In this document: one piece after another, positions 1 to 64,000 of the stretch
Position numbering within the stretch: the stretch's first letter is position 1
Layout of the letters: each line of letters starts with the position of its first letter
DNA from: Prorocentrum cordatum
Taxonomy: Eukaryota; Sar; Dinophyceae; Prorocentrales; Prorocentraceae
NCBI GenBank assembly: GCA_963575745.1
Contig: CAUYUJ010000847.1
Location: 20,001 to 84,000 of the forward strand
Length of the DNA stretch: 64,000 nucleotides
Direction: 5' to 3'
Translations under genes and position numbers: made by a program
The notes under the pieces: generated by a model
Databases searched by the model: none
Seen by the model: only the letters and a program-made list of their open reading frames with translations
What the model was told of the DNA's origin: nothing

Positions 1-517
1 AATGGGGCGGCGCCCCCCCCTTCCGGAGCGCCTGGAGGGCGTCGCGGGGGGGAGGGGCGCTCTTCTTGTGTGTGTGGTGAGGGGCCCCGCGCGTGTTTCG
101 GTCACTTTTGTACGGTGCTCGTGTTTTCGGAAGATAGTGCGATCTGGGAACCACTGCCACAGCTTATTTGCTGTTCAATCGATACGAAATGATCCAATGC
201 ATGCCGCGGAGGGGATCTGAGCGCTGAGATCGGGCCACATTCAGACATGGTCGAACACTTTTTAATTTCATGATTTACTTTCCGAGGCAATGCGGTTGTC
301 AGGAACGCGGGAACCTCTGGCTGTTCTTAGCGGTCATAGGTGTAGAAAGCGAAGAGTCATGATCAAACGAAGCCAGCCGAAGGCTGTGGAGAGCTGAAGT
401 CGGTCTGCAGATCCATGAAATTTAACGCATCCTTATATCGTGTAACGAAACGTTCTGACGACAGGCAGTATTCGCAAGATGAGATCTTCAGGTTGTCCTT
501 AGCAGTCACGCGGCTGC
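1..517. other. Non-coding stretch, no gene seen
   Basis: The first ~60 bases are GC-rich; the rest is of mixed composition. The short open frames on both strands show no recognisable motif. I see no repeat shared with the rest of the window until the dyad at 518. Confidence 0.5.
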
Positions 518-573
518 GGAGCTCTACGAGGTCCCCGGCGGTAACCAGGTTGACGGTTTACCGCCGGCGCCCA
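518..573 (+). repeat. Dyad repeat, empty target copy 1
   Basis: First copy of the imperfect palindrome that recurs through the window. Inner arms CCGGCGGTAACC and GGTTTACCGCCGG flank the loop AGGTTGAC; GAGCTCTACGAG precedes the left arm. The right outer arm is absent here, so only the inner hairpin can form. It is followed by the GTTGGCC spacer module. In the clusters further on, this loop sequence (ACCAGGTTG) flanks retroelements. Confidence 0.85.
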
Positions 574-760
574 GTTGGCCAACCCGGCCCGGGCAGAGAA
601 TGTGGTGACCTGGGGTCGGTTTTTCGAAGATGTCAAGAGATTTCGACATTCGTTTTGCAAACTTGATTTCTTATTCTATGCAATGAATCATGGCGCTTCC
701 GATGGTGCAATTCTCAGGGCTCTAGCTGCATTATTTCGATTAAACGACTAGGGGAACCGC
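574..760 (+). repeat. Type-1 spacer module
   Basis: A dispersed module that follows many dyads. Recognisable pieces are GTTGGCC-acccggcc, 'ctggggtcggttttt', 'gatttgaaag', then a segment like 'gtgaaattctcaggtct' leading to 'gtagctgcaatatta'. Related copies lie near 3,430-3,600, 4,060-4,255, 8,340-8,540, 33,475-33,650 and 53,540-53,710. No conserved open frame runs through the copies, so it appears non-coding. Confidence 0.65.
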
Positions 761-849
761 CATTGTATACGTCCGAAAACAAGATGTCTTCATGTTTGAA
801 GCTAGTATCCAGAAGCTTTTTTCTGCTCTTATCTCGGAACCGACCGCAG

Positions 850-902
850 AACTCTACGAGGGTCCCGGCGGCAACCTGGTTGACGGTTCACTGCCGGTTC
901 CC
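850..902 (+). repeat. Dyad repeat, copy 2
   Basis: Diverged copy: left arm CCGGCGGCAACC, loop TGGTTGAC, right arm GGTTCACTGCCGG. The outer left arm reads AACTCTACGAGG; the right outer arm is missing. Confidence 0.8.
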
Positions 903-1140
903 AGTTGGCAAGAAAAATCTCGACGGACCTTTTGGTGACTTTTGGTTGTTGAGAAATTTTGTTCTCGAAATTCAATCATTCGTTAGAGTTCCAGTATTTT
1001 TCCTGTGACGTTCGATCTCATTCTCGCTCGCGATCTTCATCCCAGCTCTCCGATATCTTTTACTACCAAAAAGCACACGAGCGGTCGGTCGTTTCGGGTC
1101 ATCTTCACGTGACGATTTTCTGAACATAACTCGAGCTATA
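903..1140 (+). repeat. Type-2 spacer module
   Basis: Begins GGCAAGAAAAATCTCGACGG, continues with a 'ttttggtgacttttgg' block, then 'ttctcgaaattcaa', 'gttagagttctagtat' and 'ctgccaaaaagcac'. The same order recurs near 1,905-2,110, 4,680-4,880, 6,430-6,620, 8,970-9,160, 23,985-24,150 and 25,095-25,290. It usually leads into satellite monomers. Confidence 0.65.
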
Positions 1141-2930
1141 GAAGAGCTAAAGAGCTGGCGAGCACAGCTTATTCATTCAGGATGATCAAGTGTGTTCGTA
1201 TGTTGCATGTATAGGTCTGAACTTAGCATGCTAGCTGAGCTAGGTCCGTAAACCTATTCGTATTATTCGAGCCATCTTGACAGGGGCTCTTGCTTTTCTG
1301 TACTTCAGCTACAGGACAGCAACATAGCTCATACCCGAGTCTGATTCAGAATCATCAATTGCGGTTGTCTGTTGCTAGAGCTCGGAACTCGGTCTGCTGC
1401 CCGATCTAGAATCGCGAAACTATCTTGAAGATGCTGTCAGTTCTCTGCACTGAACTCGAGCTGTGAGCGGCTGCATGGCTGGTAATCACTGGAATCGATT
1501 CGGAGACATCAGATGCGTCCACCTTTCGAATCTCGAGCTCAGAGCCCGGTCTGATACCCGAGGCTAGTATCTCTTTGGTTCGATATATTCTGAGAGGTGC
1601 TGTGGGTTCCCTGCACTTAGCTCGGGCTGTAGGGCTGCAGGGCTGGTAATCACAGGAATCGATTCGGAGACATCAGATGCGTCCACCTTTCGAATCTAGA
1701 GCTCCGAGCTCGGTCTGATACTCGAGCTAGGTCCACCAAACTATTTCTTTTGTTCGATATATTCTGAGAGGTGCTGTGGGTTCCCTGCACTTAGCTCGGG
1801 CTGTAGGGCTGCAGACGCGTGTTCCTGTCGCATGCAGAGGTCTTAACTCGGTCTGATACTCGAGCTAGATTTGCGAAATAGTAGGAGAGCGGTTCACCCC
1901 TGGCGCCCAGTTCGCAAGACAAATCTCGACGGGCCTTTTGGTGATTTTTGGGCGGTTCAAAATTTTGTTCTCGAAATTCAACAATTCGTTTGAGTTCTAG
2001 TTTTTGTCCCGTGATATTTGACCTCATCACCGCTCGCCATCTTGATCTCAGATCGATCGGGTACCTTTTACTGCCAAAAAGCACGCGGGCGGGATCGGCC
2101 GATTCGAGTCATCTTGTCACGCGCTGTCGGTTTCCTCAAGATAACTCGAGCTTCAGGACAGCTACAGAGCTGGTAGGCACATATAATCGATTCAGAATGA
2201 TGAGGCGCGTTCGCCTGTCGAAGCCAGAGGTCTGAACTCGGTCTGCTAGCCGAGCTAGCTCTGCAAACCTGTTCGTATTATTCGAGTTATCTTGACATAC
2301 GCTCTTGGTTTTCTGTACTTAACTCGAGCTACAGGGCAGCTACAGAGCTGATACGTACAGAATCTGATTCAGAATTATCAGTGCCGTTGTCTGTTGAATC
2401 CAGAGCTCTGAACTCGGTCTGCTGCCCGATCTAGAATCGCGAAACTATTTGTATTGTTCGAGTCATCTTGAGAGATGCCGTCGGTTCGCATGGCTGGGTA
2501 TCACTGGGATCGATTCGGAGACATCAGGCGCGTCCGCCTGTCGAACCTAGAGCTCCGAACTCTGTCTGCTGCCCGAACTAGGTCCACGAAACTATTCGTA
2601 TTGTTCGAGTCATCCTGAGAGGTGCTGTGGGTTCCCTGCACTTAGCTCGGGCTGTAGGGGGGGCTGCAGGGCTGGTAATCACAGGAATCGATTCAGAGAC
2701 ATCAGACGCGCATGCAGAGGTCTGAACTCGGTCTCATACTCGAGCTAGGTTTGCCAAACTATTCGTATTGTTCGAGTCATCTTGAGAGGTGCTCTTGATT
2801 TACGCACGTAATTCGGGCTGTAGGAGAGCTACAGAGCTCGTACAGAAGACAATCCAGAAGCATCGGGGGCGTTCGGCTGTTGCATCCGAGAGGTCTGAAA
2901 TTGCTTGAGCTGAAAAAGATTTGTTTATGT
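1141..2930 (+). repeat. Satellite array 1 (~175 bp monomers)
   Basis: Tandem, diverged monomers. Each contains 'attcgtattgttcgag', 'tcatcttgacaggtgctgt', 'tgtacttaactcgagct', a small hairpin of the type CTGTAG-n5-CTACAG, 'gattcagaatcatcag', and 'gaggtctgaactcggtctg'. The phrase 'cttgac/cttgag' recurs at about 1,269, 1,421, 1,590, 1,760, 2,108, 2,290, 2,466, 2,612 and 2,788, close to one monomer or two apart. The interval near 1,905-2,110 is a type-2 spacer. No coding potential is conserved between monomers. Confidence 0.8.
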
Positions 2931-2960
2931 GTAATTTTTTCCGACATTATCTATTCTCAG

Positions 2961-3037
2961 GAAGCTCTACGAGTCCCCCGGCGGTAGCAAAGGTTGACGG
3001 TTTACCGCCGGCGCCCAGTACCTCGTAGAGCTCTTCG
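2961..3037 (+). repeat. Dyad repeat, copy 3 (full outer and inner arms)
   Basis: A complete copy. Outer arms (CTCTACGAG and CTCGTAGAG with flanking AGCT) enclose the inner arms CCGGCGGTAGC and GGTTTACCGCCGG and a loop AAAGGTTGAC. It could fold as a ~75-nt hairpin. It is followed by a segment that in one frame would read YLVELFGIDELEEFRRG, a phrase kept in other complete copies (10,680; 23,680; 53,090). Confidence 0.85.
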
Positions 3038-3360
3038 GCATCGATGAGCTAGAGGAATTCCGGCGCGGGGTGGAGCTAGTTGGACCGCCCGGCCAGAAAG
3101 GACAAATTGGTGACTTTTGGTCGGTTTTGCAAGAATTTGAAAGATATTCGACCATTTATTTTAAGAAAGCAGATTTTTGCGCGTCGCATTGGCAGATAAA
3201 CTCCTCTCTGACAGCAGCTCAGCGCTCCCGATGCATTCTTGCATGAGTTGACTTCCGGGAACTGAGCGAATATGAACATCGAAAAAATCGAGAATGAAGA
3301 TTTTCGAAAAATCTATATTTTTTGATTCTCTGTCGATTCTCAGCACTCTCACCAGTGGAA
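3038..3360 (+). repeat. Spacer after dyad 3 (YLVELFG-type plus AT-rich tail)
   Basis: Carries the segment 'gatgagctagaggaattc', then 'cagaaaggacaattt' and a block around 'gatttgaaagatattcgacc' ending in 'ctcagcgctcccgatg'. Near copies occur at 10,690-11,015, 21,597-21,822 and 23,690-23,895. The block near 3,300-3,350 ('attctcagcactct') precedes the next dyad, as it does before 8,803, 11,020 and 21,823. Confidence 0.6.
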
Positions 3361-3415
3361 GGAGCTCTACGAGGTTCCCGGCGGTGACCAGGTTGACGGT
3401 TCACCGCCGGCGCCA
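3361..3415 (+). repeat. Dyad repeat, copy 4
   Basis: GAGCTCTACGAGG, inner arms CCGGCGGTGACC and GGTTCACCGCCGG, loop AGGTTGAC. Inner hairpin only. This is the closest empty counterpart of the occupied targets at 11,020 and 21,823. Confidence 0.85.
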
Positions 3416-3918
3416 GTTGGCCCAGCGACCTTAAGAGACAATGTGACGACTTGGGGTGTGTTTTCCTATCTTTGCGTAAATTTTGAAAGTTCGTTTTTCA
3501 AAAAGGTATTTTTCCTACCTGTAGCGGGTTATGCCGCGTCTGCCAGTTAAAATTTCAGGTCTGTAGCTGCAATATTATTATCAAAAGACAGGGAACCGTC
3601 GCCGTTTCGAGTCATCTTGACGCGCGTTGACGGTTTTCTGGACTTAACTAGAGAAAAAGGCAGCTACAGAGCTGATACTTACAGAAAATAACTCAGAATG
3701 ATCAGGCGCGTTCGTCTGTTCCATCGATGGGTCTGAACTCGCTCTGTCAGTCGAGCTAGATCCACGACGCTATTCGTATTATACAAATAATTTTGACGCG
3801 TGCTGTCGGTTTCTCTTAACTGCAGATCTAGAAGAGCTAAGGAGCTGGTACGCATATGAACTTTACGCTCGAGAAAGCTTTTTTCCGAGTGCTCCGAACA
3901 GCGCCGCGTGAGAAAATA
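3416..3918 (+). repeat. Type-1 spacer plus partial satellite
   Basis: Type-1 spacer to about 3,600, then about one and a half diverged satellite monomers ('tcatcttgacgcgcgttgac', 'gaggcgcgttcgtctgtt'-like text). No gene seen. Confidence 0.6.
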
Positions 3919-4020
3919 GCTCCACGAGGCTCCCGGCGGTTGCCTGGTTGACGGTTTACCGCCGGATCCCAGTGGTGAGTTCCTTGACTAAAGTCGAGCT
4001 CCATATACCTCGTAGAGCTC
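3919..4020 (+). repeat. Dyad repeat, copy 5 (with insertion in right arm)
   Basis: Inner hairpin CCGGCGGTTGCC / GGTTTACCGCCGG with loop TGGTTGAC. About 40 bases of satellite-like text ('gtgagttccttgactaaagt') separate the inner right arm from the outer right arm CCTCGTAGAGCTC, so the outer stem is interrupted. Confidence 0.75.
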
Positions 4021-4567
4021 CTCGGCAAGATGAGCTAAGAGGAATTGGGGCGCAGGGTGGAGCTAGTTGGCCGACCCGACCTTAAGAGACAATGTGGTAA
4101 CTTTGGGTCGGTTTTGCAATCTTTGTGCAAAATTTGGAAGTTCGTTTTGGAAACCGGTATTTTCTTCACCTGTAGTGGATTGTGCCGCGCCTGCCAGTGA
4201 AATTCTCAGGTTCATCGCTGGAATATTACTATCAAAAGATTTGAGGGAACCGTCGGCCGTTGACACTCGTTGACGGTTTTCTGTACTTCTCAAGATTTAG
4301 GAGAGGTACAGAGCTGCCACTGACGGTAACCGATTCAGAGTCATCAGACGCGATTGTCTGTTCCACCGAGAGGTCTGAACTCGGTCTGCTACTCGAGCTA
4401 GATCCGCGACACTATTCATATTATACGAGTGATCTGAGAGGTGCTGTCGGTTCCCCACTTGAATCAACCGGCTTTCGGTGAAAGCTGAAAAACGTAATTT
4501 TTAAAGCTTTTTAGCTCACGCGTAAGAAAGCGTTTCCGATGTGTTCCAAGCAGCGTGGTGCAGACAA
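4021..4567 (+). repeat. Type-1 spacer and satellite fragment
   Basis: Type-1 spacer to about 4,255, a satellite fragment to about 4,470 and a short unassigned piece. No gene seen. Confidence 0.55.
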
Positions 4568-4626
4568 GAGCGCGGTAACCTGGTTGACGGTTTACCGCCG
4601 GCTCCCATAAGTAACTCGTAGAGCTT
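4568..4626 (+). repeat. Dyad repeat, copy 6
   Basis: GCGGTAACC / GGTTTACCGC with loop TGGTTGAC; the left outer arm is lost, the right outer arm ACTCGTAGAGCTT is present. Confidence 0.75.
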
Positions 4627-5759
4627 CCCTTAGCAAGCTGTTGCTGGAAGCTTAAGAGTAATTCCGGGGCGCTGGAGAGCTAGTTGGCAAGAAAAATCTC
4701 GACGGACCTTTTGGTGACTTTTGCTCGGTTGAAAATTATGTTCTCGAAATTCCTCAATTCGTTAGAGCTCTAGTATCCTTTCCCGTGATATTCGATCTTT
4801 CCCGCTCGTCATCTTGATCTCAGCTCGATTGGGTACCTTTTACTGCCGAAAAGCACACGGGCGGGATCGGCCGTTTCGAGTCATCTTGTCACGCGCTGTT
4901 GTTTTTTTCAAGATAACTCGAGCTTCAGGACAGCTTCAGAGCTGGTAAGCACAGCTAATCGATGTAGAATGATTAGGCGCGTTCGTCTGTTGAACCCAGA
5001 GGTCTGAACTCGGTCTGCTAGCCGAGCTAGGTCTGCAAACCTATTGTATTATTCGAGTCATCTTGACAGACGCTCTCGGTTTTCTGTACTTAACTCGACC
5101 TACAGGACAGCTACAGAGCTGATACGTACAGAATCTGATTCAGAATCATCAGTGGCCGTTGTCTGTTGAATCCAGAGCTCTGAACTCGGTCTGCTGCCCG
5201 ATCTAGAATCGCGAAACTATTCGTATTGTTCGAGTCATTTGAGAGATGCTGTCGGTTCTCTGCACTTAACTCGGGCTGTAGAGGGGCTGCATGGCTGGGT
5301 ATCACTGGGATCGATTCGGAGACATCAGGCGCGTCCGCCTGTCGAATCCAGAGCTCCGAACTCTGTCTACTGCCCGAACTAGGTCCGCGAAACTATTCGT
5401 ATTGTTCGAGTCATCCTGAGAGGTGCTGTGGGTTTCCTGCACTTAGCTCGGGCTGTAGGGGGGCTGCAGGGCTGGTAATTACAGGAATCGATTCAGAGAC
5501 ATCAGACGCGTATGCAGAGGTCTGAACTCGGTCTGATACTCGAGCTAGGTTTGCCAAACTATTCGTATTGTTCGAGTCATCTTGAGAGGTGCTGTCGATT
5601 TACGCACGTAATTCGGGCTGTAGAAGAGCTACAGAGCTCGTACAGAAGACAATCCAGAAGCATCGGGGGCGTTTGGCTGTTGCATTCGAGAGGTCTGAAA
5701 TTGCTTGGGCTGAGAAACTTTTTTTGTGTGTAATGTTTTTCGACATTACATGTTGTCAG
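4627..5759 (+). repeat. Type-2 spacer and satellite array 2
   Basis: Type-2 spacer at about 4,680-4,880, then about five satellite monomers. The segment 5,170-5,720 is a near copy of 2,395-2,910 (same order of monomer variants), which suggests a segmental duplication that included the following dyad. Confidence 0.7.
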
Positions 5760-5817
5760 GAAGCTCTACGAGTCCCCCGGCGGGTAGAAAGGTTGACGGT
5801 TTACCGCCTGCGCCCAG
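5760..5817 (+). repeat. Dyad repeat, copy 7
   Basis: Left outer arm CTCTACGAG, inner arms with an extra G (CCGGCGGGTAG) and GGTTTACCGCCTG; the right outer arm is replaced by satellite text. Confidence 0.75.
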
Positions 5818-6313
5818 TTTCAGAGTTATTTGGCACAGAAATCGGGAGGGAATTATCAGACGCGCTAGTCTGAAGTATTCAGACGCTTGGATTCGGCCTG
5901 TTCTGAGCACAGAAGCCGAATTACTATTCATATTCCCTTTTTTCCTGGTGATGGAATGGTTTTTTCTGATTAAGCTCGAGCTGCAGATGAGCTCCCGAGC
6001 TCCTAGACACATCAATGGGAAGACAATCGTGAGGCGCGCAATTTCATAGTATCTAGACCCCTAAACTCAGTTTTCTGTCAGCGCTCGGGCTGAGCATCTA
6101 TTCGTACTCTGCTAATGTCTCGGAGACGGTATTGGTTTTCTTTGTCAACTCGCGCTGCAGATGAGCTACAGGGCTGTACTGCACAGCAATCGGAAGGAAA
6201 GTATCAGAGGCGCTAGTTGAATGTATCTAGACGGCTGCAATCAGTCTGCTATCAGCGCTCGGGCTGAACAACTATTCGTACTCTCCTTTTTCTGTAGAGA
6301 TGGTATATGGCAA
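5818..6313 (+). repeat. Satellite array 3 (variant monomers)
   Basis: Monomers of a second subtype marked by 'cacagcaatcgg', 'aattatcaga', 'gcgctagtctgaagtatc' and 'gaacaactattcgtactct'. The same subtype returns at 7,380-7,870, 10,130-10,610 and 24,640-26,165. Confidence 0.7.
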
Positions 6314-6387
6314 GGAAGCTCTACGAGTCCCCCGGCGGTAACCAAGGTTGATGGTTTACCGCCGGCGCCCAGTAACTCGTAGGGCTT
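6314..6387 (+). repeat. Dyad repeat, copy 8
   Basis: CTCTACGAG, inner arms CCGGCGGTAACC and GGTTTACCGCCGG, loop AAGGTTGAT, right outer arm ACTCGTAGGGCTT. Confidence 0.8.
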
Positions 6388-7878
6388 CTCTTAGCTAGTT
6401 GCTGGAAGCTTGAGTAAGTCAAACGCGCTGGAGAGCTAGTTGGCAAGAAAAATCTCGACGGACCTTTTGGTGACTTTTGCTCGGTTGAAAATTATGTTCT
6501 CGAAATTCAACAAGTCGTTAGAGCTTTAGTATTTTTTCTGCATGTTCGATCTTATTCCCGCTTGCTCTCTTAATCTCAGATCGATCGGGTACCTCTTACT
6601 GCCAAAAAGCATCGCGGCGGGATCGGTCGTTCCGAGTCATCTTGACAGGCGCTGTCGGTTTTCTGTAACTCGAGCTGTATGAGAGTTACAGCGCTGGTAC
6701 TCACAGAAACCATTTCAGAATCATCAGGCGCGTTCATCTGAAACATCTAGAGGTTTAAACTCAGTCTGCTACTCGAGCTAGGGCCGCGAAACGAATCGTA
6801 TTCTTCGAGTTCTCTTGACAGATGCTGTCGATCTTCGGTACTTAATTCGAGCTGTAGGAGAGCTACAGGGCTGATGCGCCCAGGTACTCGATTCAGAATC
6901 ACCACGCGCGTTCGTCTCAAGCATCTAGAGGTCTGAACTCGGTCCATGAACCGAGCTAGGTCCGCGAAATTATGCGTACTCACGAAATTTATTGACAGGT
7001 GCTCTCGGTTTTCTGTACTTAACTCGAACTCTAGGAGAGCTACATAGCTTGTACGCCCACGTAATCGATTCAGAATCATCATGCGCGTTCGTCTGAAGCA
7101 TCTAGAGGTCTGAACTCGGTCCACTACTCAAGCTAGTTCCGCAAAACTATTCGTATTGTACGAATGTTCTTGACAGCTGTTGTCGGTTTTCTGTACTTAA
7201 CTCGAGCTTTGGAGAGCTACAGAGCTGATGCGCACACGTACTCGAATCATCAGTTGCGTTCGTCTGCAGCGTCTAGAGGTCCGAACTCGGTCTGCTGGGT
7301 TTGCGAAGCTATTCGTACTCTACTGATTTTTTTTCGAGATGATGGTGAGTTCCTTGACTGAAGTCGAGCTGCATCTAAGCTTCAGAGCTCTTTGGCACAG
7401 AAATCGGGAGGGAATTATCAGACGCGCTAGTCTGAAGTATCCAGACGCTTGGATTTGGTCTGTTCTGAGCACAGATGCCGAACAACTATTCATATTCTCT
7501 CTTTTTCCTGGTGATGGAATGGTTTTTTCTGACTAAGCTCGAGCTGCAGATGAGCTACCGAGCTGTTAGGCAGAGCAATCGGAAGACACATGAGGCGCGC
7601 TATTTGTTGATAGTGTCTAGACCCCTGAAATCAGTATTCTATGAGCGCTCGGGCTGAACAACTATTCCTACTCTGCTAATTTCTTGGGGACGGTATTGGT
7701 TTTCTTGGTCTAACTCGCGCTGCAGGTGAGCTACAGGGCTGTTCTGCACAGCAATCGGAAGGAAATTATCAGAGGCGCTAGTTGAATGTATCTAGACGGC
7801 TGCAATCAGTCTGCTATTAGCGCTCGGGATGAACAACTATTCGTACTCTGCTTATTCTGTAGAGATGGTATATGGCAA
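6388..7878 (+). repeat. Type-2 spacer and satellite array 4
   Basis: Type-2 spacer to about 6,620, then about seven satellite monomers, first of the main subtype and then of the 'cacagcaatcgg' subtype. 7,380-7,870 duplicates 5,825-6,310 closely. No gene seen. Confidence 0.75.
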
Positions 7879-7955
7879 GGAAGCTCTACGAGTCCCCCGG
7901 CGGTAACCAAAGTTGACGGTTTACCGCCGGCGCCCAGTACCTCGTAGAGCTCTTC
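7879..7955 (+). repeat. Dyad repeat, copy 9 (full)
   Basis: Complete outer and inner arms; loop variant AAAGTTGAC. Followed by the YLVELFG-type segment in diverged form. Confidence 0.85.
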
Positions 7956-8802
7956 GGTATCGATGAGCCAGTGGAATTCCAGCGCGGGGTGCAGCTAGTT
8001 TCCCGGAGAGCTCTTTGAGAGCTATAGGGTTTTGGATTAGAAGCTGGACGGTCGTGGTGCCTGCCAGCAGACCATCTTCGCCGCTCCAGGATTCCCGCAG
8101 AATGTTGTTTGTCCCGGCAGCCCGTCCGGGAGCAGTTCCGGCACGCGGCCACGCGTGCCCGCGCGCGTTCAGGCACGCGTGGAAGCGTGCTTGGCAGCCC
8201 TGCAGAAGCGCTTCAGGAGAGCTCCGCAGAGCTCAGCAGGAAAGATGTCGAGAGTGAGTGCCTCTTCGCTCTCCAGGATTTGGGCGCTCCCAAGTACCTC
8301 GTAGAGCTCTTCGGCAAGATGAGCTAAGAAGAATTCGGGCGCAGGGTGGAGCTAATTCGACCTAAAGAGACAATGTGGCGACTTGGGGTCGGTTTTTGTA
8401 TCTTTGTGCAAGATTTGAAAATTCATTTTCAGGAAACATATTTTTCTCAGACACAGTAAGCTTTGGCGCATCTGCTGGTAAAGTTTCCAGGGCTCTAGAA
8501 GCAATATTACTATCAAAAGACTTGGAGGAACCGAGCCTGTATTTCGAACCGAAAATGCATTTTCTGGTTTTCCTAAGATTTGATAGATATTTGATTGGTT
8601 ATATTGCAAACGCACATTGTCACTCCCTGCATCAGAATATACGCTGAATTTTTAGAGCAGCTCAGCTCTATAGGGGATTTTTTATTATTTATTCAATTGG
8701 AGGAACCGACTTTCTGCTGACATCAAAAAATGCACAATTCAAGATCAAAGGGACATTGTCTGCGAAGTCAGTACTTCGATTCTGAGCACTCTTACGGGTG
8801 CA
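7956..8802 (+). repeat. Mixed spacer, no gene
   Basis: 7,990-8,270 is GC-rich and unlike the other spacers. 8,285-8,345 carries a lone right outer arm (CCTCGTAGAGCTC) and YLVELFG-type segment; 8,345-8,620 is a type-1 spacer; 8,640-8,800 is AT-rich and ends in the block that precedes dyads. Confidence 0.5.
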
Positions 8803-8858
8803 AGGAGCTCTACGAGGTTCCCGGCGGTGACCAGGTTGACGAGTCACCGCCGCCGCCA
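8803..8858 (+). repeat. Dyad repeat, copy 10
   Basis: GAGCTCTACGAGG, CCGGCGGTGACC, loop AGGTTGAC, then a damaged right arm GAGTCACCGCCG. Confidence 0.8.
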
Positions 8859-9170
8859 GTGACCCACCCGGCCCGGGCGGACAATCCGGTGACTTTGGGT
8901 CGGTTTTGCTAAAATATCTCGTAGAGCTTCCTTAGCTAGTTGCTGGAAGCTTAAGAGTAATTCCGGCGTGCTGGGGAGCTAGTTGGCAAGAACAACCTCG
9001 ACCGACTTTTTGTTGATTTTTGCTCGGTTCAAAATTATGTTTTCGAAATTCAGCAATGTGTTAGAGCTCTAGTATATTCCCCAGGATATCCGATCTCATT
9101 CCCGCTCACCGTCTCAATCTCAGCTCGATCGGGTACCTATTACTGCCAAAAAGCATGGCGGCGGGATCGG
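8859..9170 (+). repeat. Type-1 remnant and type-2 spacer
   Basis: Short type-1 piece, a lone CTCGTAGAGCTT arm near 8,918, then a type-2 spacer that leads into the satellite. Confidence 0.55.
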
Positions 9171-10617
9171 CTGTTTCGAGTCATCTTGACAGGTGCTCTC
9201 TGTTTTCTGTACTTAACTCGAGCTGTAGGAGAGCTACAGAGCTGGTGCGCACAGAAACTGATTCAGAATCATCAGGCGCGTTCGCATGAAGCATCCAGAG
9301 GCCTGAGCTTGGTCTGCAACTCGAGCTAGGTCCGCGAAGCTATCCGTATTCTAGCAATTTTCTTGACACATGCTGTCGGTTTTCTGTATTTAACTCGAGC
9401 TCTAGGAGTGCTACAGAGCTGGTACGCACACATAATCGATTCAGAGTCATCAGGCGCGTTCGTGTGAAGCATCTAGAGCCCTGGGCTCGGTTTGCTACTC
9501 GAGCTAGGTCCGCGAAGCTTTTTGTATTCAAGCAATTTTCATGACAGATGCTGTCGGTTTTCTGTACTTAACGCGAGCTGTAGGAGAGCTACCGATCTGG
9601 TGCGCACGCGTAGTCGAGTCAGAATCATCAGGCGCGTTCGCCTGAAGCATCTAGAGCCCTGAGCTCGGTCTGCCACTCGAGCTAGGTCCACGCAACTATT
9701 CGTATTCTACCGATTTGTTGACAGCTGCTGTGAGTTGTCTCTACTTAACTCGTGCTGTAGGAGAGCTACCGAGCTGGTGCGCACACGTAATCGATTCAGA
9801 AGTATCTGGCGCGTTCGTCTGTCGCATCTAGAGGTGTCAATTCGGTCTGCTACTCGAGCTAGGTCCACGAAGCTGTTCGTATTCTTCGAGTCATCTTGAC
9901 AGGTGCTGTTGGGTTTCTGTACTTAACTCGAGCTGTAGGGGGGCTACAGAGCTGTTACGCCCACGTATTCGATCCAGAATCGTCAGGCGCGTTCGTCTCT
10001 AGCATCTGGAGGTCTGAGCTCGGTCTGCTACTTGAGCTAGGTCTGCGAAGCTATCCGTATTCTGCAGATTTTGTTCGAGATGATGGTGAGTTTCTTCACT
10101 TAACTCGAGCTTGAGATGAGCTTGAGAGCTCTTTGCCACAATAATCGGAAGGAAATCATCAGGCGCGCTAGTCTGAAGTATCTAGTCGCTTGGCTTGGTT
10201 CTGTTATGAGTGCAGACGCCGAACAACTATTCATACTCAGCTGTTTTCCTGGTGATGGAATTGCTTTTTCTTGATTAAAATCGAGTTGCAGATGAGCTTT
10301 AGAGCCCTCAGGCACAGCAGTCGGAAGATATGAATCAGGCGCGCTATTTGAAAGTATGCAGGCACCTGAACTCAGTCTGCTATCAGCGCTCGGGCTGAAC
10401 AACTATTCGTACTCTGCTAGTTTCTTGGAGATGGTATTGGTTTTTTTGGTGTTACTCGTGCTGCAGATGAGCTACAGCTGTTCAGCACAGCAATTGGAAG
10501 GCAATCATCTGGGGCGCTAGTGAAATGTATCTAGACGCCTGCAATCTGTCTGCTATCAGCGCTCGGGCTGAAAAACTATTTGTTCTCTGCTAATTCTGTG
10601 GAGATGATATATGGCAA
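9171..10617 (+). repeat. Satellite array 5 (clearest ~178 bp period)
   Basis: The best ordered array. The start of the phrase 'cttgacaggtgctgt' or its variants falls at about 9,182, 9,361, 9,539, 9,716 and 9,894, spacings of 177-179 bases, followed by three monomers of the second subtype. Each monomer holds a GAGCT-rich part with a small hairpin (CTGTAG / CTACAG) and a TCTAGAG-containing part. Confidence 0.85.
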
Positions 10618-10693
10618 GGAAGCTCTACGAGTCTCCCGGCGGTAACCAAGGTTGACGGTTTACCGCCGGCGCCCAGTACCTCGTAGAGCTCTT
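10618..10693 (+). repeat. Dyad repeat, copy 11 (full)
   Basis: Complete outer and inner arms, loop AAGGTTGAC, followed by the YLVELFG-type segment. Confidence 0.85.
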
Positions 10694-11019
10694 CGGCGTC
10701 GGTGAGCAAGAGGAATTCCGGCGCGGGGTGGAGCTAGTTGGCTCACCCGGCCCGGCGGACAATGTGGTAACTTTTGATCGCTTTTGTTAAGATTTGAAAG
10801 ATATTGAACCATTCATTTCGAGAAAACAGATTTTTGCGCTAAGCATACGCATATAAGCTTTGTTCTCCGAGCAGCTCAGCTCTCCCGAGGGAGTTTTACT
10901 ATGGGTTCACTTCCCAGAACCGACCTAGTATTGACATCGAAAAATACAAAAATGAAGATTTCAAGAAAATCTTCTTCAAAGTTCTCTGCTTCGGTTCTAA
11001 GCACTCTAGTGCGTTCAAG
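10694..11019 (+). repeat. Spacer before cluster 1
   Basis: Spacer like 3,038-3,360, including 'cagctcagctctcccgagg' and the pre-dyad block 'ctctgcttcggttct'. The same text flanks cluster 2 (21,597-21,822), so clusters 1 and 2 occupy paralogous sites. Confidence 0.6.
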
Positions 11020-11051
11020 GAGCTCTGCGAGGTTCCCGGCGGTGACCAGGC
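11020..11051 (+). repeat. Dyad, left half, interrupted by cluster 1
   Basis: GAGCTCTGCGAGG, CCCGGCGGTGACC, then ACCAGGCTG, where dyad sequence stops and the element A 5' end begins. The right half of the dyad resumes only at 21,568. Confidence 0.85.
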
Positions 11052-11142
11052 TGCTGCTGTCCCTCCTCGGGGATCTCAGCGGTGGCCTGGCCCGTCGGGG
11101 GCCTCCTCAAGCCTGTCTCCTCAGGCTGCCCCCTGGGCGGCC

Positions 11143-12678
11143 GTGGGCGCGCGTGGGTGCGCGCTGGCCCATAAGTTCGTGTACTTCGTCGGCTGCAACC
11201 TCCTGGACGTGCTGCGCATAGGTCGCTGCATTTGTTCTCTGCTTGTGTTAGTGGGTGAGCCCACACGTGCCGCTGGAGGCGCAAGGCCGCTACCTGTTGC
11301 ACTTGTATCTCTGCTGTTTGCTTGTGATACTCTTGGGAGCCCAGCACTTACCAGTTTTGCTCTGGCAGTTGAGAAGGACGCTTTGACCGTTTTTGTTGCA
11401 GCAGATTTCATCACGTACCGGTTTTCACCTTCACGGGGTTGGGATAAGTTTCTTGAAGAACTCGAGGACGAACACTATCGTGATCTGGAGGCTAGTAGGT
11501 GCCCTACTTGTCGATCTTATCGGTATTCTACTTCCAGTTGTGGGCAGTGTGATCTTAAGAGGAAGATGGTTCCGACTTCTGATGATGATATGGGAACTGA
11601 GGGCAACGGAGAGAAGCGACAGAGGAAGCTCCTGGAAGATAGACGTCTTCTTGGAGATGCCGAGGGTGGTGGAGGAGGGGCAGCTAGTGGGAATGGAAGT
11701 GGTAGTAGTGGAGGAGGAGGAGGTGATGCTGGAGATCTGGCCACTATGCTCCGTGCACAGTTCGATGCCATGCGTGAAGATATGCAGAGGATGCTTATGC
11801 AGAACTCTGTTGACATCAAAGAGCAGATTCAAACGAGGGTATCAGAGCAGGTTGCCCCTATTGCTTCGTCGGTGCAGGAGATTCGTTCAGCTCAGGAGGC
11901 CCAGGCGAAAGAGATCAAAGCACTTCAGTCTCATATGAACTCTAGAGATCCCTGGGCAGATTCAGCTTCTCTTGGAGGTGCGTCTACTCGTGATTCTCGT
12001 ACTGCTGACTTCCAGAGGCCCTTTGTACCACATGTTCCGACTTGGATCCAGGTGAGCGGCTTCGCGCAAGAGGACCCCCGAAAGGTTGAAACTCGAGATA
12101 AGGCCAAGATCCAGGTCACCACGGTTAGGAACATGATAGGTAAGTTGTACACACTATCGCAAGCACGGGAGAGTGACGTTACCAAGATCTTCGACAGGGG
12201 TAGGACGGACGGGGATATCGCTTCCAATCGATTTGGTGTGACCAAGTTTCGCATATACTTCATGCCAGGGACTTCGAAAGAGACGGTCTGGGAAGTACGC
12301 AACGAGTGGGCCTCAGCTTGGTCCAATTCGTGCCCTGATCTGGTCGGTTGTCAGAATAGTTTTGGACCATACAAAGATCGACACCTCGGTTGGTTTGTCC
12401 AACCGGCACCACAGGACCGACGTAGAGTGGGGGAGACTCGCAAGGCGACTGCGATCTTTCATAAGCTCAAGACTGTTGCCACTGCTCTCATCACTTTTGA
12501 GCCTGAAGGGCCTGCAAAGGCTTGGGCATACCTGCAGAAGGATAGTCAGAGTGATAAAGTGTGTGTAGGTACGTGGACGGATACTGTGGGATGGAAGTTC
12601 GTTTCCGAGCGGGTCCAGCACATCGATCCAGATCTGGACTGCAAGACTTGGGAGAGGCAGGTGAATAGCAGCTCGTGA
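11143..12678 (+). CDS. Element A ORF1 (LINE nucleic-acid-binding protein)
   Basis: Open frame of 511 codons; the first ATG is codon 142 (11,566), and the start at 11,143 is GTG, so the N-terminal limit is unsure. Before that ATG, codons ~119-138 hold C-x2-C-x9-C-x2-C (CPTCRSY...CGQC), a possible zinc ribbon also present in element K. From 11,566: an acidic/basic linker with a glycine-serine run, a probable coiled coil (~codons 203-272, 'MREDMQRML', 'EIRSAQEAQAKEIKAL'), then a globular part opening PTWIQVSGF, with KFRIYFMPGTSKETVWEVR and a later TRKATAIFHKLK. By layout it resembles L1-type ORF1 proteins, which coat element RNA; that role is inferred. It ends in TGA-CGG, and the same frame continues into ORF2. 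Confidence 0.8.
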   Translation: MGARGCALAHKFVYFVGCNLLDVLRIGRCICSLLVLVGEPTRAAGGARPLPVALVSLLFACDTLGSPALTSFALAVEKDALTVFVAADFITYRFSPSRGWDKFLEELEDEHYRDLEASRCPTCRSYRYSTSSCGQCDLKRKMVPTSDDDMGTEGNGEKRQRKLLEDRRLLGDAEGGGGGAASGNGSGSSGGGGGDAGDLATMLRAQFDAMREDMQRMLMQNSVDIKEQIQTRVSEQVAPIASSVQEIRSAQEAQAKEIKALQSHMNSRDPWADSASLGGASTRDSRTADFQRPFVPHVPTWIQVSGFAQEDPRKVETRDKAKIQVTTVRNMIGKLYTLSQARESDVTKIFDRGRTDGDIASNRFGVTKFRIYFMPGTSKETVWEVRNEWASAWSNSCPDLVGCQNSFGPYKDRHLGWFVQPAPQDRRRVGETRKATAIFHKLKTVATALITFEPEGPAKAWAYLQKDSQSDKVCVGTWTDTVGWKFVSERVQHIDPDLDCKTWERQVNSSS

Positions 12679-12690
12679 CGGTGCCCAGCT
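12676..12690 (+). promoter_or_regulatory. ORF1/ORF2 stop junction TGA-CGG-TGC, candidate readthrough site
   Basis: The ORF1 stop is followed in the same frame by RCPAS, then GGWNVRRLG, the first strand of the endonuclease, with no ATG until 12,739. UGA-CGG is a known leaky stop context in several plant RNA viruses. Elements H (TGA-CGG-TGC) and J (TGA-CGA) show the same arrangement, G has TAG-GGG-TGC. Confidence 0.55.
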
Positions 12691-15600
12691 TCTGTTGGAG
12701 GTTGGAACGTTCGGAGGTTGGGAAGATACACCTCCGAGTGCATGAATCACATTGCCGAATTAAAGATTTCCATCGTCGGGGTCCAAGAGAGCCAGTTCTT
12801 ACATGACTTGGATCTTGCAGATGCGGGTTGGGATATACATCGCTCGGCAGATGAGGGGGAGAACGTGGGGAGACGGGCTGCCATCTTGTGCCGAGGTGTA
12901 TGGAGACATCTGCTTATCGATGTTGTGTGTGGTCGCCGCTGGGTCACAGGGGTGCACAGGGTGAAGCACGCCGTTCTCCTGAAGGGTTTCTTGCTAGTTT
13001 CAAGCTCTATACGGACGTGTTATCGGATCTTGTTGCACATGTCTCTGCGGCCAAAAAGCGATTTCACATTGAGGAGGTTGTTATCTCGGCTGACGCCAAC
13101 GTGGAGGTTTTCCCGCACCACAGGATCAATGGGGTGGAGGTTACGGGGGAGGCGGTGAATGGGCCTATACGTAAGAGGGGGAGGTCTAGTGGAGGTGACG
13201 AAAGTAGAGCCAACAGGATGAGGGAGATGTACTCGGGGGCCTTTCTGAAGACCATGGGGGCCCTCAAGTTGCAGCTAGCCAACACTTTTGGGAATCGTCA
13301 GCCTACTTGGAGACACAATTCGAGCACATACGAGCACGTCTATGATTATCTTGCGGTCCCAGCTTCTTGGATGACTCCAGAGGTGACTTGTTCTTGGGTT
13401 GTGCCGTCCCAGGTCCCACGGTCGGAGGCGACGGAGAGGACGTTTAGCGATCACAAGCTCTTGTGTGCCGAGATGCCTGCCCAGCATGCTCAGTTGAGGT
13501 ATCGACGTCGGCCTCAGCTCAAGACCTGGAAGCTTCAGCCAGGGTTCGAGCTCCAGCAGACAGCCGGCTTGGAGAGAGCGATTTGCCAGCCCGAGCTCGT
13601 GAATCAGATCCACACGGATGTAGGTTTTGAGGTCATGACACAGAGTATACTTGAGGGTGCCAGGGAGACTTTGGATATCTCCCGTTCCCGTGGCCAGCCT
13701 GTTTCAGACTATCCCAGATATTCGGAGGAGGATTTACTGATAAAGGAGGAGTTCTTTAAGGTCAGGAAGAGGTGGAGGGTGGCACGATATGGCGGGGCTA
13801 ACGTGGGACAGGAGGAGTACGAGAGAGTCCAGGAGGAATACAAGGGGACAGCCAGGAGGTGGCGTCGAGTACGTAAGCGTCATGATCGTGCATGTGAGCT
13901 TTACCGTATTCGTGATGGTGTCCGTCGTAGGCCTGTTATTACGCACATGTATGTTGACGGGGTCCTCACGCGTGACCAGGAGAAGTGGATTGAGGGCCTT
14001 CGGCGTCATGGGCTCCTGAGGTACTCTAGCGATCCCCACCGACAGGACACCAACGCGTGCTTGGATGAGCTTAAGAACCAGTGTAAGGCCCTGCGAGACT
14101 CTGGAGAGCCCCACCGCAACCCGATCAACATGGGTCTCTTGCTGGAGGCACGGTCTAGACTCAGGGAAGGACGGGCAACAGGTGCAGACGGGGTGACGTC
14201 ATCGGTGCTCAAAGCATTGCCATGGGAAGCCCTCCGACACATACTTACCTTATTCCGTTTGCTGTATGATCAGAAACATGTTTCACCGAAGTCCTGGAGA
14301 GAGATCTTGGTATGCTTGATGCCTAAGAATCCCAAGGCTCGTGATTTTGAAGAAACGCGGGCCCTCTCACTTCTTTCTCATTTTGGTAAGTGGTATAGCA
14401 GTTGTCTTTGTGTACTTCTAGAGCACCGCGTTCGGCAGGCTGCACCGCCAGGTTGCAACTTATATGGCTTTATTGCGGGGCACAAATGTTATGAGGTCAC
14501 GGCCCCCCTCAAACGTCTTGCTCAACACGGCGTTGTGTGGGGGAAGGAGGAGGGTCTTTATCTTGCAAGTGCTGATATTGAAAAGGCGTTTGACAATTTC
14601 ACGGTGAGATGTGCAGCAGAGGCGCTTTTATTCCATCATGTCCATCCTGCCCTTGTGTATGCTGTCTTTGAGAGTTATGCTTGTAATACGGCAGAGATCA
14701 GCTTCCAACAGTGTTCTACGACCATCTCGTGGGATACGTGCATACGTACAGGTTCCTTGGAGGCGCCTCTGCTATTTGTTGCCCAGACACTTCGTATGCT
14801 TGCACCAGTGACGGCAGGTTGGAGGCAGTCTGGATACGGCGTCAGGCTCACTGATGAGGCATCTAATCTCCTGGTCAACCACTGGTTGTGGGCAGACAAT
14901 ATTTTGCTGGCAGCAGCTTCCAGGCGAGAATTGACTCATATGCTCGAGGACTTGACTGGGGTCCTCCACCGCTTCGGGTTCAACTGGAAAGCATCTTCGA
15001 TGGAGTTTTTGGCTTGTGGAGTCCAAGGTCCATTGCAGGATATCCGCCTGCCTGTACCGGGTCTCCTGCCTACTGAGATGGGTAGGAAGCGTTCTCGTGG
15101 GGCTTCCCAGAGCGCCGCAGGCCCGTCGGAGGAGATGATAGTGAGGCAGGTGGAGAGGATGGAGGTTCTTGGCACGCTATTGGACGTACGATTTCAGGAT
15201 CATGACGACATTAAGCACCGACTGGAGAAGGCACGGCGGGTCTTCATGAGTGAGATTTCTTTTTACTCGTCGCCCGTGGTTCCGCTTCGTTGTAAGTTTC
15301 AGCGTTATGATAGCAGGGTCAGAAGTTGCTTTCTATACGGATTGGAGGGTACGACTCTGGATTCGAGTAGTCTCCAACAGATACATGCAGCTGAAGGCAA
15401 CTTCTTGTCCACCATGAGACGTCTCAAAAAGAAGATCACGGAGTCCTGGGGAGAGTACTGGGGCAGGAGGATTAAGGGTGGCCGTCGCTTATTGAAGTGG
15501 GCCCGTAAGCCTTCGATGGTCCAGCTCGCCCTTCATCGCCAGTGGCTCTTCGCCAAACATGTTGTGAGCACAATCCATGAGGAACATAGTCGGGTGGATG

Positions 15601-16889
15601 AGGACGCACTCAGCCAGGGCATTCTTTATCATGAGCCACGAGATCCTGATATTTTTGGTGGTTCGCAGCGTTTCTTGGAGTTATCGGTTCCCTCGCCTAC
15701 CCCGAATGCCAGACAGCTCAACAGTTCGTGTAGGAGAAAGGCACAGAGCGCATCCTCCTTGGAAAGTAGGTCAGTTCGCAGACGTATTTCGGAGAACACG
15801 GCATATGAACATCATGATTCACAACATGTACATGAGCCTGTTCGTAAGCGGGTACGCCATACCTATGCACGGGAGGAGGAAGGAGGATTGCCCACTGCCA
15901 GTATGCAGAGCGCCTTGACGATGATGCACGCGTCGGGGGAGTGGACTGAGCAGCGTGACGTGCATGTTAGAGCTCTCCCTGGGGGCCGAAGGTTTACTAG
16001 AGCCTGTCGTCATCGAGTCTTGACGGGACTCAGGCCTTGGTTCGAGGTCTTCGAGCACACGCACGGGGTTCATTGGGATCGCACGATGGTCTGGAATGAA
16101 ACTGGCTGGCGTTCTTTCCTGGTGGGTACCCTGGCCGCCCTGGACTTGGATGATCTTCTCGAGTTCTGCCTTCTTCGGGATCCCTTCACGGGTGAGTTCA
16201 AGCAGGAGGAGGAGGGGGAGGAGAAGTCTGAGGAGCAGCAACGACGGGAAAATGAACGGGTGGCGAAACGACTGGCCGCGATAAATGATGACGAAACCAC
16301 ATGGCGTGGGGAAGGGGGTGGATATGGCTTGGAGCTCCGTGGGGATAGCCAGTGTGTTGTGCGCTGGCTTAATGGAAGATATCGCTGCCATAATGAAGTA
16401 TACCGCCGCACGATCAAGGGTATGCAGAACCGCCTTCACAGAATGAGTGAGGACCATCATCTTGTCACGGCTGAAGTGGGAAGGGATATGTGGAAATGGG
16501 TGTATAGGGAGGGCAACGATGAGGCGGACTATGAGACACATCTTGCACGTGAGGGTAAAGTAACTCCTGATGTTCGTTGGAATCATAACATTCTTTATCA
16601 TATTAGATCGGGTCATTATATTGTTCGTGCACTTAGAGGAGCTTTTGACGGTGGGCGGTGTGAGCGTGGCACCTCGTGTGGCTGGGTTATGGATGCTTAT
16701 CTTGTTCCCTCTCTTCCTCCTCACCAGCTTCCCCCTGGACTTGTGCAGGGAGGATGGCACCCTGGAGTTGGCCGCAGAGGTTTCATGATCCCTAGCCATT
16801 GCACGATCACACAGGCTGAGTTGGCAGCTGCACATTCTCTTCTCAGTGGCATTGCCGAGATGTGTATACACGTACAGCTTGGCAGGTGA
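12679..16889 (+). CDS. Element A ORF2: endonuclease, reverse transcriptase, permuted RNase H
   Basis: The frame continues from the ORF1 stop; around 13,005 a one-base shift moves the rest into the frame opening at 12,888. EEP endonuclease: WNVRRLG, catalytic VGVQESQFL, ISADANVEV (usual GDFN), YDYLAV and FSDHKLL. Reverse transcriptase: ATGADGV, ALSLLSHFGKWYSS, motif A SADIEKAFDN (~14,570), motif B RTGSLEAPLLF, motif C LWADNILL (~14,884) where YADD is usual. C-terminal RNase H motifs occur as GDSQCVV (~16,342), REGNDEAD (~16,507), GAFDGG (~16,641), TQAELAAAH (~16,808): the order of a circularly permuted fold. The enzyme would nick the target and copy element RNA there (target-primed reverse transcription). 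One frameshift makes this copy probably inactive. Confidence 0.85.
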
Positions 16890-17119
16890 TTGTTTGTGTA
16901 TTATATCTGCACAGCTCCGCTGTTGTAAGATACATGCTTAGCCCCACTGTTTTTGATGTGTGTATATTCCTGTGCAGCTACGCTGTTGCATCATATCTGC
17001 ACAGCTACGCTGACTTGTATATCGCACAGCTCCGCTGTTAGTGCTTAGGTTGCCTGTAGGTAATCCTACCGCTGGCCCTGCCCCCTAAGGGGGCTCGAAT
17101 CGGGCCCCGCAGACCGCAG
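16890..17119 (+). other. Element A 3' UTR with mini-hairpins and tail
   Basis: Contains four copies of a small palindrome of the form CAGC-TNC-GCTG (near 16,910, 16,976, 17,002 and 17,029), then a larger stem around CCCCCTAAGGGGG with flanking GGCCC / GGGCC (17,074-17,106), then the tail CGCAGACCGCAG. The same mini-hairpins are in B, C and E, so these elements share a 3' signal, presumably read by the reverse transcriptase. Confidence 0.7.
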
Positions 17120-17320
17120 ACCAGGTTGTCGCTGTCCCTCCTCGGGGATCTCAGCGGTGGCCTGGCCCGTCGGGGGCCTCCTCAAGCCTGTCTCCTCAGG
17201 CTGCCCCCTGGGCGGCCGTGTGCGCGCGGGCGGGCCGTGCGATGGCGGCTTGAGCAGCTCTTGTCTCTGCAGTGGGTGGAGTCAGATTTGTTGTGTGAGT
17301 ACCCCTTGCTGTGTGGTGCC

Positions 17321-18178
17321 ATGACAACGCAATTTTGTACCTCGTCGACTTCTACTTTGCATGCCATCTCCTATCCCGTTTCTTCTTCCCCATCCTCGTC
17401 GTGGCGGCGGAGAGCGAGAAGGCTGAGACTCGCCATGTTTCGACAAGCCCTCTTTGACATCCGTACTCTGCAGTGCGTTCCAGTGGGGATGCAGTCTTCA
17501 GAGGTGGTGCAGTCTCCAGCCGTGGTGCAATCTCCAGAGATCCGTGTGCTAGAGGCTCTGGGTGTGATGACTGAGTCTTTCGAGGGAGTTGCTAAACCCG
17601 ATGGGCTAACTGATCGTGGGAAAGCTTTCTCGTCCTATTCTGTTGCTTGTTCTCCAGATGCGGTGCAGTCTCCAGATGGTGTGCTGGGTTCTGTTTCTTT
17701 TCTTGCTGGTGTTCAGGATGAGGAGTTGCAGGGCGAGGAGTTGCATAATGAGGATTTGCAGAGTGAGGAGGTGCTGAATGAGCAGTTGCCCTATTCTCAG
17801 CATACTGTTTCTTTTGATTCCAGCTCTGAAGTTTGCCGCGCTTCATCTCCGGACGCTCCGTCGGATTGTCTTGGGAAGGCTGGGCAGGAAGATCTTAAGG
17901 TGTGGAAGGAGGTGGAGGAGTCTCCTGATGTGGTGCAGCCTCGAGATGTGCTACAGTCTTCGGAGGGTGTGCTGCAGTCGATACTGGTTTCTGTCTCTAT
18001 TGACCCTGCGGTTCTGAATGAAGATTGGCAGGAAAATCTTAAGAAGGTGATGGGCGATGAGGTCGAGCATGTTCAGCCTGATTCTGCGGTTGACTGGAGC
18101 TCTTCAGTAACTAACAACAACAAAAACTCGGAAGTGGTTTCTGTTTCTGTTGATCCAGGTGTTCTGAAAGAGGAGTAG
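17321..18178 (+). CDS. Element B hypothetical protein 1
   Basis: Unrecognised product of ~285 residues from the first ATG (the frame is open from 17,126). The middle is rich in S, V, Q, E and D, with recurring phrases such as VVQSPAVVQSP and a run of 15-base repeats at 17,723-17,797 (EELQGEELHNEDLQ-type). SVSIDPAVLNEDWQENLKK and SVSVDPGVLKEE are related halves, suggesting internal duplication. No catalytic or binding motif is recognised. It ends just before a second frame carrying the same 15-base repeat. Confidence 0.45.
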   Translation: MTTQFCTSSTSTLHAISYPVSSSPSSSWRRRARRLRLAMFRQALFDIRTLQCVPVGMQSSEVVQSPAVVQSPEIRVLEALGVMTESFEGVAKPDGLTDRGKAFSSYSVACSPDAVQSPDGVLGSVSFLAGVQDEELQGEELHNEDLQSEEVLNEQLPYSQHTVSFDSSSEVCRASSPDAPSDCLGKAGQEDLKVWKEVEESPDVVQPRDVLQSSEGVLQSILVSVSIDPAVLNEDWQENLKKVMGDEVEHVQPDSAVDWSSSVTNNNKNSEVVSVSVDPGVLKEE

Positions 18179-18190
18179 CATGATGAGGAG

Positions 18191-18541
18191 TTGCAGGGTG
18201 AGGAGTTGCAGAATGAGGAGTTGCGGAATGAGCAGTTGCATTGTTCTCATTATAAAGATTCTATGACTTCACACCCTGGGAGTTCAACGACTGGGAGTTT
18301 ATCTAATGCAGTTGTGAGTTCAGCAGTGACGGAGGACGAGTGTCAAGCTGCCAGGGACTGGGCCCTTGCCGGTGTCGATGTCAGTGCTCTTTGGCGTGAG
18401 CTACACCGACTCCCGACACAGGAGTGTCAGCGAGGACTGAGGCTCTTCATGCATACAGGCTGCAATTGGGAATTAAAAGTTCCGAGGAGGATGATTCGCA
18501 ACAAGGGGGTCCTCAGAGTTCTACTTCCAGGAGTGCATTGA
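18191..18541 (+). CDS. Element B hypothetical protein 2 (or frameshifted continuation)
   Basis: Frame of 116 codons opening in 15-base repeats (GEELQNEELRNEQL) like those in the preceding frame, so a frameshift or stop may have split one protein; the start here is a non-ATG codon. The C-terminal part (CQAARDWALAGVDVSALWREL, then LRLFMHTGCNW) reads as a compact helical region but matches no family I know. Confidence 0.35.
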   Translation: MQGEELQNEELRNEQLHCSHYKDSMTSHPGSSTTGSLSNAVVSSAVTEDECQAARDWALAGVDVSALWRELHRLPTQECQRGLRLFMHTGCNWELKVPRRMIRNKGVLRVLLPGVH

Positions 18542-18817
18542 CGCGGAGCGGCAAGAAGCATCGGAAACGGCACAGATGATGCACATGTGATTGATCCTGC
18601 ACGCTTGATTTGTCATTGCGTTGCCTTTCTTCATGCCTGTGTGTGTTGTCGTGCTGCGCGTGTGTTGAATAAGAGCTTCGCTTGATCCCTCAAAGTAGGT
18701 CATTCGTTGCTTCCTTGATTTGAGTGCTCATTGACCTTTGAACGTGACTTTCCGTGATTTGTCACGTGGTGCCTCAAAGTAGGCCTTTGATCTAGTCGAC
18801 ACTACACTGCTTTTATT

Positions 18818-19076
18818 TTCAGTGGTGCTCAGACGGTAATCGCTATATGTGGTTACTGCATGGTCTCGCACTGCTTTGCTTCCCTCTTTCTATTTTTATT
18901 TGTCTTCTCGTGTATTGGCAGTCTTGGGAATATTTGTACAGCTTCGCTGTTTGATGCACCTCTGCTTTAATCTTTGCAGCTTCGCTGTCTTCCTGTACAG
19001 CTTCGCTGTTTAGGTTCTTTGTGTTTAGGCCTGCTCCCGTGGGAGCTCGAACCGGCCTTCGCAAAAGACGCAAAAG
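18818..19076 (+). other. Element B 3' UTR: hairpin unit and mini-hairpins
   Basis: One copy of a ~57-base imperfect hairpin (AGTGGTGCTCAGACGGTAAT ... ATGGTCTCGCACTGC, 18,822-18,878), then CAGCTTCGCTG palindromes near 18,938, 18,978 and 18,998, then the GCTCCC/GGGAGC stem and A-rich tail. The same set appears, multiplied, in C and E. Confidence 0.7.
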
Positions 19077-19143
19077 ACCAGGTTGCTGCTGTCCCTCCTC
19101 GGGGAGCTCAGCGGCGGCCTGGCCCGTCGGGGGCCTCCTCGAG

Positions 19144-19156
19144 CCGCATTGTGCGG
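19144..19156 (+). promoter_or_regulatory. 5' UTR hairpin CCGCA-TTG-TGCGG (element C)
   Basis: Small stem with loop TTG near the 5' end. Elements G, J and K have the same loop with different but still paired stems, which suggests selection on an RNA structure. Confidence 0.6.
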
Positions 19157-19630
19157 ACAGGTTTTCTGTGCACACACGTATCGTACTCCACTGTGCATCT
19201 CGTGTACGGGCCGTCCCATATCTTCGGGTACTTCGTCGGCTGCGACGACCTCCTCTCCGTGGGCCTACAGACGATAGGTGCCAGGTTCTCTGTTGTGTCA
19301 AGCGAGACAGCTCCTATTGGAGCAGGTTCATAGGCCGCTTGCTTTGATTGTGCTCGCTGCATTTGTTATCTTGTACTTCCTTGCCGCTTGCTTTGTACTT
19401 CTTGCATTGTCTGCTTGTGATTTGCCTTCTACTTGTTGAGCGAATCCACGTTTCATTTATGGATTTTGTTTCATCTGAATTGTCAGGCACGGATTTTGTA
19501 GCTTCAGACTGGACAGATACGGCGTTGTTTACTTCCGAGTTTCTCGCTGCTCGGTTGTCTACGCTCGAAGTGTGTGTTAGTGATCTATATTGCCGTGTTC
19601 TCCCTTCGTACGGATGTGAGTCTCGCCTGC

Positions 19631-20809
19631 ATGAGCGAGACCAGCTGTATGGGCATGTTGTCAAAGTTTCTCAATCGAAGTTTCGCCGCCTGCGGGCGAA
19701 ACGTATCAGGTATCGTTTGTGGTCCACGGCTCGAGGGCCAGATTCGTCGTGCCTTGTTCGCGCGGGTATTTGCGCGCCCAGATATTATCGGAATTGCTGC
19801 TCGGACCCAGACAGATCCCTGTGTTCACATTGCGTGTGGGACTCAGACTGATCTTTGTGTTCTCTTTGTTGGTGAGGAGGAGAAGGAGGAGTGTCATCGA
19901 GTGCACGTTGATCAGGGTGATGCTTCTGCAGTTGGTAGTTCCAGTGCAGTCGGGAGTTCCACAGTTCGGAGTGCAGTAGGAAGTTCCACAGTTCGGAGTT
20001 CCGCTGATGCAGTTGTTGATGCAGTTGGGAGGTCAACAGCTGGGAGTTCTGCAGTTGGGAGTACCGCGGTTTGGAGTTCTGCAGTTCGGAGTTCCGCTGA
20101 TGCAGTTGTTTATGCAGTTGGGAGTTCAACAGCTGAGAGTACTGCAGTTGGGAGTGCTTCAACAGACGTTGGAATGCAAGTTTCTTCAGCATATGTTGGA
20201 TTGCAAGTTTCTTCAGCAGAACAATATGCGGAGGTTGGAATGCGAGTCTGTTCCGCTGGGAGTGCAACAATTACCGCGCGAGTGAATCGATCTGATGTTA
20301 GGGTGCCAGATAAAATGGAGCAGTTTGATCAGTTCGTAGCTGAGGTTGGTGTGCACGGGCGAAGATACTTGATAGATGACATGCTTCGCATGAGCTTCAC
20401 GTCCCAAAACGTGTCTCGTCTCGCCAGGTGTCTGGGCAGAAAGTTCGGCACTCCAGTTGCCTCTAGGACTCAGTGCCGGAAGTTCGGTTACGGGTATAGC
20501 CTCAACAACGACATTATTTTTGGTGTGTTCTATATGTGTACAAGATTGAACATATCAGAAATTCACGGTTTCACCAGGCAAAGGGCAACGCGCGATACCT
20601 ATGTTGAGGCCATCCTGCAAGACCTCATTGTGGTGCAAGGTGGGCCTATAACTCTGGGCGAACATGTTCATGCAAGTTTTTGGAAGGAGGATTTCAGCCA
20701 ATGGACGTTACAAGATACGCGCCGAGTTCTCTGTTCAGTTGGGACATGCGTTTCTTCAGCAGATGTTCAGTCTCCGCCTCGAGTGGAGATCAGAGTTCAA
20801 GATGCTTGA
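19631..20809 (+). CDS. Element C hypothetical protein with 15-base repeat region
   Basis: Product of ~392 residues from the first ATG in a frame open from 19,574. The N-terminal third has TQTDPCVHIACGTQTDLCV; the middle (~19,920-20,165) is built on 15-base repeats giving AVGSS / TVRSS / ADAVV text; the C-terminal third (MEQFDQFVAEVGVHGRRYL, NVSRLARCLGRKFG, YGYSLNNDIIFGVFYMCTR, YVEAILQDLIVVQGG) looks like a folded domain of unknown type. A different frame upstream (MDFVSSELSG, 19,459) may encode its true N-terminus if a frameshift lies between. No function can be assigned. Confidence 0.5.
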   Translation: MSETSCMGMLSKFLNRSFAACGRNVSGIVCGPRLEGQIRRALFARVFARPDIIGIAARTQTDPCVHIACGTQTDLCVLFVGEEEKEECHRVHVDQGDASAVGSSSAVGSSTVRSAVGSSTVRSSADAVVDAVGRSTAGSSAVGSTAVWSSAVRSSADAVVYAVGSSTAESTAVGSASTDVGMQVSSAYVGLQVSSAEQYAEVGMRVCSAGSATITARVNRSDVRVPDKMEQFDQFVAEVGVHGRRYLIDDMLRMSFTSQNVSRLARCLGRKFGTPVASRTQCRKFGYGYSLNNDIIFGVFYMCTRLNISEIHGFTRQRATRDTYVEAILQDLIVVQGGPITLGEHVHASFWKEDFSQWTLQDTRRVLCSVGTCVSSADVQSPPRVEIRVQDA

Positions 20810-21567
20810 GTGCGTTATCAGACATTCAGTTATCACACAGTTGACGTGAGCATACGACTCTTGTCTTGCCGCGGGTTGTTACGACGTACTTCGGACTTTG
20901 TGTTTGCGTTGACTCTTGCCTTGCTGTGTGTGTGTGCGCATGCGCGCATGTTGGTATAAGAGCTCCGCGTGATCTTCACTTTGTTCGGAATATGAGTTTT
21001 GCATTTGCCCACTCCCGCTTTAAAAGTGGTGGGTGTCTTGCCTGACTCTGCATGCCGCCCGTTTTCCTGCTGGCGACTGGGCTAGACGGCCCGCGCAGTC
21101 GACTGCAAATTCGTTGCTGTGTTTCACGTGCGTGGTCTTTCAGTGGTGCTGAGACGGTAATCGCTATATGTGGTTACTGCATGGTTTCGCATTGCTTTGA
21201 AGTGTACTCGTCATTTTAGTTGTTAGTTTTGTGTTTGTCTCAGTGGTGTTGAGACGGTAATCGTTGTATAAACCAGTGGTTACTGCATGGTCTCTCACTG
21301 TTTTTATTTTCAGTGGTGCTGAGACGGTAATCGCTATATGTGGTTACTGCATGGTCTCGCACTGCTTTGCTTCCCTCTTTTTATTTTTATTTGTCTTCTC
21401 GTGTATTGGCAGTCTTGTGCATATCTGTACAGCTTCGCTGTTTGATGCACCTCTGCTTTAATCTTTGCAGCTTCGCTGTCTTCCTGTACAGCTTCGCTGT
21501 TTAGGTTCTTTGTGTTTAGGCCTGCTCCCATGGGAGCTCGAACCGGCCTTCGCAAAAGACGCAAAAT
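20810..21567 (+). other. Element C 3' UTR with three hairpin units
   Basis: Contains a segment (20,795-21,060) nearly repeated in E (22,810-23,160), then three copies of the ~57-base hairpin GTGGTGCTGAGACGGTAATC ... GGTCTCGCACTGC at about 21,140-21,196, 21,241-21,301 and 21,311-21,366. These are followed by the CAGCTTCGCTG palindromes (21,429, 21,469, 21,490), the GCTCCC/GGGAGC stem and an A-rich tail. Confidence 0.7.
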
Positions 21568-21596
21568 ACCAGGTTGACGGTTCATCGCCGGCGCCA
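21568..21596 (+). repeat. Dyad, right half, end of cluster 1
   Basis: ACCAGGTTG then ACGGTTCATCGCCGGCGCC: the loop and right arm missing at 11,051. This brackets A, B and C inside one interrupted dyad. Confidence 0.85.
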
Positions 21597-21822
21597 TTTG
21601 AAAGATATTCGACCATTTATTTTGAGGAATCAGATTTTTACTCCCAGCATTAGTGTCTGAACTTTGTTCTGAGAGCAGCTCAGCTCTCCCGAGGGAGTTT
21701 TATTATGGGTTCACTGCCAGGAACCAGCCTAACTTCAAAAATTTCAAAAATTTCAAAAATGAAGATATTCAGAACATCTTAATTATAGCTCTCTGCTTCG
21801 GTTCTGAGCACTCGCGCGTGCA
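21597..21822 (+). repeat. Spacer between clusters 1 and 2
   Basis: Spacer like 10,740-11,019, with a short TTTCAAAAA repeat near 21,738 and the pre-dyad block. No gene seen. Confidence 0.6.
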
Positions 21823-21858
21823 AGGAGCTCTACGAGGTTCCCGGCGGTGACCAGGTTG
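21823..21858 (+). repeat. Dyad, left half, interrupted by cluster 2
   Basis: GAGCTCTACGAGG, CCCGGCGGTG, ACCAGGTTG, then element D. The right half resumes at 23,650. Confidence 0.85.
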
Positions 21859-22382
21859 CATTAACGTTCTAGATCGTGCTGCGGGGGATCTGGGTATTCG
21901 AAGTTCTGGATTGGGGAAAGATTTATATAGGCATGAATTCAGGGAAGACAACACACGGGCTGATGAACTTACACATTTGGCCCGCGAGGGCCACTGCTTC
22001 TACAACCAGTATGAGTACATGTTTAGCTTTGAGGACTTTCTACAACCTATCGCCTGTCGTGGTGGATACGATGGGGGAGTTTGCAGCAAAGGGACGGGGT
22101 GCGGCTTTTGGCTTCAAGTGGGTTTCATCAATCATAGATATGATTGTAATAAGAGTGTCTCGTGTTCTCCTCTCCCCTCCTCCTCCCCCTACTCCGTGTC
22201 CTCTAATATGCCTCTCGTTTGGAGGGATGTGTGCGAAGCCGCGTGGTGCCTGGAAGGTGCTACGATAACCGACGCCGAACTTAGTGCTGCTGAGGCGCTT
22301 ACTAGCGCTGTTGTGCATTTGGCGCAGCAGATTCTGGCCGCCAGTTGACCCAGCTGGAACATCGGTCCGAAAACCCAAAAAA
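21859..22382 (+). mobile_element. Element D: 5'-truncated LINE tail
   Basis: About 0.52 kb holding only the last part of an ORF2 and a 3' tail, joined exactly to the dyad loop on the left and to ACCAGGTTG (22,383-22,391) on the right. Extreme 5' truncation at the common target is the expected product of incomplete target-primed reverse transcription. The tail (CAGCTGG stem, then AAAACCCAAAAAAACC) resembles that of H. Confidence 0.8.
21911..22348 (+). pseudogene. Element D ORF2 fragment: permuted RNase H C-terminus
   Basis: Reads HEFREDNTRADELTH, then a linker, CRGGYDGGVCSKGTGCGFW, MPLVWRDVCEAAW and TDAELSAAEALTSA before TGA. These are the fourth, first and second catalytic motifs of RNase H in permuted order. 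Closest relative in the window is H (identical HEFREDNTRADELTH). The open frame is undamaged from the truncation point. Confidence 0.8.
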
Positions 22383-22391
22383 ACCAGGTTG

Positions 22392-23649
22392 CTGCTGTCC
22401 CTCCTCAGGGATCTCAGCGGTGACCTGGCCCGTCGGGGGCTTCCTCAAGCCTGTCTCCTCAGGCTGCCCCCTGGGCGGCCGTGTGCGCGCGGGCGGGCCG
22501 TGCAATAAATTCGGGTACTTCGTCGGCTGCGACGACCTTCTCTCCTTGGGCCTACAGATGATAGGTGCTGGAGGCCAGCTCTGTTTGGCATCAGAAGTGG
22601 GACTGACTTCAACGCATAGGCCGCTGTCGTCGCTTTGTACTTGTTTGTGCTGCCTGCTTGCGCTTTCTCCATTATTGCTCTTGCACGCGTGTGTATTCTT
22701 TGACATTGAGGTACTTTGACAGTTCTGTGACATTGGAGTATCTTGAGATTGAGGTTCTCTGCATTGTATCGGCGTGCCTGTTTTCATTCTTTCTTTGAGT
22801 CGTATCGATCAGAGTTCAAGATACTTGAGTGCGTTATCAGACATTCAGTTATGCAGGTGATTCAAGATACTGAGTGCGGTATCAGACATTGAGTTATCCG
22901 AGAGTTACTTCTTGAGTGCGTTATCAGACATTCAGTTATCACATATTTGACGTGAGCATACGACTCTTGTCTTACCGCGGGTTGTTACGACATATTTCGG
23001 ACTTTGTGTTTGCGTTGACTCTTGCCATGCTGTGTGTGTGTGTCGGACATGCGCGCATGTTGGTATAAGAGCTCCGCGTGACCTTCACTTTGTTCGGAAT
23101 AAGAGTTTTGCATTTGCCCACTCCCGCTCAAAGAGTGGTGGGTGTCTTGCCTGACTCTGTGCACAGTCGACCGCAAATTCTTTGTGTTTCACGTGCATGG
23201 TCTTTCAGTGGTGCTGAGACGGTAATCGCTATATGTGGTTACTGCATGGTCTCGCATTACTTTGAAGTGTACTCGTCATTTTAGTTGTTAGTTTTGTGTT
23301 TGTATCAGTGGTGTTGAGACGGTAATCGCTGTATGCACCTGTGGTTGCTGTATGGTCTCTCACTGCTTTGATTTTCAGTGGTGCTGAGACGGTAATCGCT
23401 ATATGTGGTTACTGCATGGTGTCTCACTGCTTCTTGCTGTCTTGTACAGCTTCGTTCATCATCTTTGTTGTTTTGTATGCTAGTGTATTGGCAGTCTTGT
23501 ACATATCTGTACAGCTTCGCTGTTTGATGCACCTCTGCTTTAATCTTTGCAGCTTCGCTGTCTTCCTGTACAGCTTCGCTGTTTAGGTTCTTCGTGTTTA
23601 GGCCTGCTCCCATGGGAGCTCGAAGCGGCCTTCGCAAAAGACGCAAAAT
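22392..23649 (+). mobile_element. Element E: internally deleted C-like element
   Basis: About 1.26 kb. The first ~230 bases match the head of A/B/C; the rest, from about 22,800, matches the 3' UTR of C. No C-like protein remains. The segment at 22,800-22,940 repeats 'gagtgcgttatcagacattc' three times. It ends in the GCTCCC/GGGAGC stem and A-rich tail and abuts the resumed dyad. Confidence 0.75.
23205..23435 (+). repeat. Element E: three hairpin units in the 3' UTR
   Basis: Three copies of the ~57-base imperfect hairpin at about 23,205-23,262, 23,306-23,365 and 23,377-23,433, as in C. Stems pair CAGTG with CACTG and GAGAC with GTCTC; the inner part pairs GTAA with TTAC. Confidence 0.75.
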
Positions 23650-23735
23650 ACCAGGTTGACGGTTCACCGCCGGCGCCAGTACCTCGTAGAGGTTTTCGGC
23701 GTCGATGAGCTAGAGGAATTCCGGCGCAGGGTGGA
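23650..23735 (+). repeat. Dyad, right half, end of cluster 2
   Basis: ACCAGGTTG, ACGGTTCACCGCCGGCGCC, then the outer right arm CCTCGTAGAG and the YLVELFG-type segment. Confidence 0.85.
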
Positions 23736-24639
23736 GCTAGTTGGTCGACCTGACCAGAAAGGACAATTTGGTAACTTTGGAGCAGTCTTGCTGAGATTTG
23801 AAAGATATTTGACCGTTAATTTGGAGAAGCCAGATTTTTACGCTAAGCATGTGCATATAAGCTTGGTTCTGAGAGCAGCTCAGCTCTTCTGAGGGAGTGA
23901 CTCGTAGAGCTTTCCTTAGAGCGGTAGCGGCGAAGCTAGAAGAGTAATTCTGGCGCGCTGGGGGGGCTAGTTGGTCAAAAATCTCGACGGATGTTTTGCG
24001 TAATTTTGCTCGGTTTTAATTCGATTTCTCGAAATTGTACAGGTCGTTAGAGCTCTAGTATTTTCTGCCCCCATCTTCGATCTCATTTCCGCTCGTCGTC
24101 TTAATCTCAGCTCGATCGGGTACCTATTACTGCCAAAAAGCATCCAGGCGGGATCGGCTGTTCGGGCCATCTTGAGAGATGCTGTCGGTTTTCTGTACAT
24201 AACTCGATTTGAAGGAGCGCTACAGAGCTGGTACGCACACGTAATCGATTCAGAATCATCAGGCGCGTTCGTCTGAAGCATCTAGAACCGCCGGCTCCCA
24301 TTGGCAAAAAAAATGTCGGCGCAAGTTTTTGTTTGGTGACATTTTTATATTGAGTTTCCCGAAATTGTTCAATTCGTTAGAGTTCTAGTATATTCTCGCC
24401 TCATATTTGTTCTTATTCCCGCTCGCCATCTTAATCCCATGTCGATCGGGTACATATTACTGTCAAGAAGCACTCAGGCGGGCTCGGCTTTTTAGTGTCA
24501 TCTTGGCAGGTGCCGTCGGTTTTCTGAAATTAATCCGAGCTGTTTGGCAGAGCAATCGAACGATAATCATCAGGCGCACTAGTCCCAAGTATCCAGATGC
24601 CTGAACTCGGTCTGCTGCCAGAGCAGGCTATGAAAAGCT
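23736..24639 (+). repeat. Mixed spacers, no gene
   Basis: Spacer after the dyad to ~23,895; type-2 spacer ~23,985-24,150; one satellite monomer to ~24,285; a dyad right-arm scrap (CCGCCGGCTCCCA, 24,287); a second type-2 spacer; then satellite. Confidence 0.55.
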
Positions 24640-26165
24640 ATTCGTACTCCGTTTTTTCTAGAGATGATGAGGAGTTTCTTGATGCAACCCGAGCTGCAGA
24701 TGAGCTACAGACATGTTCGGTACAACCATCGGAAGAACATCATCAGGAGCGCCCTTCTGAAGCATCTAGATGCCCGAACTCGGTGTGCTACCACAGCTGG
24801 GTCCTAAGGACTATGTGTAATCTGCTAATCTTTTCAGAGATGACGATTGTTTCCCTGATGTAGTTCGAGCTGCAGATGAGCTACAGAGCTGTTCGGCACA
24901 GCAATAGAAAGACAGTCATCAGGAGCGCTCTTCTGAAGTATCTAGATGCCCGATCTCGGTGTGCAGATGAGCTACAGAGCTGTTTTGGCACAGCAATCGA
25001 AATGCAATCATCAGACGCGCTCGTCTCGAGTGACTCGTAGAGCTTCCCTCCGAGCGTTAGCGGCGAAGCTGGGAGAGTAATTCCGTCGCGCTCGGGGGCT
25101 AGTTGGCGAACAAATCTCGGCGAAAGTTTTGCATAATCTTGTTCGGTTTAAATTCGATTTTTCGGAATTTATCCATTCGTTAGAGCTCTAGTATTTTTCC
25201 TCCATATTCGATCTGATTCCCGCTCGCCATCTGGATCTCAAGTCGATCGGGTTCATACTACTGCCAAAGAGCATGTGGGCGGGATCGGCTGTTGAGTGTC
25301 ATCTTGACAGGTGCTGTCGGTTTTCTGAACTTAATTCGAGCTGTAGAACAGCTACAGAGCTGGCAGGCACACCTAATCCATGTAGAATCATCAGGCGCGT
25401 TAGTGTCAAGTATCTAGACGTCCGAACTCAGTCTGCTGTCAGAGCTGGGTCTGAAAACCTATTCGTACTCTGCTATATTTTCAGAGATGATGAGTTTCTT
25501 GATGTAACTCGAGCTGCAGATGAGCTACAGAGCTGTTCGGCACAGCAATCGAAAGGCAATTATCAGGAGCGCTACTCTGCAGTATCTAGATGCCCAAACT
25601 CGGTCTGCTACCAGAGCTGGGTCCGAAGAACTGTTCGTACTCTGACAATTTCTTTGAGATGAGGATGTGTTTCTCGATTTAAATCGAGCTTCGGATGTGC
25701 TACAGAGCTCTGCGGCGCATCAATCGAAAGGTAATCATCACAAGAGCTAGTCTCAAGCATCTAGTTGCCCGAAACCAGTCTGCTACCATAGCTTGATCTG
25801 AAGCACTTTTCGTACTCTGCTATTCTTCAGAGATGACGATGAGTTTCTTGATTTAACTCGAGCTGTAGATGAGCTACATACAGGGCGGTTTGGCGCAGCA
25901 ATCGGAAGACAATCAGTAGGATCGCTCTTTTGAAGTATCCAGATGCCCAAACTCGGTCTGCTTTCGCAGCTGGGTCCGAAAAACTATTCGTGCTCTGCTA
26001 ATTTTTCAGAGATGATCATGCGTTTATGGTTTGTAGATGAGCTACATAACTGTTTGGCACAGCAATCGAACGAAATCATCAGACGCGCTAGTCTCCAGTA
26101 CCTAGATGCCCGAACTCGGTCTGCTACCAGAGCTGGATCCGAACAACTATTCGTGCCATGCTAAA
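24640..26165 (+). repeat. Satellite array 6 (second subtype)
   Basis: About eight monomers of the 'cacagcaatcg' subtype, interrupted by a type-2 spacer at ~25,030-25,300. The phrase 'gagatgatga..tttcttga' falls near 24,658, 24,836, 25,484, 25,656, 25,832 and 26,009, spacings near 176 where uninterrupted. Confidence 0.75.
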
Positions 26166-26880
26166 TCGGTCGTCTTTCCCTTCTCCACCCTGTCCCCTCC
26201 TGCTGCTCATTCTGCTCTTCCTCCTCCCTCTCCTTCTCTTCTGACTTTACTTTTTTTCTGCTCCTCTTTCTCAGCCTCCCCCATCTCCTTCTCATCCTCG
26301 CTGCTTCCTCATCTTCCCGTCGTCCTCCATGAAACCGCACCCTCGCGCGCGCGGAATGCGAGATTTCCGCGCCCGCATCCCGCGAGGAAGCTCTGCGAGT
26401 TCCCGGCGGTAGCCAAGGTTGACGATTTGCCGCCGGCTCCCAGTATCTAGATGCCCGGTTCGGTCTGCTTCCAGAGCTGGCGCCAAAACAACTATTCGTA
26501 CTCTGCTGAATTGTTCCTCCTTTCCCTCTGCACCCTTCCCCTTCTGCTCGTCATGCTGATCTCTCTCCTTCCCCTCCTTCTCCTCTGCCTGCTCCTCTTT
26601 CCCCTCCTCCTTCTCCTCCTCGGCCTTCTCCATCCCCTTCTCCTCGCTCCTTCTTGACCTCCGCGTCCTCCTTCATGAGACCGCGCCCTCGCGCGCGCGG
26701 AATGCAAGATTGCCGCGCCCGCATTCCACGCTCTTGCTTCTTCTCTTGTTCCTCCTTCTCTTTGTCCTTCATCTGCTCCTTCTCCTCTTCCTCGGCCTTC
26801 TCTTCCTCCCTCTTCTGATCTTTCACGCCCTCGCGCGCGCGGAATGCGAGATTGCCGCGCCCGCGTTGCGCGAGGAGGCC
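26166..26880 (+). repeat. Pyrimidine-rich tract with three CG-rich modules
   Basis: Long CT-rich runs (26,170-26,325; 26,515-26,665; 26,730-26,825) alternate with three copies of a module: CCTCGCGCGCGCGGAATG, then 'cgagattgccgcgcccgc' (starting 26,341, 26,686 and 26,830). Leucine-rich or KEE-rich frames across it reflect composition, not genes. A dyad lies inside. Confidence 0.7.
26387..26442 (+). repeat. Dyad repeat, copy 14 (empty)
   Basis: CTCTGCGAG, inner arms CCGGCGGTAGCC and GATTTGCCGCCGG, loop AAGGTTGAC. Confidence 0.8.
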
Positions 26881-27364
26881 AGAACCAGAAATTGTTACGT
26901 TGTATTCCATACTTCTCTTATTGAACATGCGAGCAACACAAAACTAGACGGCCTCCGTGGATTCTTCGACGGAGGTCGCTCTGTGGAGGGATGTGCTGCA
27001 CAATGGTGTTTGGATTTGTGTGTGTGTGTGCGCGGGGCGTGGCTGTTGGTGGCGGAGGAAGCTTTCTCGCTTGATGCCTCTGCTTCTGTCGTGTTCTGTG
27101 TGATGTTTGCAGCGCAACGGCTCTGCGTGGCCGTGGTGCGCGTTTTGGGTAGCCTCTTTCATCTCTAACCTGTTCCTACACCTTTGCAATTTCACATGTC
27201 GTGCTGCATCCTTTTCCTTGCTCCTGCATCATATTCCGATGCCTATGCCTCAGTGGCTCGGCAGTGTGATGATATGAGATGCCTTTTCTAGCTACCCTGT
27301 GCTCCGTTTGGGAGTCTTAGGGCTTAGCTGTCACAGCTGTCCGCGCCCTGACTCAAACTCAAAA
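26880..27364 (+). mobile_element. Element F: 5'-truncated LINE tail
   Basis: The final part of an ORF2 plus a 3' UTR with a CCTCAGTGGCTCGGCAG motif (27,248) also seen near 51,500, 52,865 and 53,173, ending CTCAAACTCAAAAA and abutting ACCATGGTTG (27,365-27,374) and element G. The left boundary is placed where the CG-rich module breaks off and is approximate. Confidence 0.65.
26910..27168 (+). pseudogene. Element F ORF2 fragment: RNase H first-motif region
   Basis: The frame reads LRGFFDGGRSVEGCAAQWCLDLCV, aligning with GIRGAFDGGVSIEGVGAGWV of G. The downstream CEL/AEL motif is not clear in this frame, so the fragment is probably damaged beyond it. Confidence 0.6.
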
Positions 27365-27411
27365 ACCATGGTTGCCGCTGGGGCTCGTGGGGCCCCCTCG
27401 TGCGGCTCGAG

Positions 27412-27424
27412 CCGCATTGTGCGG
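27412..27424 (+). promoter_or_regulatory. 5' UTR hairpin CCGCA-TTG-TGCGG (element G)
   Basis: Identical to the hairpin in C, about 40 bases from the element start. Confidence 0.6.
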
Positions 27425-27918
27425 AAGGGCAGGGGGTCGGCCGCGCGCGCGGAGGGCCGTGCGATCGCTGCGGCAGGGGAGCCTGCAGTCTGGCAGCTGG
27501 ATCTCTCTGGCAGCTGGTTCCCGACAGGTTTATTTCAGGTACACTTGGATTTGTTGCTTGCAGCATATCTCTTCTGTGTCTCCCTTGTCTCTTGTTGGTG
27601 CAGGATTGGTGCGCGCGCTGTCGCTTGCTGTACAGTTATTGCTTGTGCAGTCACGTGTGTGCTGGTCCACCTTATCCAGTTTTTCCTCCGACGCAGTTGT
27701 GTGTGCATTTGTCGACGCCGCGGCTTTCTCTGGCGATTTCGACAACAGTGGGAACTCAGTGTGGAACTCTTTCCAGAACGCTGTATATCACCAGGACAAC
27801 TTATTGTTTCGCAGGCAGGAGTGTGTGCAGATAGATCACGAAGATATTGATCGTGACGTGCCCCTTGAAGAGGCACCTGAGGAGGGCGACTTTCTACGGG
27901 CCCTTCATCTTAGCAGAA

Positions 27919-29133
27919 TGGCAGCAGGAGAAGGTATGGAGGTGGATGATGCAGGTCTACGTGGTGAGGAATCTAAAGGAGCTGGAGGAGGAGGTGCGAC
28001 AGGTTCTCGTGAGGGAGAGACTTGGCGAGGGGGCCCTGGAGGCTTCCGTCCAGCACCGCCCCCTGGAGGCCCGAACGAGCAGGTACCCACGGCCCCGCCG
28101 CCGCCGCCGCCAGCACAGGGTCCTCGGGATGCTGATCATGCCGTTGGGGAGGGACTTAAAGATATCCTGGCTACGATGTTTTCCAACCAAACCGGAACGA
28201 TGGAATCCAAACTCGAGAATTTCAAAGAAGAAACGCGTGCTTTGGTTCGGGAGGAGGTTGCACCTGTCAGGGGCTCGTTGAATAACGTCGCCAGGGATGT
28301 GGAGGAGATGAAACGGAAACAGTTAGAGCAGGAGCAGGCCATCACGAAACTTCAGAATCATAATTCGGATCCAGCGCGTGTTCTCCATGGGGCCAGTGCT
28401 TGGGCAGGCGCTTCTGGACCGCCCTCTGATGCTGGGAGTCGAAGGGGTGTTGACAACGCGGATTGGAACAGTGTTCGCCCAGAGCGTACGCCAGGATGGA
28501 TTGTTCTTAAGGGATGGGCCGCAGGTGATCCGAGACAGGTGGTTGGACGTGCTGATCGAAACTTGCCTCTTGAAAATACAGAGCACACGGTGACAGTACT
28601 CATCAATGACATGTCTGGACATCGTGAGAGTGAGGAGGTCAAGATCTTCGATCGCATCGCGACCTCTGGAACCAACCGCCGACGGGATGGAGTCTATCAG
28701 ATCAAGGTCTTTTGCAAGCCAGGAGTATCCAAACATACGGTGTGGGAGGTACGGAGAGAGTGGTGGGGAGCTATTCAAAACAGAGGTGTGAGATTACGCA
28801 GTGAGGACTCCTTGGGAATCAGGATCGACCAACGTTTGACTTTGGAAGTTGAGAACCCCCCCATGGAAAGAGCCCCAAGTTCGAGCAGGTAAGAAGCTGA
28901 CGGCGATCTTTCACAGTATGAAACAAGTATCGACGGCCCAGTGCAGAGTTGCGCACGATGGCAGTACCTTGAGTTGGGCGTGCGCGCGCCCGCATATGCA
29001 AAGAGCACATGAGGTATGCTTTGGAGTCTGGACGCGAGGAGATGGATGGAACATCACAGCCTCGGAGATTGCGAGAGTCGACAGCTCGATTAACGCGCAG
29101 GAGCTCCAGGCAAAGAGCAACGGGTCGGAGTAG
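27919..29133 (+). pseudogene. Element G ORF1 (frameshifted)
   Basis: First good ATG is MAAGEGMEVDD at 27,919. The frame goes through a G/P-rich linker, a likely coiled coil (MESKLENFKEETRALVREEV, VARDVEEMKRKQLEQEQAI), PGWIVLKGWAAGDPRQV and KVFCKPGVSKHTVWEVRREW, then shifts at a seven-C run (~28,854-28,861) into a second frame carrying PPWKEPQVRAGKKLTAIFHSM and ending in TAG at 29,131. Same layout as A ORF1. The stop context TAG-GGG-TGC aligns with TGA-CGG-TGC of A. Confidence 0.75.
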
Positions 29134-32100
29134 GGGTGCCCAGGCTGCCGCGTGGCAGGCTGGAGTGTTAGGCGGCTTGGGACGCCTCAGACTGCCGCAG
29201 TTTTCGGACGTTTCACTGACATGGGGTTGGGAGTCATTGGACTCCAAGAATGTCAATTCATGCAGGAAGAGGTTGTTGATACTGATACGCCGTATCATAT
29301 CTTCCGTTGTAATACGGGAAAGGCAGGGGTTGCCGTGGGAAAAAAAAGCTATTGCCACTCTTTCGCAAACATCAACCTGGAGAACGTTTCGTTATCTGTG
29401 TCTTCCAGGGGTTCCTCTTTGTATCCCTCTACCTACCACGCAAAGATACTTTCGATTCTTCTGGAAACTGGGAAAAGCAGCGGGCAACAGTAGCATGGCA
29501 TCCGCAAATTCTATTTAGTATGGCGTTATCCGTCCAGGGCCTTAAGAAGGAGTTCGGGATCAAGCATGTGATTATCTCGATGGATGCGAATGTAGAAGTT
29601 TTTCGTAACTCGGTCAGGGACGGTTTCCAGGTGTCTGGGGAAGCTACCTTGGGCTCCGAGGCTCCACGACGGGGGGGGCATGGAAAACAGAAGCATGCTA
29701 TCAGAACCTGTATGGCGGACGCTTTGTGTACCACTATGGGCGCCCTGGGACTCCAGCTCACCAACATTTTTGGGTATCGAAGGGGATCTCGGGAGGATGT
29801 GAGTGCATGTGCGTGGCGTTCCCAGTATGGATATGAGCATGTGTACGATTACCTAGCCATCCCACGCAGTTGGCCGCATCTTACTGTTGCTAGACATTGG
29901 ATCTCCCATGTAACATACCATCGGACACGCCCGTCACGCTCTTGAGTGATCACAAGTTGTTGGAAATGAATGTGCCCCAATTGAGTAAGATGAGATCTCG
30001 AAAGGCGGTGCCAGCTATTCCTTCCTTTGCCAAGTGGAGAGTGCCGCCGGGGACGGAGCAGGTTGTGGTAAGGCGTCTTGATCATGCCCTTGCTCCCACA
30101 TCTCATCCGTTTGCAGTAGGAGAGGAGGAGGGCCTGATTTCCACTGAGGACGAGATCGATGTTGAGATCCAGGCAAAGGCTATCAGGAGAACAGCAGCAT
30201 CGTTTCCTGAAGGGCTCCAACATGACCCCCTGAGGCCCCCATCGATGACCAAGGAGGAGGTGGGGGTGAGGAATCAACACTATCAAAACACAAACAATGG
30301 AAGAGGGGGGAGATCACGAAAGAGGAGTTTCGGCAGAGTCGACGGATTTGGAATAAAGTACGACGACATTATCGTAGTCACCAGGTCCAGCACAAATTTA
30401 GGGGCGGAAAGAAGACGCGTAAGCACATCACGCGCGTCATGATTGATGGGGTCAAGACGGATGATAGGATAGCTTGGGAAAGGGCGCTCCAACAGCATGG
30501 GTTAAACAGATACGCGGACCGCTCCCAGAGTGTTGCCAATGATGAGTGTGTTCGGAAGTTACTCCAGGAGGCTGAGGCGACATCTCCTGGTGGAAATCCG
30601 ATTACCATGGGGCTCTTACCTCGGGCCAGGGCGAGATTAAAGATGGGGGGGGGGCTGTGGGAGCGGACGGCGTCGGTGCATCTCTGCTCAAAGCTGTACC
30701 TTGGACATCTCTATGTATGATATTGCAGGCCTTCCAGAAGCTCTTTGTCAGGAGATCTGTCACTTCTCAAGAATGGAGAATGCTTTGTGCCACGCTACTC
30801 TTCAAAAAGAATGGGGCCCTTTGCTTCGCAGAAGCACGAACAATTGTACTTCTAAGTGTATTCAGCAAGTGGTATAGCAGTTGTCTAGCACAACTTTTGG
30901 AAAGGCATGTCAGATCGATTGATAGCCACAGGCGCTGTCAATTATATGGATTCATGCCTGGAAGGAGAACCCATGAGGTGACGAGTGGCCTCAATAATCT
31001 TGTGAGGCACACGGCCATGTGGGGCAAATCGTACTCGCTTCGCTGTCTTGGGCGTCACTTGATGTCGCCAGAGCCTTCGACAATTTCACCATACCTTGTG
31101 CGGCGGAGGCTATGAAGTTCTCCAACGTCGACCCGAATTTAGCATATGCAGTGCTCGAAGGATATACCAAAAACATGGCCACACTTCGTTTTCAGGGGAT
31201 CGAGACGTCCAATATTCCTTGGGATAGTTGTATCAGAACTGGATCGATGGAAGTTCAATGTTGTGGGTTCTCGTCAGCATCATGATTTTCGAGCCGGTGT
31301 GTACTGGATGGTTTGAGGGTGGCCTGGGGTACCGTTTGGGAACAGTTGGGGCGCCAAACGACTGGAATATTACTAACATGTTGTGGGCTGATAATGTATT
31401 CCTGTTTGCAGTTTCGGATGATCAGCTGGGGATACTGACCAGAGAGATGACGACGGCGCTGAGGCGACACGGCTTTGATTGGAAAAAGGAGTTACTCATG
31501 TATATGAACACTATTTCGCCAGATGCCGAGGGTAGCATGGATATTGTTAACGTAGGTCCAGCTGTTGAATTACCGCACGTACATGTCATGGACGTCTTGG
31601 GGGTCAGGATTGACGAGCGTTTTCGGGAGCATGATGACATACATCGCAGGTGGGAGCTTCCGGAAAAACATTCTGGTGTGATAAAAGCTACTACTATGAT
31701 CGGTCCCTGCCGCTCAGTAAAAAGATTGCTCGATACTGTAGTCGTGTGCAAGCGTGTTTTCTTTATGGTATCGAAGGGGCCACGATGGACTCCAACAGCT
31801 TCAAGTTCATCCGCGCAAGGGAGGGAGGGTTGTTGTCCAAAATGCTGTGGCGGTCCAAACGACGGGATGAAAACTGGACTCTCTTCTTGACACGTAGGAT
31901 ACGAGCAGGGAAAGCGTTGCTTCATCGGACAGGGCGGGAGAGTCTCGTTCAAAGAGTACTCCGCAAACAGTGGGAGTGGGCGAAGGATATCTCGGATTCA
32001 CTATGTACTTCCACCACCTCCACCCCTGTTACCCTGCCCTTCTACAGCTTCCACGTCCCCACACATCAACAGCATGCAGGAGGAGATGGAGGAGGAGGCC

Positions 32101-33310
32101 CCCATGTCTGAGAATCGGCGACAACGACACACGAGGATGATGAAGGAGGCGTAGGAGGAGGGTAGACAAGGAGCCAAAAGGAGTCGTCAAGAGGAGGAGG
32201 ACCCAACCCAACGTGCTGGTCTGAAGAAAACGAGGACCCAACTCTCTGGCAATACACGGAGGCTGAAAGAGAAACTTGGTCACAAACCTGCTCCGCGGGC
32301 TTTGAAGACGGAGAAGTCGGCAATCCTCAACGCACACCTGCAGGCTCGTACTCTGATGCTCGTGGGAAATATTGCTTGGACGGAGGCGATGGACATGTTT
32401 ATCGAGTATCTTGGAACCCAGCAGGCTCGTGAGATCAGTCGCAGCGGCGGTCGTTTGAACGGTGCTCGTCGTCTAGCTTTCCACTCCTGGGCTGGCATCT
32501 TCGAATCCGTGGGAGGTGAGTTCTGGTGGAGAGGTCATCTTCAGTGGTCGGAGAGAGGATGGACAGAATTCTGTCGCCAGGCGCTCCGAGAGCTTGAAAG
32601 TTACGAACACATGTTACCGTATTTCGTGCTCAAGAACAACAACGTACATGTGAGGAAGGAGGAGGACGAGGATATGTCCACGGACCCCTTGCACCCAAAG
32701 AACATTAAGACCTCCAGGAGATTGGCAAACATATGTGAAAGGCAGTCCACTTGGGAATTCTATCCAGGTTACGTTTCTATGGAGTTAAGTGGGGACTCTC
32801 AAGTGGTTGTAAATTGGCTGACGGGCTTGTATAATACTAGCAATCTTACTTATATGAATGAAGTGGCGGAGGTATCTAACTTGCTTTATCTTCTTACAAC
32901 GACATCGGGGATTATCCCACCGAGCGCAGGCCATGATATCTGGAAACGGGTGTACAGAGAAGACAATGCGAGGGCGGATCGGATGACTTGGAATGCGAGG
33001 AGAGGACGACAGGAACGAGTTTTCGATTTGAGGTTTATCAAAGAATGTCAACAGAAGACTATTACAATATCGGGGATACGAGGTGCCTTTGACGGGGGTG
33101 TCTCCATTGAAGGAGTTGGTGCAGGATGGGTATGTGACGTGTGCGTGAGTAGTGTTCTCCCAGGCTCTTCTTTTCCCCCATCTTGTGCCCAGCAGTGGTA
33201 TGAAGATGTTGCTTTTCACTCTTTCTCCCTCCCCCTCCGCCACTTCTATCGCGTCCGCGGAACTCTGTGCAGCGACTCAGCTTCTAAGAGGAGTGCAGGA
33301 CATCATTAGG
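29134..33310 (+). pseudogene. Element G ORF2 (multiple frameshifts)
   Basis: Begins in the ORF1 frame (GCRVAGWSVRRLG) with no intervening ATG, then GVIGLQECQFM; changes frame near 29,350, 29,930, 30,430, 30,650, 31,040, 31,255, 31,640, 32,110 and 33,240. Recognisable parts: SMDANVEVF, YDYLAIP, LSDHKLL; MGADGVGASLLK, SVFSKWYSSC, motif A LDVARAFDNF, motif B RTGSMEV, motif C LWADNVFLF (31,382); then GDSQVVVNWL, REDNARADRMTW, GAFDGGVSIEG and SAELCAATQLL, the permuted RNase H set. Not translatable as one protein here. Confidence 0.8.
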
Positions 33311-33433
33311 CTGTGCCTGTAGTGCCCCCTCTCTCGGAGCTCCTGGGATTGCGAAACTGCAATGCGCCAGTTGTGGCAGGACACCGAGCGGCGCTGACCC
33401 CAGCGCTACCAGCTCTGACCGCAAACCGCAAAA

Positions 33434-33472
33434 ACCAAGGTTGACGTTTTACCACCGGCTCCCAGTTGGCCC
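33434..33472 (+). repeat. Dyad, right half, end of cluster 3
   Basis: ACCAAGGTTG, ACGTTTTACCACCGG, CTCCCAGTTGG: the right arm is somewhat diverged. Confidence 0.8.
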
Positions 33473-33751
33473 ACCCAGCCCGGGCAGACGGCGAAAAATG
33501 TGACGGCCTGGCGTCGGTTTTTTGGAGATTCTGAGAGATTTGACCATTCGTTTCGAGAACTCGTATTTTTCGCACCTGTAGTGGTTCTGCCGCGTCTGCT
33601 AGTAAAATTCTCAGGTTTGTAGCTGCAGTATGATTATCGAAACACTAGGCCGCGCCGACTTCGTGTGATACCCCAAAAATACATTGTGCGAGTTTTCAAG
33701 CTGACATTCGAGAACGCTCTCTCCTGGTTATCTCGGCGCTGATTTGCTTGT
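33473..33751 (+). repeat. Type-1 spacer between clusters 3 and 4
   Basis: Type-1 spacer ('cggcctggcgtcggtttttt', 'ctgccgcgtctgctagta'). No gene seen. Confidence 0.6.
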
Positions 33752-33773
33752 TGAGAGGTCTACGAGGGTTCCG
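33752..33773 (+). repeat. Dyad, degenerate left half, start of cluster 4
   Basis: GAGGTCTACGAGGGTTCCGG resembles GAGCTCTACGAGGTTCCCGG; the rest of the left arm and loop are missing, so this junction lost about 14 bases compared with the others. Confidence 0.55.
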
Positions 33774-34206
33774 GCTCAAGACATCTCGGCTCTGGGGCTC
33801 CTGGATCCCACAGGAGCTCAGGGGGTGTCGGCGCCGCGGGGAAGCGGCGCGGCGGCCATCGCTGCCATCGACGAGTACGGCATCTTCCAGGCAAGCCAGG
33901 CCGCCTGCTTTGTGTGCTGTAATTGTTGTTTTGCTTGTCGTGTGTGCAACGACGGACGGGTACGACTTTTCAGTGCTTGCTAGACGTTTCCAGCTGGAGG
34001 ATATTTCCCCGACTGTACCTTATTTGCAGTACTCACAGGATTACGGACAGAGACCAGATTCTGCTGTTGAGAGGGCGTCTCGGAAGAGGCAAATTCAGGA
34101 TACCGAGCAAATTGTACGTGACCTTCCATTGGACGGGAGATTGAATACCGCCGACTCCACACCAGATAGTGATAGTCACTGTGTTGTCCCATCTTCATTT
34201 GTGCAT

Positions 34207-35523
34207 ATGAATACAGGACTCATGAATATGATGCAGACTCCTTCCAACGCAGCTGTGGCGGGAGGTACAATCAACGGAGGGCGTGTGGGAGGGCTTCCAG
34301 TAGGTCAGGTCAGTCCTGGAGGTCAAGGATCTGGAGGCGCTCCTGTTGTTCCTAGAGGCCCAGCTCCACAAGGTGCTCTAGGGGGACCCCCAGGTATGCC
34401 CACGGAGGCACAACAAGCGGCGGCCCAAGCGGCTGTTGTCCCTGAAGGTGCTGGTGAGCGTCAGGGTATGCAGGGTGTTAGCGACGACGCCCAACGAAAT
34501 GTCAAACATCGTGTCAACGGTCCTCAGGAGGCACTCTTGGGGGAAGTCGAGGAGAAGCGAAAGAAACTCAGTGTGGTCTCGGGCGAGGCCCCATCCTGGT
34601 TCAAGGCCTTCGCGGAGCTCAACGTGCTTGAGAGCAAAGTTAGGCAACAAGAAAACGTCGAAATTAGGGCCGATATTCAGAGCATCTCGAACCGTCAGGA
34701 GGCCTCCGACATCAGGATGGACAACTTGGAACGACAGATGCAGGATCTCAAGAAGAACCCCAGTGTGATATCAGGTGCTGCCTCGACCACGGCACCTTCC
34801 TATGGAGGAGGCCCACCAGGACTCTCGGGACCATCCAGCTTCAACCCCAGCTATGTGGAGCTCACAGGCTGGACTGACTGGAACGGGACAGCGGTTACAC
34901 GTTCGACCAGTATGATGAGAGACGCGGACGCTGCACAATTCATCACTAATTTGAAGACGGCCATCGCTGCAGAGGATGAAGCTAGGATCGATTACGAGGG
35001 CACATTACGTATGAATGGAAGTCGAATGATGTTGAGTACGATCAAAATCAAATTCATTGTAGGAACCGACTCTTCGACACTATACAACGTGAAGCGTGCT
35101 TTTGATGATGCTTTAACTCCGAATCCCCAGAGGAATGCGGCTCAGGTTTCGAGGTCACCTCCAGACTATGACAGCATGTTCCAGGGCATGTTACAACGAC
35201 CCAGTCGGGTCCGCGTACGTATAGAAGCTCCACCATGGAAACGTGATCATATCGGGGCTGTGGGACGCTTCTATGGGACATACCGCGAGTGTACCAACAG
35301 TGAGGCCATGGAGATCAGGGGGGAGACAGGATCGGGACCCAACGGACGGAGCACAATGTGGACCAAGCCGCAGGATCCTCAGCATCGACCCGTGGAACTG
35401 GCATCCTTTCGTATCAATACGGGGTGGACAGTGGACCGCGAGATCTGGGAGGGTGTACTTATGCGCAGCGGTGTGACGACTACATACGACACATTTGTTG
35501 CGAGTCTTGCCGGCAGGGTGTGA
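34207..35523 (+). CDS. Element H ORF1
   Basis: From the first ATG (34,207) 438 residues; the frame is open from 33,748. The N-terminal part is rich in G, P, Q and A; a coiled coil follows (~34,620-34,755: LNVLESKVRQQENVEIRADI, MDNLERQMQDLKK); then SYVELTGWTDWNG, IKIKFIVGTDSSTLYNVKRA and VRIEAPPWKRDHIGAVGRFY. The phrases 'F/Y-V-E-L/C-x-GW' and 'APPWK' are shared with A, G, J and K, so the C-terminal half is the conserved part. Probable RNA-binding partner of ORF2. No zinc knuckle is seen. Stop is TGA-CGG-TGC. Confidence 0.8.
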   Translation: MNTGLMNMMQTPSNAAVAGGTINGGRVGGLPVGQVSPGGQGSGGAPVVPRGPAPQGALGGPPGMPTEAQQAAAQAAVVPEGAGERQGMQGVSDDAQRNVKHRVNGPQEALLGEVEEKRKKLSVVSGEAPSWFKAFAELNVLESKVRQQENVEIRADIQSISNRQEASDIRMDNLERQMQDLKKNPSVISGAASTTAPSYGGGPPGLSGPSSFNPSYVELTGWTDWNGTAVTRSTSMMRDADAAQFITNLKTAIAAEDEARIDYEGTLRMNGSRMMLSTIKIKFIVGTDSSTLYNVKRAFDDALTPNPQRNAAQVSRSPPDYDSMFQGMLQRPSRVRVRIEAPPWKRDHIGAVGRFYGTYRECTNSEAMEIRGETGSGPNGRSTMWTKPQDPQHRPVELASFRINTGWTVDREIWEGVLMRSGVTTTYDTFVASLAGRV

Positions 35524-35535
35524 CGGTGCAGAGGT
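35521..35535 (+). promoter_or_regulatory. ORF1/ORF2 stop junction TGA-CGG-TGC (element H)
   Basis: The frame continues RCRGASRAGG...LGTQNLMKQG without another stop. The endonuclease strand LGTQNLMKQ straddles the first ATG (35,590), so initiation there would remove part of the fold; readthrough or a non-AUG start fits better. Confidence 0.55.
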
Positions 35536-35589
35536 GCCAGTCGGGCTGGTGGCCCCACAGCCCAGCATAGGCTAGGCACCCAGAATCTT

Positions 35590-38500
35590 ATGAAACAAGG
35601 GGCTACAGCAGATCGGGGATTTGCTTGCATGAGGGCACTTCTTTCTCACGGCTGTGAAGTGTTCTGTTTACAGGAGTGTGAACACTTACCGTCCAATTCA
35701 ATTCATCTGCTTGGCTGGCACCTAGTTTACTCAAGTGACAGGAAGGCTTCCATAGCTTTGAGGGGGAAGTCTTGTCACAACATAGTTCGTTCTTGGAATA
35801 ATCATGCTCGTCTTGCTATTGTGTGCTTGCGTCATCCGTGTATCTTTCTTGTCTCTGCGTACTTTCCGAATAGATCGGAGAATCGTTCATTGGAGGTGGC
35901 TTTTGAGATGCTGAAAACAATCGAAACAACTTATCGGAGGTGGAAGGAGGAGTGCAGATACACATGTGAGCTTGTGATTGCAGGGGATTTTAATGTTGAG
36001 CTTGCGCCCGACATCACCTGTTCAGGAGGCACGGTGACTGGAGGTGCTGTGCAGATTCTCGACGGGAGGGGATATGGGAATGATACGGAGGATAGACGGT
36101 GGGAGGAGGACATGTGGCGATCTCAGCTGCAGGAGTGGCTATGTCGGATGCGCTTGCTGGCAGTCAATTCTCTTGGCTCGCCGTACTCTCGGCAGCCGAC
36201 CTTCGTGCATCGTGCGAACAATGCTCGACGCAAGTCTGGGGCGAAGACTATTGCGCCAAAAGTGCTTGACTATCTCATGGTCCCACAATCCTGGGAGGGT
36301 GACTTGGTTGAATGCCGAACGGATTGGATCCCAGAGACCCCGACTACCAACTTCTCGGATCACGCCTGTGTCTACGCCGAGTTCCAGATGCAGAACCCTC
36401 AGGTCACGAAATATCAAGGCCCCCCTAGCCACCACACAAGCCACAAAGAGTTCCAATCGTATCGGGAGGAGGCTCAATTCCAGGTCCTGGCGGACGTGCA
36501 GATCCCGACGGTGCCCCCACAACGTATTGCTGGAACGATTGCTGGACATGCGTTACCACTCCTCACGGTGAGGGCCCCCAGGTACTCTAGAGGGCTCCCA
36601 CCAAGTAGGACTCCTCAGCATGCCGAGCTGGAGGTGCAACTCAGAGAGGCACGTGCTAGGAAGGACAGAGCGTTGGCTCGAGACCTTCGACGTCGCATCA
36701 GACCGCTGGCGCGGGAATATCGCCGACGGAAGGTGGAGTGGGAGGCACTACCATCTAGGAAGGGGAGGAGGACACGTGTGACGGAGTTGAGGGTGACGGA
36801 CACTGGGGGAGGGGATATGGGGCCTACGACTATGATGACGGAGGACAGGGAACTGTGGGCGGAGGAGGTGGAGCGATATGCTGTGCAGAGTATGACTTGT
36901 GATGACTCCAGAGCCCGCAATCGGGAGCTTGTGTCCACATTGCGTCGCCATGCATCTCAATTAACAGCCTCTTCGGACAACACACTTACGATCACATACT
37001 CTACTATTCTGCAGGCGCGGAGCAGGCTCCGAACAGGACGGGCCTGTGGGCCCGACGGCATCTCGGTTGAACTTCTCAAGGCTCTTTCGTGGAGGTCAGT
37101 GCGTTCTATTGGTAAGGTTTTCTCTGATATATTCAACGGGCTTCGCCCGACGCCCAGGGAATGGCAGGAAGTATACCTAACACTTATGCCGAAAACGAGT
37201 AAACTGGAAACATTGCGACAAACAAGGAACCTGCTTGTTGGAAATACCTTGGCCAAGTGGTATCTCACGTGTGTGACGATTTTACTGGAACGATGTGTGG
37301 AACCCTTCATGAGTGATATGGCGGTTTACGGTTTTACCAGCGGACGGCGTTGCTGGGAGATTTCATCGGCCATGAAATGTATTGCACAGCATGCTTCCAC
37401 ATGGGGGCGAGATCAAACGGCGTGGCTCCTCAGCTGTGACATCGAGCGGGCGTTCGATGCTGTGACGCTGCCGACAGTCTCGAGAGCGATGACGGCCCTG
37501 GGGATCAGTGCACGGTTACAGTATGCGTTATTGGAGCCTCTCTCATCTACCGCATGCACGGTGCTATTTGAAGGAGTGACAATCCCCAATGTGCAGTGGG
37601 ATAGGTCGCTCCGTACTGGGGGTACCGAATCACCTATCGCGTTTACTATTGTCACTATTGCTATGTGGCGTGATGTGATTGCTCGCCTGGACCAGCGCGG
37701 TGTCGGAGTCGAGATGCCATGCCATGATGATCACTGCCGGTATGCACGATGGAATCATGCTCTCTGGGCTGACAATATTTTTCTGGCCGCCAAGTCAGCA
37801 TCGGAGGCGCAGGTAGCAGCCGCTGCCTTCACTACTGCTCTCAGGGATTGGGGGATGGAGTGGAAGGAGGAGAGTTTAGAAATGATGGTGTGTGGTACTC
37901 AGTACACTGATACGGTCACGGTTCAGATTGGCTCGCGGATTGTACCTTTCAAGCATGTTGAGAGTTTGAATGTGCTGGGGTATCAGATTCCCAGAAGTTT
38001 CACTGCTATCCACACGGATGTGCAGGAGCGCGTCCAGCAGGCCCGAAGGGCATTCTTTGCGCAGGTGCAGTATTTTACGTGCAGGGCGCTGCCTCTGGTG
38101 AAGAAGTTTCGTCGATATCAATCGACTGTGCAGAGCCGCCTTTTATATGCAGCAGAGGCCATCACGATTGACAGTGAGTGTGTGAGGGTTATCCATGCGT
38201 TCGAGGGTATGTGTCTTCTGAGAATGTCAGGGAGGAGGAAGCCAGGAGATGTGGGGTGGGAGGTATGGCGGCCAGCTGCACTGACACGAGTCAGGACAAT
38301 CTTCTGCGATGGGGGTTTCCCATCGGCTGTGCAGATGCTGTGCTGGAAGAGCTGGGGCATGATGCGCTCCACGAGGCAATATTTACTATCTTTGGAGGGG
38401 GACAGGACGGCAAGGACGGAGGTTGAGGTGGAGGGATCAACGACTCAACGTGCTAAACGTGTTCGCTTTGCGGAGAGACGGGGGGAGGATGTTCCTGCTG

Positions 38501-39975
38501 CGACTATGATGGAGGTGGAGGGGGGGATTACGGATATGGAGAGGCGGCTGGAGGATCTATGCACGCAGGTCGCCTGTTCCATTGCCCGCTCACAGCCGAT
38601 GCCCTCTGGAGAGGGAGCTGCCCATGCTCTCAGAGACGAGCCACTTGCCGTCTCAAGAGGGAGGAGGGCCTTTCGAGACTCCCGACGTGCACTTATGATG
38701 TACAATGTTGGCTGGATCACGGCTCGCGACACAATAACAGAGGTTCTACGACAACACGGCAACAGGGCCTTATCTAGTTCGGGCAAACGGCTTCGTGGAG
38801 GCCCTGTGTCTGTGGGCGGACGGTCTTGGCAGTTCCCATACATTCAGTTCTTTGGGGAAAAGTGGTGGGAGTCTGTACGGGGTGATTGGGTTCAGTTCTT
38901 GGAGGTATGGAAGCAACTCCTTATACAATACAACAAAACTAAGGTCTATGATTACTTTGTGGTGTCTTGGAAGGGCTCTCCTAATGGACCTCGAGGCTCC
39001 CCTGAGGCTCGAGAGAAGGCCGATACTGAGACGGTCGACATCGCGACCAACCCTCTGCACCCCAAGTATGACCCCAAAGAGTCCGCCAAGCTTGCAATAC
39101 GTTATGCTATGATCCAGGAACGTGCGACTGTGTGGGATATATCGTCAGAGGGTTTTGCTGCTGAGTTCAAGGGCGACTCACTACTTATCTGCTCCTGGCT
39201 CCAGGGTAAATGGAGATGTGAGAATCGGGGCTACTGCAAGAGGACAGCTGCCATGATTGATTGTACCTTTGAGCTCGCTGCGTGTTTCAATCTGAGGCCT
39301 GCTGCCTTGGGACGTGAGATATGGAGACATGAATTCAGGGAGGACAATACACGAGCGGATGAATTGACGCATGAGGCCAGATATGGCCGCACATTCTACA
39401 GAACTCATTGTTATCTATATCCATTCGAAACTTATCTCGTACCGTTCGCTATCAGGGGAGGCTTTGATGGCGGGGTTGACCAGCAAGGATCAGGATGTGG
39501 TTTCTGGCTTCAGATCGGCTTAATCAATACTCAGTGCAATCCCAGTGAGATAGGCATCGCTTCCGCGAGAACCGTGGGCCCCTTCCCTGCTGGGCATGAG
39601 TTTGCTGTTTCTAGTGCCGTGCCCCTCGTTTGGAGGGATGTGGCCGAGGCCGCGTGGCTCCTCGAAGGAGCTACAGTCACAGAATGTGAATTGTCGGCAG
39701 CCGAAGCGCTGCTCAGCGCTGCCCGTGTGTTGCTGCGGGACCGGTCCTCGCCCAGCTGCACCCAGCTGGGAACGCGAGTCCAAACAAAAACCCGCACACG
39801 GGTCCCCGGGGGTAACCTGGTTGCCTCCCTCCTCGGGGGTCTGGCGGCTGGGGGCTCCCGTTTGGGGCTCTCGTCTCGAGCGGCATTGTGCCGTGCTGCT
39901 TTGTTTGGTTCTCATTACCGTACACGGCCTGTGTATCGTACGTGCTCATTGATTGTCGGCGAGCAGATTCATTGA
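35590..39975 (+). CDS. Element H ORF2: EEP endonuclease, reverse transcriptase, permuted RNase H
   Basis: 1,461 codons from the first ATG; coding probably starts upstream by continuation from ORF1. Endonuclease: CLQECEHL, AGDFNVEL (residue ~133), LDYLMVPQSW, FSDHACVY (~257). Reverse transcriptase: ACGPDGISVELLKAL, NTLAKWYLTC, motif A SCDIERAFDAV (~617), motif B RTGGTESPIAF, motif C LWADNIFLAA (~726). RNase H: FKGDSLLICSW (~1195), HEFREDNTRADELTH (~1247), RGGFDGGVDQQGSGCGFW (~1293), VTECELSAAEALL (~1367), i.e. the third, fourth, first and second catalytic motifs in that order. It has no stop before its own 3' end; the frame runs into the 5' UTR of J. Nicks and copies at the dyad target by inference. 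Confidence 0.88.
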   Translation: MKQGATADRGFACMRALLSHGCEVFCLQECEHLPSNSIHLLGWHLVYSSDRKASIALRGKSCHNIVRSWNNHARLAIVCLRHPCIFLVSAYFPNRSENRSLEVAFEMLKTIETTYRRWKEECRYTCELVIAGDFNVELAPDITCSGGTVTGGAVQILDGRGYGNDTEDRRWEEDMWRSQLQEWLCRMRLLAVNSLGSPYSRQPTFVHRANNARRKSGAKTIAPKVLDYLMVPQSWEGDLVECRTDWIPETPTTNFSDHACVYAEFQMQNPQVTKYQGPPSHHTSHKEFQSYREEAQFQVLADVQIPTVPPQRIAGTIAGHALPLLTVRAPRYSRGLPPSRTPQHAELEVQLREARARKDRALARDLRRRIRPLAREYRRRKVEWEALPSRKGRRTRVTELRVTDTGGGDMGPTTMMTEDRELWAEEVERYAVQSMTCDDSRARNRELVSTLRRHASQLTASSDNTLTITYSTILQARSRLRTGRACGPDGISVELLKALSWRSVRSIGKVFSDIFNGLRPTPREWQEVYLTLMPKTSKLETLRQTRNLLVGNTLAKWYLTCVTILLERCVEPFMSDMAVYGFTSGRRCWEISSAMKCIAQHASTWGRDQTAWLLSCDIERAFDAVTLPTVSRAMTALGISARLQYALLEPLSSTACTVLFEGVTIPNVQWDRSLRTGGTESPIAFTIVTIAMWRDVIARLDQRGVGVEMPCHDDHCRYARWNHALWADNIFLAAKSASEAQVAAAAFTTALRDWGMEWKEESLEMMVCGTQYTDTVTVQIGSRIVPFKHVESLNVLGYQIPRSFTAIHTDVQERVQQARRAFFAQVQYFTCRALPLVKKFRRYQSTVQSRLLYAAEAITIDSECVRVIHAFEGMCLLRMSGRRKPGDVGWEVWRPAALTRVRTIFCDGGFPSAVQMLCWKSWGMMRSTRQYLLSLEGDRTARTEVEVEGSTTQRAKRVRFAERRGEDVPAATMMEVEGGITDMERRLEDLCTQVACSIARSQPMPSGEGAAHALRDEPLAVSRGRRAFRDSRRALMMYNVGWITARDTITEVLRQHGNRALSSSGKRLRGGPVSVGGRSWQFPYIQFFGEKWWESVRGDWVQFLEVWKQLLIQYNKTKVYDYFVVSWKGSPNGPRGSPEAREKADTETVDIATNPLHPKYDPKESAKLAIRYAMIQERATVWDISSEGFAAEFKGDSLLICSWLQGKWRCENRGYCKRTAAMIDCTFELAACFNLRPAALGREIWRHEFREDNTRADELTHEARYGRTFYRTHCYLYPFETYLVPFAIRGGFDGGVDQQGSGCGFWLQIGLINTQCNPSEIGIASARTVGPFPAGHEFAVSSAVPLVWRDVAEAAWLLEGATVTECELSAAEALLSAARVLLRDRSSPSCTQLGTRVQTKTRTRVPGGNLVASLLGGLAAGGSRLGLSSRAALCRAALFGSHYRTRPVYRTCSLIVGEQIH
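39881..39893 (+). promoter_or_regulatory. 5' UTR hairpin CGGCA-TTG-TGCCG (element J)
   Basis: Same loop and position as in C and G but the stem carries swapped base pairs (CGGCA/TGCCG in place of CCGCA/TGCGG). Confidence 0.6.
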
Positions 39976-40385
39976 TTGTCAGAGTGCACGCTCCATTGAT
40001 TGTCAGAGTGCACGCTTCATTGATTGACGGTGTGCACGTTCATTGATTGTCGGAGTACACATCATTGATTGTCGGAGTTTGCATTCATTGTGGTCGGAGT
40101 ACACATTCATTGTCTGTCGGAGTACATCTTCATTGAGAGGCTGCACTTCGTATTCTTTCAGTGTTTGTTGGAGTACACACTTCATTGACTGTTGCAGTAC
40201 ACGCTTCATTGGTTGTCGGAGTACGCATTCATTGATTGTGGGAGTACATACTCATTGATTGTCTGAGTACACTTCATTGACGGTGGGAGTACACATCCAT
40301 TGACTGTCGGAGTACACTTTCATTGACTGTTTGGAGTTCGTATTTATTGATTGTCAGAGTACGCGTTTCATTGCCTGTTTCAGTG
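39955..40385 (+). repeat. Element J 5' UTR minisatellite
   Basis: About 14 degenerate copies of a 25-35 base unit 'cattgattgtcggagtacacatt'-like (core CATTGATTGTCGGAGTACAC), tandem just ahead of ORF1. May act as promoter monomers, as in some LINEs; this is a guess. Confidence 0.75.
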
Positions 40386-40493
40386 TACACGTCCAGCACG
40401 GCGTGGGGGTCACAACCCAGCCCATCGTGGGAAAGTCGGAGGCTGCCTCCGAGTGTTGAGTCGAGTGATTTCGGTTACCCACCATCAGTTGCA

Positions 40494-41528
40494 ATGGCGG
40501 GGTCGAGTGATGTGGCGATGGCAGAGACTGAGACTGAACGTAAACGGATGAGGGAGGAGGAGCAGTCGGGATCAGCAAATCTGTTGAGTGAGCTTCAGAG
40601 AATGATGGCACAACAAACGCAGAGTTTGACTGCGGCCGTTCTCGCAGCAGTTGACGGGAAAATCGAGACGGTCAAAACGGCAATTACAGCGGTTGACAGT
40701 AAGGTGGATGCCGTCCAAAAATCTTCCACTCAGGATATGCAGGCTCTCTCACGTTGGCAAGCTGATCTGGAAACTAAGTTTCTGAATCATATTGTGGGCA
40801 GCGACGGGGCGGCATCAGAGACGCCCACAAGAGCGCCAGCGGCTTCAAACCAGGGGTCAGGCATAGCTCCAGGGCGTTTCAACTTTCAGTGGGAGCCAAG
40901 TTTTGTTGAGTGCAAGGGGTGGGTCACTGATTGGAACAACCGTGGGTTGAGATCCCGTCAGATGATGGCCCAGGATGTCCTGACGACCCTGCTCAACTCA
41001 ATTAAACGACGCATCATCCAGTCTGGAGAGTGGTGCAATTGTATTGACGAGGAGGCGACGACGATCGCAAACTTGGGTAGGGAGTACTTCGGATATGGGC
41101 GTTTGAGAATCTATTTCAAGAAAGGTACCCCAGGACAGAAGTTGTGGGCACTTAGACGGTCACTGTTATCTAATCTAGCCCTTGCGAGTGATGATATCAA
41201 TAGATTCCCGTGGCCCGAGGCGGCCAATATTCGGGTGTCTGTGGAGGTCGCCCCATGGAAGACTGTGCATGTTCAAGCTTCAGGCAAGTGTCATGCTGTA
41301 TGGGCTCAGGTGTGCAGGAACGGAACCATCATACGTTCAGAGCTGGGCAGTGGTCTGGGAAAAACATATGCGTGGGCGCGTGCATCCAGTGAGGCGCACA
41401 ATGCAGGTCAGATTGTCATGATATTTCAGCCAGGGCCACATGCGCAGGAGGGATGGACGATTCGAATTAAATCATATGAGCCGAATTTGGACATGGCAGG
41501 CCTCAAGGCGCGACTATCAGCGCCGTGA
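40494..41528 (+). CDS. Element J ORF1
   Basis: 344 residues from ATG 40,494 (MAGSSDVAMAETETERKRM); the equivalent start in K is MAAAADIKTSEVETDNERKR, which supports it. A predicted coiled coil (LLSELQRMMAQQTQSL through LETKFLNHI) is followed by the conserved domain: PSFVECKGWVTDWNNRG, FGYGRLRIYFKKGTPGQKLW, SVEVAPWKTVHVQASGKCHA and a C-terminal EGWTIRIKSYEPNLDM. Shorter than A and H ORF1 because the N-terminal low-complexity part is small. Stop context TGA-CGA. Confidence 0.8.
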   Translation: MAGSSDVAMAETETERKRMREEEQSGSANLLSELQRMMAQQTQSLTAAVLAAVDGKIETVKTAITAVDSKVDAVQKSSTQDMQALSRWQADLETKFLNHIVGSDGAASETPTRAPAASNQGSGIAPGRFNFQWEPSFVECKGWVTDWNNRGLRSRQMMAQDVLTTLLNSIKRRIIQSGEWCNCIDEEATTIANLGREYFGYGRLRIYFKKGTPGQKLWALRRSLLSNLALASDDINRFPWPEAANIRVSVEVAPWKTVHVQASGKCHAVWAQVCRNGTIIRSELGSGLGKTYAWARASSEAHNAGQIVMIFQPGPHAQEGWTIRIKSYEPNLDMAGLKARLSAP

Positions 41529-41540
41529 CGACGAGAGGTC
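41526..41540 (+). promoter_or_regulatory. ORF1/ORF2 stop junction TGA-CGA-CGA (element J)
   Basis: After TGA the same frame reads RREVRLGSWNLRRRGQ, the endonuclease start, with the first ATG only at 41,604. Confidence 0.5.
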
Positions 41541-44500
41541 CGTCTAGGCTCGTGGAACCTACGACGGAGAGGACAACTTACTATCCACACAATACTTAGT
41601 GCGATGAAAGGGGTGGATGTGACACTCCTGGGGGGACAAGGGTGTGAAAATCTTTGGGCTCATCGTTCTGAGCTGTCAGGTTCGGGTGAAGGCGCTATTC
41701 ACACGATATTTGATAGCTCCCGCAAGGTTGCCATCCTGTATAAGGATAATTGGCGGAAGCACCGCCTTGCTACGTTCAAGGGGAAAGGTTACGTTGCCAT
41801 AGGATTTACGACGGTCACGGTTGTTTCATGCTATTTGCCCAATGCTGAGGATGTGACGTTGAAGAGTGATGACATTACGAATGAGAAATTTCAGAACATT
41901 ATATATAATATGAATGAGGCCCTCGAGAAGTATTTCCACAGGTACCCTAGGAGGCCCCAGAAGGTGGTGTTGCTCACGGATGCCAATGTGGAGCTGTCGC
42001 CAGATACGAGCTGTAACGGTCTACAACTTACGGGGGGGGGATTGCTGGCATCAACTCTGGTCTACTCGGGTGGGGCTTCACGTGTGCGTTGGAGGAGGAG
42101 GGAGGCAATGAAGGAGGCGCTTCTTCAGTTCTGTGGGAGGTGGAGGATTGTGATGGCCAACACATTTGGACCCAGGAGGCCTACTTGGATCCCGTCGGGT
42201 CTTGGGGCTCCCAGTGTCTTGGACTATATTGGGTTACCCGGTGCACAGTCGGAGGTGGGGGTTAAATTCATCCAACCACTGGTGACGACGGCGCTGACTG
42301 CGGTATCGGATCATGCTCTGTTACATGCCACGTTACCATGTGCTCCGACGGGTGTGCGCAGGCAGAAGCCGAAGGCGACGAGGGCCTCCAATTTGGTCCA
42401 CTGGGCTCCAGAGGATCCTCAGGCTTACGCTCGGGAGGCGGAGATTTCTTTCACCGCATGCGGGGCAATTCCTGTCAGGTCTGCTGCCACGACGCCCGAG
42501 GAGGGCTGGGAGCTGGTCAGCCGTTCCCATCCTCGTGCGGCGCGTCAGCTTAGGACCGCGGTGGAGGAGGAGGGTAACAGCACGGACAGTACGGAGACTA
42601 TTATGGAGGACATGGAGGAGTGGGAGGAAGTGGAGGATGTGACGACACAGTGCGTTCAGGCGGTGGGATCATCCACTTGTGAAGGCGACTTCATCAATGC
42701 GGCGATTATGTCGGCGGCCAGTCTCACACCTCATGCACAGGGGCGACAGGTCGAACGTCCCAAGAAGCCAGAGGAGTTGTGGAGGATGGAGGAGGACATG
42801 AAACAGCTCAGGAGGGAGAGGAGGTGGGAGGACTGCAAACAGTTACGACGGCGGTGCCGACCTGCGAAGAGAAGGTACCAGGCTGAACTGGTCAGATTTC
42901 AATTTACCAGGGAAGGACGGAGTAAACGTACATACAATCAGGTACTGGAGGTGGTTCAGGAGGACGGTAGTATTCATAGTTCTGAGGACTTGGAGGAGTG
43001 GGAGGCGGAGATCGGACGGTTTGCTTGTGCCACTATTCAATGCGAGGAGGCTCGCAGGGCTAGTGCACAGACGTTGGGGGCGGCGAGGTGTGCAGCAGCG
43101 GCCTCGCATCGGACGCTAGACATTCGCGTGTCCCCTGTGTGCGAGCTCGTGCACGACTCAAGAGGGGTTGGGCAGCGTCGTGCGATGACGTGTCGCCCGA
43201 AATGCTCAAGTTGCTTCCTTGGGCGTGTGTGCGCCGTGTGCGTGACTTCTTGCAGCGCCTGGCCTGTCGGGAGAATCTCACGCCGCAGTGCTGGAGAAAA
43301 TTCCTTGTCACTCTGATCCCGAAGAGCCCCCGAATGACCCAACTCAAAGACACTAGAAAAATATGCCTCATACCTCTTATGTCCAAATGGTACAGCCTGT
43401 GTCTCACTATACTTGCGGAGGAAGAGTTGACAAAGCTCCGACCTCATACGTGCTTGTTCGGCTTTGCAGCAGGTAGGAAACCACGTGACATCACGGCGGT
43501 ACTAAAGAGGCTCTCACAGCACGCGTGTCTCTGGGGCAAAGGGGAATCATTATATCTTGGAAGTGCAGACGTATTACAGTGCTTCGACCATGTGACGTTG
43601 ACGTTGGCGTATAGCAGTCTGGTATCATTGGGTATCCCCATCGGGGCTCATATTTGCCCTCTTGGAGCCCATGCATGAGAACGTGTGTCAGATGTCCTTT
43701 GAAGGTGTGCGGTGGACGGATTGGGTGTCTTGGGATAGGAGTATCCGCGCGGGAGGAGTGGAGAGCCCCTTCTTGTTCAAGGCTGTCTCGGTGTATCTTT
43801 GGGAGAAGGTGGTACGGCAGTGGGAGGAGAACGACTACGGTTATGAATTGGAGACCCCCTTGAGTGGAGGTAGGAGGAGGATTGCACATGCTCTGTGGGC
43901 GGACAACTTGTATGTGTGTGCACGGTCCTTGGACGAACTTCGGGAGATGATGTCTATGCTCACGGTGCCGTTGGCTCAGGCGGGCCTGCGGTGGAAACCC
44001 TCATCGCTTGGATACCTCTTGTGTGGAGGCTGGCCTCGCTGTTCTGATACCGAGCTTCGTGTGTGGGTCCCTGAGTATGGTGAGGAGTTGGTCCTGCCAC
44101 GTCTTCGACAGATGTCGGCTCTGGGAGTGGAACTCTTTGATGACTGGAGTGAGCATCGGGATCTACTTTGTCATCTACAGCGTGCCAGGCGTGCGTGGAT
44201 GTGTGATGTGCAGTTCTATCGCTGTAGACAGTTACCTATGCGTGATCGTTTTATGCGTTACATTGCACGGGTGCAGTCCATTGTTTTGTATGCATGTGAA
44301 GGTATAACGGCGGATGAGGGAACAATTCAGAAGTTATATGCGTGGGAGGGTCAACTGCTGGCGATCATTGGTGGTCTTCGCAAGAAGGCGAGTGAGGATT
44401 GGACGGTGTATGCTCATAGGCGGCTGCGCTATGGTCGCCAACACTTTGCTAGGTACGGCTTCCAATCATTGGTCCAAAGATTTCTCAGAAAGCAGTTTGA

Positions 44501-45724
44501 CTGGGCAAAGGATGTGGCATCGTTCGCTTGTATGCATACGTGCGCACCTATGTTAGCGCGTGCGTCGGGGGAGGAGGTGCATATCAATCGGCGGCAGCGT
44601 GCGAGAATCTTCCGGGAGACGGTGCGGGGCCAACGGCAGAGGCTCTCGACCGCCCAGCCTGGTGAGGCTCCGACACCAGCACCACCTGTGTCGGATGACG
44701 TGTCAAGGCCCTTTGTTCTTTCACGTGTTGCGATGCTGCATGGATTGGGGGAGTGGACGGAGAGGAGGGGGGCTATGATTACTGCAAGTGGGAGGAGGAC
44801 GGAGATAACCAGACTAACAGGGAGGAGGTTACCTACAGGCTACAGGCCGTGGGACTTTCTATTTGTGCAGGCTGCTTGTGTGAGCTGGTGGCGCCATCTC
44901 GACTGGAGTGAACATGGTTTTCGCGAGTTTGCTACGGCCCGACTGTGCGCGGCGGGATTTTCACATATGACGGAGGGCTTTATCTTTGAGGAGGAGGGAG
45001 GCAATATACACAGAGAGGAGGAGGAGGAGGAGGAGGGCAATCAGTATACACAGGCGGCGCTTGATCGCATTGCCAGGCGCCTCGCAGCAAACTTTGAAAA
45101 TGAGGTCCGCTTCGAGCGACGAGGCGGAGTTGCGATGGAGCTGTTAGGCGACTCCATGCTGATAACCAACTGGATGAGGGGAAGGTGGAATTGCAACAAC
45201 AATATATGCCGATCGCAGGTGGGGGAGGTTTTTGATCTGTTAGACGACGCCTGTCGAATTTTAAGCTGCAGGGCCCAGCCACAGGATGTGACTTGTGGCG
45301 TCATCACTATCGTGAAGGCAACGACCGTGCCGACCGACTGACTTGGGAAATCAGACATCTACCATTACAATCGAGGTACAGAAGCATTCAACAACATATA
45401 TACAATACTGAAACATTGATCGCAATCCGTGGTGCGTACGACGGTGGCGTTAGCAGTGCAGGTGCTGGTGGAGGATGGTGGCTAGACGGTGAGTTCATCA
45501 GCGAGCAATCTGGGGAAGGGGTTAGTGATTGCCTGCACACGTTTACCCGTCCGTTGGCGGAGGAGGCTTTTGGCCCGCTTCCCGATGCGACGGTTACTCA
45601 GTGTGAGCTTGAGGCCGCTTCGAGACTTGCCCGCTCTGCTTGCAAGATACTTCAAGAGTATCACGTTTTTCAGGGTACATCCAGCCCACAGGGGATGGCT
45701 GCACCAACCCGGCCGCCCTTGTAG
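41529..45724 (+). pseudogene. Element J ORF2 (three frameshifts)
   Basis: Frame 1 to ~43,160: LGSWNLRRRG, then LLGGQGCEN where the catalytic QE of other copies should be, LTDANVELSP, LDYIGLPG, VSDHALL, and a basic region. Frame 2 (~43,130-43,640): SKWYSLCLTILAEE, motif A GSADVLQCFDHV. Frame 3 (~43,660-45,290): motif B RAGGVESPFLF, motif C LWADNLYVCA (43,893), then LLGDSMLITNWM. Frame 4 (from ~45,290): HHYREGNDRADRLTW, RGAYDGGVSSAGAGGGWW, VTQCELEAASRLA, TAG. Permuted RNase H order is kept. Nonfunctional as written. Confidence 0.8.
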
Positions 45725-45831
45725 GGCCCTGTGGTCGGACCGCAAACCGCAAAAACCCGCGCACCAGGATCGAAGGGCCTCCAGGACGAGGTCAGCCAGG
45801 CCTCATCGCTGGGGATCCCCCTCGTTTCGGG

Positions 45832-45844
45832 CTGCATTGTGCAG
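45832..45844 (+). promoter_or_regulatory. 5' UTR hairpin CTGCA-TTG-TGCAG (element K)
   Basis: Third stem variant of the C/G/J hairpin with the same TTG loop. Confidence 0.55.
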
Positions 45845-46075
45845 AAGGGTATCTTTGGTTCCACATACTGTACACGGTGTCTGCGGCTTGACACGCCGAT
45901 ATTGTATTTCTCTTGACGGAGAAAGGACATGGCAGTGATATCGTATTTATCTTAACGATCTTGTTCACTGAAGAAGGATTGCACATTGTTCATTGATATC
46001 GTAATTCTTTTGACGATATTGTATATCGAGAGGTTATGGTTGATTTGAGAAGTACTGAACGTTGCATTGAGCATC

Positions 46076-47121
46076 ACGACGTGTTGGTTCGGATTTGGTG
46101 AGCCTGCCACTGGGTGGGACACGTTCTTGAGAGAGCTCGAGAGAGATTATTGGAGAGAGTATCGTCAACTCACGTGTCGGAGGTGTGGTTGTGTGAGATA
46201 TTCACTAAGGACACACTGTTGGTGTGAACGCCGACTGGTGATTGCCAATCGTTTGAAATGGCGGCGGCAGCTGATATTAAGACGTCGGAGGTGGAGACGG
46301 ATAACGAGAGGAAGAGAGTGAGAGAGGAGGCGGAGAGCGGTGGAGGAGGGAGCTCATCGAACTTAGGGGATCTGTTTGCAGAGTTGAGAAAGTCACAGCA
46401 GATGATGCCCACGATCGTCTCGACGGCGGTGCATGATGCGGTGGAGGGAGTTCGGCAAGAATCAAAGCAGTGGATAACAAAGTGACAGCACTTGACGGTC
46501 AAGTGACATAACATGCACATATATTAACGGAACTAGAGCAGAAGGTGCAAGGTCTTCAGGGAGGATGTTCTAGTGCTGCATCGGTGTATTCGGGCCCAAC
46601 GACGACGGCGAGTTTCAAAAGGTCCGTCGAGCTACACTCGGGATTGGAATCCATCGTATCTTGAGATGAAAGGTTGGGTCCAGGATTGGGTTAACAGGGA
46701 GAGCAGGGGGAAGGATATGCTGTGCCAACCTAAAATGGATAAACTGATCACTGATTTTCGAGGCTCCCTCAAAACGCAGGTGCCGATAATAGACAACATA
46801 ATTGAGGACACACTCACTAAGGATAGCAATTCGGGGAGAGAGTAATTCGGATACGGACGGCTACGGCTGTATTTCAAGCAGGGGACCCCAGGGAAATTGT
46901 TGTGCGAGGTGCGCACTTTCTTGATGAATAATATTGCAGGCCTCAATGCACCCAGGATCGAACGGCTTCCAGGAGATGTTAAGGTTGGGGTCGAGGTAGC
47001 GCCGTGGAAGACGGAGCATGTTGCGATGTCAGGGAAGATGAGTGCGATCTGGAGACGAAAGTCACAGACAGGTACGGTGTGTCGTGGAGAGCTGGGGTGG
47101 GTGGGTGGTGGGTGGGTGGGT

Positions 47122-47164
<43 letters not shown>

Positions 47165-47209
47165 GGGGGGGGGGGGGGGGGTGGGGGGGGGGGGGGTGGG
47201 GGGGGGGGT

Positions 47210-47247
<38 letters not shown>

Positions 47248-47273
47248 GGGGGGGGGGGGGGTGGGGGGGGTGT

Positions 47274-47306
<33 letters not shown>

Positions 47307-47377
47307 GGGTGGGGGGGGGGGGTGGGGGGGGGGGGGGGGGGGGGGGGGTGGGGGGGGGGGTGGGGGGGGGGGGGGGT

Positions 47378-47420
<43 letters not shown>

Positions 47421-47594
47421 GGGGTGGGGGGGGGTGGGGGGGGCGCGCCGCGGAATCGCAACGATTTGGGCCTAGCGCGGAGATGACCCCCCTCCTGGGG
47501 CAATTGTTGCATAATATACACCAGCGAAAGGGTGGAAGTTCTATGAAGAAACGATCAAGGCGGTGGAGCCCAACATGAGCTTCCAGGATTTTAA
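46076..47594 (+). pseudogene. Element K ORF1, broken by frameshifts and a poly-G tract
   Basis: Upstream, ~46,100-46,225, GWDTFLRELERDYW and TCRRCGCVRY...HCWC match the pre-ATG region of A ORF1. ATG at 46,258 opens MAAAADIKTSEVETDNERKR. Further pieces: WNPSYLEMKGWVQDWVNR, FGYGRLRLYFKQGTPGKLL, GVEVAPWKTEHVAMSGKMSA, CRGELG, then ~345 bases of G, then GWKFYEETIKAVEPNM and TAA (47,593). Nearly collinear with J ORF1. Confidence 0.75.
47096..47443 (+). repeat. Poly-G tract (~345 bp, scattered T)
   Basis: G runs broken only by single T residues, inside ORF1 at the place where J reads SELGSGLG. Long glycine or proline frames across it are artefacts of composition. Strong G-quadruplex potential; could be a real expansion or a base-calling/assembly artefact. 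Confidence 0.9.
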
Positions 47595-47636
47595 GATAGA
47601 GGTATAATCGCATCGACAATAAGGCGCGTCCCCTTA

Positions 47637-50790
<3,154 letters not shown>

Positions 50791-50899
50791 CAAATTGATG
50801 AAAGCTACTTCAGAGAGCGATACAGAGAGCGAGGGGGAACAGGTCGCGTGTCGAAGTGGGCGGGGCTCCCAGTCAGGGGGCCGAAGACAGTGTGGAGAG

Positions 50900-51700
50900 G
50901 CCTGCGAAGGCCGCGTGGCGACGCTGGCTCGGCAATTGCCAATTCAGATGCCTCAGCCACGATGGCTCGGCAATCTCGTTGCGCTGTGTTCCGTTTCCGA
51001 CTTGATATTGCGGGGCTGTGTGTCGCCCACTTTCTTTTCGGCCTCGTTTGGAGCGCCACTTATGATATCATTCTCGGTCTTGTGTTAGATGTCGGCATGC
51101 CTAAGCCACGCTGGCTCGGCATTTGTCAATCCAGATGCCTTCGCCGCCCTGGCCCGGCAGTCTTGCGGCACGGTGTTCAGTTTCTTGCTTCGTACGGTAG
51201 GGCTGTGTGTCGCCCATTCTCTTTTCGGCCTTGTTTGGGGCGCCACTTTCATACGTCAGTCAAGCTTTGGTGTTCGACATAGACATTTCTAAGCCACGCT
51301 GGCTCGGCACGTTTCATTCTAGATGCCTCGGCCACCCTGGCTCGGCTGTCTCATCGCATTGTGTTCTGTTTCGGACTTGATATCGCGGGTGTGCGCGTCG
51401 CCCATTCTTCTTTTCGGCTTCGTTTGGAGTGCCAAGTGCTGTTCTCATTTACAGACTTGTCTGGATTCGGCATGCCACACCCGGGCTCGGCATTTCTCAT
51501 CTCAGATGCCTCGGTCACCCTGGCTCGGCAGTCTCGTTGTGCGGTGGGTAACATCGAACTTGATTTTGCTGGGATCTGTGTCGCCCCTTTCTCTTTTTCG
51601 GACTCGGTTGGAGTGCCGCTTGACGGTGTCGCTCGGATTTGTTGTCGCACACTGTGTATTCGGATGCCTTAGCCACCCTGGCTCGGCACGATTTTTTTTT
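50900..51700 (+). repeat. ~185-195 bp tandem repeat
   Basis: About four units. Each has 'cagatgcctcggccaccctggctcggcagtc'-type text (an imperfect palindrome CAGCC / GGCT), then 'cggacttgatatcgcggg', 'ctgtgtgtcgcccatt' and 'tttcggcctcgtttggag'. Unit starts near 50,900, 51,092, 51,287 and 51,470, with a partial unit at 51,655. Replaces the RNase H and 3' UTR expected for K. Confidence 0.75.
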
Positions 51701-51884
51701 TTTTTTTTGGGTGTGTGTGGTGGTGGTGGGGGGTTATTACCTAACAGCGAAGACTGATAGGCTTCTAGTGGTGTCAAAAGGGAGCATCTGATGACTCAGA
51801 AGGGAGGTCTGGGCGGCGTCCGGACAGCGAGGGCCGGGCTCAGGGCCGGGCTTGTTTTAAGCAAACAGGCGCGCATTTTGTGCT

Positions 51885-52258
51885 CATCGACCTCCCAGAA
51901 CTCCATTCCCGGGCCACATTTTGGATGCTCGGAGCCAACTGTAGGCCACTTCGTGCTCTTCGACTTCCCAGAATTCATTCCCGGGCCACATTTTGGATGC
52001 TCGGAGCCAACTGTAGGCCACTTCGTGTTCTTCGACCTCCCAAAACTCCATTCCCGGGCCACATTTTGGATGCCCGGAGCCGACTGTAGGCCACTTCGTG
52101 CTCTTCGATTTCCCAGAACACCATTCCGGGGCCACATTTTGAATGCCCGGAGCCAACTGTAGGCCACTTCGTGCTCTTCCACTTCCCAGAACTCCACTCC
52201 CGGGTTATATTTTGAATGCCCGGAGCCAACTGTACGCCACTTCGTGCTCTTCCATTTC
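51885..52258 (+). repeat. ~72 bp tandem repeat (five units)
   Basis: Units start near 51,885, 51,956, 52,028, 52,100 and 52,173, with a partial at 52,246. Core GGGCCACATTTTGGATGC, then CGGAGCCAACTGTAGGCCAC, then TTCGTGCTCTTCGA. Open frames on either strand follow the repeat and are not taken as genes. Confidence 0.9.
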
Positions 52259-52261
52259 CCA

Positions 52262-52490
52262 CACTTCCAAGACTCATCATCTTCATCATCATACTTCACT
52301 GTTACCACTACTACCATCACTACTACTTCTACTGCTACTACCACTACTGTTACTATTACTGCTGCTGCTGCTGTTGCTGCTGCTAGTGTAGCCATTGCTA
52401 CTGCAACTACTGGCAGTGCCACTGCGACTGCCGCTGATGTTGCCACTGCGACTGCCACTGCGAATCCGAATGCGACTGCGAGAACACCAG
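52262..52490 (+). repeat. Degenerate trinucleotide tract (ACT/GCT family)
   Basis: Successive triplets CAT, ACT, ACC, GCT, GCC and so on with a strict three-base rhythm for over 200 bases. Confidence 0.85.
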
Positions 52491-52579
52491 AATTCTACAA
52501 TTGCACTCTCACATGAATACCACAGGCAATGTTTCCAGTTATGCTTCTACACATCGCTGTTCGGTTGCTTTGCCTTTTT

Positions 52580-52680
52580 TTCCCCAAAAAAAATAATATA
52601 TATATATATATATATATTCATATATTATCATTATCACTATTAGTACTCGGATCATATATACATATATGTACATATGTATA
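52580..52680. repeat. AT-rich (TA)n and TATG-type simple repeat
   Basis: A-run, then (AT) repeats at 52,597-52,617 and alternating 'catatatgtacatatgtat' text near 52,655-52,680. Confidence 0.85.
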
Positions 52681-52967
52681 TACAAACTTATGGTGCGTCT
52701 GACGTTGCGTCATCACGTGCCGGGGTCCGTGTTAGTGGGGCCGTGCAGGCGAGTGTCTGAGGATGGCAGCGGGGCGATCTTGCCGCTGCGATCTGTCTCT
52801 CACTGGAGTCTTTCATTTTGGTGAGTCCTACGCCTACGGGCTCGGCAGGCCCCTGATGCAGATGCCTCAGCCATCCTGGCTCGGCAGTGTTGCTGTTTTT
52901 CTTGGCTCTTTCTGAGCCCGCTCGCTGCCCCAAGAGGGCCTCGCCGCGAGACCGCAAACTTCAAAAT
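52681..52967 (+). other. Possible truncated LINE tail before the resumed dyad
   Basis: Holds GATGCCTCAGCCATCCTGG and CTCGGCAG, then CTCGCTGCCCC and GAGACCGCAAACTTCAAAA, like the tail at 53,150-53,295. No coding text. Confidence 0.5.
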
Positions 52968-53001
52968 ACTTGGTTGACGGCTTACCGCCGGCTCCCAGTC
53001 A
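52968..53001 (+). repeat. Dyad, right half, end of cluster 4
   Basis: TACTTGGTTG, ACGGCTTACCGCCGG, CTCCCAGTC. Confidence 0.75.
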
Positions 53002-53149
53002 GGCATCCCGGCAGCGCTTTGCTTGAGCCTTTAGCATGTACCTGGCAGAGCTCTTCGGCATGCCTCGTAGATCTCCTCGGCAAAGATGCCTCGTAGAGGT
53101 CTTCGGCATCGATGAGCTAGAGGACTTCCTGCGCGGGGGGAAACCATTT
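53002..53149 (+). repeat. Lone right arms and YLVELFG-type segment
   Basis: Three successive CCTCGTAGA-type phrases (53,066, 53,091 and a CCTGGCAGAGCTC variant at 53,040), the last followed by 'gatgagctagaggacttc'. Confidence 0.6.
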
Positions 53150-53295
53150 TTGTTGTGTCTCTATAGCTGCCGATGCCTCAGTGGCTCGGTCGTCCTTCCT
53201 TGGTACAGTAATTTCTTTTTTTTTCCTGGCTCTGTGATGGCGTGCTTGCTGCCCCGCGCGTGGCCCGACCGCGCGACAGCGAACCGCAACAAAAA
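53150..53295 (+). mobile_element. Element L: very short LINE 3' tail
   Basis: Only 3' UTR text: GATGCCTCAGTGGCTCGG, CTTGCTGCCCC and GCGAACCGCAACAAAAA, then the dyad right half. Parallel to 52,855-52,967 and to the tail of F, so another extreme 5' truncation at the same target. Confidence 0.6.
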
Positions 53296-53327
53296 CTTTG
53301 GTTGACGGTTGGCCGCCGGCACCCAGT
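53296..53327 (+). repeat. Dyad, right half after element L
   Basis: CTTTGGTTG, ACGGTTGGCCGCCGG, CACCCAGT. Confidence 0.75.
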
Positions 53328-54142
53328 AATCTGTCCCGACGGACATTTTCTAAGCGTTTCCCAATGCGCGTGCCCGGTGGCGCTCCAGAAGGTCATTCGG
53401 AAGCTCCCTCAAGGGCCTGCCAGCATGCTTTGCCAGGCCTGCCCACGCTCCCCGGGCGCCCAACTATCCGGGTACCTCGTAAAGCTCATCGTTGCAATGA
53501 GCTAGAGGAATTCTGGCGCGGGGTGGAGCTGGTTGACCGACTCGGCCAGGGCGCGCAATGTGATGACTTGGGGCCAATTTTTTGAAGATTGTGAGAGATT
53601 TGAAAGTTGGTTTTCGGAGCCAGTATTTTTGTAACCTGTCGTAGGTTATGCCGCGCCCGCCTGTGAAATTGTCAGGTCCGTAGCTGCTGTATTATTATCA
53701 GAAGAAGTTTGCTTTCAAATTCGTGAGAAAAACTGAGTTCTGCGTTTTTTTCAAAGATTTCAAGAGATTCCACAATTCGTTTTGGAATCGAAGATTCTTC
53801 TACCCAACATTGGATCACGCTGCGGTTGCTGGTGAAAGTGTCAGGGCTGTAGCTGCAATCTTTCTATTGATTCACTTCCAGGGACCGGTCTCAAGAACGA
53901 GAGTTTCTGGATTCTGGATTTCCTTGATTTTTTTCAGAAGTTTGGCGATCCGTGTGGGAATGAAGTTTCTCTGCAACTGGAATAGTTCCTGTCTCGTTCG
54001 CTTCGAAATTATCAGGGCTCTAGCTGCTGTACTACTGAATAATATTAGTGCAACTGATTTTCTGGCAGAGATTCTTTATAGTTTTCATGCTCATATGTCA
54101 GGGAGCTTATTATCCGCATTGAAAGCAGCGTTACGCGTGTTC
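53328..54142 (+). repeat. Type-1 spacers in tandem, no gene
   Basis: A GC-rich lead to ~53,470, then at least three successive type-1 blocks marked by 'gtcagggctgtagctgcaat' variants (53,675, 53,838, 54,010). The open frame across 53,723-54,169 follows the repeat and is not conserved elsewhere. Confidence 0.55.
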
Positions 54143-54199
54143 AGAGCTCAACGAGGTCCCCGACGGTAGCCTGGTCGACGGTTTACCGCCGGCTCCCAG
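54143..54199 (+). repeat. Dyad repeat, copy 18
   Basis: GAGCTCAACGAGG, CCGACGGTAGCC, loop TGGTCGAC, GGTTTACCGCCGG. Confidence 0.75.
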
Positions 54200-54871
54200 C
54201 TTTGGACTACACAAGTTTCGGCGCAGGGTGGCGCCAGTTCACGGTTCCGCCAGGGCGAACAATTTCATAAACGCGGTTCGGTTTTTTAAATATCGTGAGA
54301 GATTTAACAGTTTCGCGTCTGCCCGTAGTGAGTTGTGTCGCGCTTGCCAGTGAAGCTCTCAGAGCTGTAGCAGCAGTATTCATATACAAAGATTTAAGGG
54401 ATCAACTTCAAGTTAACATGAAAACATTCGCTTCTGCGGTTTTGGGAAGATTGTGCTGGTGGAAGTCTGAAGCCGTAGCTGCAATATGTCTATCGATTCA
54501 TTGAAGTCGACATGAAGATGAAACTGTTCTGATGTATTAAAGGTTTTGTAAGAATTGTCAGAGATTTGATGATTCCTTTCGAGAACCAATATTCTTAGCA
54601 CTCGTATTTTTTTCGCGTTGGCCAGCAAGGTTCTCAGGTCAGCTGCAGCATTTCTATGAAAACACGTGGCGGAACTCACTTGCGATTGAAACGAAACAAA
54701 CATTTAGGAGTTCCCAAGATGGTAGATCATCGGGTGTCTAGCTGCTATATCATGCAATAATATTTGCGCGACTGACTTGCCGTTGAAAGCGAAAACATTT
54801 GTTCTGCAGCTGTTGCGCTGATCATTTCAGGGAGCTTGCTCTTGACATGCGCTGCACTGTTATGAATGTAC
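54200..54871 (+). repeat. Type-1 spacers, no gene
   Basis: Further repeats of the 'ctgtagctgcaatat' block (54,365, 54,475, 54,640) with AT-rich text between. Confidence 0.5.
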
Positions 54872-54920
54872 GGGGCTCCTCAAGGGCCCCGGCGGCTGGT
54901 TGACGGTTTACCGCCGTCTT
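54872..54920 (+). repeat. Dyad repeat, copy 19 (shortened)
   Basis: GGGCTCCTCAAGG, CCCCGGCGGC, TGGTTGAC, GGTTTACCGCCG. The left arm has lost several bases. Last dyad in the window. Confidence 0.6.
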
Positions 54921-55259
54921 CGAGTTGCTGCTTGTAGCGTTTTCTTTGTCATATTGCTGTGTGGAGTGTTTCGGTGTGTGGAATTGCAGTTTCCAGTTGT
55001 TTCGGTGCACTTGCAGTTTGCGGCGTGGTGCTCGAAATGCTTCCGAGCTGGGGTCCAGCTTCGTGCTCAAATTGCTCTTCACAGCATTCCGGTGCTTCGA
55101 ATTGCTGTTTGGATTTTTTAATTTCAAAATATTTCAAGGCCCGGCGATGGCGCCGTGCTGTCGTATCTGCAAACAGCACTTGTTAGGCGAAGCGCTGGGA
55201 ACAGCAATTTCATCACGAGCCAGAGCCGGGCCCAGAAGCAAGATGTAACGAGCAAGTTT
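54921..55259. other. Non-coding transition to GC-rich island
   Basis: T- and G-rich text with short internal similarities ('ggaattgcagtttcc', 'cgaattgctgtttgg'). No gene recognised. Confidence 0.4.
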
Positions 55260-55636
55260 CATCGCGAAAGCATTATATAAGAAAAAACACTTTCAGCGCG
55301 GAGCCCGCGCTGCAGCATTCGGAGCACCGAAACGCTCCAAACACATTTTTCAACGCCGAAGCGCTGCGCAGACAGTCGCGCGCGGCGGCGCGCAGGTGCG
55401 GGAGCGCGTGCTCGAGGTGCGGACGTTCGCGGGGAAGCGCGGGCGAGCGCCGCAGCGCTTCGCTCTGGACGAGAAGCCGCGCGAACGGCAGCTGGCGAGC
55501 AATGTGCGCGATCGCAGTTTCCAGGGCTTGGAAGATCGTTGGCGCGCGGTGCTTGAGGTCGCGCTAGACATTGAGCACCGTCGGCTGAAAGCGCCGGGGG
55601 CGTGGTGCGAGGGGCGCAACAAGGGGGCCGCGTGAG

Positions 55637-56563
55637 ATGGTCAAAGACGGCGTGGAGCGCAAGCTGGCCAATCTTGTGATGGACCGCGAGCAGCGCGGGC
55701 GCCCATCGATGGTGAACGCGCAGGGTACCTTCGAGCAGCTGCGGGAGGGGTGCGCGCAAGGCGCCGCCGCGCGTCGCGACCCTCCCGACAGGGGCGAGCA
55801 AGCGCGGCGGCTGGAGGAGGAGCGCCAGGAGCAGCTCCAGAAGGCAGCCGTCGAAGAGGAGGTGGGCGACGAGTCTATGGCGGCGCGGGAGGTCGATGAT
55901 TTTGAAGAAAAGGAGGGTGCAGAGGCTCTGGCGGGCGACCGCGTTGCCGATGAACGGCGCGCCGAGGTCTCGCAGGAGCTGTTCGTGCGGCTCCAGAGAG
56001 CGGACAGGCCCCTCGTGCAGCCAGTGAAAATTGCGCTCCCGAGGGCTCTGATGATGTTTGTGGTCGCGCGGAGGCCGGGTGCCGCGCTTGGCCTCGACGT
56101 TTTCGGCGCCCTGGCCGAGGGCGAGCAGGTTCGCGAGGCGCTCGAGGGCTGCGGGTCCGCTGGGGGAGGGAGAGGTGCCGGCCGATGTCGGTGCCCACGG
56201 TGCAGACTACGTGCGGTACGTGCTGGCGAGCATGTTGTCCGACGTCCAGGTCGCGCCCTCGTCGAGGGAGTCGACGCAGTGTCGCGGCTCCCGAGCGAGG
56301 TGGAGGTCGGCCTGGGGCGCCAGCAGGCCACTGCGCGGGGCAATCGCGCGCGGTCACAGGCCATCCGAGAGCTGCGCAGGGGCGACCCTGACCTGCCGCG
56401 CCGCGTGCCCGTGCCTGGGTCGGACGGTCGGACGCGCAGGAGCCCCGGGGCAGTGGCGGCGCCTGCTCGACCAGCTCGAGGCGGACGGCGTCGAGCGCAG
56501 CGTCTGGGCGTGCTGCCGTCGCGAGGCCTTGCGCTGGCGAGCGCCGCTGCGCCCCGACGGTAG
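55637..56563 (+). CDS. Possible hypothetical protein in GC-rich island (uncertain strand)
   Basis: Plus-strand frame of 308 codons. The first ~150 residues look protein-like and probably helical: ERKLANLVMDREQRGRPSM, ARRLEEERQEQLQKAAVEEE, VDDFEEKEGAEALAGDRV, RRAEVSQELFVRLQRADRP. After about residue 180 it turns Arg/Gly-rich. Long frames also exist on the minus strand over the same bases (including 56,364-55,564), as expected at this GC content, so strand is not settled. No family recognised; introns are possible. Confidence 0.25.
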   Translation: MVKDGVERKLANLVMDREQRGRPSMVNAQGTFEQLREGCAQGAAARRDPPDRGEQARRLEEERQEQLQKAAVEEEVGDESMAAREVDDFEEKEGAEALAGDRVADERRAEVSQELFVRLQRADRPLVQPVKIALPRALMMFVVARRPGAALGLDVFGALAEGEQVREALEGCGSAGGGRGAGRCRCPRCRLRAVRAGEHVVRRPGRALVEGVDAVSRLPSEVEVGLGRQQATARGNRARSQAIRELRRGDPDLPRRVPVPGSDGRTRRSPGAVAAPARPARGGRRRAQRLGVLPSRGLALASAAAPRR

Positions 56564-57410
56564 CCCCGAGCCTCGCCGCGTGCCGCTGCCGGCGTCTCTG
56601 GATGCCGCCGAGGGCGACGTCTGGGAGCCAGGCGAGATGCGAGGCGACGCAGCGCGCGCGGTGCGCCGAGGCGGCGCGGGCGAAGGGCGCTGCTGGCGCG
56701 GCGGTGCGCGGTGGCGTGCTCCTTCGCCTGGCCGCGGATTTTGTTCGCGCGAGCTGCCGGCGGGATTTCGTTCGCGGGCGTGCTGGGGAGGATGGCCTCT
56801 CCGACGGAGACATCGCTGCGTGGTGGAAGAGGTTGCAGTTCGCGCCGGGGGATCCAAGGGGGCCCGTCGCGCGTGCGGCGGTGGAAGCTGAGCGCGCCCG
56901 CGCGCGGCAGCGGCCCGGTGCGCTGCGGCGACGGGGGAGGAGCAGTTCCCCGAGTTCTGCAGTCTGCGACGCCATCCGTGCTTGTGCAAGGACATTTGCG
57001 CCGAGCACGCGGGCCGCGCGCGGCGTGGCGCCCTGGGGCCCTGGTGCCAGCGCGCAGGACTGGACGGGGGCAGGCTGGTGCTGTGGCCGCGCGGGTTCGG
57101 CATCGCGAAATCTGGGGCTGCCGGCGGCGCGTGGTTCTCTGGGGCCGTGGCGTCGGGGTTCGCCGAGGCCCCCCCGCCGAGGCCCCCCCCTGGGGCGGCG
57201 AAGCTACTGCGCGGGCGAGTCCGGCGACGTGCCGGCGGAACTGTAGCTGGCGGCGGCGTCGCCGGCGCGGGCGACGCCGTGGCTGCTCGGCTGCTGCGTC
57301 TCGAGGGCCAGCGCGACGTCGCGTGCAGGGCGGAGGTCTCGGGTGGCGCGCGTCCGCAGGTGTGCTGCGCGAGCGTTAAGCCGCGGGCGATCCCCGACTG
57401 GCCCGTCTAG
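56450..57410 (+). CDS. Possible coding pieces in GC-rich island
   Basis: Three stretches in shifting plus-strand frames look less random than their surroundings: LDQLEADGVERSVWACCRRE and WEPGEMRGD (56,460-56,650), DGLSDGDIAAWWKRLQFAPG (~56,790-56,860), and a Cys/His-rich FCSLRRHPCLCKDICAEH followed by GPWCQRAGLDGGRLVLWPRG (~56,955-57,100). They could be exons or a decayed gene. No family or function is recognised. Confidence 0.25.
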
Positions 57411-57760
57411 TTGCAGCTCTGCAAACACAGGCCTGAGGTTGCGCGGGGGGTGGCGAGCTGGGCCCGCCAGAAGCGGGCGAGTGTTGGCTTGACGTGGTAT
57501 TGCGCTGGGGCGCGCTGGGCCATGGACGAGCAGCGCTTGGTCGCCGCGCTCGAGAAGGACGACCCGGCCGCGGAGAAACGCACCGAAGTTCTGACCCGCC
57601 TCCACGAGTTCCGTGACCCTGGCGGCGCTTGGTCCGAGTGCGGTGAGTGCTTTGTGTTGGCTGGTGCATCTCTGCGGCCGCGCTTGTCCGCGCGTGCTCG
57701 CGCGTGCAGCGGCCAGCTAGTTTGGAGCGACCGACGCGGCCGCGGTGGCGCTGACAGCTA
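57411..57760 (+). CDS. Possible exon, hypothetical
   Basis: Frame of 116 codons with ATG at 57,522: MDEQRLVAALEKDDPAAEKR then TEVLTRLHEFRDPGGAWSEC, meeting GTGAGTGC at 57,641, a good 5' splice signal. May be a first exon whose continuation is not identified. Confidence 0.3.
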
Positions 57761-58560
57761 GGCGCACCCCAGCGGGCACTTCACTGCGAATCGGCGACTT
57801 GGGCGGGCGCGTTATCTTGGCAACGTCGATGCTGACAGTGGCGGTGCTGTTGACGATGGTGACAGGAGCGACGGCGCGGCCAGTGGAGTTCCCGATGCTG
57901 AGCACGCGGGCGACGATGACGGCTGAAGGAGTTCGACGTGCGCGCGCGGCCGACGCGCGAGAGTGGCCCGTATGGTTGTATTTGGCGCGGATCGTGCCCC
58001 CCTAGCACGCGCGCAAAGGCGTTTGAAGGATTTCGACATGCTGCGCGAGTGGCTCGTTTCGGAGAGTTAACAAGTTGCAGAGGTTATGGTTGTCTAGCGA
58101 ACTCGCAAGAGCGCGATCGCCTCTGTTGTGTGTTTTTCTTTTTTTGTCCACTGATGTTGTGACATACGTCGTTTACATTTTTTGGGACTCGATTTTCAAA
58201 TCCTTGCGACTCCGAAGGTTTCTGACAGATTTCGGCATGCGCGCGCGACGGCGCGCGCGTGCACTTCGTTCCGTTTTTTTGTAGAGGATTTCTCGCGGCA
58301 GCACGCGCGAAAGGGCGTTGGAACGATTTCGACATGCGCGCGCGCGAAGCCCGTTGGTAGCATTTTTTTGGGATTTGTTGAGAAATCGTAATTTTCGTGA
58401 GAATTCGCAAGTGCGCGCGCGCAGGCTCTTTTTTTTGAATCACGTGTTGCGAAACCATGTGTTCCTACATGTTTTGTGGGACACTTGAGCTTGAAATCGT
58501 TGCGACACCGAATGCTTTTGACGGGTTATGGCATGCGCGCGCGATAGCGCGCTCGTGTGC
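57761..58560. repeat. Non-coding, GCGCGC-type dispersed repeats
   Basis: Repeated phrases: GGATTTCGACATG near 58,028 and its variants at 58,218 and 58,326; CATGCGCGCGCGA at 58,229, 58,333 and 58,532; GTGCACTTCGT followed by a T run at 58,259 and 58,557. No gene seen. Confidence 0.55.
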
Positions 58561-58569
58561 ACTTCGTGC

Positions 58570-58640
58570 AGTTTTTTTTGTTAGTTGTTTTTTTGTTTCT
58601 TTCTTTCTTTCTTTCTCTCTCTTTCTCTCTTCTTTCTCAG
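58570..58640 (+). repeat. Pyrimidine microsatellite (TTTC)n/(TCTC)n
   Basis: T run, then TTTC and TCTC repeats to 58,636. Confidence 0.85.
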
Positions 58641-58809
58641 TTGAGTTTGGATGAGCGGGTGTGCGTGCATCGTGTTTTTGCAGAGGATGGCGGGGTGTCG
58701 ATACCCGCCTGCCAGGGATGATTTGAAATCATATGTAGGATGGACGATGGGGCAGAAGCATATCTAAGTCGCAATACGAAAAGGGGTACCAACAATCCCA
58801 GTGTTTTTT

Positions 58810-58870
58810 TTTCGTGTGTGTGTGTGGGGTATATATATATATGTATATATATGTATAAAACAAAAAAACG
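58810..58870. repeat. (TG)n, (TA)n and ATGTATAT simple repeat
   Basis: TG repeats, GGGG, then alternating TA with ATGTATAT, ending in AAAACAAAAAAAC. Confidence 0.8.
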
Positions 58871-58892
58871 CAATCTATAAAAAAGGGAATAC

Positions 58893-59092
58893 ATGCGACG
58901 GTGGCGGCGGCGACGGACGGTACCGCCCGCAAAAACCCTCACTCGCCCCGAGCGTCGGCGACGGCGACGGCGGCGACGGGCTGCGCCGGGCTGCGCCGCT
59001 TGCAAAAACCGCCGCCCGTTCCGAGCGGCGGCGGCGGCAACGGCGGCGACGGGGGGCACCGCCCGTGCAAGCCGCCACTCACCCCGAGAGGG
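58893..59092 (+). repeat. GC-rich minisatellite (three units of ~65-72 bp)
   Basis: Each unit has GGCGGCGACGG, a CGCCCGCAAAAACC-like core, then CCCGAGCG. Units start near 58,905, 58,968 and 59,040. Confidence 0.8.
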
Positions 59093-59660
59093 TTAGGGCA
59101 AGTAAGACGCCCAAAGTGCAAACACTGTTTGGAGTTTTTTGTTAAATTAAATTAAAAATGAAGACTTGGACAATCAGAACGATATGACACATGATAATAC
59201 CAATACTATCAATACTAAACAATGAACATCTTAAGGCGAATAGTGCGACAACATTTACCACTAAGAGGAGGAAGAGGAGGGACAGGTCAGCAGAAGGTGG
59301 AGTGTTTACGGTGGGACAACAAATATTTGGCGTCTCGGAAGCCACCGTTGGGCCTTTTTTTGGGGCGTTTTTGCGGGCCCTCTTTTTGAGCCGCCCCTGG
59401 GTGCGGAGAGGGGTGGGGTCTGGGGGCCGGGCGGGGCGCCCCGCGGGGGGCGTGCGGTGGAACGCGGGGGGTTTGCCGCGGTAGGTCGCGTCAAATGTCT
59501 GAAGGGGCCTCGTCGTTCTCTTGACGGCCCCGTCGGGTCAACCCGGGTCCCCCGAGCCCGAGTCTTACGTCTCCCTGATGGTGGCCGTTGCTTTTCGTCG
59601 TCTCGTCTGGAGGACCGAAGTGGGTTCGGAAAGGAGGGGCACAAAGGGTCGTCGGGCGCC
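59093..59660. other. Upstream region of the hypothetical gene
   Basis: AT-rich to ~59,330, then strongly G-rich (59,395-59,475). No motif recognised. The frame of the next gene is open upstream to 59,457 but without an ATG. Confidence 0.4.
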
Positions 59661-60248
59661 ATGGCACGTTCACCGTCGCATTTGTTGTTTAGACAGATCG
59701 CAGAAGCGCAGGGACTGTTGGCCGACGCAAGGGAGGGCATGTCGGACTGGATGCGTCGGGGGGCCCTCAGTATTGTTTCGCCTTTGGCGTCGCAGGATAC
59801 GAAGGTGACGAACAAAAACAACGCCAACCGTTCCAAACGCGGTGGCGGACACTCCAGCAAGCCTCGAGGGTATGTGGACAGATTTTTTGGTGAGCGGCCA
59901 CCTGCAGCTCAAGGGCAAGGATGCCCTAGTGGTGAGTGTCCAGTCATCGATTGGCCTGGTCAGGACCCGCATGAGAAGGGGTTGCCCGACTTCGTAGCAG
60001 GTGCCGTCCCGTGCTCGGTCCTCAGGGTGTGCAATCACATGATCGATCCTGTGGGGCAGGGCTACGAATGTCCCTTCGATCACGACATGTGCGGCGAGCT
60101 CGACGACGTTGCGCGCTATGAGTTTGCCACGGTATTGGACTTGACAAATGACGATGGTACGCCCGGTAGTATATTCCATGGTGACGCGCTTGGGATAGTT
60201 TTTTTTTCACAGTGGAGTTGCTGCGGGAAGCTTGGAGCTACCCTTTAG
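59661..60248 (+). CDS. Hypothetical protein, Cys-containing
   Basis: 195 residues from the first ATG. N-terminus MARSPSHLLFRQIAEAQGLL looks helical; a basic stretch (NKNNANRSKRGGGHSSKPRG) follows; then a cysteine-bearing part: GCPSGECPVIDWPGQDPHEK, VPCSVLRVCNHMIDPVGQGY, ECPFDHDMCGELDD. Codon text is even and protein-like on this strand only. The last ~25 codons may be intron: TTTTTTTTTCACAG at 60,199-60,212 resembles a 3' splice site. No family recognised. Confidence 0.45.
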   Translation: MARSPSHLLFRQIAEAQGLLADAREGMSDWMRRGALSIVSPLASQDTKVTNKNNANRSKRGGGHSSKPRGYVDRFFGERPPAAQGQGCPSGECPVIDWPGQDPHEKGLPDFVAGAVPCSVLRVCNHMIDPVGQGYECPFDHDMCGELDDVARYEFATVLDLTNDDGTPGSIFHGDALGIVFFSQWSCCGKLGATL

Positions 60249-60300
60249 CACTGGTCTCCATGGATCCTAATGCAATAGAAAGTGAGCCGGCCCACCTCAT

Positions 60301-60450
60301 GTGCAGGCATCCGTCGCTTTTATCGTTTGCGATTGGGAGGCGGACGTCTACATGGCCTGGACCAGGGGGGAGTTCGTACATTTGAGTCGTTCGCAGATTC
60401 TCTGTCAGCCAGTGTCGCTTGAGGAGTGGGCGGCAGTGCAGGTTCAATGA
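60301..60450 (+). CDS. Possible downstream exon of the hypothetical gene
   Basis: After TGTGCAG (a plausible 3' splice end) the frame reads ASVAFIVCDWEADVYMAWTR and GEFVHLSRSQILCQPVSLEE, then WAAVQVQ and TGA. Strongly protein-like, no start of its own. Relation to the preceding frame is inferred from proximity. Confidence 0.3.
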   Translation: MQASVAFIVCDWEADVYMAWTRGEFVHLSRSQILCQPVSLEEWAAVQVQ

Positions 60451-61974
60451 GTGGGTATTTCGGATACCTACTCAGAGTGGGTCGAACAAGCAAGCGGAAA
60501 TGTACGCACAGCTGAACCCAAACAGCACCATCCGCGGAATGTACTGCTACGCCGTTGTCTCGAGACCCAACGTTCGCGGAGCTTCCCGTTGTTTAGGGTC
60601 TCCCTGCCAGGGTAAGTTTGATCGATTCTCGCGGGCAAGGAGGGAGGGAAATCAAGCTGGACTCATCGAGCTGGAAGACCCATCGTGCTGGGATGCCCCT
60701 GGCGTCCTCGCTCCAAGACATGGCTCAAGGCTTCAGCCCGCGCGCGCTGTTCCAGCACGGCAGCCGTCAGTGGTGCTTTCAGGGCACCCGCAGACGTGAA
60801 TCGTCCCGTGCCTCGTCATCCCTTCCTGCTTGTCCTCATCATGCTTACACGCCGGTCGTTGAAAGTAGGCATTTTTGGATTCCCAGATTCCAATCTACTG
60901 CAAGCGCCCTTCTACTTCAAGAGTCGGCATGCCTCTGCTGTCGTTTGTCATCTGGGAGGACCTGGACCCAGTCTACTGTATCCGCCCTCCTGCTTCACGC
61001 TTCTACCTACTTCTTCCGACCGACGTGTATCTTTTCCATCGCCCTCGCTGTTCTCTGACTCCGCGCCTCAAAATTCTCTCTGTCTCCCCGTGGCCCTCGC
61101 GGCAGCCAGCCTGTAGCTGCCGCCCATCTCACGCCCCCTCGCTTCTCCGTGCCGCGGCGCTCTTCGGCGCTCGGTCAAGGGTGCGTGCTGCCCAGGCGGG
61201 GTGGGCTCGCTCGGGGCCCTGATCGGGCTGTCGGGAAGGCCGCTCCAGAAGGCTGAAAAGAAGCAAGTGTAAAATCCTTTGTCTGGCCTTCCTGGAGGCC
61301 CTCGTGGAGGCCTCAAGCCCTGGGCGGCCGCAGGGGAGTTCTGTGCCGTCTCTCCGTGGGCAGGCCGTGGACCGGGTTCAGGCCATGGGCATCCTTGCCG
61401 CTTCCCCCGTCCAGGGTTTTCGTCTCGGGCCTGGGGGCTCTCGAGCTTGCGCTCGCGCGCAGCGCTCGGGGCGGCAGGCAGGCTGCACCGCTCGACCGGG
61501 GGAGGGGCCGGGGAGGATCGGCGGCTGGCTGGGGAGGGGGGCAGGGCCTGCTCCTGCCGGGCAGCCCGCCGTGGCACCGCGCTCGCCTGCTCCCTGTGGG
61601 TCGGGAGGTCGGCGTGCCCGCGTATCCATGCCTCCCGTCCTCTCGGATGCCCCCGACCCTCCGGGGGTCGCGACAGGCTGCGCGCGCGAGGCGGCCGTGC
61701 CGCCAGCAGGCGGCGCGTGCGTGGCCTTTCCCGTGCGCGATCGCCGCCAGCCCGCTCGCACGTCGCCCTCCGGCAGGAGCAGAGCCTCGGCCTCCTGGCC
61801 CCCCTCCTCCCCTCCTTGGAGGCCCGTGGGTGGGCTCCGGCACCAGTGCCGGCGTCGCAGTCTGCGCTCTGCGGCCCTTCCGCCTCTCGACCAGGCGGAG
61901 GAGTGGCCCTTCGCTGGAGTGGCTTCTGCTCGCGGGCCCATGTGGGCCCCCGGTCGCCGAACGCGATGAGATTG
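60451..61974. other. No gene supported
   Basis: Plus-strand scraps such as GSNKQAEMYAQLNPNSTIRG (~60,480-60,540) and LASSLQDMAQGFSPRALFQHG (~60,700-60,765) may be further exons. From 61,100 the DNA is GC-rich with long overlapping frames in several phases on both strands, which is composition rather than evidence for genes. Confidence 0.35.
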
Positions 61975-62140
61975 TGTAGGGGAGGGATCAATGACATAAA
62001 CATAAGAAACTCGGAGGTCCGCGCGGATTTCTCGGGTCGGCGCCGGAGGCGCCACCAGGGGGCCCCAGCGCCGATCCGAGGAATCCTCGCGGATCTCCGA
62101 GTTTTGATGTTTGTGTAATGAAATGTCTCGTTCCCCTACA
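61975..62140. mobile_element. Foldback (MITE-like) element
   Basis: Imperfect inverted repeat of ~166 bp. Both arms begin TGTAGGGGA, then carry CATAAACAT/CACAAACAT, AACTCGGAG, TCCGCG-GGAT and CTCGG-TCGGCGC in the same order when the right arm is reverse-complemented. The loop is ~20 bases of GGCGCC/GGGGCC text. No clear target duplication and no coding capacity. Confidence 0.75.
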
Positions 62141-62336
62141 GTAGCGCCCTGCGCGCTTGGGTTGGTCCCCCCGCGGCGCCCCAGAAGCCGCGCGCCAAAG
62201 TTCGCGATGGCCCCGGGGGCCGCTCCTGCGCGTGACCGATCTCCGCCTAGTATTCGCTGCGTGGCTCTTCAGTGTCTCGCCGTCACGAGACAAGAAATCG
62301 CTCGAGTCAGGCTTCTGTCGTGCGCCTGGTTTGACC

Positions 62337-62481
<145 letters not shown>

Positions 62482-63224
62482 CTTACCTTCCCCGGGAAAA
62501 TCCTTTATTATCCCCGCGGGAACCGCGAACTTCATTATCCGCGGGGGTTTATTATCGCCCGTTAAGGGGTATTTTTTCCTGGAGCTCTAGGTGTTCGAAA
62601 ACGGCGCAGGCCTGGCCGGTGGCACCACCCGCGCCCCTCTACACTTCTCACCTCGCTGTGCGCTGCCCTTGAGGCGCACGCGTCTCGGCGGGGGCATAGA
62701 AGACTGGCCCTGTGGCACGTCCATCCCTCTCACGCTTGGGTCCCACCCTGCAGCGCCCCCGCGGTGCAAAAAAGCGCAGGCCGCGTTCGTGTCCGTGAGC
62801 ACCATCGGCAGCGTGTGCCTCCGCCGAGACAAGGCGATCCGATACCGATCTCGGCACCGGTGGTGATATTCGGGCCCTTGGGTGGCCGAAATCCTGCCAC
62901 GAACGGCAACATCTGCGATCCTCTCCCCCCAGTGGTGGAGGCGATCCGATGCATCCGAGCTCCGCCCCGCGGAGATGAAGCATCGGCGCAAGCGCGAGTT
63001 TTCGAAGCCCCGCGCGGACTTTTTGGGTCGGCGGTGGATCCGCCTCGCGGCGCCTTCGGCGCCGCTCCTGGGTGGTCCAGCGCCCCTTGGACAGCATCCG
63101 TGCAGACCTCTGGAGGTTTCTGCGCGTGCTGACTTTTTGTGCTGTTCGTCCCGTCGCCACCTCCTGCTCCGCCTTAGCAGCCTCCTGTGCCTTTTTCCTC
63201 TCCGCCTCGCGGGACTGTTGCTGG
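62482..63224. other. GC-rich DNA, no gene seen
   Basis: Overlapping frames on both strands without recognisable motifs. 62,990-63,125 shares GGGTCGGCG-type words with the foldback element and may be a diverged relative. Confidence 0.35.
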
Positions 63225-63330
63225 TCCTCCTCCTCCTCCTCCTCCTCCTGTCTTCTTCTTCTCCTTCTCCTCCTCCTCCTTCTCCTCCTGTCTTCTTCTT
63301 CTTCTTCTTCTTCTTCTTCTTCTTCTTCTT
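63225..63330 (+). repeat. (CTC)n / (TTC)n microsatellite
   Basis: CTC triplets, CTGTCTTCTT, mixed CTC/TTC, then pure TTC to 63,330. Confidence 0.92.
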
Positions 63331-63680
63331 TCCACATCATCTTCATTTTCCCTCGTCCCAGCTCATCACGCCTCCCCTCCTAGTCATCTTTATGCTTCTC
63401 CCTCCTCGCTCCTCTTTCCTCGCCTCCTCTCTCGGCCCCTGGGCCCCTCGCCCATCCTTTCGCAGCTCGCTCCTCACTCCCTTCTCCCGCCTCCTTCCTC
63501 CTCGTCTCCCCTAGGCTCGAGCGGGCGTGTTCGAAAACCGACTCTGGCGCGGTGCGCGCTCCGCGGCAAGCCCAGGCGTCCGACGGCGTGCTCCTCCTCA
63601 GTCCGCGGACCCCAGCGGGCCGCTTTTCGCCCCGGACCCACGTCCGAGCGGCCCAGGCCCAAGAGTGGCTCTGCACGCAC
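63331..63680. other. Pyrimidine-rich then GC-rich DNA, no gene seen
   Basis: C/T-rich to ~63,510. No supported feature. Confidence 0.35.
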
Positions 63681-63796
63681 GAAATGGGTACAGAAAGAAT
63701 GGGTACAATGCCCAACAGCAGTTCAACAGCGGCCGCTGTTGGTTCGGGACAACACTTGCTGTTGGGCATTGTGCCCATTGTTTCCGTGCCCATTTC
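63681..63796. repeat. Large palindrome with 40-base arms
   Basis: Left arm GAAATGGGTACAG...CCCAACAGCA (63,681-63,720) and the reverse complement of the right arm (63,757-63,796) agree at 36 of 40 positions by my count. Within the loop lies a perfect 18-base palindrome CAACAGCGGCCGCTGTTG (63,724-63,741). Resembles a small foldback element. Confidence 0.85.
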
Positions 63797-64000
63797 GGGC
63801 GTCCAGAGTGGCCCCCACGAGCCCGAGATGTAGTCGCGACGAGCTGGAGCACCGTCGCGCCTCGGTGCGGCGGCCGCTCGGTGCGCGGGGGGGCCGCGGG
63901 CTGGGCCGCGCAGCGGCAGATCAGCACCGGGGGGGCGGCGGAAGAGCAGAGGGCGGTCTCGGAGAGGGGGCTCCGCGGGCATGCGAGGCGCGCAGCAGGA
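63797..64000. other. GC-rich window end, no gene seen
   Basis: Nothing supported. Confidence 0.4.

Follow-up and report, generated by a model that had tools for sequence, protein, structure and literature searches.

The LINE copies in a 64-kb window of the Prorocentrum cordatum genome (the window being the whole stretch of 64,000 nucleotides analysed here) raise the question of whether the C-terminal part of their ORF2 protein is an RNase H in which the two halves of the fold have exchanged places and, if so, whether such a domain could still be a nuclease. Protein folding and catalysis have both been studied with RNase H as a model, and circularly permuted versions of E. coli RNase HI engineered in the laboratory are able to fold and can show activity; these were designed and are not natural. 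A natural permutant retained by an abundant LINE clade with many near-identical copies would let evolution show which connections between the elements of the fold are important. On the evidence set out below, we consider it probable, at roughly 0.86, that the C-terminus of ORF2 is an archaea-like RNase H (aRNH) that has undergone circular permutation in nature. If so, we know of no earlier natural case of a circularly permuted RNase H in a retroelement.

Results

LINE copies and location of the domain

The coordinates of the domain and its parts are collected in Table 1. Copies H and A are open in the window, while copies G, J and D are broken. When whole ORFs were compared with Pfam, the ORF2 of copy H matched RVT_1 with an E-value of 1.3e-12, and the ORF2 of copy A, a long frame at 12855-16886, did so with 3.8e-7, both over the cut-off. 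Upstream of the H ORF2 lies an ORF of 591 aa (33748-35523), and a reverse transcriptase (RT) in ORF2 together with such an ORF places the element among the LINEs. Putative AP-like endonuclease motifs (GDFN/DANVE and SDH) were recognized by eye at the start of ORF2 in H, A and J, as well as in P0008, one of the related proteins described below, and Pfam gave a weak endonuclease match for copy J (Exo_endo_phos_2, E 0.25). The ORF2 frame ends within about 15 residues after helix aA in A, D, P0001, P0003 and P0008, where it should be noted that the end of P0003 is possibly cut by its contig end; in H and J, the frame continues past aA.

Table 1 Predicted features of the permuted domain and of the LINE copies that carry it (positions in the window)
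Feature	Position	Strand	Remarks
Copy H ORF2, LINE	35590..39975	+	1461 aa; endonuclease-like motifs, RT with WADN, connection region, predicted permuted RNase H
Copy H, predicted permuted RNase H domain	39088..39750	+	221 aa
Copy H, leading half (counterpart of the canonical RNase HI C-terminal half)	39151..39381	+	b4 (39151-39174), aB, long helix, b5, aE
Copy H, linker between aE (former C-terminus) and b1 (former N-terminus)	39382..39435	+	
Copy H, trailing half (probable counterpart of the canonical RNase HI N-terminal half)	39436..39747	+	b1, b2, long low-confidence loop, b3, aA
Copy A, predicted permuted RNase H domain	16260..16886	+	ORF ends right after aA
Copy G, predicted permuted RNase H	32683..33306	+	open frame broken before the AEL helix
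Copy J, GDS-motif stretch, first frame	45060..45338	+	
Copy J, RE.N..AD, DGG and CEL stretch, second frame	45236..45721	+	
Fragment D	21851..22345	+	RE.N..AD, DGG, AEL; GDS part absent
Fragment E	26908..27147	+	match to the DGG region of the domain only; J3 query, E 8e-7

Order of the motifs and catalytic-type residues

The preliminary description of the window had reported the motifs of copy H in the order GDS, RE.N..AD, DGG, AEL. Residue coordinates bear this out, with D at 39175-39177 (GDS, 39172), R at 39337, D at 39358, D at 39466 (FDGG) and E at 39688 (ECEL, 39682), and with one slight error in the positions given earlier, as 39463, assigned to GGFDGG, is that of the F. All five residues could also be located in the same order in copy A (D 16344, R 16506, D 16527, D 16647, E 16818). 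Copy G has the order claimed for it, in an open frame that breaks ahead of the AEL helix, and fragment D agrees as far as it is preserved. The order in copy J agrees as well, but the frame changes between GDS (45147) and RE.N..AD (45302), which had gone unmentioned.

The canonical order of the RNase H residues, as given in a figure legend of PMC5348765, is D, E, D, R/H, D. Compared with this, the order in H and A means that the last half of the domain stands first. As the canonical succession b1-b2-b3-aA-b4-...-aE was not found and the halves are reversed instead, we treat the domain as a permuted variant rather than as an ordinary aRNH member. The domains in the window share 27-53% identity over the parts that they hold, and pairwise tblastn between A, D, G, H and J gave E-values no higher than 7e-8. 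The earlier statement that the order is conserved across diverged copies extends from these to 80 of 80 fetched genome loci and to P0001-P0003 and P0008.

Predicted structure

Structures were predicted with AlphaFold2 without templates, from alignments led by H (8 rows) and by A (9 rows). For the A domain, pLDDT was 86.7 and pTM 0.86, with all five models at 83-87. The values for H were lower (pLDDT 71.6, pTM 0.76), two of the five models were good, and the b2-b3 loop is of low confidence. The structural prediction that had been proposed for H thus returned the RNase H set of secondary-structure elements in permuted order, and A did likewise with better confidence.

The A model contains a strand (22-28), helices (31-38 and 46-66), two short strands (68-70 and 78-80) and a helix (83-97), followed by a linker with a short helix (109-116), three strands (120-134, 137-150, 165-177) and a helix (183-208), which we read as b4-aB-aD-b5-aE and then b1-b2-b3-aA. 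The linker spans 18 residues in the H model and 22 in the A model. RNase HI carries its catalytic residues at the end of b4, in aE, in b1 and in aA, and each catalytic-type residue of the A model lies on the same kind of element: D29 at the end of b4, R83 and D90 in aE, D130 in b1 and E187 in aA. In the H model, similarly, the D of GDS at 39175 ends b4, RE.N..AD (R 39337, D 39358) is held by aE, and the D of FDGG (39466) and the E of ECEL (39688) fall in b1 and aA, respectively. In E. coli numbering, we take the leading half to bring the D70-, Arg- and D134-type residues and the trailing half the D10- and E48-type ones.

Profile comparisons of the leading half

When the family profile was compared with all PDB sequences, five matches were obtained up to an E-value of 10, all of them RNase HI or ST0753 and all aligned from b4 on. 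These E-values are weak, being 0.016 (A1), 0.012 (A5, native order) and 0.0087 (A4, rotated), and none passes 0.001. NCBIfam RNAseHI_Thmprot matched four of five members with a best E-value of 6.1e-6, a result that refers to rotated sequences only. A further comparison used 75 aligned sequences of canonical archaea-like RNase HI, namely ST0753 and 74 of 80 archaeal-type RNase HI loci. In native order, hhalign placed its residues 54-143 on the leading half with an E-value of 7.7e-10, which is a single-comparison value, and the Arg of (Y/F)RE.N..AD aligned with R118 of ST0753. An Arg in the fifth active-site position marks archaea-like RNase H, according to the available parts of PMC5348765 and PMC4640811. 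Arg thus replaces His at this position in our domain, the sequence similarity extends over the C-terminal half (weakly in the PDB searches), and the catalytic-type D, E, D, D are present in 80 of 80 loci, P0001-P0003 and P0008. By these profiles, the leading half is identified as that of an archaea-like RNase HI, a class that the preliminary description had not named.

The statement that no complete RNase H lies upstream also held, as the canonical archaeal RNase HI profile found no other significant piece. Against the ORF2 alignment from RT to the end, this profile gave one strong match, on the GDS..AD half, which extends upstream, at low confidence, into sequence that looks unrelated, and a second, weak match nearby (0.58). 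Against the whole of H, A, P0001-P0003 and P0008, it matched one stretch in each, within profile positions 56-130. Pfam detected no RNase H in the whole ORFs of the window, and H had no match to the Pfam RNase H families in native or rotated order. RVT_3 matched three of five members in either order, below the cut-off; for P0008, rotation extended the matched part of the profile from 63-119 to 35-119 and raised the score from 15.8 to 17.5 bits (cut-off 21.6). PHROGs gave one weak match of unknown function.

The trailing half and the effect of rotation

A profile search with the motifs reordered had been suggested. With the halves rotated, the full-length global alignment improved, but the PDB profile scores were little altered and the number of members matched by RVT_3 did not change. 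The rotated global hhalign alignment covers residues 1-140 in 136 columns with a score of 65.2 and an E-value of 4.6e-12, versus 100 columns, a score of 54.0 and 4.9e-10 when unrotated (both E-values being for a single comparison), and the rotated score was reached by two of 300 shuffles of the trailing-half columns. The default local alignment after rotation covers residues 44-135 only, with a score of 67.3 versus 64.1 unrotated. In native order, hhalign reported a second match (0.26) that places residues 1-69 on the trailing half. By itself, the trailing half showed no significant similarity to canonical RNase HI, as 40 of 300 shuffles did as well, nor did it with a 27-row alignment, where 58 and 117 of 300 shuffles were as good. 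Since the trailing half alone thus fails to beat shuffles, its identification rests on the modelled structure, on its position and on the conserved D and E rather than on sequence statistics. The profile alignment, with no motif supplied, sets these two residues on D7 and E52 of ST0753.

Relatives and genome copies

A search with the copy A protein yielded P0001-P0003 from ENA and JGI assemblies, 52-53% identical, with P0001 and P0002 being near-copies of each other over their shared part, and a profile search (A2) added P0008 at 34% identity. All four end in the permuted domain. More distant LINE proteins (P0004-P0007 and P0009) have an ADD box and did not match the permuted pattern. A protein search with the C-terminal region of H alone gave nothing at E up to 10 among 7812 candidates, and scanning the element against viral contigs and prokaryote genome contigs gave no relative.

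The genome to which the window belongs (4.13 Gb in 21875 contigs) was also searched. For the H domain, the best 150 of 5350 candidates are all at least 99% identical, and 149 are free of stops, so that this family has at least 150 near-identical copies. For the A domain, the best 150 of 5325 candidates include 131 at 91-100% identity, some over part of the domain, and 19 at 56-58% that form a second family. H and A each belong to a family with more than 100 close copies, most of the matches being without stops. We then considered 80 fetched loci, chosen by domain similarity (30 for H, 30 for A, 13 of the second family at 56-58% and seven lower-ranked A loci), two of which (L094 and L119) are copies H and A themselves. 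The five residues stand in permuted order in every one of these loci, 78 being counted by a pattern that does not exclude stops and two by inspection; in two of the 78 pattern-matched loci, the N of RE.N is replaced by D.

Selection on the domain

Twelve copies were picked by hand from 40 matches of an RT-region DNA search (244 candidates) and hence not by the domain; seven lie outside the listed H-domain matches and one is cut by a contig end. Relative to the H domain of the window, they carry 39 synonymous and 11 non-synonymous differences (pN/pS 0.085), with no stop and no change at a catalytic residue, so that the permuted domain is under purifying selection. Some of the copies have gaps of 1-5 bases, which may be true indels or edge effects. 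For copies of A, 29 similarity-ranked loci gave pN/pS values of 0.116 within the domain and 0.163 across the 300 codons preceding it. Other values for H, 0.020 in the domain and 0.261 upstream, were set aside because the loci behind them were top-ranked identical proteins.

Reverse transcriptase motif C

The string LWADN occurs on the forward strand at 14889, 31384, 37765, 43896 and 50069, i.e. in copies A, G, H and J and in one further copy near 50 kb. These five are all the places in the window at which motif C of this clade was located. WADN is also found in P0001-P0003 and P0008, while P0004-P0007 and P0009 have ADD. Motif C of the RT thus departs from the (Y/F)xDD type in having Asn for the second Asp of YxDD. 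Over a stretch of the RT region in which the WADN box lies, at least 40 copies of H show 99% identity or more, and it is therefore unlikely that the box reflects damage. The RT search gave nothing outside the WADN clade above 25% identity.

Discussion

In the arrangement that we propose, the b4-to-aE half comes first, followed by the linker of 18-22 residues and then by b1-b2-b3-aA, so that the new chain ends would lie at the site of the loop between aA and b4. The polypeptide would regain the usual five-stranded RNase H fold and its single two-metal active site, and we predict that the domain is a working nuclease. Its substrate would be the RNA in the RNA:cDNA hybrid that the adjoining RT produces at the target, and removal of the RNA after target-primed reverse transcription would clear the way for second-strand synthesis. 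As to the origin, a canonical archaea-like RNase H may have been duplicated in tandem in an ancestor of the LINE clade, with subsequent loss of the outer halves, in which case the linker would be the join left by the duplication. Our searches found no relative in canonical order by which to date the permutation. The permuted order is shared by divergent families and by relatives from outside assemblies, and the rearrangement therefore appears old in comparison with the present copies.

Several other explanations should be considered when interpreting these results. The permuted fold might no longer be a nuclease and might serve as a structural or RNA-binding part of the ORF2 protein, as non-LTR elements are said, in the available part of PMC5348765, typically to use host RNase H; we regard this as improbable, given that D, R, D, D and E are kept in all 80 fetched loci, in P0001-P0003 and in P0008 and that purifying selection is strong. 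Less probable again is an arrangement in which the two half-domains work between two ORF2 molecules, as a swapped dimer, and not as one permuted domain. Retroelement proteins often dimerise, and halves joined by a linker of this length could pair between chains, yet the single-chain prediction is confident (pTM 0.86).

The lack of a significant profile match for the trailing half by itself could also mean that RNase H is confined to the leading half, the remainder being a beta-rich terminal part of other origin in which DGG and AEL occur by coincidence. Against this stand the alignment of its D and E with those of ST0753 without any motif being given, the expected order b1-b2-b3-aA in the H and A models, the retention of both residues in 80 of 80 fetched loci and the rarity with which shuffles (two of 300) reach the rotated full-length score, and we consider such a coincidence very unlikely. 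As copies G, J and D of the window are broken, the motifs might even be degenerate or chance remnants of a decayed element, but H and A are open and their families, each of more than 100 close copies, consist mostly of matches without stops, which leaves this last explanation hardly credible. A permuted archaea-like RNase H thus remains our preferred reading. We also lean, with less assurance, towards a wider view in which a successful LINE clade carries a working natural RNase H permutant, fixed before the clade diversified, together with the WADN RT.

Among known systems, the closest is archaea-like RNase HI (ST0753, 2ehg, 3aly; Pfam RVT_3; NCBIfam RNAseHI_Thmprot), which the LINE domain resembles in the b4-to-aE sequence and, following the available parts of PMC5348765 and PMC4640811, in the Arg that replaces His and in the catalytic set D, E, D, R, D. 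It differs in its reversed halves and new aE-b1 linker, in the long b2-b3 loop of H and in a b1-to-aA half that shows no significant similarity by itself. Plant Ta11 and oomycete L1 are likewise described, in the available part of PMC5348765, as APE-type non-LTR elements whose ORF2 ends in an aRNH; compared by description only, they have the canonical residue order (D-E-D-R/H-D in the figure legend), and the WADN of the RT sets the elements of the window apart from them. What is new here is the permuted order; an aRNH at the ORF2 C-terminus is already known from Ta11 and oomycete L1. RNase H is also carried by the non-LTR elements of the I-group, Proto1, Dualen/RandI and Utopia, again in canonical order (D-E-D-H/R-D, figure legend of PMC4640811), and in oomycete Utopia it is placed upstream of RT in the part of that source available. 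The SymbioLINE-Dnmt elements of Symbiodinium are two-ORF dinoflagellate LINEs as well; compared by description only, they are known for an ORF1 methyltransferase, and the available part of PMC5890265 mentions RNase_H for DIRS-like elements.

Our search, confined to the open-access literature, turned up no description of a naturally permuted RNase H. The string 'permut' is absent from the main text of PMC5348765 and from that of a superfamily survey (PMC3985635), the available parts of PMC5408684 and PMC3578095 use words for a permuted RNase H in other senses, and the dinoflagellate LINE literature, as far as available and including PMC5890265 and PMC12014239, holds nothing on a permuted domain. 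As ordinary RNase H profiles see half of the domain or none of it, searches of retroelements may have missed or truncated it. Next to the plant and oomycete cases described in the available part of PMC5348765, the domain is a further example of an archaea-like RNase H in a non-LTR element; if our reading is true, duplication and loss of halves rebuilt a core enzyme of a mobile element.

Other features of the elements

The same genome contains YADD/FADD LINEs (G000, L001-L008) with long open frames, several of which have equal scores and frame lengths, and visual inspection of three pieces of them revealed no RNase H. The dinoflagellate spliced-leader string is absent from the 64-kb window at up to three mismatches. 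The stretch between RT and RNase H (A 15804-16390, MMHASGEWTE...; H 38605-39090, MMYNVGWITA...) is common to A, H, J, G and P0001, and Pfam reported nothing in it. Ahead of motif C, A, P0001 and P0008 have RTGS(L/M)EAP, where RQGxPLSP is usual. Copy G reads SAELCAATQLLRG.. and then a stop, in a frame other than that of the domain. The ORF2 of copy H extends 74 codons beyond the end of the domain (39751-39975), and its 3' tail at 39946-40330 consists of about 16.5 copies of a 23-base unit resembling TCATTGATTGTCGGAGTGCACGAT, with 73% matches.
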